A DNA stretch of 64,000 bases from Palleronia marisminoris. Lineage in GTDB: Bacteria > Pseudomonadota > Alphaproteobacteria > Rhodobacterales > Rhodobacteraceae. Made by a program: the position numbers and the translations under genes. Below the pieces are notes generated by a model. It did not search any database, was not told the DNA's origin, and worked only from the letters and a program-made list of their open reading frames with translations. Every line of letters starts with the position of its first letter. Positions within the stretch are counted from its first letter, which is position 1. Below, in pieces: positions 1 through 64,000 of the stretch. The stretch is from assembly GCF_900172315.1 (NCBI RefSeq), contig NZ_FWFV01000003.1:62001-126000 (forward strand), written 5' to 3'.

Positions 1-753
1 TCCAAGGCCGTCATCGCCGAGCGCGTGGCCGAGGCGGCGCGGATGCTGGAACTGGGGCCATATCTCGACCGCAAGCCGCGCGCCCTGTCCGGCGGCCAGC
101 GCCAACGTGTGGCCATGGGCCGCGCCATCGTCCGCCAGCCCGCCGCGTTCCTGTTCGACGAGCCGCTGTCGAACCTCGACGCCAAGCTGCGCGTGTCGAT
201 GCGGATGGAGATCCGCAAGCTGCAGAAGCGCCTCGGGACAACGTCGCTTTACGTGACCCACGACCAGCTCGAGGCGATGACGCTGGCCGACCGGCTGGTG
301 GTGCTGAACGGCGGCCGGGTCGAACAGATCGGCGCGCCGCTCGAGATCTACCGCAAACCCGCCTCGACCTTCGTCGCCTCGTTCATCGGCGCGCCGGCGA
401 TGAGCCTGCTCGACGCGCATGTCGAGGGTGGCGCGATTACGCTCGAAGATCACGCCCTCGCCCGGATCGGCAACCCGGCCGGCCCGGTCATCCTGGGCCT
501 GCGCGCCGAGGACATCCGCATCGCCGATCACGGTATTCCCATGGCCGTCGAGCATGTCGAAGAGCTGGGCGCGCAGCGTATCGTCCATGGCACCATCGGC
601 GGCCAACCCCTCGCGGTGATCGACACGGGCGAAGCCGCGGTGCAGGATGCGGTTCTCGTGTCCATCGACCCCGACCGGCTGCACCTCTTCGATACCGCGA
701 CCGGTCGGCGGATCGAGAAGCACCTGCATCCCACGCCGGAGCCTGCCCTGTGA
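1..753 (+). CDS. ABC transporter ATP-binding protein, UgpC/MalK type (5' end outside window)
   Basis: The gene enters from the left edge already inside the nucleotide-binding domain. Visible are the ABC signature LSGGQRQRV, Walker [14 protein letters not shown] and the switch histidine in YVTHDQLEA, followed by a C-terminal TOBE/regulatory region of roughly 120 residues. This architecture is that of the MalK/UgpC group, which energises import of sugars or glycerol-3-phosphate through two permeases and a periplasmic binding protein. The permease genes are presumably upstream, outside the window. The next gene overlaps the stop by 4 bp, so the two are probably cotranscribed. The substrate cannot be read from this part; ugpC is the likeliest identity given the phosphohydrolase neighbour. 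Confidence 0.9.
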
Positions 754-1742
754 TCCGCGACACCACCCCTGCCCTGCCGATCCCCGGCCCCAAGGACCTC
801 GCCCTGCACGACCTGCCGCGCGATATCGCCACCCATGACGCCCACATGGCGAGCGTTCCGGGGATGAACCTGATCGAGGTCGGCGGGCACGGCGCCACGC
901 CGCTGCCCCTGCCGATCACGGTCGGCGCCTGGAACTTGGAGCGCTGCCTGTTCCCTGAAGCCTCGGCGCGTCAGATGGCTGACTGCGATGTCCTGTTGGT
1001 CTCCGAGATGGACTACGGCATGGCCCGGACCGGCCAGCGCAACACGACCCGCGACATGGCCGAGGCGCTCGGCACGGGCTACGCCTACGCGGCGGAGTTC
1101 CTGGAACTCGGCCTCGGCTCGCCGGTCGAGCGCGAGTTCTGCACCGACGAATTCAACGCCCGCGGCTACCACGGCAACGGGCTGATGGCGAAGACCGCGC
1201 TGCAGTCGCCCTTCGCCGTCAGGCTCTGGGGCAAGCGGCAGTGGTTTTCGGATGCCGAGCAGCCGCGACTGGGCGAGCGGATCGCCCTGGGCGCGACCAT
1301 CCAGACCGAGGCGGGTCCGATCATGATGATCTCCACCCACCTCGAAAGCGCCTGCGGACCGGATCATCGCGAGGCGCAGGTTGCGGGCCTGCTGGAGGTG
1401 ATCGACCGCGAGTTCCCCGGCCTGCCCTGCCTCATCGGCGGCGACCTCAACACCGGGAACCACAACGACGGCGATTGGCGGGCCGAGGGCCTGTTCGACG
1501 CGGCCCGCGCGGCGGACTTCACGGCCCATGGCGGACCCGAGGACCAGCCGACCACCCGCCCCAGCCTCATCACCCGCTGGCCCGAGCGCGCGATGAAGCT
1601 CGACTGGTTCCTGACCCGCGGCCTTCGGCTGGGCGAGACCGGGATCCGCCCGTCGCTGGACGAGACCGGCCGACCGCTTTCCGACCATGATGCCATCGTG
1701 ACCACGGTTCTGGAGCTGCTGCCGGCCGCGCGCGGGGATTGA
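750..1742 (+). CDS. endonuclease/exonuclease/phosphatase family protein
   Basis: A 330-residue protein with GTG start overlapping the upstream ABC ATPase stop. It carries the metal-dependent EEP fold signatures: AWNLER near residue 55, STHLES near 195, [11 protein letters not shown] near 230 and the C-terminal LSDHDAI with catalytic Asp-His near 312. No signal peptide is evident, so it is probably cytoplasmic. The family cleaves phosphodiesters or phosphomonoesters from nucleic acids to lipids and sugars. Translational coupling to a UgpC-like ATPase suggests, as inference only, that it processes an imported phosphate ester such as a glycerophosphodiester. Confidence 0.8.
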
Positions 1743-1793
1743 ACGGGGCGGTCGGACCGACCACCTGTGACCTTCACCTCGCCCGGTAAAGGC

Positions 1794-2357
1794 ATGACCG
1801 ACATCTCTTTTCGCGAACAGATCGCCGGCCTCGGCGCCGTTGCACTCGCGCGCCGCCTGATCGGCGCGGCGCTTCTGGTCCGCGGCGCGGGCGGCATCGT
1901 CATCGAGACCGAGGCCTACGCGCAGGACGACCCCGCCTCCCACAGCTTTCGCGGCCCGACCAGGCGAAACGCCTCGATGTTCGGCCCGGCGGGGCACGCC
2001 TATGTCTACCGCTCCTACGGCATCCACCTCTGCCTCAACGTGGTCGCGCGACCGGGCGAGGCGGTGCTGATCCGTGCCATCGCGCCACAGACAGGCGTGG
2101 ACCTCATGCGGGCTCGGCGCGGAAATGCTTTGCTCTGCAGCGGCCCCGGGCGATTGGCCCAAGCCCTGGATCTGCGCGCCGAAGACGACGGGGCGCCCTT
2201 CGACGGGACCGACTTCGCCCTCATCCTTCCGACCACGGCGCCCGAGCTTCTCGAGGGGCCTCGCATCGGCATCAGCAAGGCGCAGGACCTGCCCTGGCGC
2301 TTCGGCCTTGCCGGAGCGAGCGGCCTCAGCCGGCCGTTCCCGCGGATCCTGTCGTGA
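1794..2357 (+). CDS. DNA-3-methyladenine glycosylase (AAG/MPG family)
   Basis: About 187 residues. Family motifs include ARRLIGAALLVR at the N terminus, the catalytic IETEAY with Glu, and YVYRSYGIHLCLNVV, which lines the base-binding pocket, followed by AVLIRA. The enzyme excises alkylated purines to start base excision repair. An in-frame GTG at 1767 would add nine residues; the ATG at 1794 is preferred because the family homology begins just after it. It is followed by rsgA with a short gap on the same strand. Length is typical for bacterial MPG. Confidence 0.9.
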   Translation: MTDISFREQIAGLGAVALARRLIGAALLVRGAGGIVIETEAYAQDDPASHSFRGPTRRNASMFGPAGHAYVYRSYGIHLCLNVVARPGEAVLIRAIAPQTGVDLMRARRGNALLCSGPGRLAQALDLRAEDDGAPFDGTDFALILPTTAPELLEGPRIGISKAQDLPWRFGLAGASGLSRPFPRILS

Positions 2358-2409
2358 GGCCGACAGGAAAGTCTTGCGCCAACCCGATGCCGCGGCCATT
2401 CAGTCTGTC

Positions 2410-3444
2410 GTGAGCCATTCATCAGATCCGATACCAGCACCCTTGGCGACCCTCGGCTGGTCGCCGTTCTTCCGCGACCAGCTCGATCCCGAAGAGGCGT
2501 CCCTTGCGCCGATGCGCATCGCGACCGTGCACCGCACGCGGATGACGGCCGAGTCCACCTCTGGCCCCGTGCGGCTGAGCCTGCCCGCCCAGCTCACCAC
2601 GACGGATTTCGCGGTCGGAGATTGGGTCCTGGTGGATTCTGCAACGCACATGCTCGAACGCCGGCTCGACCGGAAGTCCCTGCTTCAGCGACGGACCGAG
2701 CCCGGACGGCCCGCGCAACCGATCGCGGCGAACGTGGACACGCTGTTCATCGTCACCTCCTGCAATGACGACTTCAACCCGGCGCGGCTCGAGCGGTACC
2801 TGGCCCTCGCCAACGAGGCCGAGACGACCCCGGTGATCGTCCTGACCAAGGTCGATCAGACCGACGATGCCGAGCGTTACCGGTCGGAAGCGGCCGTCCT
2901 TCAACAGGATCTGGGCGTCGTCATGCTGAACGCGAAGGCCCCAGAGGCAGCGCGGATACTGGCGCCCTGGTGCGGCCCCGGGCAGACCGTCGCGCTTGTG
3001 GGCTCGTCCGGGGTGGGCAAGTCCACGCTGCTGAACACCCTGTCCGGCAAGTCATCCGAAGACGCCCAGGCGACCGGGCCCATCCGCGAAAGCGACGCCA
3101 AGGGTCGCCACACGACCACGTCCCGCTCGCTCCACGCGATCGAGGGGGGTGGGTGGGTCATCGACACGCCGGGGATGCGATCCCTGCATGTCAGCGACGT
3201 GGCGGAGGGTCTCGACATGCTGTTCGCCGAGATCGTCGAGTTGGCGCCCGAGTGCCGCTTCCGCGATTGCACCCACGCCCACGAGCCCGGCTGCGCGGTG
3301 CAGGCCGCGATCGCCGCCGGAACGCTCGACCCGGCTCGCCTGGATCGTTGGCGCAAGCTGTCGGACGAGAACCGCGCCAACACCCCCGTTCAGACCGGGT
3401 CCCGGAACAACAAGGTCACGAAGGGCCCCGGAAAGCGACGCTGA
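2410..3444 (+). CDS. rsgA: small ribosomal subunit biogenesis GTPase RsgA
   Basis: About 344 residues from a GTG start; an in-frame TTG at 2374 is the alternative, and the open frame further upstream runs through the glycosylase gene and is not coding. The order is an N-terminal OB-like region, then a circularly permuted GTPase: G4 TKVD comes before the G1 loop VGSSGVGKST, followed by switch GRHTTT and G3 DTPGM. A C-terminal zinc site CRFRDCTHAHEPGC completes the family pattern. RsgA assists late maturation of the 30S subunit. Confidence 0.93.
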   Translation: MSHSSDPIPAPLATLGWSPFFRDQLDPEEASLAPMRIATVHRTRMTAESTSGPVRLSLPAQLTTTDFAVGDWVLVDSATHMLERRLDRKSLLQRRTEPGRPAQPIAANVDTLFIVTSCNDDFNPARLERYLALANEAETTPVIVLTKVDQTDDAERYRSEAAVLQQDLGVVMLNAKAPEAARILAPWCGPGQTVALVGSSGVGKSTLLNTLSGKSSEDAQATGPIRESDAKGRHTTTSRSLHAIEGGGWVIDTPGMRSLHVSDVAEGLDMLFAEIVELAPECRFRDCTHAHEPGCAVQAAIAAGTLDPARLDRWRKLSDENRANTPVQTGSRNNKVTKGPGKRR

Positions 3445-3583
3445 GGAAGGCGCGCACCAGCCCGTCAGGGTGGAGTCGAGGGTCTTCGATCTTGCGATCG
3501 AAGAAGGACAAGCAGAGGTCTCCCTGGCTTCGAGCCGCTGCAGGCTGGCCTGCTCTGCCCGCGACGATGTCCAACGCAACCGA

Positions 3584-3603
3584 CCCGGTGCTTGCGCACC
3601 GGG
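3584..3603. terminator. intrinsic-terminator-like hairpin between convergent genes
   Basis: CCCGGTGC and GCACCGGG form a perfect 8-bp stem with a TTGC loop in the gap between rsgA (plus) and the DUF2383 gene (minus). There is no clear T-tract, so termination strength is uncertain. Confidence 0.45.
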
Positions 3604-3639
3604 CCGAGCATGCTCTCGTCCGAAAGAAGTCGTTCCGGT

Positions 3640-4089
3640 TCAGAGCGTTTGCGCCATGCGCTCCATCCACTCGCGGTGGCGCGTCTCGTCGGCGAAGGCT
3701 TTCTCGAAGAAGGCCTTGGATTTCGGGACCGCTCCCTCGTGGCGCGCGGCACGCTCGTAGGCCTGAACGGTATCGTCCTCGTTCGTCTTCATCGCCTTCA
3801 GGATCGCGGCGTCGCCCATCAGGTCGGCCATGGCGATCTTGCCGGTGGTCAGCATCTGCTTCATGTCGCCTTCGGCGGGCGCATCCGCACCGGCCTCGCG
3901 CGCCATCTCGTTCAGCACGTCGAGGTGCTGCAGGTGATCATCCCGAAATTCGGCGATCTGCTGGCTCAGCGCCTGGTCCGACAGCCGCTTGGCCGTCTCT
4001 TCGTAGGCGGCGATCGCGTCCCGCTCGAGATAGATGAGGTTGGTGACGAGGTCGTTGAAGTTGGATTCGTTTCCGACGGTGGTAGCCAT
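3640..4089 (-). CDS. DUF2383 ferritin-like four-helix-bundle protein
   Basis: 149 residues, wholly helical in appearance, with two related halves. The first contains LIYLERDAIAAYEETAKRL and a DDHLQHLD segment; the second contains ALKAMKTNEDDTVQAYERA and DETRHREWM. These paired E...H patterns match the ferritin-like DUF2383/PA2169 family. No biochemical role is established; genes of this type are often found with stress functions. The neighbours are a YihY membrane protein and a two-component pair on the same strand, compatible with an envelope or general stress role, but that is inference. Confidence 0.8.
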   Translation of the reverse strand: MATTVGNESNFNDLVTNLIYLERDAIAAYEETAKRLSDQALSQQIAEFRDDHLQHLDVLNEMAREAGADAPAEGDMKQMLTTGKIAMADLMGDAAILKAMKTNEDDTVQAYERAARHEGAVPKSKAFFEKAFADETRHREWMERMAQTL

Positions 4090-4248
4090 GTTTCGCTCCC
4101 TTCATTGCTGGAGGATCACCGCGCGCAAGCACGGCGGCGATCCGATTCGCTTCTGGGAAACAGACGTTTGCCGATGGACGAGGTTCCGGAATTGCGTCGG
4201 GACTGCGCGGGAATCTGCGCTGCTGCGCCCCTTGAAGCCCCCGACCAC

Positions 4249-5298
4249 TCAGGGCCGTTTGCCCAGCGTGTCCGCCATTTCGGCGTTGCGCTGTCCCATC
4301 GGCCTGACGCGTCCGCGCGTGGTGTCCCGCCGCGACTGGTGCTCCATCTCGGCGTTCAACAGGGCACCCAGCAGCACGACGAACGCCGTGAGCCAGATGT
4401 AGAGCAGCAGGATCACCATCCCGGCGATCGCCCCGTAGGTGGGTTGGAAGCTGCCGAAATTGCGCACGAAGAGCGAGAAGAGCACCGATCCCCCCAGCCA
4501 CACCGTTGTCGCGACGACCGCGCCCGGCGTGACCCAGCTCCATCGCGGCGGCCTGCGCGCGGGGGCGTAGCGATAGAGCAGTCCCAGCACCACCATCGAC
4601 AGAAGGGCAAGCACCGGCCACCGCCCGAGGGTCAGGATGGTGTCTGTCCAACCCGACAGCCCCAGCGCCTCCGCGATCGGCGGCACCACCCCGGCAAGCG
4701 CAAGGGAAACGAGAACCAGCGCCGTCATTGCCGCCGTGAGCCACAGCGACACGATGTTGCGGCGGATGATGTTGCGCGTCTCGGTCTCGGCATGCGCCAT
4801 GTTGATGCCGCTCACGAGGTTGTCGATCCCGCGCGAGGCCCAGAACAGCGAGAAGGCGAGGCCGACGAGCGCCGTCATCGTGGCCTGGCCCGGTGCTTGA
4901 CCGGAAAGCGCCACCGCCTGTTCGCGCACCACGTCGAGCGGCGCAGCGGGTGCGAGCCCGTCGAGCGCATCGAGCTGGCGGATGACGATGTCGGGATCGA
5001 GGAAAAGCCCCCCGAGCGAGGCGAGCGTCGCGATCGCCGGGAAGAGCGCGAGCATGCCGAAGAAGCCGACTCCCGCAGCAACCAGCGGCACGAGGTCCCG
5101 GCCTATCCGCCCCCCCGCGCGCAGGGCGATGTCGCGCCAGCCCGCGAGGTCGATCTGATGCGGGCGCCAGGCATCGCGGCCGTGGCCCTTGTCCTGCACG
5201 TCGTCCTCGGACGACGCCGGCGCTGCGGGATGCGATCCTTCGGGATGCGGCGCGGCCCCCTCGCCCGGCCCCGGTCCTTCGCCATGTCGGTCCTGCAT
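4249..5298 (-). CDS. YihY/BrkB family inner-membrane protein
   Basis: 349 residues with a polar N-terminal tail of about 50 residues rich in acidic and basic residues, then six or more hydrophobic segments. Family features include LVPLVAAGVGFFGMLALFP after the tail, FSLFWASRGIDNL in the middle and FGSFQPTYGAIAGMVILLLYIW near the C terminus. The YihY/BrkB family was once annotated as ribonuclease BN but is a membrane family of unclear function, possibly transport. A charged tail of about 35 residues follows the last membrane segment. Confidence 0.85.
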   Translation of the reverse strand: MQDRHGEGPGPGEGAAPHPEGSHPAAPASSEDDVQDKGHGRDAWRPHQIDLAGWRDIALRAGGRIGRDLVPLVAAGVGFFGMLALFPAIATLASLGGLFLDPDIVIRQLDALDGLAPAAPLDVVREQAVALSGQAPGQATMTALVGLAFSLFWASRGIDNLVSGINMAHAETETRNIIRRNIVSLWLTAAMTALVLVSLALAGVVPPIAEALGLSGWTDTILTLGRWPVLALLSMVVLGLLYRYAPARRPPRWSWVTPGAVVATTVWLGGSVLFSLFVRNFGSFQPTYGAIAGMVILLLYIWLTAFVVLLGALLNAEMEHQSRRDTTRGRVRPMGQRNAEMADTLGKRP

Positions 5299-5395
5299 GT
5301 TGTCAACTCCGTCTACAGCCGCCCGGGAAAGCGTCTATCGGACTGAACGCATCACGCCCCGACTCTGGTCCACCCAAGCAGCCGGGGGCCGGGTG

Positions 5396-5788
5396 TCACC
5401 CCTGCCCGACGGCGCGGCGCAAGGCGTCGAGCAGGCGGCGTTCGTTGATGGGCTTCCCGATATTCTCGGCATCGGCCACGGCTTCGCCGCCTTCGAAGTC
5501 GACGGTCCCGTAGGCCGACGCGAGGACGAAGGGGATGTTGAGGCTCCGCAGCCGCTCAGCCACCGGGAAGACAAGCTCGCCGCGCAGGTTCATGTCCAGG
5601 AGGGCAACGTCAGGGCGCGCCTCCTCGAGCAATCTGAGCGCGTTCTCTACCGAAGGGGCCGTGGCGATGACGGCATGGCCGTTCTGTTCGAGCATCATCT
5701 CGACATCCATCGCGATCAGGAATTCGTCCTCGACGACGAACACGGACAGGCTGCCGCCCGCACCCGGCTTGTTCGTCTCGTCGTGCAT
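5396..5788 (-). CDS. single-domain response regulator (receiver only)
   Basis: 130 residues from an ATG preceded by GGAGG at good spacing; a longer open frame upstream of that ATG is not coding. The receiver fold is complete: acidic pair VVEDE at the N terminus, phosphoacceptor Asp in ALLDMNLRG, the Ser/Thr position in FVLASAYG and the conserved Lys in NIGKPI. No output domain is present. It lies 20 bp downstream of an HWE-type sensor kinase on the same strand, so the two probably form a phosphorelay, perhaps with a response-regulator sink or adaptor role as is common in alphaproteobacteria. Confidence 0.88.
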   Translation of the reverse strand: MHDETNKPGAGGSLSVFVVEDEFLIAMDVEMMLEQNGHAVIATAPSVENALRLLEEARPDVALLDMNLRGELVFPVAERLRSLNIPFVLASAYGTVDFEGGEAVADAENIGKPINERRLLDALRRAVGQG

Positions 5789-5808
5789 CCGACCTCCATG
5801 GAATGGCG

Positions 5809-6840
5809 CTACCGCGGAAAGCTCACGGTAGCTATCAAACCTTCGCGCCTGTAGCTCAGTTCCGCACGACCTCCGAGTTCGCGCTCGGCCGTGAACCGGA
5901 TCAGCCGTGTGCCGAAGCCGGTCGCTTCGGGCGAGACGGTCTCGGGGCCGTCGGTTTCCACCCAATTCAGGTGGACCCAGCTGACGTCGTCCTCGTCCGT
6001 CGAGAGTTTCCAGTGGATCTTCACACGCCCCGCCGGCACCGAAAGCGCGCCGAATTTCGTGGCGTTCGTGGCCAGCTCGTGCAGGATCATGCCCAGCGGC
6101 GTCGCCTTGTTCGACGCCAGGTCGACCTTCGCTTCATCGGCCACCGAGATGTCGCGGTCACCTTCCATGTATGGCTCGACCACGGCCCGCGCCAGGGCCG
6201 GCAGCTCTGCCGTCCTGCCGTTGGCGGTCGCCTCCATCGACCGCCCCAGCGCCTCGAACCGCCCGAGGAAGGTGTCGCGATATTCGTCGGCACTGCGCCC
6301 GGCCACGTCGGTCTGGCGTGCCAGTGCATGCGTCACCGACAGCAGGTTCTTGATCCGGTGATCAAGCTCGCCGATGAGGATGTCCTTCTCGACCTCGACG
6401 CGCCGACGTTCCGTGGCGTCAGCGATCGTCACCAGCAGGACGCGTTGCCCGTTATCGGGATGCGCGAGGCGCTGTGCGCTGACCAGCATGGTGCGCAATC
6501 CGACATGGGGGAACTCGGCCGTGACCTCGTAGTCGAAGACCGACGCGCTGCGCGGGATCACCTGCTCGAGGAGAAGGCGCAACTCGTCGATGTTCCACTG
6601 CCCCTCGCCAAGCTTGTCGAAAGGCATGTCGATCGTGGCTTCCCGATCGGTCTTGAACGTCCTGTAGAAGGCAGGGTTGGCGCTGATGACGGTCAGGTCC
6701 GGCCCGAGCACCAGAAGAGGATCGCGGATCGTGTCGACGACCCCCTGCGCCCGCACATGAGAGCCACGCAGAAGGCGATACAATTCATCGAGATCCAAAC
6801 TGCACTCCTGTCCCTGGCGCGTATCGCCGGACAATCGCAC
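5809..6840 (-). CDS. PAS-domain sensor histidine kinase, HWE/HisKA_2 family
   Basis: 343 residues, no membrane segment, so soluble. Residues about 30-150 form a PAS domain (VVDTIRDPLLVLGPDLTVISANPAF as its start, with a C-terminal cap). The H-box ELDHRIKNLLS near residue 160 is diagnostic of HisKA_2/HWE kinases, and an HATPase domain follows with N-box LHELATNATKFGAL and a G-box GFGTRLI. Members of this group commonly feed the alphaproteobacterial general stress or light responses. No LOV cysteine motif was recognised, so the ligand is unknown. It is followed by a receiver-only regulator. Confidence 0.9.
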   Translation of the reverse strand: MRLSGDTRQGQECSLDLDELYRLLRGSHVRAQGVVDTIRDPLLVLGPDLTVISANPAFYRTFKTDREATIDMPFDKLGEGQWNIDELRLLLEQVIPRSASVFDYEVTAEFPHVGLRTMLVSAQRLAHPDNGQRVLLVTIADATERRRVEVEKDILIGELDHRIKNLLSVTHALARQTDVAGRSADEYRDTFLGRFEALGRSMEATANGRTAELPALARAVVEPYMEGDRDISVADEAKVDLASNKATPLGMILHELATNATKFGALSVPAGRVKIHWKLSTDEDDVSWVHLNWVETDGPETVSPEATGFGTRLIRFTAERELGGRAELSYRREGLIATVSFPR

Positions 6841-6890
6841 GGCGAAGACGGCAAGGGCAAGAATGCCCGCGCTCCCCCTACGGTCCGCGA

Positions 6891-8941
<2,051 letters not shown>

Positions 8942-8945
<4 letters not shown>

Positions 8946-9445
8946 TTCAGCGCCTCCTCGAACATTTCGACAGCGACCCGCATGCAGGCCAGCCGCACAC
9001 CGCTGCGCCCGATCGGCCCGAAATGCTCCTCGCGGTGGACGGTTCCGCGGCCCCGTACGGAGCAGGCGAAATGCACGAGGCCTTCCTCGGCGTCTCCCGC
9101 AGGCCCGGCGAACCCCGTCACCGAGAAGACGGCATGCGCACTGGATGCGGCCAGTGCCCCCTCTGCCATGGCGAGCGCCACCGGGCGCGATACCGCGCCC
9201 TCCTGATCGAGCAGGTCGGACGGGACGCCCAGCATGTCGGTCTTGGCCTGATCCGTATAGACGACGTAGCCCCGTTCGAACGCGTGGGAACTGCCCTGGA
9301 CATCGGTGAAGAGCGAGGCGACCAACCCGCCGGTGCAGCTTTCGGCCGTAGCCAGCGTCCGCTCCTGATCGCAGGCAAGGTTCAGCACCTTGCGGATGCG
9401 ATCCTGCAGATCGTCAGGAATGTCGGTGACAAGCGTTTCGACCAT
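8942..9445 (-). CDS. pncC: CinA C-terminal family nicotinamide-nucleotide amidohydrolase
   Basis: 167 residues from the ATG at 9445. It matches the stand-alone CinA C-terminal domain: TLATAESCTGGLVASLFTDV near the N terminus, GYVVYTDQAKTDMLGV, and the GFAGPAG loop in the C-terminal half. PncC converts NMN to nicotinate mononucleotide, feeding the pathway whose last step is catalysed by NadE, and its stop overlaps the nadE start by 4 bp. The N-terminal MoaB-like domain of full-length CinA is absent, which is normal for PncC. Confidence 0.88.
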
Positions 9446-9812
9446 GGCAGATCTCCGAGTGTTTACGCAGGCCAACTGCGTTCGCGCCCGACGGTTTCAC
9501 CCGACTGCGTCCCGCTTCGCAAGCGGCGTGAAGGTCGGCCGGCTGGACCGCCTCGGAGAGACAGGCGTTGACGGACCGGGCAAGTCCGTAGGATGAACCG
9601 CTCGTCGGACGGTTCAAGGAATCCGGGCCGGAATATCCATCCGCTGCGCGTTCCGCCAGCCTGCTGCGCGTCGCGCCCGATAAGAACCAGGGACCCCATG
9701 ACCGACTTCACAGCCCGTCCCGACGAACGCGGCCACTTCGGCGTCGTCACCCCGACCTGTTTTGGACCGGGTGTCGCCGGCCATTCCCGCGCATCACAAC
9801 GAGGCAGCTGAC
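9446..9812. other. intergenic stretch between divergent pncC and TauE genes
   Basis: About 370 bp with no convincing gene. It must hold the promoter for the minus-strand pncC-nadE pair and probably one for the plus-strand exporter. A 37-codon open frame (9698-9811) with an AGGGA-like site ends 1 bp before the exporter start; its N terminus reads PDERGHFG, similar to the N-terminal motif of tryptophan synthase beta, then loses similarity. This may be chance or a relic. Confidence 0.4.
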
Positions 9813-10646
9813 GTGGAAGACCAACTCGAAGCGCTCGTCGCGACCATCGCCCTGCCCGCCATCGTGTCCGGCATCTTCGGCGGCATCCTTGCCGGGCTTC
9901 TGGGCGTCGGCGGCGGCATCGTCATCGTCCCCGCCCTCTATTTCGCGCTGTCGCTGACGGGCATGGATCCGGGCCAAGTCATGCAGGTGTCGGTGGGCAC
10001 GTCACTGGCCACCATCATCTTCACATCGCTCAGCTCGTCCCTCGGGCATTACCGGCGCGGCGCGATCGACTTCGACCTCCTGAAGCTCTGGGGGCCGTCG
10101 ATCCTGGTCGGTGTGGTGATCGGCGGCATCCTGGGAGGGATCGTCTCGGGCCTGACCCTCATCGCCGTCTTCGCCTCGGTGGCCCTTCTGGTCGCGCTCG
10201 ACATGATCCTCCGGGGCGGCGGCGAGATCGACAGTCCGCGGAGCTTCTCCAAACCCGTCTGGGCGTTCTTCGGCATCATCGCGGGCGCGATCTCGGCCAT
10301 GATGGGGATCGGCGGAGGCACCGTCTGCGTCCCCCTGCTGAACTTCCTCGGCTACGAGATCCGCAGGGCCGTGGGCACGTCGGCCGCGATCGGGTTCATC
10401 ATTGGCTTGCCCGGCGCGATCACCTACGTCCTGACGGGCCTCGGGCAAGACGGTCTGCCCCCCCTCTCGCTCGGCTACGTGAACCTTGCCGCGGCGGCCA
10501 TCATCATTCCCCTCACTGTCCTGTTCGCCCGCGTCGGTGTCGCGATCGCCCACAGGATTCCGCGCCGCGCCCTGCGCCTGACCTTCGGGTTGTTCCTGCT
10601 GATCACGTCGATGCGCATGTTCTTCGACCTCTACAACGCGATCTGA
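9813..10646 (+). CDS. TauE/SafE family sulfite/anion exporter
   Basis: 277 residues from a GTG with GAGG eight bases upstream; an upstream in-frame ATG at 9762 lacks a good ribosome site. The protein is hydrophobic, with seven or eight membrane segments and the two internally repeated glycine-rich motifs of the family: GILAGLLGVGGGIVIVPAL near the N terminus and AISAMMGIGGGTVCVPLL in the middle. TauE/SafE proteins export sulfite, sulfoacetate or related organosulfur anions. A SulP anion permease follows on the same strand, which hints at an anion or sulfur theme, but no sulfur-metabolism enzyme is adjacent. Confidence 0.9.
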   Translation: MEDQLEALVATIALPAIVSGIFGGILAGLLGVGGGIVIVPALYFALSLTGMDPGQVMQVSVGTSLATIIFTSLSSSLGHYRRGAIDFDLLKLWGPSILVGVVIGGILGGIVSGLTLIAVFASVALLVALDMILRGGGEIDSPRSFSKPVWAFFGIIAGAISAMMGIGGGTVCVPLLNFLGYEIRRAVGTSAAIGFIIGLPGAITYVLTGLGQDGLPPLSLGYVNLAAAAIIIPLTVLFARVGVAIAHRIPRRALRLTFGLFLLITSMRMFFDLYNAI

Positions 10647-10886
10647 CGCGGCCGACGGGGATCGTCGGTGCGCGCCGTCCGACTTTCCGAACACAGCACA
10701 CAGGCGCTCATCCGACCGACGGTTGCGCTTTCGGGACCGAGCGGGTAACCGACAGCCAGATAATCTGGACCCGGGTGCGATCCCCGGGTGGCTCTCCTGG
10801 CCGCCGATCCGCCGGGGCAACCGCTAAATACCTGAAACGACCCCAGCGGCACCTCCGCGGGCCGGGCAGGAACGGAAATTTCAAAC

Positions 10887-12368
10887 ATGAACCTCAACGC
10901 CTACCGCCACCAGTGGCTCGGTAACGTGCGTGGCGATGTGCTGTCGGGCATCGTCGTCGCGCTTGCCCTCATTCCCGAGGCAATCGCCTTTTCGATCATC
11001 GCCGGCGTGGACCCGAAGATCGGGCTCTACGCGTCCTTCTCGATCGCCGTCGTCACCGCCATCGCCGGGGGACGGCCGGGCATGATCTCGGCCGCGACCG
11101 CTGCAACCGCCGTGCTGATGGTCACGCTCGTCGCCGATCACGGACTCGAATACCTGCTCGCGACCACGGTGCTTGCGGGGATGCTGCAGATCGCCGCCGG
11201 CTTCGCGCGCCTCGGAGACCTGATGCGCTTCGTCTCGCGCTCGGTGATGACCGGTTTCGTCAACGCCCTCGCGATCCTGATCTTCATGTCGCAGATCCCC
11301 GAACTGACGGGCGTGCCGTGGCTGACCTACCCGCTCGTCGCGGTGGGCCTCGCGATCATCTACCTGCTGCCCTACCTGACGACCGCCGTGCCGTCGCCGC
11401 TTGTCACGATCGTGGTGCTGACGGTGGCTGTCATGGCCATGGGCTGGGACGTGCGCACCGTGGGCGACATGGGCGAACTGCCCAACACGCTGCCGGTCTT
11501 CCTGATCCCCGATATCCCGCTGACATTCGAGACCCTGGCGATCATCTTCCCCTATGCGGCCGCCGTGGCCGTGGTCGGCCTTCTCGAAAGCCTGATGACG
11601 GCGAATATCGTCGACGACCTGACGGATACGGGGTCCGACCGGAACCAGGAATGTGTGGGCCAGGGCCTGGCCAACGCGGCGACCGGGTTCATCGGTGGCA
11701 TGGCGGGCTGCGCGATGATCGGTCAGTCGATCATCAATATCAAGTCGGGCGGCCGCGGTCGGCTGTCCTGCTTCATCGCCGGCGTGTTCCTGTTGTTCCT
11801 GGTCGTGGTGCTGGGCGACCTTGTCGCGCAGATCCCCATGGCCGCACTGGTGGCGATCATGATCATGGTGTCGATCGGGACCTTCTCGTGGTCGTCGATC
11901 AAGCAGCTCCGCACGCATCCCCGCTCGTCCTCGGTCGTCATGCTCGCGACGGTCGCGGTGGTGGTCTACACCCACAACCTCGCCATCGGGGTGCTGGTCG
12001 GCGTCCTGCTGTCGGGGCTGTTCTTCGCGGGCAAGATCTCTCAGCTCTTCGGAGTCACGTCTTCGCTGTCCCAGGACGGCCGGGTGCGCACCTACCATGT
12101 CGAGGGGCAGCTGTTCTTCGCCTCGTCCGAAGAGTTCATGGCCGCCTTCGACTTCAAGGAGGCAGCCGACAAGGTCGTCATCGACGTCAGCCGCGCGCAT
12201 ATCTGGGACATCTCGTCCGTTGCCGCGCTGGACATGGCCGTGCTGAAGTTCCGCAGGGACGGGTCCGACGTCGAGATCGTCGGCATGAACGAAGCGTCCG
12301 AGACCATCGTCGACCAGCTTGCCGTTCACGACAAGCCCGGCGCGATGGACAAGTTGATGGCGCATTGA
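10887..12368 (+). CDS. SulP family inorganic anion transporter with STAS domain
   Basis: 493 residues. The N-terminal three quarters carry about 11-14 membrane segments with the SulP signature around [14 protein letters not shown] and [11 protein letters not shown], and [18 protein letters not shown] later. Residues from about 400 form a soluble STAS domain ([34 protein letters not shown]). SulP proteins carry sulfate, bicarbonate or other anions. A universal stress protein gene starts 13 bp downstream, a pairing that suggests regulation of the transporter by the stress protein. Substrate unassigned. Confidence 0.92.
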
Positions 12369-12381
12369 GGGAGGAGACGTA

Positions 12382-13233
12382 ATGACCACGAAAATCATCG
12401 CCTTGGTGGACGGATCCACCTATTCCAGAAGCGTCTGCGACCATGCCGCGTGGATTGCCGGCCGCGCCACCTGGGAGGTCGAGCTGATGCATGTGCTGGG
12501 CCGCCGCGAGGGAGGCGGGACGGCGGACCTGTCCGGCGCGATCTCTCTCGGGGCGCGCAGCGCGCTTCTTCAGGAACTGTCCAGTCTCGACGAGAAGCGG
12601 TCCAAGCTCGCTGTGCAACGCGGGCGCGCGATCCTCGAGGATGCGAAGGCCATCTTCGAGGACGCCGGCGTGCATGCCACCGAGCATCTGCGCCATGGCG
12701 ACCTCGTCGAGGCGATTTCGGATACATCGGGTAACGCCGAGATGATCCTGATCGGCAAGCGCGGCGAGGCGGTGGACTTCGCGAAGGGGCATCTGGGGTC
12801 GAACCTGGAGCGGGTGATGCGCTCGGTCGAGAAGCCCCTCTTCGTCGCATCGCGCGCCTTCCGTCCGATCGAGAGAGTGCTGATCGCCTATGACGGCAGC
12901 GCGAGTGCCCGGCGTGCGGTCGACTACGTTGCGCAAAGCCCGATCTATGCCGGTCTCGCGGTAAGCGTCGTCACCGTCGGCTCGGCGACCGATACCGCGC
13001 GGAAGGGCCTCGAGGAGGCCGAGGCGATGCTCGATGCGGCGGGCTTCGACGCCAGGATCGAGACCCGCGAGGGCCAGCCCGAGGACACCCTCAGCCGGAT
13101 GATCGACGAGGTGGGCTTCGATCACCTCGTGATGGGCGCCTCGGGCCATTCCCGCCTGCGCGCGCTTTTCGTCGGGTCCACCAGCCTCGAGATGATCCGC
13201 ACCTGCAAGGTGCCCGTCCTTCTGGTGCGATAA
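12382..13233 (+). CDS. universal stress protein with two Usp domains
   Basis: 283 residues made of two tandem UspA folds. The first begins KIIALVDGSTYSRSV; the second begins ERVLIAYDGSASARRAVDY near residue 160 and ends with HLVMGASGHSRLRALFVGST, the nucleotide-binding G-x2-G-x9-G(S/T) motif. The first half has a more degenerate version (ILIGKRGEA). A GGAGG-like site precedes the start. It lies 13 bp after the SulP gene and is followed by a strong hairpin, so the two genes form one unit. Confidence 0.9.
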   Translation: MTTKIIALVDGSTYSRSVCDHAAWIAGRATWEVELMHVLGRREGGGTADLSGAISLGARSALLQELSSLDEKRSKLAVQRGRAILEDAKAIFEDAGVHATEHLRHGDLVEAISDTSGNAEMILIGKRGEAVDFAKGHLGSNLERVMRSVEKPLFVASRAFRPIERVLIAYDGSASARRAVDYVAQSPIYAGLAVSVVTVGSATDTARKGLEEAEAMLDAAGFDARIETREGQPEDTLSRMIDEVGFDHLVMGASGHSRLRALFVGSTSLEMIRTCKVPVLLVR

Positions 13234-13241
13234 ACCCTGAA

Positions 13242-13263
13242 GCCCGCAGAGGCATCTGCGGGC
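13242..13263 (+). terminator. hairpin terminator after the universal stress gene
   Basis: GCCCGCAGA and TCTGCGGGC form a perfect 9-bp stem with a GGCA loop, nested in an outer AACCC/GGGTT pairing. It ends the SulP-Usp unit and separates it from the ribbon-helix-helix gene. The T-tract is weak. Confidence 0.65.
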
Positions 13264-13308
13264 TCATCCGGGTTGCCCCTTGCAACCACAGTCACGAACA
13301 TCCAGATA

Positions 13309-13324
13309 CCATCCACACGGATGG
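13309..13324. promoter_or_regulatory. inverted repeat, possible autoregulatory operator
   Basis: CCATCC-ACAC-GGATGG is a perfect 6-bp inverted repeat lying directly against the ribosome-binding site of the ribbon-helix-helix regulator gene. Such regulators typically bind short symmetric sites in their own promoter, so it is a plausible operator. This is inference from position. Confidence 0.4.
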
Positions 13325-13334
13325 AGAAATGCTT

Positions 13335-13751
13335 ATGGGTGACGTGAGACAGCTTCGGGAAAGACAGCCCGAAAGCGAGAAGATCACCATCAATCTCGGC
13401 TTCGTCGACCTTGGCCGCATCGATTTGCTGGTGAAGGAAGGCTTCTACTCGAATCGCAGCGACTTCATTCGCACCGCGATCCGCAAGCAGATCGACACTC
13501 ATGGCGAAGCCGTCGACAGATCGATCGAGCGCCACACGATGGAGCTCGGCCTGCGTGACTACGACCGGGCCGAGCTGGAACAGCTGCGCGAAGCCGGCGA
13601 AGTTCTGCATGTGAAAGTCGTGGGCCTCGCACGGATCAGCGCGAACGTCTCGCCGGACCTGGCCTTGGCTACGATCGGCTCGATCACCGTGCTCGGCGCG
13701 CTTCAGGCACCCGCAGACGTAAAGAAGGCCTTGGCCGATCGCATCACGTAG
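13335..13751 (+). CDS. CopG-like ribbon-helix-helix transcriptional regulator
   Basis: About 138 residues from the ATG at 13335, which has GGAG at eight bases; the ATG at 13329 is too close to that site. The DNA-binding fold sits near residues 17-50: strand ITINLGFVDL, then GRIDLLVKEGFYSNRSDFIRTAIRKQI, the classic RHH pattern. The C-terminal 80 residues are an extra domain of unknown role. A PHB-depolymerase-type esterase follows 31 bp downstream on the same strand, so the regulator probably controls itself and that esterase. Confidence 0.8.
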   Translation: MGDVRQLRERQPESEKITINLGFVDLGRIDLLVKEGFYSNRSDFIRTAIRKQIDTHGEAVDRSIERHTMELGLRDYDRAELEQLREAGEVLHVKVVGLARISANVSPDLALATIGSITVLGALQAPADVKKALADRIT

Positions 13752-13782
13752 CGGCGCCTCCCCCCTCACAAGGACAGACACA

Positions 13783-14847
13783 ATGATGGATTTCAAACCC
13801 GGCGCCTGGCGCTCGGCAAAGACCGGGGCGCGCATCGACTCGGCTACCGACCTCGTGAACCGCACCCTCGCCCGGCACGGATTGGCCTCTGGGTCCGTGC
13901 AGGGCGAAGGCCCCGCACAGCCCGCGGGGTTGTCAGACATGCTCGCCCGGTTCCGCCAGCCCGGCCAGTCGACGGCCGAACCCGTGCTTCCCGAGGGTGC
14001 GACCTTCGCTGAGGACAGCTTCACCTGCGCCGCCGGCACCCGCCGCTACCGCACCTATGTGCCCGCCTCGGCGCGGGACGGCGCCACGGGCCTCGTGGTC
14101 ATGCTGCACGGCTGCACCCAGACGCCCGAGGATTTCGCCGTCGGCACCGGGATGAACGCCCTGGCCGAAGAGCATCGTTTCATCGTCGTCTACCCCCACC
14201 AGACCCGCGGCGACAACGCGCAATCCTGCTGGAACTGGTTCAGCCGCGGCGACCAGCGGCGCGACCGGGGCGAGCCGTCGATCATTGCCGGCCTGACCCG
14301 CGAGGTCATCGCGCGACACGGCGTCCCCGCCGACCGAACCTTCATCGCAGGCCTTTCGGCCGGGGCGGCGATGGCGGTCATCATGGGCGACGCCTATCCG
14401 GACCTCTTCGGCGGCGTCGGCGCGCATTCCGGCCTGCCGACCGGGGCGGCCAACGACGTTCCCTCGGCCTTCGCCGCAATGGGCGGACAGGGCGCTACGA
14501 GCGCCGGGACGGCCAAGGGGACCCCGGTCCGCACGATCGTGTTCCATGGAACCGCCGACGCGACCGTCCACCCGTCGAACGGCGAGCGCATCGCGCAAAG
14601 CGTGCTCGACCGAGGACCGCGGCAGAACCTTCAGACCGAGGACAAGGGCCAGGCCGGCGGCCGCGCCTTCCGCCGCTGCACCACCTACGACACCGACGGG
14701 ACGGCGGCGGTCGAACACTGGGTCGTCGAGGGGATGGGGCACGCCTGGTCCGGCGGGAAGCCCGGCGGCAGCTACACCGACGCGCAGGGGCCGGACGCCA
14801 GCGCCGAGATGGTCCGGTTCTTCTTCACCCCCCGCACAAACGGGTAG
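13783..14847 (+). CDS. PHB depolymerase family esterase
   Basis: 354 residues of the extracellular-type short-chain PHA depolymerase/feruloyl esterase family, but with no obvious signal peptide. The alpha/beta-hydrolase landmarks are the oxyanion segment VVMLHGCTQTPEDFA, CWNWF, the nucleophile box AGLSAGAAMAV near residue 192, the Asp region FHGTADATVHPSN, and His in GMGHAWSGG. The first 75 residues are a low-complexity leader beginning with FKPGAWRSA. It likely hydrolyses polyhydroxyalkanoate or other esters. It follows a ribbon-helix-helix regulator and ends at a strong hairpin. Confidence 0.87.
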   Translation: MMDFKPGAWRSAKTGARIDSATDLVNRTLARHGLASGSVQGEGPAQPAGLSDMLARFRQPGQSTAEPVLPEGATFAEDSFTCAAGTRRYRTYVPASARDGATGLVVMLHGCTQTPEDFAVGTGMNALAEEHRFIVVYPHQTRGDNAQSCWNWFSRGDQRRDRGEPSIIAGLTREVIARHGVPADRTFIAGLSAGAAMAVIMGDAYPDLFGGVGAHSGLPTGAANDVPSAFAAMGGQGATSAGTAKGTPVRTIVFHGTADATVHPSNGERIAQSVLDRGPRQNLQTEDKGQAGGRAFRRCTTYDTDGTAAVEHWVVEGMGHAWSGGKPGGSYTDAQGPDASAEMVRFFFTPRTNG

Positions 14848-14859
14848 ACGGAACGAACA

Positions 14860-14887
14860 GGGCCGGCCGCGAGATGGCGGCCGGCCC
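14860..14887. terminator. strong hairpin between convergent esterase and catalase genes
   Basis: GGGCCGGCCGC and GCGGCCGGCCC form a perfect 11-bp stem with a GAGATG loop, followed on the plus strand by a pyrimidine-rich CTTCTCC. It probably terminates the esterase transcript and may serve both strands. Confidence 0.7.
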
Positions 14888-14934
14888 CTTCTCCTACGGT
14901 TCGGGCAGCACCTGGGCGCTACCCGTTCGCCGGA

Positions 14935-16656
14935 TCACTCAGCCGCTTTGGCACGCTGCGGGAAGCCAGCCATGACTTCCTCGGCGGTTGCCTGGTGGTT
15001 CTCGACCGAGCTCGTCCACTGGCCCCAGGGTTCGGCATCGACCGTATCGCCGTTGCTGCCGAGCGACTTCATCCGGCGCTGATCTTCCTCGGTCAGAACC
15101 TGCTTGGGCAGCGGGCCCAGATTGGCCACGTCAGCGGCGCTGATCCCGATCATCTCTCCGACGCGGTTGCCGAACTCGTCGTGGACCATCAGGAAGTGCC
15201 ACACCATGCGCTCTTGCACGTCGCGTTCGCAGTCGGCGAGCATGGTGCCCATGTTGTTGACCAGGTCGTCACGCTCCCACTGCATCATGGTGCAGAAGCG
15301 GGCGCGCGGCTGGACGTAGTCGTTGCGGCGCTCGATCACGCTGCGGGTCAGCTGGCCGCGGACCTCGGGCGGGTTGTTGTTCTCTTCCCGCGGCGCCTCG
15401 GTGAGGCCGTCATGGATCGACGGCTCGTAGTTCACATGCGGGTTCTGCCCCGGCGCGGCGTCGCGGTAGTAGGACATCTGGCCGCCGGACTGGTTGGTCG
15501 CGACGCGGGCTTGCTTGGCCTGGTTGACCGGCAGTTGCAGGTAGTTCGGCCCCACGCGGTAACGCTGCGTGTCCGAGTACGAGAATGTCCGACCGATCAG
15601 CATCTTGTCGTCCGAGAAGTCGAGCCCGTCGACCAGCACGCCGGTGCCCATGGCGATCTGCTCGTTCTCGTTGAAGAAGTCCTCGACGTTGCGGTTCAGC
15701 GTCATGGTGCCGACGTGGAGAAGCGGGAAGTCCTTTTCAGGCCAGATCTTCGTGTCGTCGAGCGGATCCCAGTCGAGTTCCGGGTGCTCGTGGTCTTCCA
15801 TGACCTGAACGTACATGTCCCACTGGGGATAGTTGCCCGTCTCGATCGCGGTGTAGAGGTCCTTCGAGGCCGATCCGAGGTCCTGCCCCTGCACCTTCGC
15901 CGCCTCGTCGGCGGTCAGGCTGGCGACGCCTTCGCGGGGGTGGAAGTGGTACTTCACCAGCACCGTGTTCCCCTCGGCATTCACCATCTTGTAGGTGTTG
16001 ACGCCGAAGCCTTCCATGTGCCGGTAGTTTGCCGGGATGCCGCGCGGGCTGAACAGGTGCGTCAGCATGTGCATCGCTTCGGGCGTCTGGCTCATGAAGT
16101 CGAAGATTCGGTTCGGTTCCTGACGGAAGGTCACCGGATCGGGCTTGAGCGAGTGGATCACGTCGGGGAACTTGATCGCATCACGGATGAAGAACACGGC
16201 AAGGTTGTTGCCCACGAGGTCCCAGTTGCCGTCCTCGGTGTAGAACTTCACCGCGAAGCCACGCGGATCGCGCGCGGTTTCCGAGCTGTCGCGCCCGCCG
16301 ATCACGGTTGAGAAGCGGATCGCCAGCGGGGTCTTCTTGCCCGCCTCCTGGAACAGCTTCGCGCGGGTGTATTTCGAGGCCGGCTCGTCGCCGATCTTGC
16401 CGGTCGCCTCGAAGTCGCCATAGGCGACGAAGCCGCGGGCGTGGACGACGCGCTCGGGGATGCGCTCGCGGTCGAAATGGCTGATCTTCTCGAGGAATTG
16501 GTAGTTCTCGAGGGTCGCCGGGCCGCGCGAGCCCACGGTGCGCTGGGACTGGTTGTTGACGACCGGATGGCCCTGGCGGTTCGTGAGAACGCGCTCGTCA
16601 GAGGTGGGGGCGCTGGATTTGGGGGATTTGTCGGCAGGTGACATGCGGTTTTCCAT
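14935..16656 (-). CDS. catalase (monofunctional, haem)
   Basis: 573 residues. Distal-side motif [14 protein letters not shown] with the catalytic His, then the Asn region [12 protein letters not shown], and the proximal haem-ligand motif [14 protein letters not shown] with Tyr are all intact, so it should disproportionate hydrogen peroxide. A 35-residue polar leader before NRQGHPV is longer than in small catalases but fits common alphaproteobacterial forms. An in-frame ATG four codons later is an alternative start. The AT-rich patch around 16720-16750 probably contains its promoter. Confidence 0.95.
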
Positions 16657-16852
16657 TGGCTCCGTTTCGGGATTCTCGTCCTACACACCAACGCACCGCC
16701 GCGCCTCGTCCGCCCGGAGTTTGTTAGTGGAATAATTCTAGTTTACGCATGACGCCCCCGGACCGCAATCCCGAGAGGATGCGTAGGCTATCGGACGCGA
16801 CGCTCGTTGACGTCATGCGGAAACCGGGGCAACCGGGGCAATCCCTGCCCCG

Positions 16853-18871
16853 TCAGACGTTGTCGCGGGGGATCGTCTCGGTCCAGTTCAGGGACTTCAC
16901 CCGGTCCTCGTTCTCGAATGCGTCGAGTTCGGCATAGAGGTAGAAGTTCTCCTTGTCGGCCGTCAGGCGCGTGCGCGTCCTGGTGCGGATCGACCAGCCG
17001 TCACGTTCCAGGCCGTAGTGCCATTCGGTCTCGCCACGGGACGAGGAATAGTCGCCGGGGGTGACGGAGTAGGTTTCGGTCGCGCGCGAGGTGACGGTCA
17101 GGCCGATATCGTCATGACGCAGGGCGCCGCGATCGTCGACGACCTCGAGAGCCGCCTCCTGCGCACCGAGGTCCTGCTTGACCATCCACCGATGCTCGGG
17201 CGCCTTCAGCGCCGTCAGCGGCGGGCTGGGCGCGCGCCGGGCGGGGGCGAAGCTGGGCGTGATGTCATCCGCCGAGACGGGCCGGTGCGGCACCGTCAGG
17301 CGGCTGACGCCGGTGCGAATGGTCAGCTTCACTTCCTCGGGCGGCGTCCAGGCCAGCGGCCAGTAGACGGTCGAGATCGACAGGCGCAGGCGGTGTCCCT
17401 TCGGCACGTTCTGGGCGATGTAGTTCATCGGCACGCGCACGGTGTAGTCCCGCCCCGGCTCCAGCGGCTCGGGATGGCGGCGGCTGTCGCGGTGGGTGAG
17501 GTTGAGAAGACCGTAGCTGAGCCGTGTTACCTGATGATCGGGCCGCATGTCCGACAGGCGTACGGCAACCATCGCGATCGGGCGGTCGGAGGAAAGGGTC
17601 AGCTCGACCTCCGGAGCGCCGAAGACCTCGATATCCTCGGCCAGCGGCTCTGTCTGGAACACGAGGCCCCCGCCGTCGTCGATGCGCTGATCCCCCGCAA
17701 GATCGGGCGCGTTGGCGTACGAACACCACTTGCCCGAGGCCAGGCCCGTCGTGGCCGGCGACTGAACGTCCAGCGGCTTCTCCGCGACATCCTCGTCCGC
17801 CTCTGCCAGGTGCCGGCCGGGGGCAAGACGCCACTCCTGCGCGCGCACCCCCGACGACGGCCACACGCTTTCCCCGATCCAACGGCCGGGGCGCTCGTCG
17901 TAATCGTGGTAGGGCGGCGCGCTGTCCTGCATCCAGGCGGTGATCATGGGGTCAGCCTCGACTCCCGTCTCCTTGCCCTTCAGCCAGCGATCCCACCAGC
18001 GCAGCATCTCGCCCAGGAAGTCGATCGCGGGACCGGGGCGGCCGAAATGGGGGTAGATGTGGCCCCACGGACCGACCAGGCCCTTTCGGGGTCCCTTCAG
18101 GTTCTCCATCAGCCGGAACACGCTGTTGGTGTAGCCATCGGTCCATCCGGAGACGGCGAAGACCGGAATTTTCACATCATCGTAGTTTTCGCAGATGGAC
18201 CCGTGGCGCCAGTAGTCGTCGCGTCGCTGGTGGCGCAGCCATTGGGCAAGCCAGGGGCGGCAGTTGTCCAGCCGCTCCATCCACATGTCGCGCCAGCGGT
18301 CGCCTACCAGTTCGGGATCGGGCGGCAGCGAGTTGTAGGCGAACATCACGCCCGACCAGGACAGGTTGTCGCCCAGCAGCGTGCCGCCCATGTGGTGGAT
18401 GTCGTCGGCATAACGGTCGTCGGTGGAGGCAACCGTGACGATCGCCTTAAGCGCCTCGGGCTGCATCGCCGCGATCTGGAGGCCGTTGAAGCCGCCCCAC
18501 GAGATCCCCATCATCCCGACATTGCCGTCGCACCAGTCCTGCGCGGCAAGCCACTCGATCGCCGCGACCCCGTCGTCGAGCTCGGTCTGCAGGTATTCGT
18601 CCAGCAGCACGCCTTCGCTCTCGCCCGACCCGCGGATGTCGAGGCGCACGCAGGCATAGCCATGCGCGGCAAGGAACGGGTGCGTGTGGGTGTCGCGGAC
18701 GCGGGTGCCGAAGCGCTTGCGGTAGGGGATGTACTCCAGAATCGCCGGCACCGGGCGGCCATCGGCAGGCCGCCAGATGCGCGCCGACAGGTGCAGCCCG
18801 TCGGTCACGGGTATGCGCACATGCTCTTCGACGATGATCTCTTCGGGCAGGTCCTCGACGACTTCCATCAC
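16853..18871 (-). CDS. CocE/NonD family hydrolase
   Basis: 672 residues of the X-Pro dipeptidyl-peptidase S15/cocaine-esterase family. N-terminal alpha/beta-hydrolase region: the Tyr-containing YIPYRKRFG, nucleophile GMMGISWGGFNGLQ near residue 122, and His in GPWGHIYPH near 285. A C-terminal jelly-roll domain follows (from about 370, with VRLSDMRPDHQVTRLSYG), and about 130 further residues with a tryptophan-rich beta pattern. The family hydrolyses acyl, amide or Pro-peptide bonds. Its start overlaps the stop of the ATP-grasp gene by 4 bp, implying a shared pathway. Substrate unknown. Confidence 0.87.
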   Translation of the reverse strand: MMEVVEDLPEEIIVEEHVRIPVTDGLHLSARIWRPADGRPVPAILEYIPYRKRFGTRVRDTHTHPFLAAHGYACVRLDIRGSGESEGVLLDEYLQTELDDGVAAIEWLAAQDWCDGNVGMMGISWGGFNGLQIAAMQPEALKAIVTVASTDDRYADDIHHMGGTLLGDNLSWSGVMFAYNSLPPDPELVGDRWRDMWMERLDNCRPWLAQWLRHQRRDDYWRHGSICENYDDVKIPVFAVSGWTDGYTNSVFRLMENLKGPRKGLVGPWGHIYPHFGRPGPAIDFLGEMLRWWDRWLKGKETGVEADPMITAWMQDSAPPYHDYDERPGRWIGESVWPSSGVRAQEWRLAPGRHLAEADEDVAEKPLDVQSPATTGLASGKWCSYANAPDLAGDQRIDDGGGLVFQTEPLAEDIEVFGAPEVELTLSSDRPIAMVAVRLSDMRPDHQVTRLSYGLLNLTHRDSRRHPEPLEPGRDYTVRVPMNYIAQNVPKGHRLRLSISTVYWPLAWTPPEEVKLTIRTGVSRLTVPHRPVSADDITPSFAPARRAPSPPLTALKAPEHRWMVKQDLGAQEAALEVVDDRGALRHDDIGLTVTSRATETYSVTPGDYSSSRGETEWHYGLERDGWSIRTRTRTRLTADKENFYLYAELDAFENEDRVKSLNWTETIPRDNV

Positions 18872-20187
18872 AGGTTCTCCGGGATCGGCTTGATGAGAAA
18901 TTCCAGCGAGTGGCGGCAGCGCAGGTAGGCGTCCTCGATCGCGCTCAGGTCTGCGCCCCCGATGAACAGGTCCGCGAGTTCATAGGTGTAGCTGTCCTGG
19001 TCCGGCAGGTCGCTGAGCCTCTGGCCAGGCTGGACGAGGATCTGCGCCGCGAGGTCGGGGAACAGGTCCTTCAGCTCTTCGAGCTGCTCGGGATCGGGCA
19101 CGCCGCGGACGATGCCGTCTTCTTCGTTCGAGCGGATCATGAACTTCGCGGCAACGGGCGAATGGCCCCCGCGGGCGGGCATCTCGACCTCTTCCCCCAG
19201 GGCCAGAAGTATGGCCTGGCGATGGTGAGTGGCCCCATCCACGATGTGAAACAGCGGCGAATGCGACTTGGATAGCCTCGGATTGATCTCGAGCAACCGC
19301 AGCGCGCCCGTGTCGTCATCATAGAAGAATTCGACGTTGAAGGGGCCGTTGTCGAAGCCGAAATGATCCAGAAGCTTCGCGACGAACACCCTGCCCTTCT
19401 CGACGATCTCGTCGGGGATGTCGCTGGGATATTGATAGCGCGAAAAGCTGACCCCCGCGCCGCCGCCCTTGAGCGACTCGACCGCGCCGACCACCCGGGT
19501 CTCGCCATTCTCGACCAGCCCTTCGATGGTGAAGAGGCGGTTGGCCGAGACCAGCTCTTCGGCGACCGCGAAGTTGCCATTCACCCCCTCCGGGCAGCCG
19601 CTATCGGGTTCGAGCCGGGCGAGGAAGCGGTTGAACGGTTCGCCATGCTGGTGAATGAAGCGCCGGCATTCGTGCAGCGCGGAGTCGAGGTCGTCCGCAT
19701 CCCGGACGAGGAATCCCAGCTTGGACGAGTGGCCCTTCACCGGCTTCAGCCAGAACGGATATTCGGGCACCGCCTCTTGTGCCTCGGCGGGCTTGAACGG
19801 ATTGACCGCGGTGACAGCGGGTGTGTCGTCGGGGAAGACCTCGCGCTGCGCCTCGCGCATCCAGAACTTGTGCTCGCAGCGAGCGACAGCCTCGGGCGAG
19901 GCACCCTTCAGCCCGAAATCCCGATTCAGCAACGCGACGAGGGAGGTCACCGGGAAGTCGAGATGCCCGATGATCGCGTCGGGGGGCGAGTCCATGGCGG
20001 CAATCTGGGCGTGGGCGCGATCGTACAACGCGTCGAAGTCGATGCTTTCGTCCGCCGGCTGGACGTCGTCATGGTGCAGGACGGTGACGACATTCCACCC
20101 CTGGGCCTCCGGGATCCGCTTGATGTAATCGTCGTTGAACGGGTCGTTTCCGATGATGCAGATCGTCTTTTTCGCCGCTTCTGGCAT
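18868..20187 (-). CDS. ATP-grasp domain ligase of unknown substrate
   Basis: 439 residues. An N-terminal Rossmann-like preATP-grasp region starts KTICIIGNDPFND. The central ATP-grasp core shows the Lys strand PFWLKPVKGHSSKLGF, FAVAEELVSANRLFTIEG, and the metal-binding pair FNVEFFYDDD and LLEINPRLSKSHS. These residues predict a carboxylate-amine or carboxylate-thiol ligase. It is coupled by a 4-bp overlap to a CocE-type hydrolase, so synthesis and cleavage of an amide or peptide-like product is a reasonable guess. It does not match carbamoyl-phosphate, purine or D-Ala ligases by motif. Confidence 0.82.
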   Translation of the reverse strand: MPEAAKKTICIIGNDPFNDDYIKRIPEAQGWNVVTVLHHDDVQPADESIDFDALYDRAHAQIAAMDSPPDAIIGHLDFPVTSLVALLNRDFGLKGASPEAVARCEHKFWMREAQREVFPDDTPAVTAVNPFKPAEAQEAVPEYPFWLKPVKGHSSKLGFLVRDADDLDSALHECRRFIHQHGEPFNRFLARLEPDSGCPEGVNGNFAVAEELVSANRLFTIEGLVENGETRVVGAVESLKGGGAGVSFSRYQYPSDIPDEIVEKGRVFVAKLLDHFGFDNGPFNVEFFYDDDTGALRLLEINPRLSKSHSPLFHIVDGATHHRQAILLALGEEVEMPARGGHSPVAAKFMIRSNEEDGIVRGVPDPEQLEELKDLFPDLAAQILVQPGQRLSDLPDQDSYTYELADLFIGGADLSAIEDAYLRCRHSLEFLIKPIPENL

Positions 20188-20314
20188 TCTGCCCCCTTCG
20201 CTTCAGCGTCCTCTACGGAATTTCAATGCGGGGGTCGCCTCAGCCGTTCCGATGGAATCGGGGCACCAGCGGCTCGGTGCCAACGACGTAGCGTCATGGA
20301 AGGCTGAATTGGTT

Positions 20315-20333
20315 CCGGCCGCCGCGCGGCCGG
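20315..20333 (-). terminator. GC-rich hairpin after the PopZ-like gene
   Basis: CCGGCCGC and GCGGCCGG form a perfect 8-bp stem with a CGC loop in the gap between the PopZ-like gene and the ATP-grasp gene. It lacks a clear T-tract, so it may attenuate rather than end the pcm-tolC-popZ transcript. Confidence 0.4.
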
Positions 20334-20345
20334 ACCTGCGTGGGA

Positions 20346-21125
20346 CTAATCGAAGTCCCGGGTCGAGAGGGTCCGCATGATCTCGCGGCGCACCAGCTTC
20401 CTGACGTTCCGCGTGATCCGCTCGCCCAAGGCACCGGCAAGCTCTTCGCGAACGATCTCGGCCACGAGGTCGCGCAGCGCGTCCTCGTCCAGGAACTGTT
20501 CATCCTCGCCCGGCTCCAGCGGGTCGTCGCGCCCGGTAAAGACCGCGCGGTCGAACCCTTCGGACGGACCCGCATGGAAGAACTGCAACTCCGAGGGTTC
20601 GGACCGGGCCTCGGGATCATCGTACGGCCTGCCGCTGTCCTGATCCGCGTCGGCTGCGCCCGGCTCGTCGATCGGAGAGGGCGTCTGCTCGGCTTCATCC
20701 GCGAGGGGCCTCAGCACCATCGGCGCGCCCCGCCTCTCGGGTCGCACCGGCCGGACCTGCGAAACGCGCTCGGCCACGGGCCGGGCCGGTTCATCGCTGG
20801 CGTCCGGCTTTTCCTCGACCGGGCGTTCGGGGCCCCTGGTAGATTGCAGATCGGCGATCCGATCTTCCAGCGATCTCGGCGGAGCGTTGCGCTCCGACAG
20901 GGACCCGGACGGCTGCTGCTGATCGGCGGCCGGTGAGACCTCCGGCAAGTCGGTCGGGGCCGGCTCGTCGGGGGCAGGCTCGTCGGGGGCGGGTTCGTCC
21001 ACGCGCAGGTCTGCGGTCAGTATCAGCCTGCCGGATCCGGATTGCGCGTCCTCTTCCACAGAGACAAGCTTGCGGATATTGGCGAGCACGCGATCGATAT
21101 CGCTGGATGACATCGCGTCGGTCAT
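20346..21125 (-). CDS. PopZ-like (DUF2497-type) polar organising protein candidate
   Basis: 259 residues with three zones: a short N-terminal helix MSSSDIDRVLANIRKLVS; a long acidic, proline-rich disordered middle with tandem DEPAP units around residues 44-56; and a C-terminal helical block, DEDALRDLVAEIVREELA then RITRNVRKLVRREIM. This matches the architecture of Caulobacter PopZ, a pole-forming hub that recruits ParB and other proteins. Gene order pcm-tolC-this gene also fits the usual alphaproteobacterial popZ neighbourhood; valS, often next, is not present here. Sequence identity appears modest, so the assignment rests on architecture plus synteny. Confidence 0.62.
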   Translation of the reverse strand: MTDAMSSSDIDRVLANIRKLVSVEEDAQSGSGRLILTADLRVDEPAPDEPAPDEPAPTDLPEVSPAADQQQPSGSLSERNAPPRSLEDRIADLQSTRGPERPVEEKPDASDEPARPVAERVSQVRPVRPERRGAPMVLRPLADEAEQTPSPIDEPGAADADQDSGRPYDDPEARSEPSELQFFHAGPSEGFDRAVFTGRDDPLEPGEDEQFLDEDALRDLVAEIVREELAGALGERITRNVRKLVRREIMRTLSTRDFD

Positions 21126-21201
21126 CTGTCCCCTGCCCGTTTCAATGTTCCCGATCGACGATACGCCATGGCCGCCCCTCGCACAACGCCGCGGCCGAGG
21201 A

Positions 21202-22620
21202 TCAGCGGCCGAGGCTCTGTATGATGCGATCCAACTTCTCGCCCTGCGGGCTGACCCTGCGGATCGGGGCGTCCTTGACGGCGTTGTAGTAGGCCGACGG
21301 ATCGTAGGTCGTGATGCCCAGTCCCAGATGCTCGACCGTCAGAAGCCCCATCGTGTACAGCAACGTGTACGCCGCACGGAACTCGGCGATCTGGGCCGAG
21401 ATCAGGGCAGCCCGCGCGTCCTGCAGGTCCTGCTCGGAGTCAAGCACGTCCAGCGTCGTCCGCGCGCCGAGGCTGACCTCTTCCTGGAGCCCCTCGAAGG
21501 CGACCTGCGCCGCGCGCACCTCGAGCTGACCGGCCTCGATGCTGGCGAGGGCGACCTGCTGGTTGGACCATGCCTGCGCCACTTCCTGAAGGATGGCGTC
21601 CACCGTGATGTGCAGGTCGGCCCGGGACTCGTCCCGCCGTGCCACCGCCTGGCGATAGGCAGCCGTCAGCGCGCCGCCTTGGTAGATCGGGCCGCTGAGC
21701 TGGAGGCCGAAGCTGCCCGTCTCGGTGAAGTCGTCATCCACCGACAGCGATGCCGTGCCCGAGATCGACGGCCGCATCTGCGCCTCGGCCCGCAGCACGT
21801 TCAGCTCGGCGATCGTGATCGCCCGCATGTCCTGCAGGATGTTCGGGTGGTTCTTGCGCGCGATGTTCTGCGCGGCCTCGAGGCTGCTGGCCGTCTGCGG
21901 GTAGTTTCCGATCGGCTGCAACGTGCCGGGCTCCTGCCCCACCACCTGGACGTATGTGGATATGGCGACCTGAAGATCACCACGGGCCGCGGCCAGCTGC
22001 GACTGCGCCGAGGCAAGCTGTGCCTCCGCAAGAGCCACATCCGTCCGCGTGACCTCGCCGACCTCGAATCGTTCGCGCCCGGCGCGAAGCTGCTCTTGCA
22101 GAAGCTCCACGTTCGACAGGCGCAGGTTGATGAATGCGGTCGCCTCGCGCACGGCCAGATAGGCGATCACCGCGTTGTAGAGGACCTGCTGCTCGACCTG
22201 GATCAGGCCTTGCCGCACCGCCAGCACCGTCTCTTTCGCGACGTCGATGCCAAGCCGCGTCGCTCCGCCGTCATAGAGCAGGAGGTTGGCCGAGATCCCC
22301 GCCGAGGCCGATGCGGAGGCGCCGAAATTGCCGCCACCGGCAGCGCCGAGATCGATCTGCCGTGCGCTGTTGCCCCCCGAGGGATTGGTGTAGCTCTGTT
22401 GCGCCTGCACCGTGTAGTTGAGGATCGGCCGGAGCTGCGCGATGGCCGTCGCGACGTCCTCGTCGGCGGCGCGAAGCACCGCGCGGTTCTTCTCCAGAAG
22501 TCCCGAGTGGCGGTAAGCCAGGATGAAGGTATCCGCCAGGGTCTCGGCCGAGGCGGATGCGGCACCGGCAAGCATGGCAATGGCCGCAACCCCGGCGCGG
22601 ATGACGAAGCGCAGCCTCAC
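21202..22620 (-). CDS. tolC: TolC family outer-membrane efflux protein
   Basis: 472 residues with a signal peptide ending near ASAETLADTF. The mature part shows the two-fold repeated TolC pattern of long helices and beta segments: YNAVIAYLAVREATAFINLR and, in the second half, EVAQAWSNQQVALASIEAGQ. The protein forms the outer-membrane exit duct for RND pumps or type I secretion. The upstream pcm gene overlaps it by 4 bp, and the PopZ-like gene follows 76 bp downstream. No inner-membrane pump partner is adjacent. Confidence 0.93.
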   Translation of the reverse strand: MRLRFVIRAGVAAIAMLAGAASASAETLADTFILAYRHSGLLEKNRAVLRAADEDVATAIAQLRPILNYTVQAQQSYTNPSGGNSARQIDLGAAGGGNFGASASASAGISANLLLYDGGATRLGIDVAKETVLAVRQGLIQVEQQVLYNAVIAYLAVREATAFINLRLSNVELLQEQLRAGRERFEVGEVTRTDVALAEAQLASAQSQLAAARGDLQVAISTYVQVVGQEPGTLQPIGNYPQTASSLEAAQNIARKNHPNILQDMRAITIAELNVLRAEAQMRPSISGTASLSVDDDFTETGSFGLQLSGPIYQGGALTAAYRQAVARRDESRADLHITVDAILQEVAQAWSNQQVALASIEAGQLEVRAAQVAFEGLQEEVSLGARTTLDVLDSEQDLQDARAALISAQIAEFRAAYTLLYTMGLLTVEHLGLGITTYDPSAYYNAVKDAPIRRVSPQGEKLDRIIQSLGR

Positions 22621-23270
22621 AGCAAGAACTCCCTGTCGCGTTCAAAACCGGGAAGAACCGGGGCCGAAGCGTTGAAGCCGTATTTCCAGCTGACATGCCC
22701 GTCCGCCTTGATGCCGATGCGGCAGACCCCGAGCCTGTCCTCGCTGAAGAGGCAGGCGATCCGCCCTCCATCGGCCAGCTGCTCGGCAATCGCGTCGGGC
22801 AGATATTCGATCGCGCCCTGCAGGATGATCGCGTCATAGGGGCCGTGTTTCGGCGCCCCCTCGGTCAGGTTCCCGTGGATCACGGCTGCGTTGTCGATCC
22901 CGGTATCCGCGAGCGCCGCCTCGGCTTCCGAAACCAGCGGCTCTTCCGGCTCGACCGCGACCACGGCCTGGGCCAGATGTGCGAGCACGGCGGTCGAGTA
23001 GCCGAAGCCCGCCCCCAGATCGAGCACGACATCCTCGGGACCGATCTCGAGCGCGTTGATCATCTTCGCCAGCGTCCGGGGCTCGAGGATCGCCCGGCCC
23101 GGCCCGATGCCGAGGTTCTCTCCCAGATAGGCGGCCTCTCGCAGTCGGTTCGGCACGAAGCGCTCGCGCGGGATCGTCAGCATCGCTTCGATGACGGGGA
23201 ACATTGTCACGTCAGAGGGGCGGATCTGGGTGTCCACCATCACGCGGCGGCGAGAAGCGTAATCGGTCAT
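22617..23270 (-). CDS. protein-L-isoaspartate O-methyltransferase family protein
   Basis: 217 residues from the ATG at 23270; the longer open frame upstream is not supported. The Rossmann SAM-binding motif is DVVLDLGAGFGYSTAVLAHL near residue 80, preceded by the family-specific region MFPVIEAMLTIPRERFVP and LEPRTLAKMINAL, and followed by DAIILQGAIEYLP. The family repairs isoaspartyl residues in aged proteins, though alphaproteobacterial members next to tolC are not well tested. It overlaps tolC by 4 bp. Confidence 0.85.
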   Translation of the reverse strand: MTDYASRRRVMVDTQIRPSDVTMFPVIEAMLTIPRERFVPNRLREAAYLGENLGIGPGRAILEPRTLAKMINALEIGPEDVVLDLGAGFGYSTAVLAHLAQAVVAVEPEEPLVSEAEAALADTGIDNAAVIHGNLTEGAPKHGPYDAIILQGAIEYLPDAIAEQLADGGRIACLFSEDRLGVCRIGIKADGHVSWKYGFNASAPVLPGFERDREFLL

Positions 23271-23770
23271 GAGCTCGGCCTCGGAAACAGGTTCGGCCCA
23301 GATGTGCCACATTGCAACCACGGCGGCAACGCGCAGACCGTGTTCAATGATAACCGTAGGGGGAATGGTGTCTCGGCTGCCCCCAAGCTCGCGAACAGGA
23401 GGAAGCGGTCTGTCGCGCCGCGAGAAGGCTTTCGTCCGATCATGGCAATGCGTGGTCTGTGCATCCAGTTCTGGCGGCTCGCCGACCTGTGGCCGGTGAC
23501 CCTCACCCGCTCGGAGAAACCGGTCGCCAAGTGGGGAGGAGAGACAGGGCATCGCTCCGGGCCGAACGGTCGCTGATGTCGCACCTCGTCGGAACCGCGA
23601 GATTCACCGATCATTCCGCGCCACACTGGAATCGACCCCTCGCGAGGCGCGGTTCCTGATCGTGCTGCGGCCCGGTCAAGTCCGAAATACAAGTGTTTGC
23701 CAGCCTGTGTTCCGCGCCCTCTTGCACCCTTTGCACGACATGCGTAGAAGCCACGCACCGCAAGGCTTCT
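23271..23770. other. gene-free 500 bp between pcm and tRNA-Cys
   Basis: No open frame here has codon structure or motifs that look real. It must contain the promoter of the minus-strand pcm-tolC-popZ unit and the promoter of the plus-strand tRNA. I see no repeat or mobile signature. Confidence 0.5.
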
Positions 23771-23844
23771 GGCGAGTTGGCGGAGTGGTTACGCAGCGGA
23801 TTGCAAATCCGTGCACACCGGTTCGATTCCGGTACTCGCCTCCA
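23771..23844 (+). tRNA. tRNA-Cys (GCA), integration target
   Basis: 74 nt with a 7-bp acceptor stem GGCGAGT/ACTCGCC, anticodon loop TTGCAAA with GCA at 23803-23805, T-loop GGTTCGATTCC and encoded CCA end at 23842-23844. The 3' part from 23792 is repeated exactly at 33894-33946, so the present gene has been re-completed by DNA brought in by the integrated element. Confidence 0.97.
23792..23844 (+). repeat. attL: 53-bp direct repeat (tRNA-Cys 3' part)
   Basis: Begins CGCAGCGGATTGCAAATC and ends at the tRNA CCA. Identical over 53 bp to 33894-33946; flanking bases differ on both sides. This is the left attachment site of the element. Confidence 0.93.
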
Positions 23845-23904
23845 AACAAAATCAATGACTTAGCCGGAAAAACCGCCACCGCAGGCCAGTCTGCACGGGG
23901 CTTC

Positions 23905-23926
23905 TGTAGCCGCATTGTAGCCACGC
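23905..23926 (+). repeat. arm-type sites at the left end (TGTAGCC motifs)
   Basis: TGTAGCCGCAT at 23905 and TGTAGCCACGC at 23916 lie in tandem 60-80 bp inside attL. The same words recur near attR. Spaced direct repeats near both att sites are typical of integrase arm-binding sites. Confidence 0.5.
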
Positions 23927-24027
23927 GGGTGCGGGTTCCTGAGGGTGGATTGGGTCCGATTAGTCACACGTCGAACAAACCTTGTCGGTGCGTACCCGCC
24001 TGCTAACGTCAGCGAACCGTGCCGTGT

Positions 24028-24051
24028 GACAGTTTGGGCCGTGCGACTGTC
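24028..24051. promoter_or_regulatory. inverted repeat upstream of the 284-aa gene
   Basis: GACAGT and ACTGTC form a perfect 6-bp inverted repeat separated by 12 bases, about 65 bp before the start at 24118. It could be an operator or hairpin for the plus-strand cargo module; no known consensus was matched. Confidence 0.3.
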
Positions 24052-24117
24052 AGTGCCCGGCCCGCGCCATACATGTGACTCTCAACTGAGGCTGTGTGAT
24101 CAACGTGCGAGTGAGGA

Positions 24118-24972
24118 ATGACTAAGACATTTTCAGTCACGGTCTACCCAGAACCCCTGTCCGGGGAGTACCTCACGGTGTCCGACGCGCTCAACCAAGT
24201 CCTGGATATGATCGAGGCTTTGGAGCGTTCGGAGTCGATAGAAGGCTCGGACCGCAAGATCGTCTGGCGGCTCACTGAAGCGCACACAAACAGTCCACCG
24301 TTCACGCTTGTCGCAGAGCCATATCCAGTAAGGCCGGACATGTCGGTGGCTATGGAGGCGGGCCGTGTATCCGGCATTCTGTCAAAGGACGTGGGGAACC
24401 TCCTAAACGGTCAAGTTGGCGGTGTAGTCTTCGACGCGCTGCCAGCCCTCAAGAGAATTATCGGCAGGAATACCAAGCACATCGCTCGCACCGAAGTCCT
24501 GATTTCGGGCAAAGAAGCGTTCATTATCCGGCCACAGAACGCACGGATGGCGATGGCAGCTATTGAGAGAGCCGAAATCGCGGAAAGGGAAAGCGCACCG
24601 GACTGGACGAGAACAGAGTTCGGCACAGTTGAGGGCGAAATATCTGGATTGACGCGCTGGAACGGGAAACCAGCACTGGATATAATTGAAAGGCTTTCAG
24701 AAAAGAAATTCACTTGCGTCCTATCAGACGAACTGTCTGAAAAAGTCGGTCCCGAACACAAGTGGAACGAAGTTTGGGACGGGCGCAGAGTTCATATCAC
24801 CGGAGCATTGTATTACAACGCGGATGGTGATTTGAAACGTGCCGATGCGAGCGAGTTTGAGGAAGTACCGTGGACAGATGTTTCCGTGAACGATCTAAAG
24901 TCTCTTGATGTTTTGGGCGAAAAGACAATGCAAGAGCACCTTGATGAAATAAGGGGTGAAGCATTTGGCTAA
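24118..24972 (+). CDS. hypothetical protein paired with PIN nuclease
   Basis: 284 residues, soluble, with a GAGG site before the ATG. I do not recognise the family. Residues 1-130 look alpha/beta with segments such as LTVSDALNQVLDMIEALER; residues 165-235 look like a beta-rich OB or SH3-like domain (GTVEGEISGLTRWNGKPALDI, then FTCVLSDELSEKV and RRVHITGALYYNADGD). The C-terminal 30 residues are acidic. The PIN-domain gene starts inside its 3' end, so the two are translationally coupled. It may be an antitoxin or partner for the nuclease, although it is larger than usual antitoxins. Confidence 0.75.
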   Translation: MTKTFSVTVYPEPLSGEYLTVSDALNQVLDMIEALERSESIEGSDRKIVWRLTEAHTNSPPFTLVAEPYPVRPDMSVAMEAGRVSGILSKDVGNLLNGQVGGVVFDALPALKRIIGRNTKHIARTEVLISGKEAFIIRPQNARMAMAAIERAEIAERESAPDWTRTEFGTVEGEISGLTRWNGKPALDIIERLSEKKFTCVLSDELSEKVGPEHKWNEVWDGRRVHITGALYYNADGDLKRADASEFEEVPWTDVSVNDLKSLDVLGEKTMQEHLDEIRGEAFG

Positions 24973-25486
24973 GCCGGAGAAATTCTATTGGGATACATGT
25001 GCGTTCATCGGCCTTCTAAACGGCGAGGAAAGCAAAAAGCGGGAACTTGAAATCGTCTATAGCTGGGCGCGAGACGGCAAGGCAGAAATCTGGACGTCCA
25101 CGCTTTCGATGATCGAGTGCCGAAGGCTAAGCAGCGAAAAGCATGAGCCAAAGCCGCTCTCCGTGGCTGGCGGCAAAAAGATATCGGATATTTTTCGCCA
25201 ACCATTCATCAAGCCGATACCGCTTGCCGTGGATATTGCGGACACCGCCAGGGAACTTTGGCGCAAAACGCCAAAGCTGACTAAGTATCCAGACGCGGTC
25301 CACCTTGCATCAGCATTACGATGGAGCGTAAGGATCATGCACACGTATGATCGAGACGATCTTTTGCACCTTTCTGAAAAGCTGGTTTGTCGGGACGGCT
25401 ATCCATTGTTAATCTGCTACCCCGACCACTCGACCGATGGAGCGCTTTTCGAACATGCCAAGCAGAAACCTGCTAGTCGAAACTAG
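24956..25486 (+). CDS. PIN-domain protein (VapC-like nuclease)
   Basis: About 176 residues from GTG 24956; a TTG at 24965 has a better-spaced AAGGGG and may be the true start. PIN landmarks: first acidic strand FYWDTCAFIGLLNGEE, second WTSTLSMIECRRL with Glu, third KYPDAVHLASAL with Asp, and final MHTYDRDDLL with Asp. These four acidic positions make the metal site of the PIN nuclease family, usually RNA-cleaving toxins. It overlaps the upstream 284-residue gene by 17 bp. Toxin, defence effector or RNA-processing enzyme all remain possible. Confidence 0.82.
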   Translation: MKHLAKPEKFYWDTCAFIGLLNGEESKKRELEIVYSWARDGKAEIWTSTLSMIECRRLSSEKHEPKPLSVAGGKKISDIFRQPFIKPIPLAVDIADTARELWRKTPKLTKYPDAVHLASALRWSVRIMHTYDRDDLLHLSEKLVCRDGYPLLICYPDHSTDGALFEHAKQKPASRN

Positions 25487-25489
25487 CGC

Positions 25490-25654
25490 ATGAAGCTTGC
25501 CATCATTCTCGCGATCATCGGCGCTATCATCGGGATATTCTTTGGAGTCTCGATGGGCGTGACCACAGGCGGAAGCGGATACGGCGGCGAACTGTTCTTT
25601 GGCCCGATAGGCGCAGTGATCGGCTTCCTAGGTGGCTGGGCTATTCGTCGCTAA
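25490..25654 (+). CDS. small two-span membrane protein (54 aa)
   Basis: ATG 25490 begins 3 bp after the PIN gene stop and the frame ends at TAA 25654. The product begins MKLAIILAIIGAIIGIFFG, has a glycine-rich turn, then a second hydrophobic span LFFGPIGAVIGFLGGW and ends AIRR. Position within the plus-strand module, tight spacing and clean hydrophobic periodicity support a real microprotein. Its stop overlaps the end of the convergent minus-strand gene by 4 bp. Function unknown; a membrane effector or holin-like role is only a guess. Confidence 0.6.
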   Translation: MKLAIILAIIGAIIGIFFGVSMGVTTGGSGYGGELFFGPIGAVIGFLGGWAIRR

Positions 25655-26172
25655 GCGCGACCCTTGACCTTCACACCCTCGCAGTGACGCAACAGACTGT
25701 TCCAGTAGTCGGCATGGCGCGTTCGTTCCCGCATAACGGAAAGTCGCTGGGACTGCCCCTTTGGAAGCTGATCCAGCGGTGTGTTGAGAAAGATATGGAT
25801 TGCCACGTTTTCCCAGAAGGACTGAACGCTATTCAAGTCATTGCCTTCAAAGAACCGCGCAAGGTCATCCGTGCTGAATTCATTTCCGTTGGCTTTCCCA
25901 TACCACACCAGAAGCTGCGTTACCGCGACAGAAGACAATTCAACACCTTCTTCGCTCAAACGTACATGAGGTTCACACTGCCCCATGTCGAATATGAATT
26001 TGTCGAACGTAGGTAGTTCCCTTTTATTCAGCGCATGCTTTCCGTGAACAGCGTCAAATTGCCTCCCCTCAACGAAGAACGCGATACCTCGTTCATCATA
26101 GACAATTGTGATAGTTGTGGGGTGCCGAACCACTGCGGCGCTCATCTTCATTAGTTCTTGGTCGCTGATCAT
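25651..26172 (-). CDS. hypothetical protein of the element
   Basis: 173 residues, soluble, not recognised. An N-terminal beta-rich part (TTITIVYDERGIAFFVEGRQFD) is followed by a helical C-terminal part with FFEGNDLNSVQSFWENVAIHIF and a basic end. It is the last gene of the minus-strand series; its start overlaps the preceding gene by 4 bp. No catalytic motif seen. Confidence 0.65.
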   Translation of the reverse strand: MISDQELMKMSAAVVRHPTTITIVYDERGIAFFVEGRQFDAVHGKHALNKRELPTFDKFIFDMGQCEPHVRLSEEGVELSSVAVTQLLVWYGKANGNEFSTDDLARFFEGNDLNSVQSFWENVAIHIFLNTPLDQLPKGQSQRLSVMRERTRHADYWNSLLRHCEGVKVKGRA

Positions 26173-26441
26173 TTTCTTCTTCCAATCAAGTTATTCCATG
26201 CTTCTTCGGGGTTGCCGTGGTGGCGGTGTAGAAAGTCGAGCGGCGTCCAATCCTGTTCCAGCGAGGCCGCATACATGGCGTCAGGCTCGTCACCCGCCGA
26301 TTGCTTCAGGCGCACCAACCATCGGTCGTAAAAGACACGTTGGCCTGCGGTTAGGCTCGCCAGCAGGTCGGGCGGTGCGCTACGCTCTGCCGCTTCCAAC
26401 ATCCGCTTTGCCTTCAGCTTCAGACTAATAAGGCGCGACAC
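26169..26441 (-). CDS. small hypothetical protein of the element
   Basis: 90 residues from a GTG start whose first base overlaps the stop of the upstream gene. Basic helical N terminus (LISLKLKAKRMLEAAERS), then SLTAGQRVFYDRWL and a C-terminal DWTPLDFLHRHHGNPEEAWNNL segment. Not recognised; the size and gene position recall small phage accessory proteins. Coupled to both neighbours by overlaps. Confidence 0.6.
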   Translation of the reverse strand: MSRLISLKLKAKRMLEAAERSAPPDLLASLTAGQRVFYDRWLVRLKQSAGDEPDAMYAASLEQDWTPLDFLHRHHGNPEEAWNNLIGRRK

Positions 26442-26866
26442 TAGCTGCCGTCCCTTAGTAGGCGCTCGATCTGCCCCAACCGATCCTTGAGCGCTTCCAT
26501 GTCCTGTAGTTCCTGAAGTTTCGCCAGGGATGCCGTGATGGCCTTAGCCTCGTCCGGCGTGATCATCCCCGACACCAGCGCGTCAGACACCGCACCTGTG
26601 GTCGCGCCCTCCAACTCAACAACCCTGCCAGCGGGCAAGACACGATCCAAGACGTATTGAATAGCGCGTTGATCGTTCGCGCGAACATTCTCTGCAAGGC
26701 CGCGAAACGCATCGTCCGTGAGGCTTCTAATTGTTGCGACCGCCGCAACGCTCACCTTATTCTTGGTCCCTCGGGGGCGACCTACGTTTCCGTTCGACGT
26801 GAACCGGCCAGAGTTATCACGTCCGGTTTCCTGATCGGTTTCTTTACGGAGATTATCGGTCGTCAT
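26441..26866 (-). CDS. DUF5681-like protein with GRPRGTKNK motif
   Basis: 141 residues. The N-terminal third is polar and reaches the motif NGNVGRPRGTKNK near residue 35, reminiscent of the DUF5681-type phage proteins often found near terminases. A helical middle (IRSLTDDAFRGLAENVRANDQRAIQYVLDRVLP) and a C-terminal coiled-coil-like heptad region (LAKLQELQDMEALKDRLGQIERLL) follow. An AGGTGG site precedes the ATG. DNA binding is likely from the basic motif; a packaging role is speculative. Confidence 0.6.
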   Translation of the reverse strand: MTTDNLRKETDQETGRDNSGRFTSNGNVGRPRGTKNKVSVAAVATIRSLTDDAFRGLAENVRANDQRAIQYVLDRVLPAGRVVELEGATTGAVSDALVSGMITPDEAKAITASLAKLQELQDMEALKDRLGQIERLLRDGS

Positions 26867-26867
26867 G

Positions 26868-27083
26868 TTATATCCACCTCACCTTAACGCCCCGTCCCTG
26901 CAACCAATCACAAACCGCCGCAGTATCATAGTGCGCAGTCGAACTGCGTCCGTAGACCTGAGGAAACTCGCAGTCCTTGCGGAGATACAGCATAGATTGG
27001 CGACTTCTGCCGAGCGCAACATAGAGTTTTTCTGCGTTGATCGTTCGCCCGGCAGGTATGAAGACTTCAGCAGGTAACTTCAT
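26868..27083 (-). CDS. small excisionase/AlpA-like DNA-binding protein
   Basis: 71 residues. The layout, with a short helix-turn-helix (AEKLYVALGRSRQSMLYLRKDCEFP) followed by Q-V-Y-G-R and a C-terminal DTAAVCDWLQGRGV, resembles winged-helix excisionases of the Xis/AlpA type: turn, 'P' wing strand, then final helix. It is one codon upstream of the DUF5681-like gene. Probable role is element excision or transcription control; the match is by pattern only. Confidence 0.55.
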   Translation of the reverse strand: MKLPAEVFIPAGRTINAEKLYVALGRSRQSMLYLRKDCEFPQVYGRSSTAHYDTAAVCDWLQGRGVKVRWI

Positions 27084-27112
27084 AATTTACACCGCTTCAA
27101 TTACTTAATAGG

Positions 27113-27142
27113 TTGGGACGGCCCAGCGACGAGCCGTCCCAA
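27113..27142 (-). terminator. hairpin terminator after the 274-aa gene
   Basis: TTGGGACGGC and GCCGTCCCAA form a perfect 10-bp stem with a 10-base loop, just after the stop of the minus-strand gene at 27147. Five T residues follow on the plus strand and A-rich sequence precedes it on the minus strand, so polarity is ambiguous. Confidence 0.6.
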
Positions 27143-27146
27143 TTTT

Positions 27147-27971
27147 TCACTCATAGAGCGCGGCCCAAATCTCAAACGGCTGCTTGTCGGTAGTTGCAGC
27201 AACAACCGCGCAGTAGCGTTGAAGCATAGTCGAGATTTCAGAGACTCTTGCTTCGGTAGCTTCGAGAAGCGCCATTCTTGCTTCGACCCAGTTTGCAAGC
27301 TGACCTTTATCGACGCCCGATGCAGCCGGTTCTTCGAGTGAAGGCTTTTTCGCGAATTGAGTAGCGCCCAACGTTCGCTCGCCGTCAAAGTTGGCCGCGA
27401 CCACGTATTTCATTTCGACGGATCGCCACATGTCATCGGGAAGCGCGATTAGGTTTCGCAAATTGAGTAGCGTTGCTAATTGGTCGGCAGACATGCTTGG
27501 AACGCGTGTCATAACTTGATTGGCGTCCATTGCTAGCAATGAATTGGCGATTGCTGCGGCGCGTGAAGCAATCACTGTATGGGCTTCAAACAACTTCCGT
27601 AAATCGTTCTGGGCAGTTTGCTTTTGGTTTATCAGCGCGCTCACGAGTTCCTTGAAAGGACGGCGCATGATTCGCACCGTGATCTCGAAGGCGGCTTCAT
27701 ACATTCTTGCGGGATGCCTGTCTTTTGCTGCGGCAGCAATATCGTTCGCGGCGATGGTTGTTGCGTTTCCGAAGAATTCCAGTGTCTTTTTAAGTTCCTC
27801 GGTATCGTTCGGGTGCGGCGCAAGAATGAACGCGTTCGTCCCTTGCGATGTGATAAGGGTTCCGCCGTCGATGTTCCGCACCTGCGGCACCGGATAGTCA
27901 TTCAGGGGCGAATTGTCGAAAACCTGTGGGAACGCGGCGACGCGAGCCATTATGGTTGTGTGTCCGAACAT
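27147..27971 (-). CDS. hypothetical protein of the element (274 aa)
   Basis: About 274 residues from the ATG at 27971, which has AAGGA ten bases upstream; the longer frame is not needed. Mostly helical, with alanine-rich stretches (ATTIAANDIAAAAKDR, ASRAAAIANSLLAMD) and no membrane segment. I do not recognise a family. The N-terminal 50 residues, with FPQVFDNSPLNDYPVPQVR and GGTLITSQGTNAFILA, look beta-rich. It stands alone between a hairpin terminator and an upstream region that holds one copy of a 48-bp repeat, so it may be an independently regulated gene. Confidence 0.65.
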   Translation of the reverse strand: MFGHTTIMARVAAFPQVFDNSPLNDYPVPQVRNIDGGTLITSQGTNAFILAPHPNDTEELKKTLEFFGNATTIAANDIAAAAKDRHPARMYEAAFEITVRIMRRPFKELVSALINQKQTAQNDLRKLFEAHTVIASRAAAIANSLLAMDANQVMTRVPSMSADQLATLLNLRNLIALPDDMWRSVEMKYVVAANFDGERTLGATQFAKKPSLEEPAASGVDKGQLANWVEARMALLEATEARVSEISTMLQRYCAVVAATTDKQPFEIWAALYE

Positions 27972-28047
27972 CTCAATTTCCTTTTTTACGGTCGAGCAAG
28001 TACCGTCAAAGTGCGGGGTGACGGCGCGCGACGCCAGCCACACCCCA

Positions 28048-28095
28048 CCGCAAAAAAGGGGTCAGATTGCCTGCCGTGGTTGCTATGCGGCTACA
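28048..28095 (-). repeat. 48-bp imperfect repeat, copy 1
   Basis: Starts with CCGCAAAAAAGGGGTCAG and ends with ATGCGGCTACA, the same two words at the same spacing as copy 2 at 31735-31782; the middle is diverged. It lies about 80 bp upstream of the start of the 274-residue gene. Read on the minus strand the end word is TGTAGCCGCAT, as found near attL. A shared promoter, operator or recombinase-binding site is likely. Confidence 0.55.
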
Positions 28096-28204
28096 ACGCG
28101 ACCGACGCGCCACCCGCCAAGCATCTACGCAAGTTCTTCGCATTGATATCATGCAAGATTTTCCCGTCAGCGTCCGCATTGATCGTCGGACTAGGTATCC
28201 GCTG

Positions 28205-28525
28205 CTAGGCGGGCGACTTATGGCGCGGTGTGCGGCGGCGGTGCGATCCACTCGACCGTTGTTCGACCGGCACCCCGCCCGCCGTCCTACGGATGGCCAC
28301 GCGTTCGGTGGCTGACGGTATGCCGTCCGGGAACGTCAGCCGCACGGGCGACCAGTAGCGCCAGCGCCCGCCCGCCCCTGGCCGGTAGCCAAGCGTCCGC
28401 AGCATGTCAGCAATGAACGGCAGCTTGTCGTCGGTCATGCCGTAGATGGACGCAAGCTCGTGCGGCGTGATCGTCCCATGCGCCTTCAGGATTTCGTTCA
28501 GTGTGATTGGTTGCCGATCCCTCAT
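28205..28525 (-). CDS. small hypothetical HTH-like protein
   Basis: 106 residues from the ATG at 28525, which has GGAGGATC directly upstream; an ATG four codons earlier lacks this. The N-terminal half (ITLNEILKAHGTITPHELASIYGMTDDKLPFIADMLRTLGY) reads like a winged-helix DNA-binding fold followed by RWRYWSPVRLTF. The C-terminal third is basic and disordered. It lies next to the iteron-like repeats, so a replication or regulatory role for the element is plausible but unproven. Confidence 0.6.
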   Translation of the reverse strand: MRDRQPITLNEILKAHGTITPHELASIYGMTDDKLPFIADMLRTLGYRPGAGGRWRYWSPVRLTFPDGIPSATERVAIRRTAGGVPVEQRSSGSHRRRTPRHKSPA

Positions 28526-28627
28526 GTGATCCTCCAAATGATCGGTTGTTCGTCTTGGACGGGGGGCAGTGGCCTGGGCGGTCTCATAATTTCCATAATT
28601 TATGGGATATGAGAGGCCATAATTAGG

Positions 28628-28842
28628 TTCTGTCTTTCTGTCATTTTCTGTCGGCGCTAAGTGTCTGATATTTTTGGATAACGACAGAAAGACAGAAAGA
28701 CAGGAATTGTAGAGCGCTATACAGGGGAGTTGTTATAACTGCCTACTGTGGGTAACCGGGAATTCTCGTCCGTTCTGTCGTTCTGTCTTTTCCGCCCAAC
28801 TTCAACAGGTTAGCCCGACAGAAAATGGACAGAACGACAGAA
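28628..28842. repeat. iteron-like TTCTGTC/GACAGAA array, candidate replication origin
   Basis: Ten exact heptamers: TTCTGTC at 28628, 28636, 28646, 28773 and 28781, and its complement GACAGAA at 28683, 28691, 28817, 28828 and 28836, plus a one-base variant at 28699. They form two clusters, each with direct copies at mostly 8-base steps facing inverted copies. The array fills the gap immediately downstream of the primase-helicase gene, and an AT-rich stretch (TCATAATTTCCATAATTTAT) lies just left at 28583-28602. This is the layout of a replication origin bound by an initiator, though a termination or copy-control site is possible. Confidence 0.6.
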
Positions 28843-28844
28843 CC

Positions 28845-31208
28845 TCACTGATACCCCTGAGCGGCGGCATAATTTGAGCAGGTTTCCCGCCTATTAACGT
28901 GGAAAAGTTCAGGCCGCTCGTTGTCTTCCTGAAAATATGGCATCGTCGCCCGTCCTATTTTTGTGTAGCCAAGATTTTGCAGGCATTTTGTGATCGCCTG
29001 CGGACTATAATCGCGCTTGAAAAGCTTCTTTGCCATTGTCCGACTAACCCAACCACCACGGAAGCCGGGCCTCTCCTGCTCGACCGCTTCAAGGATTGCT
29101 TGTTCAATCGGCCCGCGCGAAACACGTATGGCTTCATCAGTGCTCGTTGTGTTTGGCGCGCGCATTGGGATTGCGCCGCGTTCAACGGGATAGTTCAAAA
29201 GGTAATATGCGATTGCTTTGAGGCCGGTTTCGTGGACTCGCCAGCCCAACCACCTATAGAACTCGTGAAAATAGGCGTCGTCCATGCCGCGTGACTTCAA
29301 GTCGTCATGCGACTGAATTGCACTGTAGAATATCGCATAACGCCGTCCATTTTTTTCAACTGGAACCGCGTCCTTGTGGTTCGTGAAGAACACCCAATTC
29401 GCGGGTGTGTCGGCTTCCCGCTGGTCTTGCCCCTTCGCTTGAACCTCGCCTTCAGCCTCAGATATCAGTGGTTTTAAGACTTCAACGAGTTCGCGCTTAT
29501 CATCGACCTTGATTTCGTCAACGAGGATCAAAAGCTTATTTTGCAGCCACGCATTGAATTTCGCGCCGCTGCTGAGTAGGTCGCTTGCCTTGGGCGAGTA
29601 GAAGTAACGCCGTCCCATCGTGTATTGAAGAATGTGCTTGATTATGTTTTTTCCGACGCCTTCGGTAGACTGGATCACGGGTGCCCACGGTATCTTGTGC
29701 CCCGGATACTTCACGTTGTGGGCAATAAACTGAATGAGTAGCTGTCGGTCGTTTGGATCAGGCAATAGCTTTTCAAGAAAACTCAAGAGCCGCGTAACGT
29801 CGCCGGGTTCGCATTTGATGTTTGCTGGTCGATACACGTTGACGTACGTAAGCCCCATGTCGTCGGTTATGACTTCGCCATGAGCGCGGTCGGGTAGAAA
29901 GCGTGTGCCGAAAACCTTTGGTATTGTCCAAAGCGTCGAGTTTGTTGCAGCGGCCCACGCGTTTTGCGTTACGCTGGCCTGCTCGTCATAGATAAATTTC
30001 TTATTTCCGTAGACGGCGTTGAATGTTTTTTCATTCATCATTTCGCCGTGCGGCGTGTGAATTTTGCATTCACTAGTAACGAATGTGCAGCCCGCGAACC
30101 ATTGGCGCTGCTCTATGTCGGTCAGCATTTCGCCGCTGCAATCCATACCGGGCGGTGCAGGCGGACTAGGGTGTGCGGTGCCGGGGTCGGCAGGTGCAGG
30201 CGCGCCCTGTGGCACTATGGCCTGTGGCGCAACCGTGCGCCCTGCGAGCAGGTATTGCCCGCCAACGGCAGGGATGCGCCGCAGGATGGAACCCCAACCA
30301 ACTTGCGTCTCACGGATAGACTGCCACTGTTTGCGGTTCTCGGCGGGATCATCCGCCGCATACTGCGCGCACCATTCGGACCACATGCCGAAAAGCGTGG
30401 CTTCGTCCGCATGGTTCCAACCCGCTTGCTTGAACGCTGCCATGAAGCTGATCCAATCGCTGCGGACAAGCTTGTTCGGATCAATATGCGCGAGCGCGTA
30501 CCGCAGCCAATCGAGCGACGGCGCGGCTTGATCGGGATCGCCCAGGTTATGACGATCACTGTAGCTTTCGACTACGTTGACCGTCGCAAGCGCGGCTTCC
30601 AACACCGTCACGTCATAACGTTGCCCGTAACCGGGCAACGGCGACCACGTTACCAGTTGCGGCTCGCCTTTTTGGTGGTAGGTGCCCGGCAGGCGCATGA
30701 GCCTTGTCGCGTCAACGATGGATTTATCACCATCGAAAAACTGCGCGAACTTGCGTTGATTGAGCGTGAACCGATCATTATTACAATACGGTTGAACCGG
30801 CCAATAAACATGCGCCTTACCTGCACTCGACTGCACCGCAAACGCGGGCGCAGGATACCACGACGCAGCACGTTGCAAGTTCTGCATTGCTGATACGTTG
30901 TCTAGGTCGACGAAATGTGCGCGCACTCGCGACACGTTCATAAGGTCGCGTCCCTGCCCGTCCAACTCGCTGATCACGACAAATATGCCGTACTGCTGAT
31001 TGTTGTAGAAAATTATTGAGCGCCAACAATCCGCAAGCGTTCCTCGAAACGGGATTGCCGGAATGTCGCTTCTTACATCGCTGATCGCTCGGAAATCAAA
31101 CACTTCATCATGCGAACCAATGGTTGAAACAAAGGCGTTTGCGAGCGTGAAGTTTTGAATAGGCGCGGGTTCAGCGGCGCTAGATTGCGCTGGCGTTGCG
31201 ATGTTCAT
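28845..31208 (-). CDS. AEP primase-SF3 helicase fusion (NrS-1 polymerase-like)
   Basis: 787 residues. N-terminal archaeo-eukaryotic-type primase/RepB-like domain: metal motif HFVDLDNVS, SSAGKAHVYW with the His, and DATRLMRLPGTYHQ. A PriCT-2-like helical region follows (LDWLRYALAHIDPNKLVRSDWI...) at about 230-310. After a linker, a DUF5906-type SF3 helicase: Walker A STEGVGKN near residue 515 (N in place of S/T), Walker B LLILVDEI near 555, and sensor WVFFTNHKDAVPV. This order is that of the phage NrS-1 polymerase, which starts DNA synthesis without a separate primer. It probably replicates the excised element. Confidence 0.85.
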   Translation of the reverse strand: MNIATPAQSSAAEPAPIQNFTLANAFVSTIGSHDEVFDFRAISDVRSDIPAIPFRGTLADCWRSIIFYNNQQYGIFVVISELDGQGRDLMNVSRVRAHFVDLDNVSAMQNLQRAASWYPAPAFAVQSSAGKAHVYWPVQPYCNNDRFTLNQRKFAQFFDGDKSIVDATRLMRLPGTYHQKGEPQLVTWSPLPGYGQRYDVTVLEAALATVNVVESYSDRHNLGDPDQAAPSLDWLRYALAHIDPNKLVRSDWISFMAAFKQAGWNHADEATLFGMWSEWCAQYAADDPAENRKQWQSIRETQVGWGSILRRIPAVGGQYLLAGRTVAPQAIVPQGAPAPADPGTAHPSPPAPPGMDCSGEMLTDIEQRQWFAGCTFVTSECKIHTPHGEMMNEKTFNAVYGNKKFIYDEQASVTQNAWAAATNSTLWTIPKVFGTRFLPDRAHGEVITDDMGLTYVNVYRPANIKCEPGDVTRLLSFLEKLLPDPNDRQLLIQFIAHNVKYPGHKIPWAPVIQSTEGVGKNIIKHILQYTMGRRYFYSPKASDLLSSGAKFNAWLQNKLLILVDEIKVDDKRELVEVLKPLISEAEGEVQAKGQDQREADTPANWVFFTNHKDAVPVEKNGRRYAIFYSAIQSHDDLKSRGMDDAYFHEFYRWLGWRVHETGLKAIAYYLLNYPVERGAIPMRAPNTTSTDEAIRVSRGPIEQAILEAVEQERPGFRGGWVSRTMAKKLFKRDYSPQAITKCLQNLGYTKIGRATMPYFQEDNERPELFHVNRRETCSNYAAAQGYQ

Positions 31209-31242
31209 TGGGAAATAAGTCCTAGATCGGATTGGAATGAAA

Positions 31243-31260
31243 AATAGCTGTCAAGCTATT
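31243..31260 (-). promoter_or_regulatory. palindrome overlapping a TTGACA -35 element
   Basis: AATAGCT-GTCA-AGCTATT is a perfect 7-bp inverted repeat about 40 bp upstream of the primase-helicase start. Read on the minus strand its centre is TTGACA, a consensus -35 hexamer. A protein bound to the palindrome would block the promoter. The matching -10 is not clear. Confidence 0.4.
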
Positions 31261-31445
31261 ACGACTTCCGGTCATCCGACCGACGCGCCGGGGCTTCCTC
31301 CCGACGTTGACCATCCGGCCCCGCACAAGCGGTCTAAGCGTGGGGTGAGGGCGGGCAATGCTCAAACGGGCTAAGCAAAGTGACAGTCCCGCCCTCTATT
31401 CCAATCGCAAAGGACTTGCACCGCCGACGATAGTGAAATGCGCCG

Positions 31446-31658
31446 TCAGCGGTCAACAGGTATTTCCGCTGCTACAACGCTTTGCTCAACATAGGCGAGA
31501 AGATCAGAAGCCCGATAACGGACGTTCCGGCCCAGCTTCACATATGGAATTCGCCGTTCGCACCAGCGATCACGCTCAAGTTTCTTTTCCGAAACGCCAA
31601 GATACTCAGCCGCTTGCGCCTGCGTAACAATGGCGGGCAATGTGACGTTCTTTTCCAT
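31446..31658 (-). CDS. helix-turn-helix excisionase-like protein
   Basis: About 70 residues from the ATG at 31658, with an in-frame ATG ten codons earlier as an alternative. The core AAEYLGVSEKKLERDRWCERRIPYVKLGRNVRYRASDLLAYVEQ is the MerR/excisionase-type winged helix-turn-helix used by Xis and AlpA proteins. Located between the integrase side and the primase gene on the same strand, it probably steers excision or controls primase expression. Copy 2 of the 48-bp repeat lies upstream. Confidence 0.8.
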   Translation of the reverse strand: MEKNVTLPAIVTQAQAAEYLGVSEKKLERDRWCERRIPYVKLGRNVRYRASDLLAYVEQSVVAAEIPVDR

Positions 31659-31734
31659 ACCTGCAATCCCGCTGCATTGATCTATCATGCTGTCGGTGTA
31701 TTGCGCGTTCGGGCTTGTTGGTAGGCGTTGTGGG

Positions 31735-31782
31735 CCGCAAAAAAGGGGTCAGGGTCGCCCACGCGGCTACGATGCGGCTACA
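31735..31782 (-). repeat. 48-bp imperfect repeat, copy 2
   Basis: CCGCAAAAAAGGGGTCAG at the start and ATGCGGCTACA at the end match copy 1 (28048-28095) exactly and at equal spacing. It lies about 80 bp upstream of the HTH gene start, the same relative place as copy 1 before its gene, which favours a regulatory function. Confidence 0.55.
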
Positions 31783-31867
31783 GGACGGGCGTTTTGCCTC
31801 GCCCTAGCCGTTAATTGATTGAAAAATAAGAATGATGCGGTGGCCTGCGGCGGATATGCTGTCCGCT

Positions 31868-32488
31868 TCAGTCGTCTTCGTACAATGAGCGTATCGCGGC
31901 TTTCGTCGCGGCTTCGCGCTCCCTTGTAATCGCCTCATATTCTTCAACCGTCCGAACGCTGATCTTGAAATGACTGGCCGTGTCGGCAAGCGCGTTCTTG
32001 TGTAGCGAAGACTTTGCGATTTCGTTTTGTAGGTGGTTCATGACCGCAACCACATCGGGGTGCCCTGCCCCTTTGGGTGGCCGTCCCGCCAGTGCGTCAT
32101 GCTCATTCGCTGGCTGCGGTGCAAACAGTTCGGCCAATAGTTCACGTTCGCCCGTCCCAAGCGGCGGTTGCCGTGATCGGAGCATGCCAGCCAGGATCGC
32201 GCCAGCCTCCGCAGGGCGGTCTTCCTTCCCGCTACGCCATGCGGCGCTTGCGCGGCGCACGGCATGGGCAAACATGGTCTCGCCCGCGCGCCCGCTACCC
32301 TTCCGCAGCTTGCCCGTGACGGCCTGCGCCAGCAGTTCCAGCCCGTGCTGATCGAGCGGCTGACCGGACCGCAGGACGGCTGCAAGGGCCTTCCCTTCGG
32401 CGGCTACATCCTCGCCAGCCTTCGGACGTAGACCGCCCATAGCCCGCCGTACTGCATGCGCAAAGCCAACGTCATACGGCGCGGTCAT
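31868..32488 (-). CDS. hypothetical protein with internal duplication
   Basis: 206 residues. Two related blocks are seen: residues about 9-54 (FAHAVRRAMGGLRPK..., AVLRSGQPLDQHGLELLAQ) and about 73-120 (FAHAVRRASAAWRSG..., GMLRSRQPPLGTGERELLAEL). A C-terminal helical part (ADTASHFKISVRTVEEYEAI) resembles an HTH. It overlaps the integrase gene by 4 bp, so the two are co-translated. No known family is recognised; a regulator or accessory factor of the integrase is a reasonable idea. Confidence 0.65.
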   Translation of the reverse strand: MTAPYDVGFAHAVRRAMGGLRPKAGEDVAAEGKALAAVLRSGQPLDQHGLELLAQAVTGKLRKGSGRAGETMFAHAVRRASAAWRSGKEDRPAEAGAILAGMLRSRQPPLGTGERELLAELFAPQPANEHDALAGRPPKGAGHPDVVAVMNHLQNEIAKSSLHKNALADTASHFKISVRTVEEYEAITREREAATKAAIRSLYEDD

Positions 32489-33744
32489 GGGCCGACTTCC
32501 CGCAACATGAAGTCTTCGATGCGCTGCATGGGATCGCGCAGATCGTCGGTGGTGATTTCGCCCACGTAACCTGCCGTCACGTCGCTGGTGTTCCCGCTGA
32601 TATGGTTCAGCAGGCGTTTCAACTTGTATGCGGAAATATCGAGTGAGTTCGCAACGGCGGCAAAGGTTCTGCGAAGGTCATGTGCGGTTGCCCGCAACCC
32701 GGTGGCCTTGTGGATGCGTATGAAAGCGGTTCGCAGATCGTGCGACACTTCATCCTTTGAGTTTCCGAACACATACTTGCCGGACACTTCTTTTCGCGCC
32801 TTCAAGATTTCCGTCAGCTTTGCGCCAAGGGGCAACTGGTGATCGCTGCGATTCTTGGTGTCTCTAAACGTCACCGTCCGCTTTTCTATATCAACCTCCG
32901 TCCATGTGAGCGCGGGATAGCCATCTTGTTCATTGCCGAAAACTTCGGACAAGCGCGCGCCAGTCAGCAAGATGAACAGCAAAGCGTCGCGATGTTCGGC
33001 CCCGAACCTCAGCCCGGTTAGTTCCGTGCGAACGGCGCTTACCCAACGCGGAATGTCTTCACGCTCGACCCGTGTTTTCTTCGGTTCAGCCGCCGCCCAT
33101 TGGTTTAGCCGCTTCAACCGATCAACGGGATTTGCAGCGATGAGCGGCGTGGCACTGTCGCTTTCGTCGTTCACGTGGTTCAGTGCCGCACGAAGGTAAC
33201 GCATCGCAAGATTAGCTTGCGTAGGTGCCACTGAAGCGATTTCGGCATGACGCTTTCTGACCATTTCGCCCGTGATTTCTGTCACTGGCGTCGCCATCCA
33301 ATCCCCGAAGTGTCGCTTCGTGATGGTGTTGATATCGCGGAGTGTCCTGGCCTTCTTCAGCTTGACGCCTGAACCGTATCCCCGCCCCTTCTTCTTGGGC
33401 GCAGAGACGTACCGCTTGACCGCATCTTCTAGCGTCAGGGACTGCGCCACCTTCAAGGCTTCAGCCTCTTTCTTGCCCGCCTTCTCGGCTACGGGATCAA
33501 CGCCCCTGTTGAACGCATCCGCGTGGCGAGTTGCCTCCGCCCGTGCCCGCTTCAGGTCTGCGAACACGTCCACGCGCCCGATGGTGACGCGCCGCTTACG
33601 CCCGTTCACGCGCCCATCGAATATGAAGGATTTGGCCGTAGGCGTGACCCTCAGCCCAAACCCCCGTGGCGTGTCAAACCAGTAGAACTTCTGACCCGTA
33701 TCGGGGTGAGGCACCGCATCAATCGTCTTCTTGGATAGGTCCAC
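32485..33744 (-). CDS. int: tyrosine recombinase (P4-type integrase)
   Basis: 419 residues from a GTG. N-terminal arm-binding DUF4102-type domain (FYWFDTPRGFGLRVTPTAKSF...), a SAM-like core-binding region at about 110-210, then the catalytic domain with Arg in LLTGARLSEV, Lys in FRDTKNRSD, HDLRR near residue 350, LLNHISG and the nucleophile Tyr in TAGYVG. All catalytic residues are intact. It starts about 150 bp from attR, the usual position for tRNA-targeting integrases. Confidence 0.95.
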   Translation of the reverse strand: MDLSKKTIDAVPHPDTGQKFYWFDTPRGFGLRVTPTAKSFIFDGRVNGRKRRVTIGRVDVFADLKRARAEATRHADAFNRGVDPVAEKAGKKEAEALKVAQSLTLEDAVKRYVSAPKKKGRGYGSGVKLKKARTLRDINTITKRHFGDWMATPVTEITGEMVRKRHAEIASVAPTQANLAMRYLRAALNHVNDESDSATPLIAANPVDRLKRLNQWAAAEPKKTRVEREDIPRWVSAVRTELTGLRFGAEHRDALLFILLTGARLSEVFGNEQDGYPALTWTEVDIEKRTVTFRDTKNRSDHQLPLGAKLTEILKARKEVSGKYVFGNSKDEVSHDLRTAFIRIHKATGLRATAHDLRRTFAAVANSLDISAYKLKRLLNHISGNTSDVTAGYVGEITTDDLRDPMQRIEDFMLREVGP

Positions 33745-33763
33745 CCGGTCATCCCCCGTTGAA

Positions 33764-33863
33764 TGTAGCCACTATGTAGCCACGCTGATTAGAAGTAGCC
33801 GGTGCCTACAACGGACTTGTTAGGGGTGTTTTCCCTGCATAACAACGGAATTTCGTGGCTACA
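33764..33863. repeat. arm-type sites at the right end (TGTAGCCAC motifs)
   Basis: TGTAGCCAC occurs at 33764 and 33775 (the second as TGTAGCCACGC) and inverted as GTGGCTACA at 33855. They lie between the integrase start and attR and match words near attL, as expected for integrase arm sites. Confidence 0.5.
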
Positions 33864-33893
33864 TGGTCAGGTTAGAAGTCCTGCGGGGCGTAT

Positions 33894-33946
33894 CGCAGCG
33901 GATTGCAAATCCGTGCACACCGGTTCGATTCCGGTACTCGCCTCCA
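33894..33946 (+). repeat. attR: 53-bp direct repeat (tRNA-Cys 3' fragment)
   Basis: Exact copy of 23792-23844, carrying the anticodon arm to CCA end without the tRNA 5' half, so it is not a functional tRNA. It is the displaced original 3' end of the target gene. Confidence 0.93.
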
Positions 33947-33995
33947 TCCCCTGAACAAGCACCTGAAGACGGACGCGCCGAGCGGCGCGCCCACG

Positions 33996-35300
33996 TCATT
34001 TCTCGGGAATAAGGCCGCGGGGGCTGAACCGCAGGACCAGCAATAGCACGACGCCCATCGTCAGCAGCCGGATATGCGCGGCGGACGTCGCAAGATGTGC
34101 CTTCAGCGCCGAGCCCTCGGGCAAAGGCGATGCCAGCGCCGACATCACGAGCTGGCCGAGGGGCTCTACCTGGACCCAGAGGAACCAGATCAGGAACCCG
34201 CCCAGCACCGCGCCCAGGTTCGATCCCGATCCGCCCACGATCACCATCACCCAGACGAGGAACGTGAATCGCAGCGGCTGGTAGGAGGCCGGCGTCAATT
34301 GCCCGTCGAGGGTGGTCATCATCGCGCCGGCAAGGCCGCAGACCGCGCTGCCGATCACGAAGACCTGCAGGTGCCGGCGCGTGACGTCCTTGCCCATGGC
34401 GCGGGCGGCGGTCTCGTTGTCGCGGATGGCGCGCATCATCCGGCCCCAGGGCGAATGCAGCGCCAGTTGGGCCAGCACGAAGACGATCGCGAGAACGATG
34501 GCGAAGAGGATGCCGTAATTCGCCTTCACCCAGAGGCCGCTCGCCGTGACCGGGTCGAGGCCGAGCCCCCCGACGATATCACCGAACTCGCGCGAGCGCT
34601 GCAGGTCCACCTCGTAGGGAACGGGGCGCGGCAGGCCGATGACGTTCTTCACGCCCCGCGCGAGCCAGTCCTCGTTCTTGAGGACCGCGATGACGATCTC
34701 GGCGATCCCGAGCGTCGCGATGGCCAGGTAGTCCGACCGCAGCCCCAGCGCCGTCTTGCCGATGATCCAGGCCGCGCCCGCGGCGATCAGCCCGCCCACC
34801 GGCCAGGACAGGATCACCGGCAGGCCGAGCCCGCCCAGGTAGCCGGTCGAGGCGGCGTTCGTCCGCTCCACCGCCTCGACGCCCGGGTCGAGGACGCCGC
34901 GATAGACGAAGAAGCCTATGACGAGGATCGCCAGAACCACCAACACGCGCGCCCGCCCCGGCGCCATGCGACCGAAGGCCAGGATGGCCGCCGTGATCGT
35001 GGCAGCGCCGATCGCAAGGCCCGCCAGGATGCGGGTGCCCCCTGCGGCCCAGGCCTCTCCGACGGGCGGCATGGACACCAGCACGGTGGCCAGGCCGCCA
35101 AGGGCAACGAAACCCATGACGCCGACATTGAACAGACCCGCGAACCCCCATTGCAGGTTCACGCCCAGCGCCATCACCGCCGAGACGAGCCCCATGTTCA
35201 GGATGACGAGCGCCGAGTTCCAGCTCTGGAATACGCCTGTCAGGACGATCATCATCGCCACACCGGCGAAGAGAAGCGTGTTGCGGAGGGTCTCGTTCAT
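33996..35300 (-). CDS. livM: branched-chain amino acid-type ABC permease LivM
   Basis: About 434 residues from the ATG at 35300, which overlaps the livH stop by 4 bp; the longer open frame upstream lies inside livH and is not coding. About ten hydrophobic spans, with LivM-family features such as VNLQWGFAGLFNVGVMGFVALGG, the cytoplasmic coupling region SPWGRMMRAIRDNETAARAMGKD and GGSGSNLGAVLGGFLIW. The insertion after the first 120 residues makes it longer than most LivM proteins. Last gene of the cluster, reading toward the integrated element. Confidence 0.92.
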   Translation of the reverse strand: MNETLRNTLLFAGVAMMIVLTGVFQSWNSALVILNMGLVSAVMALGVNLQWGFAGLFNVGVMGFVALGGLATVLVSMPPVGEAWAAGGTRILAGLAIGAATITAAILAFGRMAPGRARVLVVLAILVIGFFVYRGVLDPGVEAVERTNAASTGYLGGLGLPVILSWPVGGLIAAGAAWIIGKTALGLRSDYLAIATLGIAEIVIAVLKNEDWLARGVKNVIGLPRPVPYEVDLQRSREFGDIVGGLGLDPVTASGLWVKANYGILFAIVLAIVFVLAQLALHSPWGRMMRAIRDNETAARAMGKDVTRRHLQVFVIGSAVCGLAGAMMTTLDGQLTPASYQPLRFTFLVWVMVIVGGSGSNLGAVLGGFLIWFLWVQVEPLGQLVMSALASPLPEGSALKAHLATSAAHIRLLTMGVVLLLVLRFSPRGLIPEK

Positions 35301-36307
35301 ACCGATTTCCCCTTGAAGAGGCCCGTGGGCCGGAACAGCAGAACGACCACGAGGATCATGAAGCTGACCGCGAACTTGTAGTCGGTGGACAGAAGCTGGA
35401 CGAGGTTCGACGGCTCGAGGCTGTCCGGCATCGCGTAGGCCAGCACCCGCTTCCACGCGTAGGTGATCGTCACCTCGGAGAACGCGATGACGAAGCCACC
35501 CGCGATCGCCCCGACAGGCGAGCCGAGCCCGCCGACGATCGCCGCCGCGAAGATCGGCAACAGAAGCTGGAAATAGGTGAAGGGCTTGAAGCTCTTGTCG
35601 AGGCCGTAGAGCACGCCGGCCAGCGTCGCCAGCGCGGCGACGATCACCCAGGTGACCGCCACGACCCTCTCTGGATTGATGCCCGACAGCAGCGCCAGGT
35701 CCTCGTTGTCCGAGAACGCGCGCATGGATTTGCCGGTGCGCGTGCGGTTGAGGAACCAGAACAGCGCCGCCACCACGATCACCGCCGTGATCAGCGTGAT
35801 CGCCTGGCTGGTGCGCAGGCCGAACCCCTCGTCGAGGCCCGTCCATGCCTGGAAGTCCCGGACGGTGAAGATGAACCGCGCGCCGTCATCGAAGAACTGG
35901 TCTCCCGGTCCCACGATCAGACGGACGACGCCGTTATAGATGAACATGACACCGATCGAGACGATCACGAGGATCACCGGGTTCGCCTTCTGCCGTCGAT
36001 AGAAGCGATAAACGACCCGGTCCGTCCCCAGCAGGAACAGTGCCGTCACGATGATTCCGGCCGGCAGCGCCAGAAGCGCGGTCGGGATCGGCCCCAGCGA
36101 GATTCCAAGCGCCTGCAGCCCCCATGTGAACAGGATCGTCGCCATGGCCCCGAACGCCATCGAGTCGCCATGCGCGAAGTTCGAGAACCGAAGGATCCCG
36201 TAGACCAGCGTCACTCCCAGCGCGCCCAGCGCCAGCTGCGCCCCATAGGCCGTCGCCGGGATCACCACGAAATTCATCAGCGCCACGATCGCGTTGATCG
36301 GCTCCAT
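35297..36307 (-). CDS. livH: branched-chain amino acid-type ABC permease LivH
   Basis: 336 residues, strongly hydrophobic. Family motifs: LALGALGVTLVYGILRFSNFAHGD near the N terminus, the coupling segment FLNRTRTGKSMRAFSDNEDLALLSGI, and IVGGLGSPVGAIAGGF near the C terminus. It forms the inner-membrane channel with LivM. A 92-bp gap separates it from the livF stop upstream. Confidence 0.92.
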   Translation of the reverse strand: MEPINAIVALMNFVVIPATAYGAQLALGALGVTLVYGILRFSNFAHGDSMAFGAMATILFTWGLQALGISLGPIPTALLALPAGIIVTALFLLGTDRVVYRFYRRQKANPVILVIVSIGVMFIYNGVVRLIVGPGDQFFDDGARFIFTVRDFQAWTGLDEGFGLRTSQAITLITAVIVVAALFWFLNRTRTGKSMRAFSDNEDLALLSGINPERVVAVTWVIVAALATLAGVLYGLDKSFKPFTYFQLLLPIFAAAIVGGLGSPVGAIAGGFVIAFSEVTITYAWKRVLAYAMPDSLEPSNLVQLLSTDYKFAVSFMILVVVLLFRPTGLFKGKSV

Positions 36308-36399
36308 CAGCCCGCCCCCTCATAGAACCCGGTGTGAATTGCTTGGCTCGCGCCCGGCCGTCCGGACGTCCGAATGTTTCTTCTCGAATTTTGCATCAC

Positions 36400-37233
36400 T
36401 CAGCCGCCCAGGAACGACCGGCGGACTTCGGGATCGGCCAACAGTTCGCGCCCCGAGCCGGTATGGGCGTTCGCGCCCTGCACCAGCACGTAGGCGCGAT
36501 CCGCGATCTCGAGCGCCTGGCGGGCGTTCTGTTCGACCATCAGGATCGGGATGCCGGTGCGGCTGACCTCGATGATCCGGTCGAAGAGCTCGTCCATGAC
36601 GATGGGTGAGACCCCCGCGGTCGGCTCGTCCAGCATCAGCACCTTGGGCTTGGTCATCAGCGCGCGGCCCACGGCGACCTGCTGGCGCTGCCCGCCGGAC
36701 AGTTCGCCCGCGTGCTGGTGGCGCTTCTCGCGCAGGATCGGGAACAGGTCGTAGACCTGCTCCATCGTCGGGCGGATGTCGTCCTGCCGGATGAAGGCGC
36801 CCATCTCGAGGTTTTCCTCGACGCTCATCGAGGCGAAGATGTTGTTCGTCTGGGGCACGAACCCCATTCCGGCCTTCACCCGGTCCTGCGGGGAAAGCGC
36901 CGTGATGTCCTGCCCGTCGAGCACGACAGACCCTTCGCGCAGCGGCAGCATCCCGAAGATCGCCTTCATCGCGGTGGACTTGCCGGCGCCGTTCGGCCCC
37001 ACGATCACCGCGATCTGCCCCGGATTCACCGAGATCGTGCAGTCGTGCAGGATGTCCGGACCCTTGCCGTAGCCGCCGGTCATGCCCCGCCCCGCCAGGA
37101 ACGGCGCGCCCTCGGCGGGCGTCGCATCGCCGCTGCGTTCGGGCGTGACCAGCTCGCCCCCTGCCCGCGGGTTCACGATCGAGGCGTCACGGACTCCGCG
37201 ACCGCCATAGGGGCCGTCATTCGCGCCGCTCAT
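36400..37233 (-). CDS. livF: branched-chain amino acid-type ABC ATPase LivF
   Basis: 277 residues. Walker A GPNGAGKST near residue 80, signature ELSGGQRQQVAVGRAL, Walker B VLMLDEPTAGVSP and the H-loop replaced as usual in this group by MVEQNAR. The first 50 residues form an extra polar leader rich in Gly and Asp before the canonical start, not usual for LivF. Overlaps livG by 4 bp. Confidence 0.92.
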   Translation of the reverse strand: MSGANDGPYGGRGVRDASIVNPRAGGELVTPERSGDATPAEGAPFLAGRGMTGGYGKGPDILHDCTISVNPGQIAVIVGPNGAGKSTAMKAIFGMLPLREGSVVLDGQDITALSPQDRVKAGMGFVPQTNNIFASMSVEENLEMGAFIRQDDIRPTMEQVYDLFPILREKRHQHAGELSGGQRQQVAVGRALMTKPKVLMLDEPTAGVSPIVMDELFDRIIEVSRTGIPILMVEQNARQALEIADRAYVLVQGANAHTGSGRELLADPEVRRSFLGG

Positions 37234-38018
37234 GCCCGGGCCTCCAGCTTGTCCTTGTTTTTCAGGCCGGTGCCCAGATAGGCCTCGATCACCTCTTCAT
37301 TGGCCTTGATCTCGGCCAGCGAGCCCTCGGCCAGCACCTTGCCTTCGGCCATGACGATGACCGGGTCGCAGAGCCGTTCGATGAAATCCATGTCGTGCTC
37401 GATGACGACGAAGGTATAGCCGCGCTCTTGGTTCAGGCGGCGGATGGCGTCGGCGATGGTGTTCAGAAGCGTGCGGTTCACGCCCGCGCCGACCTCGTCC
37501 AGAAAGACGATCTTGGCGTCGACCATCATCGTGCGGCCAAGCTCCAGGAGCTTCTTCTGCCCGCCAGAGACTTGCCCCGCCTTGTGATCCGCAAGATGCG
37601 AGATCGTCAGGAACTCGAGCACCTCGTCAGCGCGGGCGGCAAGGGCGCGTTCCTCGTCGGCGATGCGCTTGCGGCCGAACCAGGTGTTCCACAGCCCCTC
37701 GCCCGACTGGCCCGGCGGAACCATCATCAGGTTCTCGCGGCAGGTCATCGAGGAAAATTCATGGGCGATCTGGAACGTCCGCAGCAGGCCCTTGTGGAAC
37801 AACTCGTGCGGCGGAAGGCCGGTGATGTCCGCACCTTCCATCGTCACGCGGCCGCTCGTCGGGGGCAGCACCCCCGCGATCACGTTGAACAGCGTGGTCT
37901 TGCCCGCGCCGTTGGGTCCGATCAGCCCGGTGATCGAGCCTGTCTCGATCCGCAGGCTGGCCCCGTCCACCGCGTGGAAGCCGCCGAAATGCTTGTGTAG
38001 GTCGTGGACTTCGATCAT
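37230..38018 (-). CDS. livG: branched-chain amino acid-type ABC ATPase LivG
   Basis: About 262 residues from the ATG at 38018, with GAGGA upstream; the open frame extends 19 codons farther but runs through the hairpin region. Walker A GPNGAGKTT, LivG-specific signature QVSGGQKKLLELGRTMM, Walker B IVFLDEVGAGVNRTL and H-loop VVIEHDMDFIERL are intact. It works with LivF as the ATPase pair of the importer. Confidence 0.92.
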   Translation of the reverse strand: MIEVHDLHKHFGGFHAVDGASLRIETGSITGLIGPNGAGKTTLFNVIAGVLPPTSGRVTMEGADITGLPPHELFHKGLLRTFQIAHEFSSMTCRENLMMVPPGQSGEGLWNTWFGRKRIADEERALAARADEVLEFLTISHLADHKAGQVSGGQKKLLELGRTMMVDAKIVFLDEVGAGVNRTLLNTIADAIRRLNQERGYTFVVIEHDMDFIERLCDPVIVMAEGKVLAEGSLAEIKANEEVIEAYLGTGLKNKDKLEARA

Positions 38019-38037
38019 CCGCCGGTCCTCAAAAGAA

Positions 38038-38063
38038 CAGCCCGGGGGTTTGCCCCCGGGCTG
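38038..38063 (-). terminator. attenuating hairpin between livJ and livG
   Basis: CAGCCCGGGGG and CCCCCGGGCTG pair perfectly over 11 bp with a TTTG loop; on the minus strand GTTCTTTTGAGG follows. Located just after the binding-protein gene, it probably allows high binding-protein and lower permease/ATPase expression. Confidence 0.75.
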
Positions 38064-38087
38064 CGGGTTCGTCAAGTGGGTCGAGGA

Positions 38088-39287
38088 TCAGCGGTAGCCG
38101 ATCACTTCCAGCGCACCGTCCTGAACGCGGAACTCGGCGTAGCTGCCGGCCGCTTCGCCGGGCTCGACGAATTCGACGCCGGTGGCGCCTTCGTAGTCGA
38201 CCTCGCCACCATCGGCGATGATCTGCAGCGCCTTCGCCAGCTCGCCGGGATAGATCTTCTCGCCCGGCTCGTTGGCGATACCCATGATCTCACCGGCATA
38301 GTCGCCGGCCGAGGCGGACTCGGCCTGCGCCATCGCGAGGACCAGCAGCGCCGCGGCGTCATAGCTTTCGCCCGCATAGACCGAGGTGCCGTCGATGCCG
38401 GCTTCGTCGGCCATGGTCTGAAACATGTCGGCGCCTTCGTTCTCGCCGCCCGGAGCCGTCCCGATCGAACCTTCGATGGACTGGCCGAAGCGCTCGGTCA
38501 GGCTGTCGCCGATCATCCCGTCGCCGAAGGCGAAGGTGTCGAACGCCCCGGTGTCGAGCGCCGACTGGATGATTCCGGCGCCGCCCTGGTCGACGTAGCC
38601 CAGCACCACCAGCGCATCGCCACCGGCCGAGGCCAGCGCGCCGACTTCGGCCGAATAGTCGCCCTTGCCGTCCTCGTGGCTGGCCGACAGCGTCACCGTG
38701 CCACCTTGATCCTCATAGGACGCGATGAAGGCGTCGGCGAAGCCGTTGCCGTAGTCGTTGTTGGTATAGGTGACGGCGACTTCCTCGATACCTTCCTCGA
38801 TCAGGATGTTCGCCATGACCTCGCCCTGCCGCGCGTCGGAGGGCGCGGTGCGGAAGAACAGGCCGTTATCCTCGGCGCTCGACAGGGCCGGCGAGGTCGC
38901 GGCAGGAGAGATCATCGCCACGCCATTGGGCACGGCCACGTTCGACAGCACGGCGGTCGTCACGCCCGAGCAGTCGGCGCCCATGATCGCGGTCACGCCG
39001 TCCGAGGTGATCATCCGCTCGGCCGCGGCGGTGGCGGCGGCGGCGTCGACGCAGGTCGCGTCGGCACGGACCGGCTCGATCGAGGTGCCGCCCATGAAAT
39101 TCTCGTTGCCCGACGCTTCCGAGATCGCCATCTCGGCGCCCGAGGCCATGGCCGGGCTCAGGCTTTCGATCGGGCCGGTGAAGCTGAGCAGCACGCCCAT
39201 CTTGACGGGGTCGGTCCCGCTTTGGGCGAAGGCGGCGCCTGCGATGAGGGTCGCGGCGGCGGCGGTGGTAGCAAGAAGATGTTTCAT
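38088..39287 (-). CDS. branched-chain amino acid-type ABC substrate-binding protein
   Basis: 399 residues with a signal peptide (MKHLLATTAAAATLIAGAAFA, cut to about residue 21). The mature protein is a type I periplasmic binding fold starting with PVKMGVLLSFTGPIESL, with GADCSGVTTAVL, MISPAATSP and AVTYTNNDYGNGFADAF as typical Leu/Ile/Val-binding-family landmarks. It lacks the lipobox, so it should be soluble in the periplasm. It is the first gene of the liv cluster. The ligand may be an amino acid, amide or small organic acid. Confidence 0.9.
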   Translation of the reverse strand: MKHLLATTAAAATLIAGAAFAQSGTDPVKMGVLLSFTGPIESLSPAMASGAEMAISEASGNENFMGGTSIEPVRADATCVDAAAATAAAERMITSDGVTAIMGADCSGVTTAVLSNVAVPNGVAMISPAATSPALSSAEDNGLFFRTAPSDARQGEVMANILIEEGIEEVAVTYTNNDYGNGFADAFIASYEDQGGTVTLSASHEDGKGDYSAEVGALASAGGDALVVLGYVDQGGAGIIQSALDTGAFDTFAFGDGMIGDSLTERFGQSIEGSIGTAPGGENEGADMFQTMADEAGIDGTSVYAGESYDAAALLVLAMAQAESASAGDYAGEIMGIANEPGEKIYPGELAKALQIIADGGEVDYEGATGVEFVEPGEAAGSYAEFRVQDGALEVIGYR

Positions 39288-39435
39288 GAGTCTCTCTCTG
39301 TCGTGTCGACCGTTTCGGCCGTTTGTTGCGCGAACGGTGCTTCGCCCGCGCTTTTGCTTAGGTATCGAGTCGTAATGGCATAATTCGCGGTCGTCGATGC
39401 GATTTTTCGGCTGTTCCGGCCGGTGTTCCGTAGGG

Positions 39436-40254
39436 TCAGTTCGCCTCGTCGTCCGGATGGCCGAGGTTGCAGAACCAGCCGCCGTAGTTTTGCACCGCCT
39501 TGTCGGCGGGGTTCGGTGTGTCGGTCCGGGCTTCGATTCCCTCGCGGAACGGCGCCGAGCTGTCCCCGGGCTGCCAGCCCAGATGCCCGGCGAGGCGGTT
39601 GTCGAACGCCTTCATCGGGTTGTCCGACGACCCGAACGCGATCGTGTGGCCCACATGCGGCGCCGTCAGCGCGGCGATCACGAGGGCCGTCATGTCGTCG
39701 AAGCTGAGCCACGACCACAGCATCCGCCGGTCACGCGGTTCGGGATAGCTCGAGAAGATCCGCAGCATGGCGCTCTCGATCCCGTACTTGTCCCAGTAGA
39801 GCCGCGAGAGGTCCTCGACGAAGCACTTGGACAGGCCATAGAGGCTGTCGGGCCGGTGCGGCGCTGTGGCGTCGATATGGCTCTCGATGGCGTGGAAGCC
39901 GATGGCGTGGACCGAGGACGCGTAGACGACCCGCTTCACCCCGTGCCGTCGCGCGCCCTCGTAGATGTGGTAGCTGCCCCGGATCGACGAGTTCAGCACC
40001 TCGTCCCACGGCTTCTCCAGCGGCGCGCCGCCGAAATGGACGATAGCGTCGACCCCCTCGCACATCGCCATCGCCGCCTTCTCGTCGGCGAGGTCGCAGA
40101 TCGCCGCCTCTTCGCCATCCGTCAGGTCCGCGATCTCTTCCCGGTCGTTCAGGCGCAGCGTCCTCGTCAGGGGCGCCAGCGCGCGCCGCAGCTCGGTGCC
40201 GAGGGCGCCGGCCGCGCCGGTCAGAAGGAGGGTGTCGAATCTGGGCGTCGTCAT
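39436..40254 (-). CDS. NAD-dependent SDR, probable uronate dehydrogenase
   Basis: 272 residues. Extended-SDR Rossmann start LLLTGAAGALGTELRRAL, VDAIVHFGGAPLEKP, VVYASSVHAIGFH and the catalytic YGLSK, then LRIFSSYPEPRDRRML and SWLSFDDM. These segments follow the pattern of bacterial uronate dehydrogenase (Udh), which oxidises glucuronate or galacturonate to the aldaro-lactone with NAD. Nearby Gfo/Idh and TRAP genes could serve sugar-acid use, but no downstream galactarate enzymes are in view. Confidence 0.75.
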   Translation of the reverse strand: MTTPRFDTLLLTGAAGALGTELRRALAPLTRTLRLNDREEIADLTDGEEAAICDLADEKAAMAMCEGVDAIVHFGGAPLEKPWDEVLNSSIRGSYHIYEGARRHGVKRVVYASSVHAIGFHAIESHIDATAPHRPDSLYGLSKCFVEDLSRLYWDKYGIESAMLRIFSSYPEPRDRRMLWSWLSFDDMTALVIAALTAPHVGHTIAFGSSDNPMKAFDNRLAGHLGWQPGDSSAPFREGIEARTDTPNPADKAVQNYGGWFCNLGHPDDEAN

Positions 40255-40412
40255 CGGGCGGCTCCGGTCTGGGGACGTTCACCCCAGACAGAGCACCCTT
40301 CGCCGGCGGGGTCGAGAGGGTCGCTGTCACGGCCCGCCTGCCGCTGCGGGGCGGCTTGCGCAAAACCGGGCGGTCCATTGACGCCCGCGTGTCGATGGCG
40401 TTGGAAGGCTGC

Positions 40413-41381
40413 ATGACCGACGACCCGACCCTGACGGGATGCTGCGCCGGCGCGCGTGGCGAGACCTCCCGCGATCCGCACGAGGATCGCGCTCTCTCCG
40501 TCTTCCGGGCGGACGGCGCCGAGCGCGGTTCCCTGCGCGCCCGCCTGACCGAGATCCCCGGCGGCATCTTCGAGATGGGCGCCCGCAAGTCGACGTATCC
40601 GGACGATCTCGACAGCCCTGTGCGGAAGGTGAAGCTCGACCCGTTCCTGATCTCGCCCACTTCGGTCACGAACGCCGAATACGCCCGCTTCGCCGAGGCC
40701 ACCGGCTACCGCACCGTCGCCGAGGCCGAGGGGTGGAGCGTCGTCTTCCACCTCCTCCTCCCCGACCCGGCCCGGCATCCGCACCACCCGCCCGGCCTGC
40801 CGTGGTGGCGCCGCGTGGACGGCGCGCACTGGGCCGCGCCAGAGGGACCCGGATCGGACTGGCGCGACCGGGCCGACCATCCGGTCACCCATGTCGCCTG
40901 GTTCGATGCGTTGGCCTATTGCACCTGGGCCGGCCTGCGCCTGCCGACCGAGGCCGAATGGGAGCGTGCCGCGCGCGGCGGCTTGTCCCGCAAGAAGTTC
41001 CCCTGGGGCAACCGGCTCGAGCCTGACGGCCACGCCATGAACATCTGGCAAGGCGACTTTCCCCACGAGAACACGGCCGAGGACGGTTTCGTCGGCACCG
41101 CTCCCGTGGATGCCTACGAGCCCAACGGCTACGGCCTCTTCAACACGACCGGCAACGTGTGGGAGTGGGTCGCCGACCGCTACGGCCCCCGACCTGCGCC
41201 GGGACGCCTGCCCGAGCGGAACCCCACCGGCCCCTCGGACGGCTGGCAGCGCATCCAGCGCGGCGGATCGTTCCTGTGCCACGCGAGCTATTGCGACAGG
41301 TACCACGTCCATTCCCGCACTCGGAACGATCCCGACAGTTCGACATCGAACGCGGGGTTCCGGGTGGCGGCCCCCCTGTGA
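40413..41381 (+). CDS. formylglycine-generating enzyme
   Basis: About 322 residues from ATG 40413. The full SUMF1 fold is visible: IPGGIFEMGARKSTYPDD, TNAEYARFAEATGY, DHPVTHVAWFDALAYCTWAGLRLPTEAEWERAA, NTTGNVWEWVADRYG and the active-site segment RGGSFLCHASYCDRYHVHSR near the C terminus with both catalytic cysteines. It oxidises a Cys in sulfatase CxPxR motifs to formylglycine using copper and oxygen. No sulfatase gene occurs in the window, so the client is elsewhere. A second Cys pair, TGCCAGAR, lies near the N terminus. Confidence 0.9.
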   Translation: MTDDPTLTGCCAGARGETSRDPHEDRALSVFRADGAERGSLRARLTEIPGGIFEMGARKSTYPDDLDSPVRKVKLDPFLISPTSVTNAEYARFAEATGYRTVAEAEGWSVVFHLLLPDPARHPHHPPGLPWWRRVDGAHWAAPEGPGSDWRDRADHPVTHVAWFDALAYCTWAGLRLPTEAEWERAARGGLSRKKFPWGNRLEPDGHAMNIWQGDFPHENTAEDGFVGTAPVDAYEPNGYGLFNTTGNVWEWVADRYGPRPAPGRLPERNPTGPSDGWQRIQRGGSFLCHASYCDRYHVHSRTRNDPDSSTSNAGFRVAAPL

Positions 41382-41456
41382 GACTGGCCCCGGCCAGAGA
41401 TCCGCGCAGGAGGGCCTCGTGACCCGCGATCCGCCGACACGCCCACGGGGGCAGGA

Positions 41457-42866
41457 GTGACGTCGGGCGCGGCGCGACGCGACCGCATGGGCGGGATCGC
41501 CATGGCCGGCGCGCTGCTGGTCTCGATCCCCCACGAGTTCACCGCACTGCCCGCACTCTCGTGGATGGCAATCGGCTGCACCCTCGCCGGTCTCGCCTGT
41601 TTTGCGCCACAGGTGCCGCGCAAGGCCGCGATCTTCCTGGCGATCGGAGCGGCGCTTCTGGTCGCGGCGGTGGCGATCCTGCCCGAGTGGCCCGAGGCGT
41701 TGGCCGCCGCCTTCGTCCGCGGCGCCTTCATCGCGGCGTTCTTCACCGCGCTCACCGCGATCCGAAGTGCCGCGATCACCGATCCTGGCATCCTCGAGTG
41801 CGGGCGGTTCCTCGCGGGCCAGCCCCCTGGCCGGCGCTACGTGGCGCTGACACTGGGCGGGCAGGCGTTCGGTCTGGTGCTGATGTACGGGTCGATCTCG
41901 CTTCTGGGCGCGCTCGCCACCGAAAACGCCGAGACGACGGACGACCCCGAGGTCCAGCGCCACCGCACCCGGAGGATGCTGGTCGCGATCCAGCGCGGCT
42001 TCATCTCTACCCTGCCGTGGTCACCCCTCGCTTTCGCGTCGGCGATCTCGCTCAGCGTCGTGCCGGGGTCCGCATGGGCGGCGGCGGTGCCCTTCTGCCT
42101 TGTCAGCTCGGCGCTTCTGGCCGGGATCGGCTGGACGCTCGACACGGTGTTCAAGCCGCGCCTGTCCCACCCTGCGCCACAGCACGGCCCCGCCGAGGGG
42201 CAATGGCTGCGCCACCTTCGCCCGCTGCTGACGCTGCTCGCCGTGCTTCTGGGCTCGGCCGCCACCCTGCACTTGGTCACGGGCGTCCGCATCTTCGGCG
42301 CGGTCATGGCGATCGTGCCGATCCTGTCGCTGGCGTGGGTGGCGCTTCAACCCGGCACGCGGGGCGGCGCGCGCGGCACCGCGGCCCTGTCGCGCGCGGG
42401 GCAGTTCGCAACTGCGGACCTTCCGGCGTTGAAGACCGAGATCACGCTGCTGGTCATGGCGGGCGTCATCGGCTCACTGGGCTCGGCGCTCGCCGCGCCC
42501 TTGGCAGGGCACATTGGCTTCGACCTGACGGCACTTCCGGCATGGGTCGTGCTGCTTTCCGTCTTCTGGCTGATCCCGTTCACCGGGCAGATCGGCATGA
42601 ACCCGATCCTTGCCGTGTCGCTGTTCGGGCCGCTTCTGCCCGCGCCCGAGGCGCTCGGGATTGCGCCCGCCGTCATGGTCTGCGCCATCACCAGCGGCTG
42701 GGCACTCAGCGGCGCGACCTCGCCTTTCACGGCCTCGGTCCTGCTGGTCGCCAATTTCGGCCGGGTCAGCGCGCTGCACGCCGGACTGCGCTGGAACGGT
42801 GTCTACGCGCTGACCTGCGGCGTCGTTCTGTCGGGCTGGATCCTGCTGCTGGCGCGCCTGCTCTAG
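41457..42866 (+). CDS. multi-spanning membrane protein, ion-transporter-like
   Basis: 469 residues with about 11-12 hydrophobic segments. It is not a family I can name with confidence. The C-terminal half (WLIPFTGQIGMNPILAVSLFGPLL, then CAITSGWALSGATSPFTASVL) resembles the hairpin-loop segments of the ion-transporter superfamily that includes ArsB, NhaD and DASS proteins, where N-P and G-A-T-S-P loops bind substrate. The middle soluble loop contains many Arg and His. It stands 76 bp after the FGE gene on the same strand and converges with the Gfo/Idh gene by a 4-bp overlap. Confidence 0.65.
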   Translation: MTSGAARRDRMGGIAMAGALLVSIPHEFTALPALSWMAIGCTLAGLACFAPQVPRKAAIFLAIGAALLVAAVAILPEWPEALAAAFVRGAFIAAFFTALTAIRSAAITDPGILECGRFLAGQPPGRRYVALTLGGQAFGLVLMYGSISLLGALATENAETTDDPEVQRHRTRRMLVAIQRGFISTLPWSPLAFASAISLSVVPGSAWAAAVPFCLVSSALLAGIGWTLDTVFKPRLSHPAPQHGPAEGQWLRHLRPLLTLLAVLLGSAATLHLVTGVRIFGAVMAIVPILSLAWVALQPGTRGGARGTAALSRAGQFATADLPALKTEITLLVMAGVIGSLGSALAAPLAGHIGFDLTALPAWVVLLSVFWLIPFTGQIGMNPILAVSLFGPLLPAPEALGIAPAVMVCAITSGWALSGATSPFTASVLLVANFGRVSALHAGLRWNGVYALTCGVVLSGWILLLARLL

Positions 42867-43984
42867 CCGAGCATCTCGTCCATCGAGACCGCGCGCCCCT
42901 CGACCATGGACGCCTGCGCTGCGAGCCCTATCAACACGGCCCATTTGCCATCCGACAGCCCCACCTCGGGCACCGCGCGCACGCCCCGCACCATCTCGAT
43001 GAAGCCGCGGTGCTGGAAATAGGTCGAGCCGTTGTGGTCGCCCGCCGCCAGCAGCGTCGGGTCCACCGGCACCTGCCGGGTCCGCGGTCCCATCGGCTCG
43101 CGCGGGGACACCACCAGCTCGGGCACCGGAGGCGCGCCGAGGCTGTCGGGCCAGAACCGGCCGGGGCCGGGCACGAAAGCCTCGATCTTGCCGCGGGGGC
43201 CGACGGCCATCAGCTCCTCCTGCCATTGCGAGCCTTCGGCGAACATGCACAGCTCGAGCATCGCGCGGGCGCCGTTGGCGAACTCGACCAGCACGTAGCC
43301 GTGGTCGAACACGTCGGGCGAGCCGTTGGCGTAGGTCTCGAACAGGTGGTTCGCCGCCTGCCCGCCCATGGCCATGACCCGCACCGGGTCGGCGCCCAGC
43401 ACCAGCCGCATCAGGTCGAAGAAGTGGCAGCACTTTTCCACGAAGGTGCCGCCGGTGAAGCGGTTGAAGCGGTTCCAGTCGCCGACCTTGTTGAGGAACG
43501 GAAAGCGGTGCTCGCGGATCGACAGCATCGTGATCCCGCCCGTCACGTCCTGCGCTTCGGCAAGGAAGGCCGCGACGGGCGGCATGTAGCGATACTCCAT
43601 CGCCACCCAGATCGCCGCCGGGTAGTCGCGCATCAGGTCATCGATGGCAGACGCCTGATCCATCCCGGTGAAGAGCGGCTTTTCGACCAGCACCGGCAGG
43701 GGCCGACGCGCGGCAATGGTGTGCAACTGCTCGACATGGCGGAAGTTCGGGCTGGCGATCAGCAGGCAGTCGAGCGGCTCGTGGGCGAGCAGCGCGTCGA
43801 GGTCCTCGACGAAGACCGCGTGCGGCGCCAGATCGCGGGCACGGGCGCGCATCTCGGCATCGGGTTCGAAGATCACGCCCACCTCCGCCCCGTCCAGCAG
43901 GGCGATGTTGCGCAGGTGCTCGCGGCCCATCATGCCGCAGCCGATGACCCCGTACGTGACGCGCTTGGCGGTGTTTCCGCTCAT
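42863..43984 (-). CDS. Gfo/Idh/MocA family oxidoreductase
   Basis: About 373 residues from ATG 43984 with GGGAGGGG upstream; the long upstream open frame is antisense to the TRAP genes. The N-terminal NAD(P) fold reads VTYGVIGCGMMGREHLRNI, then LLIASPNFRH and the VLVEKPLFTG segment with the conserved Glu-Lys-Pro. The C-terminal substrate domain has FTGGTFVEKCCHFFDLMRLV. It is divergent from the TRAP operon, so a sugar, inositol or sugar-acid substrate brought in by that transporter is plausible. Confidence 0.85.
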   Translation of the reverse strand: MSGNTAKRVTYGVIGCGMMGREHLRNIALLDGAEVGVIFEPDAEMRARARDLAPHAVFVEDLDALLAHEPLDCLLIASPNFRHVEQLHTIAARRPLPVLVEKPLFTGMDQASAIDDLMRDYPAAIWVAMEYRYMPPVAAFLAEAQDVTGGITMLSIREHRFPFLNKVGDWNRFNRFTGGTFVEKCCHFFDLMRLVLGADPVRVMAMGGQAANHLFETYANGSPDVFDHGYVLVEFANGARAMLELCMFAEGSQWQEELMAVGPRGKIEAFVPGPGRFWPDSLGAPPVPELVVSPREPMGPRTRQVPVDPTLLAAGDHNGSTYFQHRGFIEMVRGVRAVPEVGLSDGKWAVLIGLAAQASMVEGRAVSMDEMLG

Positions 43985-44137
43985 TTCGCCCCTCCCCGGC
44001 GACTGACCGAGCGCATAGACCCATCGCGACGGGCGGCGCGCAAGAGGATTCTCGGCGTTCGACATGCGCGCGCAACCTTGTTTGATGCATCCGCATGAGC
44101 AATGAAGGGCTCGGGACATTGCAGGGGAGAACAGGGG

Positions 44138-44701
44138 ATGAGGGCACTGCTTTCGCTCGCGCGGGCGATCGACCGCGTCAACGGCTGGATCGGGAAGGTC
44201 GTGGCGTGGCTGATCCTGGCGGCGGTGCTCGTGTCTGCGGGCAACGCGATCATCCGCAAGAGCTTCAACATCTCGTCCAACGCCTGGCTCGAGCTTCAGT
44301 GGTACCTGTTCGGAGCGGTCTTCCTGCTCTGCGCCGCCTGGACCCTGCGCGAGAACGAGCATGTCCGCGTGGACGTGCTGTCGGCCACCCTGTCCGCACG
44401 CGGCCGGGCGATCATCGACCTCGCGCTGCACATCCTGTTCCTGCTGCCGTTCGTCGGGCTGATGGTCTGGCTGTCCTGGCCGTTCTTCATCTCGTCCTTC
44501 ATGACGGGCGAGCAATCCTCGAATGCCGGCGGGTTGATCCGCTGGCCGGCCAAGTTGTTCGTGCTGCTGGGCTTCATCTCGTTCGCAGCACAGGGCGTGG
44601 CCGAGATCATCAAGCGGTCGGCACAGCTGTCGGGCGCGATGCCCTTCCCGAGCCATGAACCCGAGGACGAAATGCCCCCCGTGCAGGAGGCCCGCTCATG
44701 A
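44138..44701 (+). CDS. TRAP transporter small permease (DctQ)
   Basis: 187 residues from ATG 44138. Four membrane spans with the DctQ signature SSNAWLELQWYLFGAVFLLCAAWTLRENEHVRVDVL, then LLPFVGLMVWLSWPFF. The C-terminal 20 residues are polar. It overlaps the large permease by 4 bp. It forms the small membrane subunit of a sodium-driven solute importer. Confidence 0.92.
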   Translation: MRALLSLARAIDRVNGWIGKVVAWLILAAVLVSAGNAIIRKSFNISSNAWLELQWYLFGAVFLLCAAWTLRENEHVRVDVLSATLSARGRAIIDLALHILFLLPFVGLMVWLSWPFFISSFMTGEQSSNAGGLIRWPAKLFVLLGFISFAAQGVAEIIKRSAQLSGAMPFPSHEPEDEMPPVQEARS

Positions 44702-46578
44702 TCGAGCTTATCGCCCACAACCTCGCCCCGATCATGTTCATCAGCGTGATGGGCCTTCTGTTGCTGGGCTACCCGGTGGCGCTGACCCTTGCGGGCGGAG
44801 GTCTCGCCTTCTTCGCCATCGGCGTCGGACTTTCCGATTACTCCAACGACATCAACCTCTTCTGGCCTCTTCTTCGTGCAATGCCTGAACGTGTCTTCGG
44901 CATCATGTCGAACGATACGCTGCTGGCGATCCCGTTCTTCACCTTCATGGGCCTGATCCTCGAAAGATCGGGCATGGCCGAGGATCTGCTCGATACCGTT
45001 GGCCAGCTTTTCGGCCCCCTGCGCGGCGGCGTGGCCTTCGCCGTGATCCTCGTGGGGGCGCTGCTGGCGGCCACGACGGGCGTCGTCGCGGCGTCGGTGA
45101 TCGCGATGGGGCTGATCTCGCTCCCCATCATGCAGCGCTACAAGTACGACCCCGCGGTCGCCACCGGCACCATTGCCGCGGCCGGGACGCTGGCGCAGAT
45201 CGTGCCGCCGTCGCTGGTGCTGATCGTCATGGCCGACCAGCTGGGCGTGTCGGTCGGTGACATGTATTTGGGCGCGCTCTACCCCGCGCTGATCGTCATC
45301 GGGGCCTACTGCCTCTACATGCTGGGCCTGACCCTGCTGCGACCGAACGCCGTGCCCGCCCTGCCCCCGGAAGAGCGGCGCCTGGGCGGCGGCATCTGGT
45401 CGCTGGTCGCCATGGCTGTGCTGGCGGTGGTGCTTTACCTCGCCTCGTCGCGGCTGCTCTTCTCGAGCTACATCCCGGCCACGCGCGTCGTCTTCGCCTC
45501 GGCGTTCACGGTGCTCGTGTGCCTCGGCATCGCGCTGGCCAACCGCCACCTCAAGCTTGGCCTCCTGTCGCGCCTTGCCGAAGAGGTGGTGATCGTCCTG
45601 ATCCCGCCGCTCGCGCTGATCTTCCTCGTTCTCGGCACCATCTTCCTTGGCATCGCGACGCCGACCGAGGGCGGCGCCATGGGCGCGGTGGGGGCGCTGA
45701 TCCTCGCGTTTGCGAAGCGGCGGCTGGATAAGCAGACCCTGAGATCGGCGGTCGAGGCGACGGCCAAGCTGTCGGCTTTCGTCCTCTTCATCCTGATCGG
45801 CGCGCGGGTCTTCGGCTTGACCTTCTACGGCGTCAACGGGCAGGTCTGGCTCGAGGAACTGCTGCTGGCGCTTCCGGGCGGACAGTTCGGGTTCCTCATC
45901 GTCGTCACGATCGTGATCTTCATCCTTGGCTGCTTCCTCGACTTCTTCGAGATCGCCTTCATCCTCGTGCCCCTGCTGGCGCCGGTGGCGGACACCCTCG
46001 GGATCGACCTGATCTGGTTCGGCGTGATCCTGTCGCTGAACCTGCAAACGTCGTTCCTGACGCCACCCTTCGGCTTCGCGCTGTTCTACCTCAGATCCGT
46101 CGCGCCGACCACGGACAGGGAGGATCGCCAGACCGGCGAACGCCTGCCTGGCGTCCAGACGCGGGAGATCTATCGCGGCGTGCTGCCCTATATCGGCATC
46201 CAGTTCGTGCTGATCCTGCTGGTCATCCTGGTGCCCGGCCTCGTCACCCACTACGACGACGCGCGGCAGGCCCGGCAGAATGCTCCGGCCACCGAAACCG
46301 CGCCGGCCCCCGGCAGCTTCAACTTCGGCGGCGGAGAGGCGGAGACCGACACGGCGCCGAGCGAGGGGTTCAACTTCGGTGGTGGCGCCGAACAGGCCGA
46401 GCCCGAAGCGCCCCCCAACACGGGACCGGACAGCCTGAACTTCGGCGGATCGGATCCGGCCCCCGAACCCCAGTCCGAAGGCTTCAACTTCGGCGGCGAC
46501 GCGGAACCGGAGCCCGAGCCCGAGCCTGAACCAGAACCAGAACCAGAACCGTCGACAGGCGGCTTCAACTTCAACTGA
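44698..46578 (+). CDS. TRAP transporter large permease (DctM) with FNFGG-repeat tail
   Basis: 626 residues. The membrane part (residues 1 to about 520) has 12-14 spans with DctM motifs such as LLAIPFFTFMGLILERSGMAEDLLD, GALLAATTGVVAASVIAMG and FLTPPFGFALFYLR. The last 100 residues are unusual: five copies of an F-N-F(-G-G) word (GSFNFGGG, GFNFGGG, SLNFGGS, GFNFGGD, GFNFN) set in Pro/Glu/Ala-rich linker that ends with a long EP dipeptide run. This tail is cytoplasmic or periplasmic, probably disordered. The hydrophobic length is typical of the extended DctM group. Confidence 0.9.
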   Translation: MIELIAHNLAPIMFISVMGLLLLGYPVALTLAGGGLAFFAIGVGLSDYSNDINLFWPLLRAMPERVFGIMSNDTLLAIPFFTFMGLILERSGMAEDLLDTVGQLFGPLRGGVAFAVILVGALLAATTGVVAASVIAMGLISLPIMQRYKYDPAVATGTIAAAGTLAQIVPPSLVLIVMADQLGVSVGDMYLGALYPALIVIGAYCLYMLGLTLLRPNAVPALPPEERRLGGGIWSLVAMAVLAVVLYLASSRLLFSSYIPATRVVFASAFTVLVCLGIALANRHLKLGLLSRLAEEVVIVLIPPLALIFLVLGTIFLGIATPTEGGAMGAVGALILAFAKRRLDKQTLRSAVEATAKLSAFVLFILIGARVFGLTFYGVNGQVWLEELLLALPGGQFGFLIVVTIVIFILGCFLDFFEIAFILVPLLAPVADTLGIDLIWFGVILSLNLQTSFLTPPFGFALFYLRSVAPTTDREDRQTGERLPGVQTREIYRGVLPYIGIQFVLILLVILVPGLVTHYDDARQARQNAPATETAPAPGSFNFGGGEAETDTAPSEGFNFGGGAEQAEPEAPPNTGPDSLNFGGSDPAPEPQSEGFNFGGDAEPEPEPEPEPEPEPEPSTGGFNFN

Positions 46579-46590
46579 CCCAACAAAAAA

Positions 46591-46613
46591 GGCGCCGGGG
46601 ATCACCCGGGGCC
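46591..46613. terminator. bidirectional terminator between TRAP permease and binding-protein genes
   Basis: GGCGCCGGG and CCCGGGGCC pair with a 5-base loop, flanked by A6 on the left and TTTC on the right, between convergent genes. Good intrinsic terminator for both strands. Confidence 0.75.
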
Positions 46614-46637
46614 TTTCGACTTCTCGAGGTATCGCGG

Positions 46638-47783
46638 TCAGTTGGCGGAACCGCCGCCGACCGAACCGGCACCCGAAATCTGCGCCGGAAGCAGGCCGTT
46701 CGCCTGCTTCTGCTGCATGAAGCGCGCGAAGTTCTGCTCCGCGACCTGCTGCCACAGGAAGTGCTCGGCCTGGAAGGCCATCATGCTGTCGTAGATGTCC
46801 GACCACCCGTCCGCGCTGCCGCGCAGATCGGAATAGAGCGCCAGCGCGGCGTCATAGGTCGCGTTCAGCACGTCGTCCGGAAACGCGCGCAGCTGCGCGC
46901 CCTGCTGGACGAGCGACCGCAGCGCCGTCGGGTTCTTGTAGTCGTATTCCGCCATCATCTCGGTATTGGCGGCGCGGCAGGCGGTCTGCAGCAGGCTCTT
47001 GTACGTGTCGGGCAGCCCGTTCCACGCGTCGTTACCGACGAAGACGTTGAGGGTCAGGTTCCCCTCCCACCAGCCGGGATAGTAGTAGTAGGGCGCGACC
47101 TGATAGAAGCCGAGCTTCTCGTCGTCATAGGGGCCGATCCACTCGGCCGCGTCGATCGTGCCGCGTTCCAGCGCCGGGTAGATGTCGCCGCCCGCGATCT
47201 GCTGGGGCACGACGCCGATCTGCTCCATGATCTGGCCGGCAAGGCCGGCGATCCGCATCTGCAGGCCGTCCATGTCCGAAAGCCCGCCGATCTCTTCCCG
47301 GAACCAGCCGCCCATCTGCGTGCCGGTGTTGCCCGCGGGCAGGTAGTGCAGCCCCTGGCTGTTGTAGAACCCGTTGAGCAGGTCGAGGCCCCCACCGTAG
47401 TAGAGCCAGGCGTTCATGCCCCGGTTGTTCAGGCCGTAGGGAACCACGGCTCCCAGCGCCCAGGTGGGCGACTTGCCGACATAGTAATAGGCGGCCGTGT
47501 GGCACATCTCGACCGTGCCGTTCTGGACGGCGTCGGCGGCCTGCAGGCCGGGAACGATCTCGCCGCCCGCGAAGACCTGGATGTCGAAGGCACCGTCGGT
47601 CGCCTCGCGCACGTAGTCGGCCACATCGGTGGCGCCGCCATAGATCGTGTCCAGCGCCTGCGGGAAGGACGAGGTGCAGCGCCACTGAACCTGCGGCGAG
47701 GATTGCGCGATGGCCGGTGCAGCGAGCGCTCCGGCCCCTGCGCCGCCGATGGCGGCCGTCGTCAGAAACTTCCTGCGATGCAT
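46638..47783 (-). CDS. TRAP transporter substrate-binding protein (DctP family)
   Basis: About 381 residues from ATG 47783, with GGGAGGATC before it. The N terminus has a Tat-like signal (HRRKFLTTAAIGG then AAPAIAQ). The mature part resembles TakP-type DctP proteins for 2-oxo acids or related carboxylates: VQWRCTSSFPQAL, ADYVREATDGAFDIQVFAGGEIVPG, GWFREEI and the conserved ERGTIDAAEWIGPYDD. It faces the small/large permease genes from the opposite strand, so the three probably form one transporter. Confidence 0.88.
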   Translation of the reverse strand: MHRRKFLTTAAIGGAGAGALAAPAIAQSSPQVQWRCTSSFPQALDTIYGGATDVADYVREATDGAFDIQVFAGGEIVPGLQAADAVQNGTVEMCHTAAYYYVGKSPTWALGAVVPYGLNNRGMNAWLYYGGGLDLLNGFYNSQGLHYLPAGNTGTQMGGWFREEIGGLSDMDGLQMRIAGLAGQIMEQIGVVPQQIAGGDIYPALERGTIDAAEWIGPYDDEKLGFYQVAPYYYYPGWWEGNLTLNVFVGNDAWNGLPDTYKSLLQTACRAANTEMMAEYDYKNPTALRSLVQQGAQLRAFPDDVLNATYDAALALYSDLRGSADGWSDIYDSMMAFQAEHFLWQQVAEQNFARFMQQKQANGLLPAQISGAGSVGGGSAN

Positions 47784-47861
47784 GGTGATCCTCCCTGGTG
47801 CATTCAATCCGGCGGCCACTTTGGCAGAAAACCGGGGCGATGCAACGGCGTGGCGGGTCAT

Positions 47862-48623
47862 TCAGGCGGCGAAGGGGATGCGGCGGCCGTCGATCTCGGC
47901 CACCTGCATCGGGGTGTCGTAGAGATTGCTCAGCCAGTCGGCGGTCATCAGGTCGTTGGTCGCGCCTGCGCCGTAGAGCCTCCCGTCCTTCAGCGCCACG
48001 ATGCGGTCCGCGAAGCGGGCGGTGATGCCAAGGTCGTGGACGACGATCAGGATGCCGCGCGCCTCGGGCCCCGGTCGCGAAAGGCCGTGCAGGCGGTGCA
48101 TGATGTCGTGCGCATAGCGCGGGTCGAGTGCCGAGAGCGGCTCGTCCAGCAGGATCCACGGCGTCGTCTGGGCGTAGGCCATCGCGACGAAGGCCCGCTG
48201 CCGCTGGCCGCCGGACAGGGTATCGAGGCTGCGGTCGCGGAACGGCGCGAGACCGAAGGCTGCGATCGCGTCCTCGACGGCCTCGTGGTCGGCCGGGCCG
48301 GGCCTGCCGCGGTGGTGGGGCCAGCGCCCGAAGGCGATCAGGTCGCCGACGCAGAGGCGCGCGGTGACGCTCTGCTCCTGGGTCAGCAGCGCCAGCGCCT
48401 TGGCACGCTCGGCCGGGGCCATCGCGGCCAGGTCCTGCCCCGACAGGCAAACCTGCCCCCCCTGCGGACGCAGAAGCCCGGCCATCGCGTGCAGCAGGGT
48501 CGATTTCCCCGCCCCGTTCGGCCCGATGATCGCCGTGATGCCTTCGGGCGGCAGCGACAGGTCGACCGCGCTCAGCACTTCGGTGCCGTCCCGCGCGATG
48601 CTCAGGTCCCGCGTCTCGATCAT
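47862..48623 (-). CDS. iron-siderophore ABC transporter ATP-binding protein
   Basis: 253 residues. Walker A GPNGAGKSTLLH near residue 36, signature [15 protein letters not shown], Walker B WILLDEPLSALD and H-loop IVVHDLGIT. Sequence style is the FepC/FecE group. Overlaps the upstream permease gene by 4 bp and shares its operon. Confidence 0.9.
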   Translation of the reverse strand: MIETRDLSIARDGTEVLSAVDLSLPPEGITAIIGPNGAGKSTLLHAMAGLLRPQGGQVCLSGQDLAAMAPAERAKALALLTQEQSVTARLCVGDLIAFGRWPHHRGRPGPADHEAVEDAIAAFGLAPFRDRSLDTLSGGQRQRAFVAMAYAQTTPWILLDEPLSALDPRYAHDIMHRLHGLSRPGPEARGILIVVHDLGITARFADRIVALKDGRLYGAGATNDLMTADWLSNLYDTPMQVAEIDGRRIPFAA

Positions 48624-49585
48624 CGCCGCTCCTTCCTCAGCACGAGCACCAGGAACAGCAGCCCGCCCGCGAACTCGACCACCACCGACATGGCCGACTG
48701 GTAGCCCAGGGCCCGTTCGAACACGAACTGCCCGGCGACGAGGATCGTCGCGCCGATCAGCGCGGCGGCGGGCACCAGCACCGCATGGCGATGCGTGCCC
48801 GTGGCGCGATAGGCAAGGCTGGCCGACAGAAGCCCCAGGAACGTGACCGGCCCCACCAGCGCCGTCGACACCGCCACCATCACCGACACGAGCGTCAGCG
48901 CGAGGACGATCGTGCGGTCATAGGCCAGCCCCAGCGTCAGCGCCTTGCTGCGCCCCAACGCGGCAACGTCGAGCTGCCCCGCCATGCGCCACGCAAGGGC
49001 AAGCGCGATCCCCAGCGCCAGTGCCGCGATCCACAGAAGCTGCCCGTCCACCGATCCGAACGAGGCGATGGTGGCCTGTTGCACCACCGCGAATTCCGAC
49101 GGCTCGAGGATGCGCTGCGCAAAGTTCGCCAGCCCGCGCAGCAGGAAGCCGAGGATCACGCCTGTCAGGATGGTGCGCAGGATGTCGTCCGCCCCGCGAC
49201 GAAGCAGCGTCGCGAAGAGCGCGGTGGCGGCGAGCGACAGACAGAGCGTCTCGATCAGGAATTTCGGCAGCACCGGGATCTGCGAGAAGCCGGCGCCGCC
49301 CAGGGTCAGCACGAGGCTTGTCTGCAGGAACACGAAGAGCGCGTCGAACCCGACGATGCCGGGCGTGATCAAGCGGTTGCCCGCGGCGGTCTGGAACAGC
49401 ACCGTGGCCGCGCCGACCGCGGCGCCCACGAGGATCAGCGCCGCCAGCTTCTCGAATCGCAGCGACAGGATCAGCCCGACCGGTGCGCGCAGGTGCCACG
49501 CCAGGAACAGCGCCGTGGCCAGCGCAAGCGCGGCCGAAAGCCCGATGAGCCGCCGCTCAGCCACGTCGCGCCGCCAGCGGAGCAT
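48620..49585 (-). CDS. iron-siderophore ABC permease (FecCD family), second
   Basis: 321 residues with eight to ten membrane spans. Landmarks: VLFQTAAGNRLITPGIVGFDALF for the FecCD start and FLGLLSASLAYRATGTHRHAVLVPAAALIGA for the coupling and C-terminal part. It pairs with the following permease to form the heterodimeric channel. The two permease genes overlap by 29 bp. Confidence 0.9.
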   Translation of the reverse strand: MLRWRRDVAERRLIGLSAALALATALFLAWHLRAPVGLILSLRFEKLAALILVGAAVGAATVLFQTAAGNRLITPGIVGFDALFVFLQTSLVLTLGGAGFSQIPVLPKFLIETLCLSLAATALFATLLRRGADDILRTILTGVILGFLLRGLANFAQRILEPSEFAVVQQATIASFGSVDGQLLWIAALALGIALALAWRMAGQLDVAALGRSKALTLGLAYDRTIVLALTLVSVMVAVSTALVGPVTFLGLLSASLAYRATGTHRHAVLVPAAALIGATILVAGQFVFERALGYQSAMSVVVEFAGGLLFLVLVLRKERR

Positions 49586-50498
49586 GCAGAAGCCACAGGA
49601 ACACGGCGGCCCCGAAGACGGAGAAGACGGTGGCGGCAGGGATCTCGTAAGGGAAGCGCAAGACCCGGCCGATGACGTCCGCCGCCAGCACCATGAACCC
49701 GCCCAAAGCGGCCACGGCGGGCAGGTTGGACCGCAGGTTGTCGCCCCAGAGGCGCGAGACCACGTTGGGCACCACGAGGCCCACGAACGGCAGCGCGCCC
49801 ACCGTCACCACCACCGCCGCGACCGCGACCGCGACGATGGCAAGGCCGATCGCCAGCGTCTGCCGGTAGTCGAGGCCGAGGCTCCGCGCCCGGTCCTCGC
49901 CAAGGCTCAGCAGGGTGATGCGGTCGGCGACGATCCACATCGCGCCGGCGATGGCGGCGATCAGCCACAAGAGCTCGTAGCGGCCGCGCAGCACGCCCGA
50001 GAACTCGCCCGAAGCCCAGGCGCCGACATATTGCAGAAGGTCGGTCACCCAACCCAGCCACAGCACCGCCGCGCCGAGGATCCCGCCATAGATGAGGCCG
50101 ACCAGCGGCAACAGGATCGGGTCGCGCCTGGGCACATGGGCGGCCAGCGCGAAGAACCCCGCCGTGCCGGCCAGCGCCGCCACCGCCGCCACGCTCATCT
50201 TGACCATCAGCGCCGCACCCGGCGCCACGATGGTGACGCCCAGCAGGCCCAGCATCGCGGCCTCTGGCGTGCCGGTCAGGCCGGGTTCGACAAGCCGGTT
50301 CTGCAGGGCAAGCTGCGTGACCACACCGGCCAGCGCCAGCCCCGCCCCGGCCAGCAACGCGGCCAGCGTTCGTGGCAAGCGGCTGACAGCAACCACGAGG
50401 CCGGCGTCGAGTTCGCCGGCCCACAGGTCGGCCGCGCCGATCGACAGGCTCGCCCCCACCAGCAGGACTGCGCCCGTTATGGCGAGGGCGCGCAGCAC
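49557..50498 (-). CDS. iron-siderophore ABC permease (FecCD family), first
   Basis: 313 residues with about nine membrane spans. Family motifs: LALAGVVTQLALQNRLVEPGLTGTPEAAML, SLGLDYRQ and FVGLVVPNVVSRLWGDNLRSNLPAVAALGG. It directly follows the binding-protein gene, with a 1-bp spacing. Confidence 0.9.
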   Translation of the reverse strand: MLRALAITGAVLLVGASLSIGAADLWAGELDAGLVVAVSRLPRTLAALLAGAGLALAGVVTQLALQNRLVEPGLTGTPEAAMLGLLGVTIVAPGAALMVKMSVAAVAALAGTAGFFALAAHVPRRDPILLPLVGLIYGGILGAAVLWLGWVTDLLQYVGAWASGEFSGVLRGRYELLWLIAAIAGAMWIVADRITLLSLGEDRARSLGLDYRQTLAIGLAIVAVAVAAVVVTVGALPFVGLVVPNVVSRLWGDNLRSNLPAVAALGGFMVLAADVIGRVLRFPYEIPAATVFSVFGAAVFLWLLHAPLAARRG

Positions 50499-51401
50499 TC
50501 AGCCGTCCGAGTCGCCGAAGACCTGAGTGAGTTCGTCGAGCGTGCCGCGCATGGACTGGATGCCCCCGCCGGCCAGGTAGATGCGCGCGGAATCAAGGTA
50601 GACGATCTGCCCCGCCTGCCCGGCCTTGGTGCCCTGCACCAGCGGGTTGTCAAGCGTGGCTTGCGCGGCCTCGCCCTCTTGCCCGATGGCGGCGCCACGG
50701 TCGATGACGAGGATCCAGTCGGGATCGGTCTCGGCGACGAACTCGAAGGACACGGCCTCGCCGTGGGTTTCCGTGTCGAGTCCCTCGCGGGCCTCGGGAA
50801 GGTCGAGCGCGCCGTGGATCCAGCCGAAGCGCGAGCTGCTGCCATAGGCCGAGATCTTGCCGCCATTGGCCAGCAGGATCAGCGCGTCGCCCTTGCCCTC
50901 GACGGCCTCGGCCGCCTCGGCGATATCCGCCTCGAGCGCCGCAATCGCCTCGTCCGCGGCGTCGGTGCGGTCGAAGATCGCACCGTAGGCCTCGGCGCGC
51001 GCCTTGGCCTGGGCCACGATGTCGCCGTCCTCGATGGTCATGTCGAGCGTCGGAGCAAGCTCGGACAAAGCGTCGACTTGCGCCTGCGACCGGCCGCCGG
51101 CGACGATCAGGTCGGGCTGCATGACGGCCAGTTCTTCGAAGTCGGGCTCGAACAGGGTGCCCACGATCTGCGCCTCGGCGAAGGCGTCCTCCATGTAGGA
51201 CGGGGGCGCGATGTCCGGGACGCCGTCGATCTCGATGCCCAGGGCCGACATCGTGTCGATCGCGGCAAGGTCCAGCACCACGACGGTCTCGGGGTTGGCG
51301 GGCACGGTGACCTCGTCTTGCGCGTCCTCGACGGTGACGGTCTGTGCGAATGCGGCAACGGGAAGCGCCGCGACAAGGGCGGCTGCAGCGATGGACTTCA
51401 T
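50499..51401 (-). CDS. iron-siderophore substrate-binding protein
   Basis: About 300 residues from ATG 51401; the longer frame upstream is antisense to the DUF2218 gene. Signal peptide MKSIAAAALVAALPVAAFAQ. The mature protein is a type III binding fold of the FatB/CeuE type: VTVPANPETVVVLDLAAIDTM, FEELAVMQPDLIVAGGRS and ALILLANGGKISAYG. No lipobox. First gene of the four-gene importer, divergent from DUF2218. Confidence 0.88.
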   Translation of the reverse strand: MKSIAAAALVAALPVAAFAQTVTVEDAQDEVTVPANPETVVVLDLAAIDTMSALGIEIDGVPDIAPPSYMEDAFAEAQIVGTLFEPDFEELAVMQPDLIVAGGRSQAQVDALSELAPTLDMTIEDGDIVAQAKARAEAYGAIFDRTDAADEAIAALEADIAEAAEAVEGKGDALILLANGGKISAYGSSSRFGWIHGALDLPEAREGLDTETHGEAVSFEFVAETDPDWILVIDRGAAIGQEGEAAQATLDNPLVQGTKAGQAGQIVYLDSARIYLAGGGIQSMRGTLDELTQVFGDSDG

Positions 51402-51486
51402 GCGAGGGCTCCTCGGCTCTGGACAAGGCCGACCCTGTGGGCCAGACATAATGTATATCCGACCTTTGAACTCAGGAAACGGGCAC

Positions 51487-51786
51487 ATGCAAGACCCTAT
51501 CCACGACGCCGGCACCTTCGAGTCGGCCAACGCCCGGCAATACATGAAGCAGCTGTGCAAGCACTTCGCCCACAAGGTCGAGACGCGTTTGACGGATGAC
51601 ACCGGCGAGATCGACTTCCCCTTCGGCAAGGCGCATCTCGAGGCGACGGATGCGCGGCTCGACGTGCGGCTCGCCGCGCCCGACGAGGACGGCCTTCTGA
51701 AGGCCCGGCAGGTGATCGACAACCACCTTTGTCGGTTCGCCTTCCGCGAAGAGGTCAAGACCGTCACCTGGCAAAGCGCCGCCTGA
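51487..51786 (+). CDS. DUF2218 family protein
   Basis: 99 residues from ATG 51487. The sequence ARQYMKQLCKHFAHKVETRL, FPFGKAHLEATDARLDVRL and HLCRFAFREE match the DUF2218 family, small proteins commonly beside siderophore receptors and ABC importers. Function is not established. It reads out divergently from the importer and into the receptor pseudogene, so it probably shares an iron-responsive promoter region at 51402-51486. Confidence 0.82.
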   Translation: MQDPIHDAGTFESANARQYMKQLCKHFAHKVETRLTDDTGEIDFPFGKAHLEATDARLDVRLAAPDEDGLLKARQVIDNHLCRFAFREEVKTVTWQSAA

Positions 51787-51813
51787 TCCCCGGTCGATGA
51801 TCCCGCCGCTGCG

Positions 51814-53648
51814 ATGCCAGCGGCCTGCGGAGAGGCACTGGACGATGCGCCGGGCCTTCTGGTGCTGAACAACGATGTCGGACGGTCGTCGCTGTTTTCA
51901 CGTGGGTACGAGTTCGACTACCTCTATTTCGACGGCCTGCCCGCCCCGGTCAGCTCGATCTACGGCACGCAGCCCGACGTCGCCATTGTCGATCATGTCG
52001 AGATCCTGAAGGGTCCCTCGGGCCTGTTCATCGGCACGGGCGAGCCTGCCGGCTCGATCAACATGCGCCTCAAGCAGGCCCGGCCCGAGTTCGGCGGCGC
52101 GTTCACCTCGCAGCTGGACAGCAACGGCCACGCCCGCGTAGAGGCCGACGTCACTAGCGCCCTGAACGAAAGCGGCACGCTCCGCGGACGGGCAGTCGTG
52201 GCCTATGGCGACGGCGACGGTTTCGTGGACAAGCAGTAGAACGGCGTGGCCGTGGCCTACGGCACGCTGGCCCGGGACGTCACGCCCGACACCACGTTGA
52301 CCTTCTCGGCCAGCCATCTCGAGCGCGACATCGCCCCCTTCAACGGCCTGCCGACGGATGCCGACGGTGACCTGCTATATCTCGACGCCGACACCACGAC
52401 TGCGGCGGACTGGAACGCGTTCGACAACCGGGTCGATGACCTGACCTTCGCGGCCGAGCACCAGCTGGGCAATGGCGGGAGGCTGAAATTCTCGGTCCGC
52501 CAGTCGCGCCAGGAAGCCGATTTCCTGTACGCCTATGCCGGAAGTTCGGCGGACGCGGAAAACGTGGTCTCGTCGCTTGCCTATCTGGGCCGGCAGTTCG
52601 AGCAGGACTCGACCGCGCTCGACGCCCATGCAGAGCTGCCCTTCATGCTTGGCGGCGTCACCGGCACCGCGCTGATCGGGATCGACCACCAGCGGGTCGA
52701 TTCGACCACCGCGACTGCGCGCGGAAGGATTCCGGGGTCCTTCGACCTCGACGATTGGGATGTCGGCGACGTGGACCGCCCCGACGCGGTCTATTCCACC
52801 CTGCAGGACAGCGAATACACCGCGACGGGCCTCTACTCGCAGCTTCGGGTCAACCCGATCGAGCCGCTGACCCTGATCGGCGGGACGCGCCTGACCTGGT
52901 ACGACAGCACCACCGTCGTGGACGATGGCATCCCCGACGAAACCGAGGAAGACGCCCACCTGACGCCCTTCGCCGGCCTGACCTACGACATCAGCCCCGT
53001 GGCCACGGTCTACGCCAGCTATTCCGAGATCTTCCAGCCTCAGATCGCGGTGGACGCGGATGGCGAGACGCTCGACCCCACCGAGGGCCAGCAATACGAG
53101 ATCGGCGTGAAGGCCGAGCTCGGCTTCGGGCTCAACGCCTCTGCCGCGCTGTTCCGCCTCGACCAGGTGAACCGGCCCGTCGCAGTGGTCGGCGAGAACT
53201 ACTTCGCAGCGGACGAAGAGATGCGCGCCCAGGGCCTCGAGTTGGCAGTGGCGGGCGAGATCGTACCGAACCTGCACCTCTCGGCGGGCTACACCCATAC
53301 CGATACGGAAATCACGGAAGGCCCGAGTGCCGGCCTCGTCTTCTCGGAGGTCACGCCGAGAACATCTACAAGCTCTCGGGCGTCTACGACGTCGAAGGCG
53401 GTGCGCTGGACGGGTGGAGCTTTGGCGGTCGCATCCGGGGCGTCAGCGATTTCTCGTCGCGGCGCGTCGAAGCGCCGGGCTATGCGGTCGTCGATCTGAG
53501 CGTGGCGAAGGATATCGGGTCGGAACTACGGGTCGGCGTCGAGAACATGCTCGACAAGGAATACTACACCCGCGTCGGCTCGCCCACGGTCTTCAACTTC
53601 CGTGGCGAGCCCCGCACCCTCACCGCGTCCCTGACCACGCGCTTCTGA
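51814..53648 (+). pseudogene. TonB-dependent siderophore receptor, decayed
   Basis: The reading frame shows a plug domain (GVLLNN-like LVLNNDVGRSSLFSRGYEFDY, VEILKGPSGLFIG) and a 22-strand barrel ending in the terminal Phe (SLTTRF). Three lesions are visible: the signal peptide, TonB box and start of the plug are missing at the 5' end; an in-frame TAG stands at 52237-52239; and near 53355 the frame shifts by one base (ACGCCGAGAAC where ACGCCCGAG would restore it). The gene should not make a working receptor. The paired ABC importer is intact. Confidence 0.85.
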
Positions 53649-53669
53649 CGCGCTTGGTTTGACAGGGGG

Positions 53670-53699
53670 CCCGGCCGGAGCTTATCCCGTCCGGCCGGG
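53670..53699. terminator. hairpin between receptor pseudogene and cysG
   Basis: CCCGGCCGG and CCGGCCGGG form a 9-bp perfect stem with a 12-base loop, followed by TCCTTCCTT on the plus strand. It separates convergent transcription units. Confidence 0.7.
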
Positions 53700-53719
53700 T
53701 CCTTCCTTGCGCGCGAACC

Positions 53720-55117
53720 TCAGCCGACCGCCAGACGCGGCCCGCAGGTCGCCACAGCGGCCGCCGCTCGGGGGAGCCTGACGATGATCATCGCGCAGCC
53801 GCTCATCCCCTGTTCCGCGATCGTCGCCGCCAGGTCCGCCACCGAGGTGCGGACCGTCGCCTCGGCCGGTTTCGTCGCCGACGCGACCACCGTGACCTCG
53901 GCCGTTCCCGCCACGCCCGCTTGCATCATCCGCTCCGCGATCCGGCCGGCCTCGGCCGTGGCCATGTAGAAGGCGAGCGTCGTGCCGGGCCGGAGATGGG
54001 GGGCGAAGTCGGGCATTTCGCCCTCGTCGCGCAGCCGTCCCGTGGTGAGGACGAGCGTATCCGTCTCGCCCCTCGCGGTCAGCGGCATCCCGGCCGAGGC
54101 GGCGGCGGCGCAGGCGGCGGTGACGCCGGGGACAATCTCGCAGGTGACGCCTGCCGCGCGGGCGGCGTCCAGTTCCTCGGTCAGGCGGCCGAAGATGCCC
54201 GGATCGCCCGATTTCAGGCGCACGACGCGGCGGCCCTTCTGCGCCTCGGCAACGATGGCCGCACTGATCCGGTCCTGCGGCCAGGCATGGGCGCCGACGA
54301 CCTTGCCGACATAGACCCGCTCGGCATCGCGGCGGGCCAGTTCCAGCACGTCTTCCTCGACCAGCCGGTCGTAGAAGATCACGTCCGCCTCCTGCAGGCG
54401 CTGAACGGCGCGCAGGGTCAGCAGGTCGCGCGCGCCCGGCCCCGCGCCAACCAGCGCGATCGAGCCGCCGCCGCGTTCGCCGGGCGCGGCACCCTCCGCG
54501 ATCGCCTCCTTGATCCGCTGCGCCCCCTCGCGCTCGGCCCCGCGGGTCCAGAGCGTCCGCGGGGCATCGGCGAAGACCCAGCGCCAGAAGGCGCGCCGCC
54601 CCTCGCGCGGGACGCGCTGCGCGACGCTGTCCCGCATCCGTCCGGCGAAGGCCGCAAGCCCGCCGAGGTTCGGGGGCAGCATCTCTTCGACCTGGGTCTT
54701 GATCTGGCGGGCGAGGACCGGGGCCGTTCCTTCCGTCCCGATGGCCACGACGACGGGGTCGCGATCCACCAGCGACGGCGTGGTCAGGTCGCACAGCGCC
54801 GGCTGGTCGACGACGTTCACCGCGCAATCCGCCACCTTCACCAATGCGTGCAGGCTGGCGTCCAGCCCCGGGCAGCCGGTCGCGACGAAGGCCATGGCCG
54901 CGCCGCGGAACAGCTCGGGCGTGATCGCGCCGGTATGGTGGGTCGCTCGCCCGGAAGCGACCAGCGCCGAAAGCTCGGGGTCGAGCTCGGGCGCGGCGAG
55001 GATCAGCTGCGCGTCCGTCTTGAGCATCAGACGCGCCTTCTGCGCTGCCTGCTCTCCCCCGCCGGCGATGACGACCCGGCGGCCGGTGGTACGGATGAAC
55101 ATGGGAAAGCTGTGCAT
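53720..55117 (-). CDS. cysG: siroheme synthase CysG
   Basis: 465 residues, the trifunctional fusion. The N-terminal precorrin-2 dehydrogenase/ferrochelatase starts FPMFIRTTGRRVVIAGGGEQAAQKA and has VVDQPALCDLTTPSLVDRDPV; the C-terminal SAM uroporphyrinogen methyltransferase starts IALVGAGPGARDLLTLRA with VVRLKSGDPGIFGR and VPGVTAACAAAASAGMPLT. It makes siroheme, the cofactor of NirB. It ends the nitrite operon. Confidence 0.95.
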   Translation of the reverse strand: MHSFPMFIRTTGRRVVIAGGGEQAAQKARLMLKTDAQLILAAPELDPELSALVASGRATHHTGAITPELFRGAAMAFVATGCPGLDASLHALVKVADCAVNVVDQPALCDLTTPSLVDRDPVVVAIGTEGTAPVLARQIKTQVEEMLPPNLGGLAAFAGRMRDSVAQRVPREGRRAFWRWVFADAPRTLWTRGAEREGAQRIKEAIAEGAAPGERGGGSIALVGAGPGARDLLTLRAVQRLQEADVIFYDRLVEEDVLELARRDAERVYVGKVVGAHAWPQDRISAAIVAEAQKGRRVVRLKSGDPGIFGRLTEELDAARAAGVTCEIVPGVTAACAAAASAGMPLTARGETDTLVLTTGRLRDEGEMPDFAPHLRPGTTLAFYMATAEAGRIAERMMQAGVAGTAEVTVVASATKPAEATVRTSVADLAATIAEQGMSGCAMIIVRLPRAAAAVATCGPRLAVG

Positions 55118-55139
55118 GGCAGGCTCCTGCAGGCGGGGG

Positions 55140-56111
55140 TCAGGCGGCGAGGTCGCGGGCGCGGGCGTCCCACAGGTTGCGGGCGGTGGCCTCGGGTTCG
55201 GCGATTCCGGCGGTGTCGAGCGCCAGTGCGGCGGTCGAAAGCACGATCGCCTCGGCGAAGTCGTCCTGCCGCTCGCCGGTCCAGATCGCCGTCAGCGCCC
55301 CGGGGTCCGAGGGTGCATCCGCCAGCCGGCGATGCGCGTCGAGGGGCTGGCCGGTCAGCCCGGTCCAGGGCTGGCCGTCGCGCAGGCCGAAGATGGCGAT
55401 GTCCTTGGCCGGGTGATGCTCGAACTCGCCCCCGCCGCCTTTCAGGACGGTCAGCCGGTCGAGGGCGAGCAGGCGCGCCGCATCGGCCTGAAGCTCGCGG
55501 TAGGAGGGGTGGAAGACGCCTTGCACGGCGGCGGGCGCCGCGGCGGGGTTCAGCATCCGGCACACGGTGTTCACGCAGGAGCGCAGGCCCAGCACGTCGC
55601 GCAACCGCAAGAGCGACATCAGACCGGGGCTGAAAGTCTCGAGCGGGAGGTAGGCGAGCCCCTTGCGCCCCAACGCATCCGCCGCCGCTTCGGTGCTGCC
55701 CGGCTGCGGGATGCCCAGGGGTCCGAGTGCATCGCGAACCGAGGCGCCCTTTGACTGGTGGCTGTTCCAGCCATGCAGCAGCACCGGCACGCCGGCCGAC
55801 GCCACCAGCCGCGCCGACAGCAGGAACCACGGCAGACCCCGCGACCGCCCCGCGGCGTAGGTCGGCCAGTCGAGCGCCGGGGCCTCTCCCGGCCACGGCC
55901 CCAGATCGGTGCGGGCGGCGGCGGCGAACCCCGCGATCTCTTCCGCCGTCTCGCCCTTCATGCGCATCAGCATGAGGATCGCGCCAACGGCCTCGCGGTC
56001 GGCCTCGGGCGAGAGGATCAGGCGCATGGCCTCGAAGGCTTCGTCCATCGTGAAGGACCGGGCGCGGCCCTGCCCCCGGGCGAGGATGCGAACGTATGGT
56101 GCCAGGCTCAT
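55140..56111 (-). CDS. anthranilate phosphoribosyltransferase-like protein (YbiB type)
   Basis: 323 residues. The TrpD-like fold is seen in YVRILARGQGRARSFTMDEAFEAMRLIL, ILMLMRMKGETAEEIAGFAAAAR, HGWNSHQSKGASVRDAL and LLRLRDVLGLRSCVNTVCRMLNP. It lacks the KHGN-type PRPP motif of TrpD, as in YbiB proteins. Genes of this kind are often located in nitrate/nitrite assimilation operons of alphaproteobacteria; their role is unsettled, possibly nucleic-acid binding. Its ATG overlaps the stop of the nitrate-reductase relic (ATGA). Confidence 0.75.
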   Translation of the reverse strand: MSLAPYVRILARGQGRARSFTMDEAFEAMRLILSPEADREAVGAILMLMRMKGETAEEIAGFAAAARTDLGPWPGEAPALDWPTYAAGRSRGLPWFLLSARLVASAGVPVLLHGWNSHQSKGASVRDALGPLGIPQPGSTEAAADALGRKGLAYLPLETFSPGLMSLLRLRDVLGLRSCVNTVCRMLNPAAAPAAVQGVFHPSYRELQADAARLLALDRLTVLKGGGGEFEHHPAKDIAIFGLRDGQPWTGLTGQPLDAHRRLADAPSDPGALTAIWTGERQDDFAEAIVLSTAALALDTAGIAEPEATARNLWDARARDLAA

Positions 56112-56296
56112 TCGACGGCCTCCGTGGTGGTGGCTGCGGTGATCGGCGCCGCAATCTCGGGGCGGCACGATCCACAATTCGTTCCCGCGGACAAGGCCCG
56201 TCCGACCGCACCGACCGTCAGGGCCGCCACGCAAGGCGTCGGATCGTCGAGGCCCCGGTAGCTGCGGGCCGAGGGCAGGTCGGTGCGCCCGAAGGG
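56108..56296 (-). pseudogene. C-terminal relic of assimilatory nitrate reductase
   Basis: A reading frame of 62 codons ending in TGA, which overlaps the next start as ATGA. It reads SYRGLDDPTPCVAALTVGA and then SAGTNCGSCRPEIAA, the C-terminal end and BFD-type [2Fe-2S] loop of NasC/NasA nitrate reductase. The several hundred codons that should precede it are missing; it abuts the stop of the nitrite-channel gene with only three bases between them. The tight overlap downstream shows an ancestral operon in which nitrate reductase sat between the channel and the phosphoribosyltransferase-like gene. Confidence 0.82.
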
Positions 56297-56299
56297 GGA

Positions 56300-57145
56300 T
56301 CACTCGGCGGGCGTGACGCGCATGTTCGCGGTCTCGGCGACAGAGGTGGTCACGTCGGACTTGTAGTGGGTGGCGTAGATCATCGCGCCCACGAAGGTCA
56401 GGCCGCCGACGAGGTTGCCCAGAACCGTGGGGATCTCGTTGAAGAACAGGTAGTCGCTCCAGGTGAAGCTGGCGCCCAGGATCAGGCCGATGGGGAAGAG
56501 GAACATGTTGACGATGGAGTGCTCGAATCCGAGGTAGAAGAAGATCAGGATCGGCATCCACATCGCCAGGACCTTGCCCGAGACGCTGGTGGACATCATC
56601 GCCGCGACCACGCCGGTCGAGACCATCCAGTTGCACATCACGGCCCGGATGAAGAGCGTCAGCATGCCGCCCGCACCAGCCTCGGCATAGCCCACGGTGC
56701 GTGCGTGGCCGATATCCATCAGCTTTTGCCCCACCGCATCGGGCGCGACCGTGAAGCCCATCGTCATGATGATCGCCATGAAGATTGCCGTCGTCATCGC
56801 ACCGGCGAAGTTGCCCGCGAAGACGAGGCCCCAGTTGCGCCACAGCGCCTTCATGTCGACGCCGGGCCGGCGGTCGAACACCGCCAGCGGAACGAGCGTG
56901 AACACTCCCGTCAGAAGGTCGAAGCCCAAGAGGTACAGAATGCAGAAGCCCACCGGGAACAGCAGCGCACCGACCAGCGGATTGCCGGTATTGACCGTGA
57001 TCGTGACCGCGAAAGCGGCGGCCAGCGCAAGGATCGCGCCGGCCATGTAGGCTCGGATCAGCGTATCGGTGGTGGACATCTTGGCCTTGGCCTCTCCGGC
57101 GTCGACCATCTTCGTGGCGAACTCGGCTGGTGTGACGTAGGACAT
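56300..57145 (-). CDS. formate/nitrite channel family protein
   Basis: 281 residues with six membrane segments in the FocA/NirC fold. Motifs include MAGAILALAAAFAVTI, VGFCILYLLGFDLLTGVF, NWGLVFAGNFAGA and VMCNWMVSTGVVAAMMSTS, with LGFEHSIVNMFLFPIG carrying the conserved His. In the nitrite operon its likely substrate is nitrite (NasH in Paracoccus naming). The stop adjoins the nitrate-reductase relic. Confidence 0.92.
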   Translation of the reverse strand: MSYVTPAEFATKMVDAGEAKAKMSTTDTLIRAYMAGAILALAAAFAVTITVNTGNPLVGALLFPVGFCILYLLGFDLLTGVFTLVPLAVFDRRPGVDMKALWRNWGLVFAGNFAGAMTTAIFMAIIMTMGFTVAPDAVGQKLMDIGHARTVGYAEAGAGGMLTLFIRAVMCNWMVSTGVVAAMMSTSVSGKVLAMWMPILIFFYLGFEHSIVNMFLFPIGLILGASFTWSDYLFFNEIPTVLGNLVGGLTFVGAMIYATHYKSDVTTSVAETANMRVTPAE

Positions 57146-57172
57146 GGGAAGCTCCTTTCGTGGAGGGGGTGG

Positions 57173-57505
57173 TCAGGCCGCGCTGGCGCGGGCGAGCGCC
57201 GTGCCGTCGAGAAGGACGCGCCCGTTCTCGACCCGCACGGCGTAGGTGGCGATGGCGCCCTCGTCGGCACCCTGGGCTTCGCCGGTTTCCAGCGAGAACA
57301 CCCAGTTGTGCAGCGGACAGGTGATCTTGCGGCCGTGGACGATCCCCTCGTCGAGGGGGCCGTTCCGGTGCGGACAGCTGGCCGAGGTCGCGAAGACCTC
57401 GTCCTCGGCGGTGCGGAACACGGCGACGCAGCCTTGGGTCGTCTTGACCCGCCGCGCGCCGCGCAGGGGGATGTCGTCGAGGGCTCCGATGTCGATCCAG
57501 TTCAT
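57173..57505 (-). CDS. nirD: nitrite reductase small subunit NirD (Rieske type)
   Basis: 110 residues from ATG 57505, which overlaps the nirB stop as ATGA. Rieske-type ligand motifs SASCPHRNGPLDEG and ITCPLHNWVF (C-x-H and C-x2-H) are present, giving a [2Fe-2S] cluster. It works with NirB in NAD(P)H-dependent nitrite reduction to ammonia. Confidence 0.92.
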   Translation of the reverse strand: MNWIDIGALDDIPLRGARRVKTTQGCVAVFRTAEDEVFATSASCPHRNGPLDEGIVHGRKITCPLHNWVFSLETGEAQGADEGAIATYAVRVENGRVLLDGTALARASAA

Positions 57506-59934
57506 TCCGCAGCCTCCAGGGTAAGATCGGCAAGCGGCGCGTATTGGCGCGCCGTGGCCGGGGTGGCCCGCTCGGCCCAGGGGTCGTGCTGGTAGACCGA
57601 TTGCGAGATGTCGAAGCGCTCGACCAGCGCTTCGCGGGTGGCGGGGTCCGAGAGCGTCTCCTTCACCCAGTCGAGGCCCACCTTGGCGAGCCACTTGTAG
57701 GCTCGGTCGAGATACTTGGCGTGCTCGCGGTAAAGCTGGACGAAGGCGACGACCCACTCGATCGTCTCAGCCTCGGTGCGGGCGTCGTGCAGGCGCACGA
57801 CCTCTTTCACGTCCATGCCAGCCGCGCCGCCGACGCCGATCTGGTAGCCCGAGTCGACGCAGACGATGCCGATATCCTTGCAGGTCGCCTCGGCGCAGTT
57901 GCGGGGGCAGCCGGAGACGCCAAGTTTGACCTTGTGCGGTGTCCACGACCCCCACAGCCGCTTTTCCAGCGTGATCCCGAGGCCGGTCGAGTCCTGCGTT
58001 CCGAAGCGGCACCAGTCCTTGCCGACGCATGTCTTCACCGTGCGCAGGCCCTTGGTATAGGCGTGCCCCGAGACCATGCCGGCCGCGTTGATGTCGGCCC
58101 AGATCGCGGGCAGATCCTCCTTGTGGATGCCCAGAAGGTCGATCCGCTGGCCGCCCGTCACCTTCACCGTGGCGCCGTACTTGTCGGCGGCCTCGGCAAT
58201 CGCGCGCAGTTCGTCCGCGGTGGTCATGCCGCCCCACATGCGGGGCATCACGGAATAGGTGCCGTCCTTCTGGATGTTGGCGTGGTTGCGCTCGTTCACG
58301 AAGCGGCTTTGCGGGTCGTCCACGTAGTCGAGCGGCCAGTCCGCCAGCAGGTAGAAGTTCACCGCCGGGCGGCAGACATGGCAGCCGTTCGGGGTCTTCC
58401 AGCCCAGTTCCTGCCAGACGGCCGGCTGGGACTTCAGCTCCTGCGCCTTGATGAGGCGGCGCACGTCCTCGTGGCTGAGGTCGGTGCAGCCGCAGACGGT
58501 GGCCGCGGCGGGCAGGACGAAGTCGTCGCCCAGCGTCGAGGCCAGCACTTGCTCGACCAGCCCCGTGCAGGTCCCGCACGAGGCGCTGGCTTTTGTCTTG
58601 GCCTTGATCGCGGCAAGGTCGGTCGCGCCGCCCTCGATCGCGCCTACGATCTGCCCCTTGCACACGCCGTTGCAGCCGCAGATCTCGGCGTCAGCCGGCA
58701 AGGCTGCAACGGCGGCCAAAGGGTCCGCGGCGGCACCCCCCTGATAGGCCGGGCCGAAGATCAGCGTGTCGCGCATCTCGCTGATTTCGGTGCCGTCCTT
58801 GATGAGGCCGAAGAACCAGTTGCCGTCGGCGGTGTCGCCATACATGACGGCTCCGATCAGGCGGTCGCCCTCGATCACCAGCCGCTTGTAGATGCCGCGC
58901 GCGGGGTCGCGGAACACGATATCCTCGCGCCCTTCCCCGTCGGCGAAGTCGCCCGCGCTGAACAGATCGCAGCCCGTGACCTTCAGCTTGGTCGACAACT
59001 GCTTCTGGCGGAACGCCGCCTCCTGCCCCGCCAGCGTCGCCGCCAGCACCTTCGCCTGGTCGTAGAGGGGTGCCACAAGGCCGAACAGCGCGCCCTCATG
59101 CTCGACACATTCGCCAAGCGCGTGGATATGCGGATCGGAGGTGCCGAGCCGGTCGTCCACGTGGATACCCTTTCCGACCGCCAGCCCAGCCGCCTGCGCC
59201 AGCGCCACGTTGGGCCGGATGCCGACGGCCATCACCAGAAGGTCGCAGGGCAGCTCCTCGCCCGTGTCGAGCTTCAGCGCCGCAACCTTGCCATCCTTGC
59301 CGACGATCTCCTTCGAGTTGGTCGAGCAGCGTACGTCGATGCCGCGATCCGTCAGTTCCTTGCGCAGCAGGTAGCCCGCCGCCTCGTCCAGCTGACGCTC
59401 CATCAGGTGGCCCATCAGGTGCACCACCGTCGTCTCGACGCCCCGCGCGTGAAGCCCGGCGGCCGCCTCGAGGCCCAGCAGGCCGCCGCCGATGACGACG
59501 GCACGCGTGCCCTGCCCCAGCGACATCATGCGCTGCGTGTCCTCGAGGTCGCGATAGGCGATCACCCCGTCCAGATCGTGGCCCGGCAGCGGGATGATGA
59601 AGGGCTGCGAGCCTGTGGCGATGACCAGATCGTCATAGGCCAGGATCTCGCCGTTTTCGGCGGTGACCGTCTGCGCGGCGCGGTCGATCTGCGCGACCTT
59701 CTCGCCGAAGCGGCAGGTCACGCCGCGCTCCTCGTACCAGGCGGCGTTATGGGTGACGATCTCGTCGTAGGTCTTCTCGCCCGACAGGACGGGAGACAGC
59801 ATGATGCGGTTGTAGCAGCCGCGCGGCTCGGCGTTGAACAGGGTCACGTCCCAGTCGCCGCCCGCCTCGAACAGATGTTCCAGCAAGCGGCCCGAGGCCA
59901 TGCCGGCGCCGATGATCACGAGTTTCTGGGTCAT
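57502..59934 (-). CDS. nirB: NAD(P)H nitrite reductase large subunit NirB
   Basis: 810 residues. N-terminal FAD/NAD domain (LVIIGAGMASGRLLEHLFEA; VVIGGGLLGLEAAAGL; VALAQAAGLAVGKGIHVDDR). Two BFD-type cysteine regions follow (CGCNGVCKGQIVGAI with CGTCTGL; CGCTDLSHEDVRRLI with CHVCRP). Then the ferredoxin-like half-domain and the siroheme/[4Fe-4S] domain with CVGKDWCRFG and SGCPRNCAEA. All cysteines are present, so it should reduce nitrite to ammonia in the cytoplasm with siroheme from CysG. Confidence 0.95.
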   Translation of the reverse strand: MTQKLVIIGAGMASGRLLEHLFEAGGDWDVTLFNAEPRGCYNRIMLSPVLSGEKTYDEIVTHNAAWYEERGVTCRFGEKVAQIDRAAQTVTAENGEILAYDDLVIATGSQPFIIPLPGHDLDGVIAYRDLEDTQRMMSLGQGTRAVVIGGGLLGLEAAAGLHARGVETTVVHLMGHLMERQLDEAAGYLLRKELTDRGIDVRCSTNSKEIVGKDGKVAALKLDTGEELPCDLLVMAVGIRPNVALAQAAGLAVGKGIHVDDRLGTSDPHIHALGECVEHEGALFGLVAPLYDQAKVLAATLAGQEAAFRQKQLSTKLKVTGCDLFSAGDFADGEGREDIVFRDPARGIYKRLVIEGDRLIGAVMYGDTADGNWFFGLIKDGTEISEMRDTLIFGPAYQGGAAADPLAAVAALPADAEICGCNGVCKGQIVGAIEGGATDLAAIKAKTKASASCGTCTGLVEQVLASTLGDDFVLPAAATVCGCTDLSHEDVRRLIKAQELKSQPAVWQELGWKTPNGCHVCRPAVNFYLLADWPLDYVDDPQSRFVNERNHANIQKDGTYSVMPRMWGGMTTADELRAIAEAADKYGATVKVTGGQRIDLLGIHKEDLPAIWADINAAGMVSGHAYTKGLRTVKTCVGKDWCRFGTQDSTGLGITLEKRLWGSWTPHKVKLGVSGCPRNCAEATCKDIGIVCVDSGYQIGVGGAAGMDVKEVVRLHDARTEAETIEWVVAFVQLYREHAKYLDRAYKWLAKVGLDWVKETLSDPATREALVERFDISQSVYQHDPWAERATPATARQYAPLADLTLEAAE

Positions 59935-59938
59935 GTTG

Positions 59939-60076
59939 TCACTCCGCTCGGATGGCGGTGGGCATGGACTGGTCGGAGGCCGCCTGCGATTGGCCGGTCG
60001 TCATCACCGCCCGCCCTGCCAGCATGAAGCGATCTGGTGCGGTAGAGGCCAAGAGGCCGGGGAGGATACGTCTCAT
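59939..60076 (-). CDS. possible 45-aa small ORF upstream of nirB
   Basis: ATG at 60076 has AGGAA at seven bases and the frame stops four bases before the nirB ATG. The product starts MRRILPGLLASTAPDRF and is not recognised. It could be a leader peptide, a real small protein, or the leftover of a lost gene at this operon position (the nitrate transporter gene lies here in Paracoccus-type clusters). Confidence 0.35.
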   Translation of the reverse strand: MRRILPGLLASTAPDRFMLAGRAVMTTGQSQAASDQSMPTAIRAE

Positions 60077-60116
60077 GCGTCGTTCCTGTCTTCGGGCCGG
60101 AGGGGACCGGCCAAAC

Positions 60117-60173
60117 AAAAAAAGCCGTCGACACACCGCCTTCGCGTGGGAAGGCAGAGGGTCGAGCGGCTTT
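60117..60173 (-). terminator. leader terminator of the nitrite operon
   Basis: On the minus strand AAAGCCGCTCGAC pairs with GTCGACGGCTTT (12 bp with one bulged C), enclosing an inner GCCTTC/GAAGGC hairpin, and is followed by TTTTTTTG. A classic intrinsic terminator in the 5' leader of nirB. Its 5' arm overlaps the second ANTAR hairpin. Confidence 0.85.
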
Positions 60174-60229
60174 GCTCAGCGTCCCGGTCATTCGGGGAGT
60201 CATGTCGCGGCGGGCGTCGTTGCCTGCCG
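60163..60229 (-). promoter_or_regulatory. ANTAR-type tandem hexaloop antiterminator (NasT target)
   Basis: Two hairpins lie in tandem on the minus strand. P1 (60208-60229): CGGCAGGC stem with one A-C mismatch and hexaloop AACGAC. P2 (60163-60178): GAGC/GCTC stem plus a wobble pair and hexaloop AAAGCC. Both loops have A at position 1 and G at position 4, the rule for ANTAR-protein targets. P2 shares AAAGCCGCTC with the terminator, so forming P2 prevents termination. The ANTAR protein NasT is encoded just upstream. Confidence 0.8.
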
Positions 60230-60304
60230 ACAGCTTCACCTTGAGGTCGGGCGTTTTACCGTGTGAAGGGGTTTCGGCGCATTCCCCGCCCTGCCCCGCC
60301 GCGA

Positions 60305-60329
60305 TGCAGCACAAAGTGGCGGGGCTGCA
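60305..60329. promoter_or_regulatory. inverted repeat in nitrite operon promoter region
   Basis: TGCAGC and GCTGCA are perfect inverses separated by 13 bases, just after the nasS stop and before the P1 hairpin. It may be an operator for nitrogen control, but the spacing differs from the usual NtrC site. Confidence 0.3.
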
Positions 60330-60333
60330 CGAT

Positions 60334-61521
60334 TCATGGGCGGTTCAGAAACGCCGGGTCGAACGCTGCGCCGTCGAAGAAGGCGTCCCGACAGAGCGTC
60401 AGGCTGCCCGACATGGCCGGAACCGCCTGATCCGCGGCCAGCGCGCCCTCGATTCGCGCCGAGGCGGCGGGCAGGATCGCGCCGGTCGTGGACAGGGCCT
60501 CGCGGAACAGGTCGCTGCGGAAGGTTCCGGCCGCCGCCGCCATGGCGCGCGCCTGGTCGAGCCCCATGCGCCCCGCGATCCGCGCGCCGATCCAGGCGGC
60601 CTGGCTGCGCCACGGGAACGCCGCGGCACCTTCGTGGAAGACCACGAAACGGGGGGTGGCGCGGGTCTCGCCCCGCGGGGACACGACGATGCGGCCAGAC
60701 AGCGCGCGTTCGATCAGGTCGGGCGCGAGGTTCAGGTAGTGCGGCCGCGACATCAGATCGGCCGCGAGGGACCGGTTGGCGGCGCCCGCATCCAGCCACC
60801 GTCCCGCGCGCCAGACCGACCGGACCAGCCGCGCCGACAGGTCGGGCGCCTCGTCGGCCCAGTCGGCCCGCGCGGCCAGGATCTTTTCGGGCGCGAAGGC
60901 CCAGATGGCGTTGCCGGGCAGCAGAAGCTCGCCCACCCCGCCCTCGACTGCGGCGGTGCCCCAGGGCTCGCCCACGCAGAAGGCGTCGATCTCGTGCGCG
61001 CGGATCGCCTCGGCCATGAGCGGCGGCGGCACGGTGCGGACGATCAGGCTTTGCGGGCTGGGCAGACCGAGCGCCGAGAGCCAGTGGTAGATCAGCTCGG
61101 CATGCATCGAGAACGGGAAGGGCACGCCGATGCGCAGGGGCATCTCGGCCGCCGCGATCAGCGCCTGCCCCGCCGCGGCGGCGTCGTCGAAGCCGAACCT
61201 GTGTCCCGCCTCGCGCATCCGTTCGGCCAGCGCGGCGCTGACCCCCACGACATTGCCGTTGACCGACAGCACCGACAGCGCGGCCAGCGGCGTGTTGCCC
61301 CCGCCGACCCCGAGCGCCGAGGCGATCGGCACCGGCGCCAGCATGTGGGCGGCGCGGACCTGCCCGTGCACCAGCGCATCGCGCAGCGAGGCCCATGAGG
61401 GCGCGCGCAGGAAGTCGAGGGCGAGGCCTTCCTCGGCGGCGAAGCCCATTTCCTCGGCGACGATCAGGGGGGCGGCGTCGACCAGCGGCAGGAAGCCCAC
61501 GGGGAGGGCCGTCGCCCTCAT
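60334..61521 (-). CDS. nasS: NasS nitrate/nitrite sensor, NrtA/CmpA-like without signal peptide
   Basis: 395 residues of the NrtA/CmpA periplasmic-binding fold (VGFLPLVDAAPLIVAEEMGFAAEEGL, LRIGVPFPFSMHAELIYHWL, EIDAFCVGEPWG) but with no signal peptide, so cytoplasmic. It overlaps nasT by 4 bp. In Paracoccus and Azotobacter, NasS binds nitrate or nitrite and releases NasT. This gene lies directly before the nirB leader. Confidence 0.9.
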   Translation of the reverse strand: MRATALPVGFLPLVDAAPLIVAEEMGFAAEEGLALDFLRAPSWASLRDALVHGQVRAAHMLAPVPIASALGVGGGNTPLAALSVLSVNGNVVGVSAALAERMREAGHRFGFDDAAAAGQALIAAAEMPLRIGVPFPFSMHAELIYHWLSALGLPSPQSLIVRTVPPPLMAEAIRAHEIDAFCVGEPWGTAAVEGGVGELLLPGNAIWAFAPEKILAARADWADEAPDLSARLVRSVWRAGRWLDAGAANRSLAADLMSRPHYLNLAPDLIERALSGRIVVSPRGETRATPRFVVFHEGAAAFPWRSQAAWIGARIAGRMGLDQARAMAAAAGTFRSDLFREALSTTGAILPAASARIEGALAADQAVPAMSGSLTLCRDAFFDGAAFDPAFLNRP

Positions 61522-62102
61522 CCCAGAAGCCCGGCGGCCGTCACCAGCGCCTCGGCCACGTCGGCCACGCGGCGGCCCTGGTCCATCGCGGTCTTGCGCA
61601 GAAGCGCGTAGGCCTCTTCCTCGGGGATGTTGCGGGCGCGCATGAGCATCCCCTTGGCGCGGTCGATCACCTTCCGGTCCTCAAGCGCGCGCTTGGTCTC
61701 GGCCAGTTCGGTCCGCATCCGCTGCATCATGCGGAACCGCGCGATGGCCGCGTCGAGCACCGGCTTGACCCTGGCGGGCGTGAGGCCGTCCACGACATAG
61801 GCCGACAGTCCCGCCTCGATCGCGGCGGCCGAGAGGCCGGCGTCGCTGCGATCCACGAAAAGTGCCACGGGTCGGTCGAGGGGGCCGGTCGCGAGGGTCA
61901 GCTCTTCGATCGTGTCGCGCGATGGGTCGGCGACATCGACCAGCACGAGATCGGGCTGACGCTGCGCGATCTGGCGCGCCAGCCCCGAGCGTTCGGCGAT
62001 GACGCGGATGTCGAAATCGCCCGCATCACGCAATGCGTCCACGATCAACCGCGCTCTTTCAGGCTCGGGCTCGACGATCACGATGGAGAGTTTGGGCGCC
62101 AT
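61518..62102 (-). CDS. nasT: NasT ANTAR-domain antiterminator
   Basis: 194 residues. The N-terminal receiver-like domain reads LSIVIVEPEPERARLIVDAL and DLVLVDVADPS; it is followed by a helical linker and a C-terminal ANTAR domain, RKVIDRAKGMLMRARNIPEEEAYALLRKTAMDQ. ANTAR proteins bind paired hexaloop RNA hairpins to block a terminator. It is co-translated with its inhibitor nasS, and the target RNA in the nirB leader is within the window. Confidence 0.92.
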   Translation of the reverse strand: MAPKLSIVIVEPEPERARLIVDALRDAGDFDIRVIAERSGLARQIAQRQPDLVLVDVADPSRDTIEELTLATGPLDRPVALFVDRSDAGLSAAAIEAGLSAYVVDGLTPARVKPVLDAAIARFRMMQRMRTELAETKRALEDRKVIDRAKGMLMRARNIPEEEAYALLRKTAMDQGRRVADVAEALVTAAGLLG

Positions 62103-62782
62103 TTCCGGGAGCGAACGCTACGGCGCGCAGAGTTCAACGCCAAACCATCCGGCGGGCGGCCTGCCCTCGGGGATGCCGGTCGCTGCGCCCGAATTCCGTG
62201 CGGTCCGCCGCAAATTTGAGCGCTTCCGCAGCGGGGGCCGGCGCTTCCGTCGGGACCAGCTTACATCAGGGCGGTCGCGACGCCATATGATGGGGGCGGC
62301 GGTATCCTCCGCCATAGAAAGGCGTCACTTGATGACCATGTTTTCCATGAAGCCGAAATTCGATCTTGCAGAATTCCTTGCCGTGCCCGCCCCCAAGGGA
62401 GCAGCCCGGACCGGTGGCGCACGACGTCGCGGGACGCAGTTCCAGCCAAGTGCGGCATCGAAGGCGGCGTCCAAGCCCGCGGGTGCTGCGGTAGTCAGCC
62501 CCTCGGACAAGGCCTGACTACCCGGCGCCTGGGCAGTCATGGGTGCCTCGGGGTCAGGGCACACGGCTTCTGACCCCATACCTGCCGGCGCGACACCATC
62601 ACCTTCACCACGCATGCCGCCACGGCCTTTCGGCACGGTGTCGCCGCAGATGAAGTGCCCCGCGATCCTCTTCCTTCTTCCGCGGAAGAACCGGTGAAGG
62701 GTTGCCTCTGCCGCTCGATCGCGCTTTTCCTGTGTCTTTCGGCGGTGCATCTGCATCCTGAAACGAAGAGGAGCCCGATTGC
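62103..62782. other. 680-bp region with little support for genes
   Basis: The left part must contain the promoter for minus-strand nasT-nasS. One short open frame (62332-62517) is listed separately. From about 62518 to 62770 I see no coding pattern, only GC-rich sequence upstream of the DUF2238 gene. Confidence 0.4.
62332..62517 (+). CDS. possible small basic protein (61 aa)
   Basis: ATG 62332, preceded by AAAGG at marginal spacing; in-frame ATG codons follow at 62338 and 62347. The product begins MTMFSMKPKFDLAEFLAV and continues as an Ala/Lys/Arg-rich basic tail. Could be a small nucleic-acid-associated protein, but support is weak. Confidence 0.3.
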   Translation: MTMFSMKPKFDLAEFLAVPAPKGAARTGGARRRGTQFQPSAASKAASKPAGAAVVSPSDKA

Positions 62783-63484
62783 GTGAAGGCCAAGGTCACA
62801 ACGCTGCTTTCGCGCCTGGTGTGGGCTCTCGCACTGGGGGCTCTTGGGTTCGGGATCGCGACCGGGGACCGGCTTCTGGTCCTGGGGGCCGGCGGCGCTG
62901 TCGCGATGGCGCTGCTGCCGGTGGTCTACACCTGGCTTTCCGGCATCCTGGTACCGGCGGGGTTGCGGGACGGCATCCTGGTCTTCTGCCTTGCCGCCTT
63001 CGTCGGGGGCGAATGGGGCGGCCTGTATCAGGATGACCTGGTTTGGGACACGTCGCTTCACATCCTGGCCGCGGCGGTTCTGGCGCTGACCGGCTACGCG
63101 CTCGCGCTTCTACCTACTGCCGGGGCGCCGCCGCGGACCAGCCTCTGGGTGCTGTCGGTTCTTGCCGTCGGGTTGGCCTCGACCGTCGGCGCGGCATGGG
63201 AGCTGTTCGAGGCCACCGTCGACGCCCTCTTCGGCACCAACGCGCAGCGATCCGGCCTGCCCGACACGATGGGCGACATGGCCGCCAATCTCGCCGGGGC
63301 TATCTATGGCGCGATGGTCGGCCAGCTGGCGCTGCGGGGGCGCTGGCGGCTGCCCTTGTCCGGCCTTCTGCTGACGGCCCTGAGGCAGAACCCCGTCGTC
63401 TTCGGTGCCTATCCGGGCACCCCCTTCCCCCGACACACGGCACGGCCGAAACCGGCCGGATGGACAGGAGGCCGCACGTCTTGA
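62783..63484 (+). CDS. DUF2238 (YjdF-like) membrane protein
   Basis: 233 residues from a GTG. Five or six hydrophobic segments; family motifs LYQDDLVWDTSLHILAAAVLALTGY, VGAAWELFEATVDALFGTN and LPDTMGDMAANLAGAIYG. DUF2238/YjdF function is not known. The conserved D, H, E and D residues within membrane segments suggest a metal- or proton-related role. Its stop overlaps the idi start. Confidence 0.75.
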   Translation: MKAKVTTLLSRLVWALALGALGFGIATGDRLLVLGAGGAVAMALLPVVYTWLSGILVPAGLRDGILVFCLAAFVGGEWGGLYQDDLVWDTSLHILAAAVLALTGYALALLPTAGAPPRTSLWVLSVLAVGLASTVGAAWELFEATVDALFGTNAQRSGLPDTMGDMAANLAGAIYGAMVGQLALRGRWRLPLSGLLLTALRQNPVVFGAYPGTPFPRHTARPKPAGWTGGRTS

Positions 63485-63996
63485 CCGATCTCATCCCCGC
63501 CTGGATCGATGGAGAGCTTGTGCCCGTCGAAAAGCTGCGCGTTCACCGCGAGGGGCTTCGGCACAAGGCCGTCTCGGTCTTCGTCAACGCGGGCGGCGAG
63601 ACGCTGATCCAGAAGCGCGCCGCCGCGAAATACCACACACCCGGCCTCTGGGCGAACGCCTGCTGCACCCATCCCCACTGGAGGGAGACACCCGACGCCT
63701 GCGCGCGCAGGCGTCTGCGCGAAGAGCTTGGCCTCTCGACCGATGCGCCCTTCGTGCATCGCGGACAGGTGACCTACCGGGCGGATGTGGGACAGGGTCT
63801 GACCGAACACGAAAGCGTCGAGATCTACACCGTCGACCTGCCCCGGAAGGTGACGCCTCACCCCGATCCGGCCGAGGTCGGCGACACGCGGTGGATGGGG
63901 TGGGATGCGCTCGAGCGTGAGATCGCCGCCCGACCCGATGCGTTCACCCCGTGGCTGCGCATCTACCTGGCCGACCATCGCGCGTTGGTCACTTGA
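63481..63996 (+). CDS. idi: isopentenyl-diphosphate delta-isomerase (type 1)
   Basis: About 171 residues from TTG 63481, with AGGAGG ten bases upstream; an ATG at 63460 precedes that ribosome site and is less likely. Type 1 IDI residues: RHKAVSVFVNAGGETLIQKRA, GLWANACCTHPH with the catalytic Cys, ARRRLREELGL (Nudix box) and YRADVGQGLTEHESVEIY with the catalytic Glu. It interconverts IPP and DMAPP for isoprenoids. The TTGA overlap with DUF2238 implies co-translation. Confidence 0.93.
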   Translation: MTDLIPAWIDGELVPVEKLRVHREGLRHKAVSVFVNAGGETLIQKRAAAKYHTPGLWANACCTHPHWRETPDACARRRLREELGLSTDAPFVHRGQVTYRADVGQGLTEHESVEIYTVDLPRKVTPHPDPAEVGDTRWMGWDALEREIAARPDAFTPWLRIYLADHRALVT

Positions 63997-64000
63997 ACGA

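Follow-up and report, generated by a model that had tools for sequence, protein, structure and literature searches.

A tRNA-Cys-integrated element of Palleronia marisminoris as a candidate PICMI-like phage satellite with a primase domain shared with Rigallicvirus-like siphophages

Analysis of a 64-kb stretch of the Palleronia marisminoris genome (hereafter the window) revealed an element of about 10.1 kb in tRNA-Cys, the features of which are listed in Table 1. The exact 53-bp direct repeats that the first-pass annotation had given as its bounds were confirmed (spacing 10,102 bp), and the left copy does complete tRNA-Cys. The GC content is 55% inside the element and 68% outside. When tRNA-Cys regions from 20 relatives were compared with both window flanks, the left flank adjoined tRNA-Cys in 8 of the 20, the right (livM) flank in none, and an exact empty site was found in none; given the result for the right flank, this comparison had no power to show an empty site.

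Table 1. Features of the element and its integration site (positions within the window).
Feature	Position	Strand	Remarks
tRNA-Cys (gca), integration site	23771..23844	+	left repeat at 23792-23844, the final 53 bp
A284, cargo position	24118..24972	+	one plasmid relative, Methylobacterium, 26%
PIN-domain protein, cargo	24956..25486	+	PF01850, 34.8 bits (cut-off 23.6); overlaps A284
54-aa hydrophobic glycine-rich ORF	25490..25654	+	no Pfam match above cut-off
g173, last block gene	25651..26172	-	matched to relatives by position only
g90, block gene	26169..26441	-	similarity in L067 and L066
g141, best conserved block gene	26441..26866	-	weak DUF5681/YdaS-like signal
g71, small, excisionase-like (weak)	26868..27083	-	phrog_2790, E 0.13
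g298	27147..28043	-	mostly helical; no fold match
g110	28205..28537	-	detected in this element only
Putative replication origin	28625..28845	.	imperfect palindrome with 10 GACAGAA/TTCTGTC repeats in four clusters; adjoins the 3' end of rep
rep787, replicase	28845..31208	-	RepB_primase, PriCT_2, DUF5906 helicase, above Pfam cut-offs
hth80, AlpA-like / excisionase-type regulator	31446..31688	-	HTH_17 above Pfam cut-off
g206, iolg-like	31868..32488	-	start overlaps int by 4 nt, ATGA
Tyrosine integrase (int)	32485..33744	-	PF00589, Arm-DNA-bind_3 above Pfam cut-offs
Right 53-bp exact repeat	33894..33946	+	adjoins int

All 13 element proteins were scanned against Pfam, and ten of them (all except int, hth80 and m54) against PHROGs and PADLOC. 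No match above cut-off was obtained for capsid, tail, terminase, portal or relaxase families (Pfam, 13 of 13 proteins; PHROGs and PADLOC, 10 of 13), and no TerS-like or capsid-size gene was recognised, in agreement with the earlier claim that structural, large terminase and conjugation genes are not recognisable. The integrase and primase-helicase named at that stage passed the Pfam cut-offs. Two excisionase-like proteins had also been named, of which hth80 was upheld by its HTH_17 match, while g71 has only a weak PHROG match. A 'virion structural' match of A284 is at chance level (E 0.44). The origin-like array was confirmed: 28620-28850 holds 10 copies of TTCTGTC/GACAGAA, against 7 copies elsewhere in the window (about 0.11 per kb), and the 221 bp of the array align with their own reverse complement at 70% when gaps are allowed. 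In 7 of 9 elements, repeated 8-mers 3' of rep rank above every one of 200 shuffles, each element having its own word; phages P106B and X2_24 show no such excess. Judged from these counts, a repeat array specific to the element appears to lie immediately 3' of rep in most members.

Using primase-domain peptides as bait, 14 genome loci were found (numbered with the prefix L), which means that all of them have a primase domain by design of the search; five of them (L073-L077), with short matches at 28-35%, were dropped. Related elements are found in Paracoccus, Seohaeicola, Sulfitobacter, Pseudosulfitobacter, Rhizobium and other Alphaproteobacteria. The Sulfitobacter sister element is 10.13 kb long, lies in tRNA-Cys between exact 56-bp repeats, and shares 78% (int), 80% (HTH protein) and 56% (g206) identity with the window element; the int of the Pseudosulfitobacter element is likewise 78% identical. 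The replicase was detected weakly in 1 of 13 other genomes of the genus, and in 13 of 384 other genomes of the class, where all matches are partial and at most 34% identical. In the window, L066, L067, L069 and L163, an ORF overlaps int by 4 nt, as also in L120, whose upstream ORF is an integrase only by presumption; by longest-ORF calls the overlap is 8, 8, 28 and 46 nt in L047, L112, L108 and L070, respectively, and no int-overlapping ORF was found among the ORFs of L065, L068 and L072. PADLOC was run on six relatives and identified anti-phage-type cargo in four of them, and L071 carries AriA/AriB. The cargo of members varies and is often defence-like.

Of nine related loci from other genera, eight have g71 and g141 after rep in the order of the window; the contig of the remaining one, L069, stops after rep. 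The other shared block genes, g298, g90 and g173, were equated largely by position. The product of g141 gave a sub-threshold DUF5681 match (E 0.037), matched solely PHROG families of unknown function, and has a predicted fold with pLDDT 64 and pTM 0.30. A terminase small subunit was considered for g141; 10 genes scanned near its distant relatives (two AAA_25 ATPases, a transposase, an integrase and others) include no terminase. The predicted fold of g298 (pLDDT 80) has no PDB or viral structure match with E < 0.001, and g298 is absent from the other 384 genomes of the class. Among 50,697 phage records, no relatives of g141 or g298 were found.

P4-like satellites carry Psu, Sid and Delta-type genes, and PICIs carry TerS or another packaging gene. 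Neither Psu, Sid and Delta-type genes nor the own capsid and packaging genes of cfPICIs have a Pfam or PHROG match in the element, and the relaxase of an integrative mobilisable element was not found by Pfam among the 13 proteins. The element shares with P4-like satellites, PICIs, cfPICIs, PLEs and tycheposons the integrase, AlpA-like regulator, primase-helicase, att repeats and cargo slot (in part after PMC11389934), and AriA/AriB of relative L071 is a further common feature, but it has no capsid gene and differs in replicase and gene block. Charybdis elements were set aside: their integrated forms are in archaea, and 'primase' does not occur in the available text of PMC12324425. The first-pass annotation had assigned the locus to the P4/tycheposon/PICI plan. 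The sequence supports the satellite-like part of that reading, namely integrase, regulators, replicase and origin-like array with structural genes missing; the closest published plan is PICMI instead, and the gene set, at first not recognised, becomes recognisable once the relatives are lined up.

PICMIs (phage-inducible chromosomal minimalist islands), as far as described in the available part of PMC10803314, are small satellites in Vibrionaceae that virulent vibriophages induce and package, about 6-7 kb long (near 6.7 kb), with integration at fis as a hallmark and, in 21 of 35 subfamilies, an int-overlapping gene, most commonly through ATGA. On that description, both systems are small, have no structural genes and share the order int, ATGA-overlapping gene, AlpA-type HTH and DUF5906 primase. 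The PICMI marker set of integrase, AlpA (PF12728 or PF05930) and DUF5906 primase (PF19263) is present in the element; PF13148 (DUF3987), also part of the PICMI model, was not found. The element differs, however, in its host class (Alphaproteobacteria), its size of 10.1 kb, its site in tRNA-Cys, its additional g298-g71-g141-g90-g173 block and its repeat array after rep. Because the site is tRNA-Cys and not fis, the element is PICMI-like rather than a PICMI. Incomplete PICMI-like variants in other bacteria, also mentioned there, may include such elements.

Comparison of rep787 with the primase-helicase of P106B and RHph_X2_24 (KF977490, MW960031) gave a full-length match (47% identity over 98%); these Rigallicviruses are 56-kb tailed phages with structural genes, which the element does not have. 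In the tree of N-terminal primase domains, satellites interleave with Rigallicvirus-like siphophages: strong branches force at least four satellite/phage label changes, and a single satellite clade is rejected. Some clustering of the labels persists: the tree has 6 changes where shuffled labels average 8.5, and 20-27 of 500 shuffles reach so low a value. The first tree was built without L083 (P106B again) and L090 (short), and the second also without L065, L069 and L070. Several helicase types are attached to these primase domains; from the helicase tree, rows with fewer than 300 aligned columns, including L066 and L067, were dropped. Interleaved primases joined to several helicase types fit repeated domain exchange with one phage group, and the data are compatible with exchange in either direction. 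Outside rep, the search for common cos/pac DNA in 13 phage records gave no match with an E-value below 0.009; 12 of these records are IMG/VR contigs and may be fragments. Tape-measure genes are present in two relatives, L064 (one ORF) and L070 (two ORFs). The best matches of the L064 gene are other siphophages (about 33% over half of the protein); an origin from Rigallicvirus was rejected, as the P106B-group loci, which cover their genomes in part, gave no match.

The tRNA-Cys repeats, sister element, PICMI-like core, 3' repeats, defence-like cargo and interleaved primases make it likely that the element is a phage satellite in integrated form, built on a PICMI-like core, and Rigallicvirus-like siphophages are its predicted helpers. 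We tentatively suggest, at a level short of probable, that distinct alphaproteobacterial satellites repeatedly take the primase domain of such helpers and keep their own helicase, origin and block, so that the primase sequence would name the helper, and that the tape-measure gene found in some members could give the helper tails of another length.

It is quite possible, if not the reading we favour, that the satellite exploits an unrelated phage and that its primase came from a common gene pool with no pointer to the helper. The tree does not fix the direction of exchange, g141-type genes also occur with other replicators (AAA_25 ATPases in L118 and L159), and the L064 tape measure is not from the Rigallicvirus-like group among the records compared; against this, phage and host agree for element L068 of Rhizobium sp. 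Root1220, whose primase half is 65% identical to those of Rhizobium and Sinorhizobium phages and groups with them (100/100), and the primase halves of L066 and L067 group closely with phage L082 (100/100). We consider it unlikely that the element has no phage helper and relies on conjugative mobilisation or natural transformation, its phage-like primase being an old acquisition: no packaging gene or site was recognised and the rep relative L047 sits on a conjugative Paracoccus plasmid, but no relaxase occurs among the 13 proteins, and the phage-type primase, the defence-like cargo of relatives and the PICMI-like core speak for a satellite. A remnant of a complete prophage, the case that the first-pass annotation had named as refuting its reading, is very improbable despite the tape-measure genes of L064 and L070, because the g71-g141 order after rep is kept in 8 of 9 loci and the 10.13-kb tRNA-Cys sister has 56-bp repeats, other genera repeatedly have elements of some 10 kb that are intact at both ends and whose genes are full-length and in the same order, no structural gene is present in this one, and g141 and g298 have no match in 50,697 phage records.

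For a satellite of this kind we infer the following course of excision, replication and packaging. The trigger would be a helper infection, most likely by a Rigallicvirus (P106B-like) siphophage, upon which the AlpA-like protein would turn on excision, with int and g206 acting across the 53-bp repeats. Rep787 would then bind and open the GACAGAA array and prime replication of the circle, and the replicated element would be packaged by the helper machinery. The g298-g173 block probably adapts late functions of the helper, and the A284/PIN pair may be a module that protects the host or excludes competitors. The primase domain would have been exchanged with the phages that the satellites parasitise.

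Among the matches listed from open-licence full texts, no satellite family of Rhodobacterales or Rhizobiales is described, nor did the search of such texts yield any report of satellites and helpers exchanging primase domains. The element apparently belongs to an undescribed satellite group, and the new point that fits the sequence comparisons would be a primase domain shared with one phage group. If the primase tracks the helper, the helpers of uncharacterised satellites would be predictable from sequence, and the question arises why a satellite needs the primase of its helper but not the helicase. The block common to members offers a defined place to seek novel mechanisms by which phage particles are diverted, and new anti-phage systems may be sought in the cargo slot.

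The 10.1-kb tRNA-Cys island is probably an integrated phage satellite whose core resembles that of PICMIs, the phage-inducible chromosomal minimalist islands of Vibrionaceae. As the first-pass annotation had claimed, the element is bounded by exact 53-bp repeats, the last 53 bp of tRNA-Cys recurring identically at its far end. Between the repeats, the minus strand encodes an integrase (int), g206, an AlpA-type HTH protein, a primase-helicase (rep) and six smaller genes. Three plus-strand ORFs occupy the tRNA end, encoding A284, a PIN-domain protein and a product of 54 aa. The element proteins were scanned against Pfam (13/13), PHROGs and PADLOC (10/13 each). The claim of an integrase and replication gene set without structural genes agrees with these scans: integrase, AlpA-type HTH and primase-helicase were present, and capsid, tail, terminase, portal and relaxase families all fell below the cut-off (Pfam 13/13, PHROGs 10/13). 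The best PADLOC match among the 10 proteins had an E-value of 0.017. GC content is 55% within the element and 68% outside. No second copy was found in the same genome, the sole other match being the origin region against itself.

Features of the element and of related loci
Feature	Sequence	Position
tRNA-Cys	window	23771-23844
Far copy of 53-bp repeat	window	33894-33946
48-bp repeat copies	window	28048-28095, 31735-31782
GTAGCC/GGCTACA near ends	window	23904-23929, 33764-33785
Origin-like array	window	28625-28845
Transporter genes	window	33947-36310
int/AlpA relative	L156	136-10303
Tape-measure gene	L064	5379-7874
Tape-measure gene	L070	9699-11609
phrog_2 match region (L154)	G000, C22	436000-454000
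Cargo: GmrSD/NsnA + HEPN	L065	
Cargo: KAP NTPase of candidate system PDC-S49	L066	
Cargo: type I-like methylase + specificity subunit, between rep and block	L068	
Cargo: AriA/AriB	L071	

Judged from sequence, two observations support integration at tRNA-Cys: the exact repeat itself and a sister element of 10,131 bp in Sulfitobacter sp. CW3 (L067), which lies at tRNA-Cys with exact 56-bp repeats (identity to the window element: int 78%, HTH 80%, g206 56%). A precise empty site was not seen when 20 relatives' tRNA-Cys regions were compared with both flanks (genes named from translations): the left flank (pcm/tolC-like) adjoins tRNA-Cys in 8 of them, and the right flank (branched-chain-transporter-like) in none. 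These transporter genes are present elsewhere in most of the relatives, and their position in the window points either to a rearrangement or to an earlier insertion next to the tRNA gene. Second or third partial tRNA-Cys ends were observed on one contig in the family members G005 (C5, 24 kb away), G020 (C28, three copies) and G018 (C1). Such ends suggest further islands at tRNA-Cys, and because they occur in some relatives the gene looks like an integration hotspot. Inside the element there is also a 48-bp direct repeat (77%), part of which recurs near both ends; it possibly represents integrase arm sites or regulator sites.

Relatives were obtained by aligning the window replicase with three phage homologues, followed by one scan of GTDB genomes; as loci were fished through the primase domain, its presence in each of them is by selection. 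Nine of the 14 loci found are clear relatives (L064-L072), from two Paracoccus, Seohaeicola (whose element also occurs in G531, a genome assigned to the window's own family), Pseudosulfitobacter, Sulfitobacter, Rhizobium, a Hyphomicrobiales MAG, a Rhizobiales isolate and an alphaproteobacterial MAG. A tRNA-Cys end lies next to int in Pseudosulfitobacter (L066, 45/53 matches), and tRNA-Ser sites with 15-bp exact repeats were found for a Paracoccus plasmid (L047, 7.6 kb away), Rhizobium (L068, 11.2 kb) and the Hyphomicrobiales MAG (L070, 12.0 kb). No repeats of at least 14 bp were found for L064, L065, L069, L071 and L072; contig ends cut L064, L069 and L071. In the window's family, an int/AlpA relative (L156) has exact 53-bp tRNA-Leu repeats 10.08 kb apart and a rep 25% identical; g141, a small gene after rep, was not found there by the same similarity searches.

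The start of g206 sits in the int stop codon (overlap ATGA). A 4-nt overlap (ATGA or GTGA) also occurs in L066, L067, L069 and L163, and in the remaining relatives it is longer or absent. As published, PICMIs comprise int, iolg, which overlaps int by ATGA and is required for excision, alpA, which acts as regulator, and a primase; their hallmark is to integrate at fis. The PICMI model matched complete genomes 135 times, Vibrionaceae accounting for 67 of these matches, and other bacteria have incomplete variants (PMC10803314). Compared with that account, the window element has the same core plan but differs in integration site and size, and is therefore called PICMI-like.

The origin-like array proposed earlier was borne out directly 3' of rep, where 10 GACAGAA/TTCTGTC copies form four clusters (the remaining window has 7) and the sequence is imperfectly palindromic, 70% self-complementary when gaps are allowed. 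The post-rep gap is low in GC in relatives too (0.41-0.52), and in 7/9 elements it holds a repeated 8-mer above the maximum of 200 base shuffles, each with its own word (L064 AACCAAAA, L065 GGGCTAAA, L066 GGTTCCCA, L070 AGTGGATG, L071 ACTCTTAA, L072 CTGTCACC, and that of the window); none was found in L067, L068 or the phages P106B and X2_24. Because the repeats are element-specific and adjacent to their own rep, the array fits a putative Rep-specific origin. Origins of staphylococcal islands are similarly placed.

The closest named replicase relatives are in the Rigallicvirus-like Rhizobium phages P106B and RHph_X2_24 (47% over 98%). Viral contigs gave 14 replicase loci, one being P106B itself; the P106B helicase is common to 11 of the 13 others (53-74%), and 3 have a large terminase that matches that of X2_24 along its length (60-63%). 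L078, the viral locus nearest the window, had only a MazG-like gene (42%) in the 13.7 kb compared, and its apparent kinship with the P106B group, based on that gene and rep, is thin.

When the replicase was split at residue 340, the window primase half was nearest to L078, L048 and L085 (58-63%), and the helicase half showed 46-52% to the 14 phages, 49% to L064 and L065, and 23-27% to L066 and L067. The latter two have primase halves about 60-62% to L048 and L078, and a very different helicase. Another replicase type is found in L068, L070 and L072 (40-48%), and a further one in L047 and L071 (71%). The primase tree of 25 rows (11 satellites, 14 phages) has 6 satellite/phage label changes, against an average of 8.5 for shuffled labels; strong branches force at least 4, as they still do in 22 rows, with three long or unsure rows dropped. 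One satellite clade for the primase halves was rejected (22 rows, delta lnL 215, p-AU 5e-97). In the 22-row tree, L066/L067 group with phage L082 (100/100), the Rhizobium element with Rhizobium phages (100/100), and the window with L078/L048/L085 (91/88, not starred); a starred branch (97/96) unites the seven members window, L078, L048, L085, L066, L067 and L082. The helicase halves of the window, L064 and L065 separate from the 14 phages (80/93, long branches). We take this to mean that the primase domain has repeatedly passed, in whichever direction, between such elements and a single group of phages.

Among the small block genes after rep, g141 was found in 8/9 loci L064-L072 (tblastn E 1.6e-21 to 8.4e-41; the L069 contig stops after rep), as was g71 similarity (tblastn or blastp). 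Similarity to g298 occurs in L065, L068 and weakly L071, and to g90 in L066 and L067; other equivalences, and g173 throughout, were matched by position and length. Genes of the g141 type, mostly weak matches, occur in 11/385 class and 31/374 family genomes (own genome in both counts), some in integrase-bearing elements with other replicators (L108, L112, L118, L163), which suggests that g141 is not tied to one replicase; as a guess, it may serve something else, e.g. packaging. Four of the six loci scanned carry cargo with PADLOC matches, which was not found in L067 (a trypsin-like protein instead) or L072. A tape-measure gene was observed in Paracoccus shanxieyensis (L064, one 831-aa ORF before tRNA-Ser) and the Hyphomicrobiales MAG (L070, two ORFs), with no other tail genes recognised in either element.

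Since trading a replication domain requires meeting in the same cell, Rigallicvirus-like phages would be the helpers to consider first. A comparison with 13 phage records gave no packaging-site DNA common to the element and these phages, nothing outside rep matching better than E 0.009. A search of the host genome for terminase family phrog_2 gave one match, whose neighbours encode HK97 capsid, prohead protease, portal and tail proteins, an arrangement we take to be gene-transfer-agent-like. No described satellite family for this host group was found in open-licence literature. Tentatively, alphaproteobacterial satellite replicases may repeatedly take the primase domain of a Rigallicvirus-like helper, so that the primase names the helper, and keep their own helicase, origin and block, some with a tape-measure gene. 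Confidence in this proposal, and slightly that in the satellite reading, is reduced by three points: the positional assignment of several block genes, the slender phage kinship of L078 and an int overlap that varies among relatives. The pattern of primase exchange makes the helper prediction testable.
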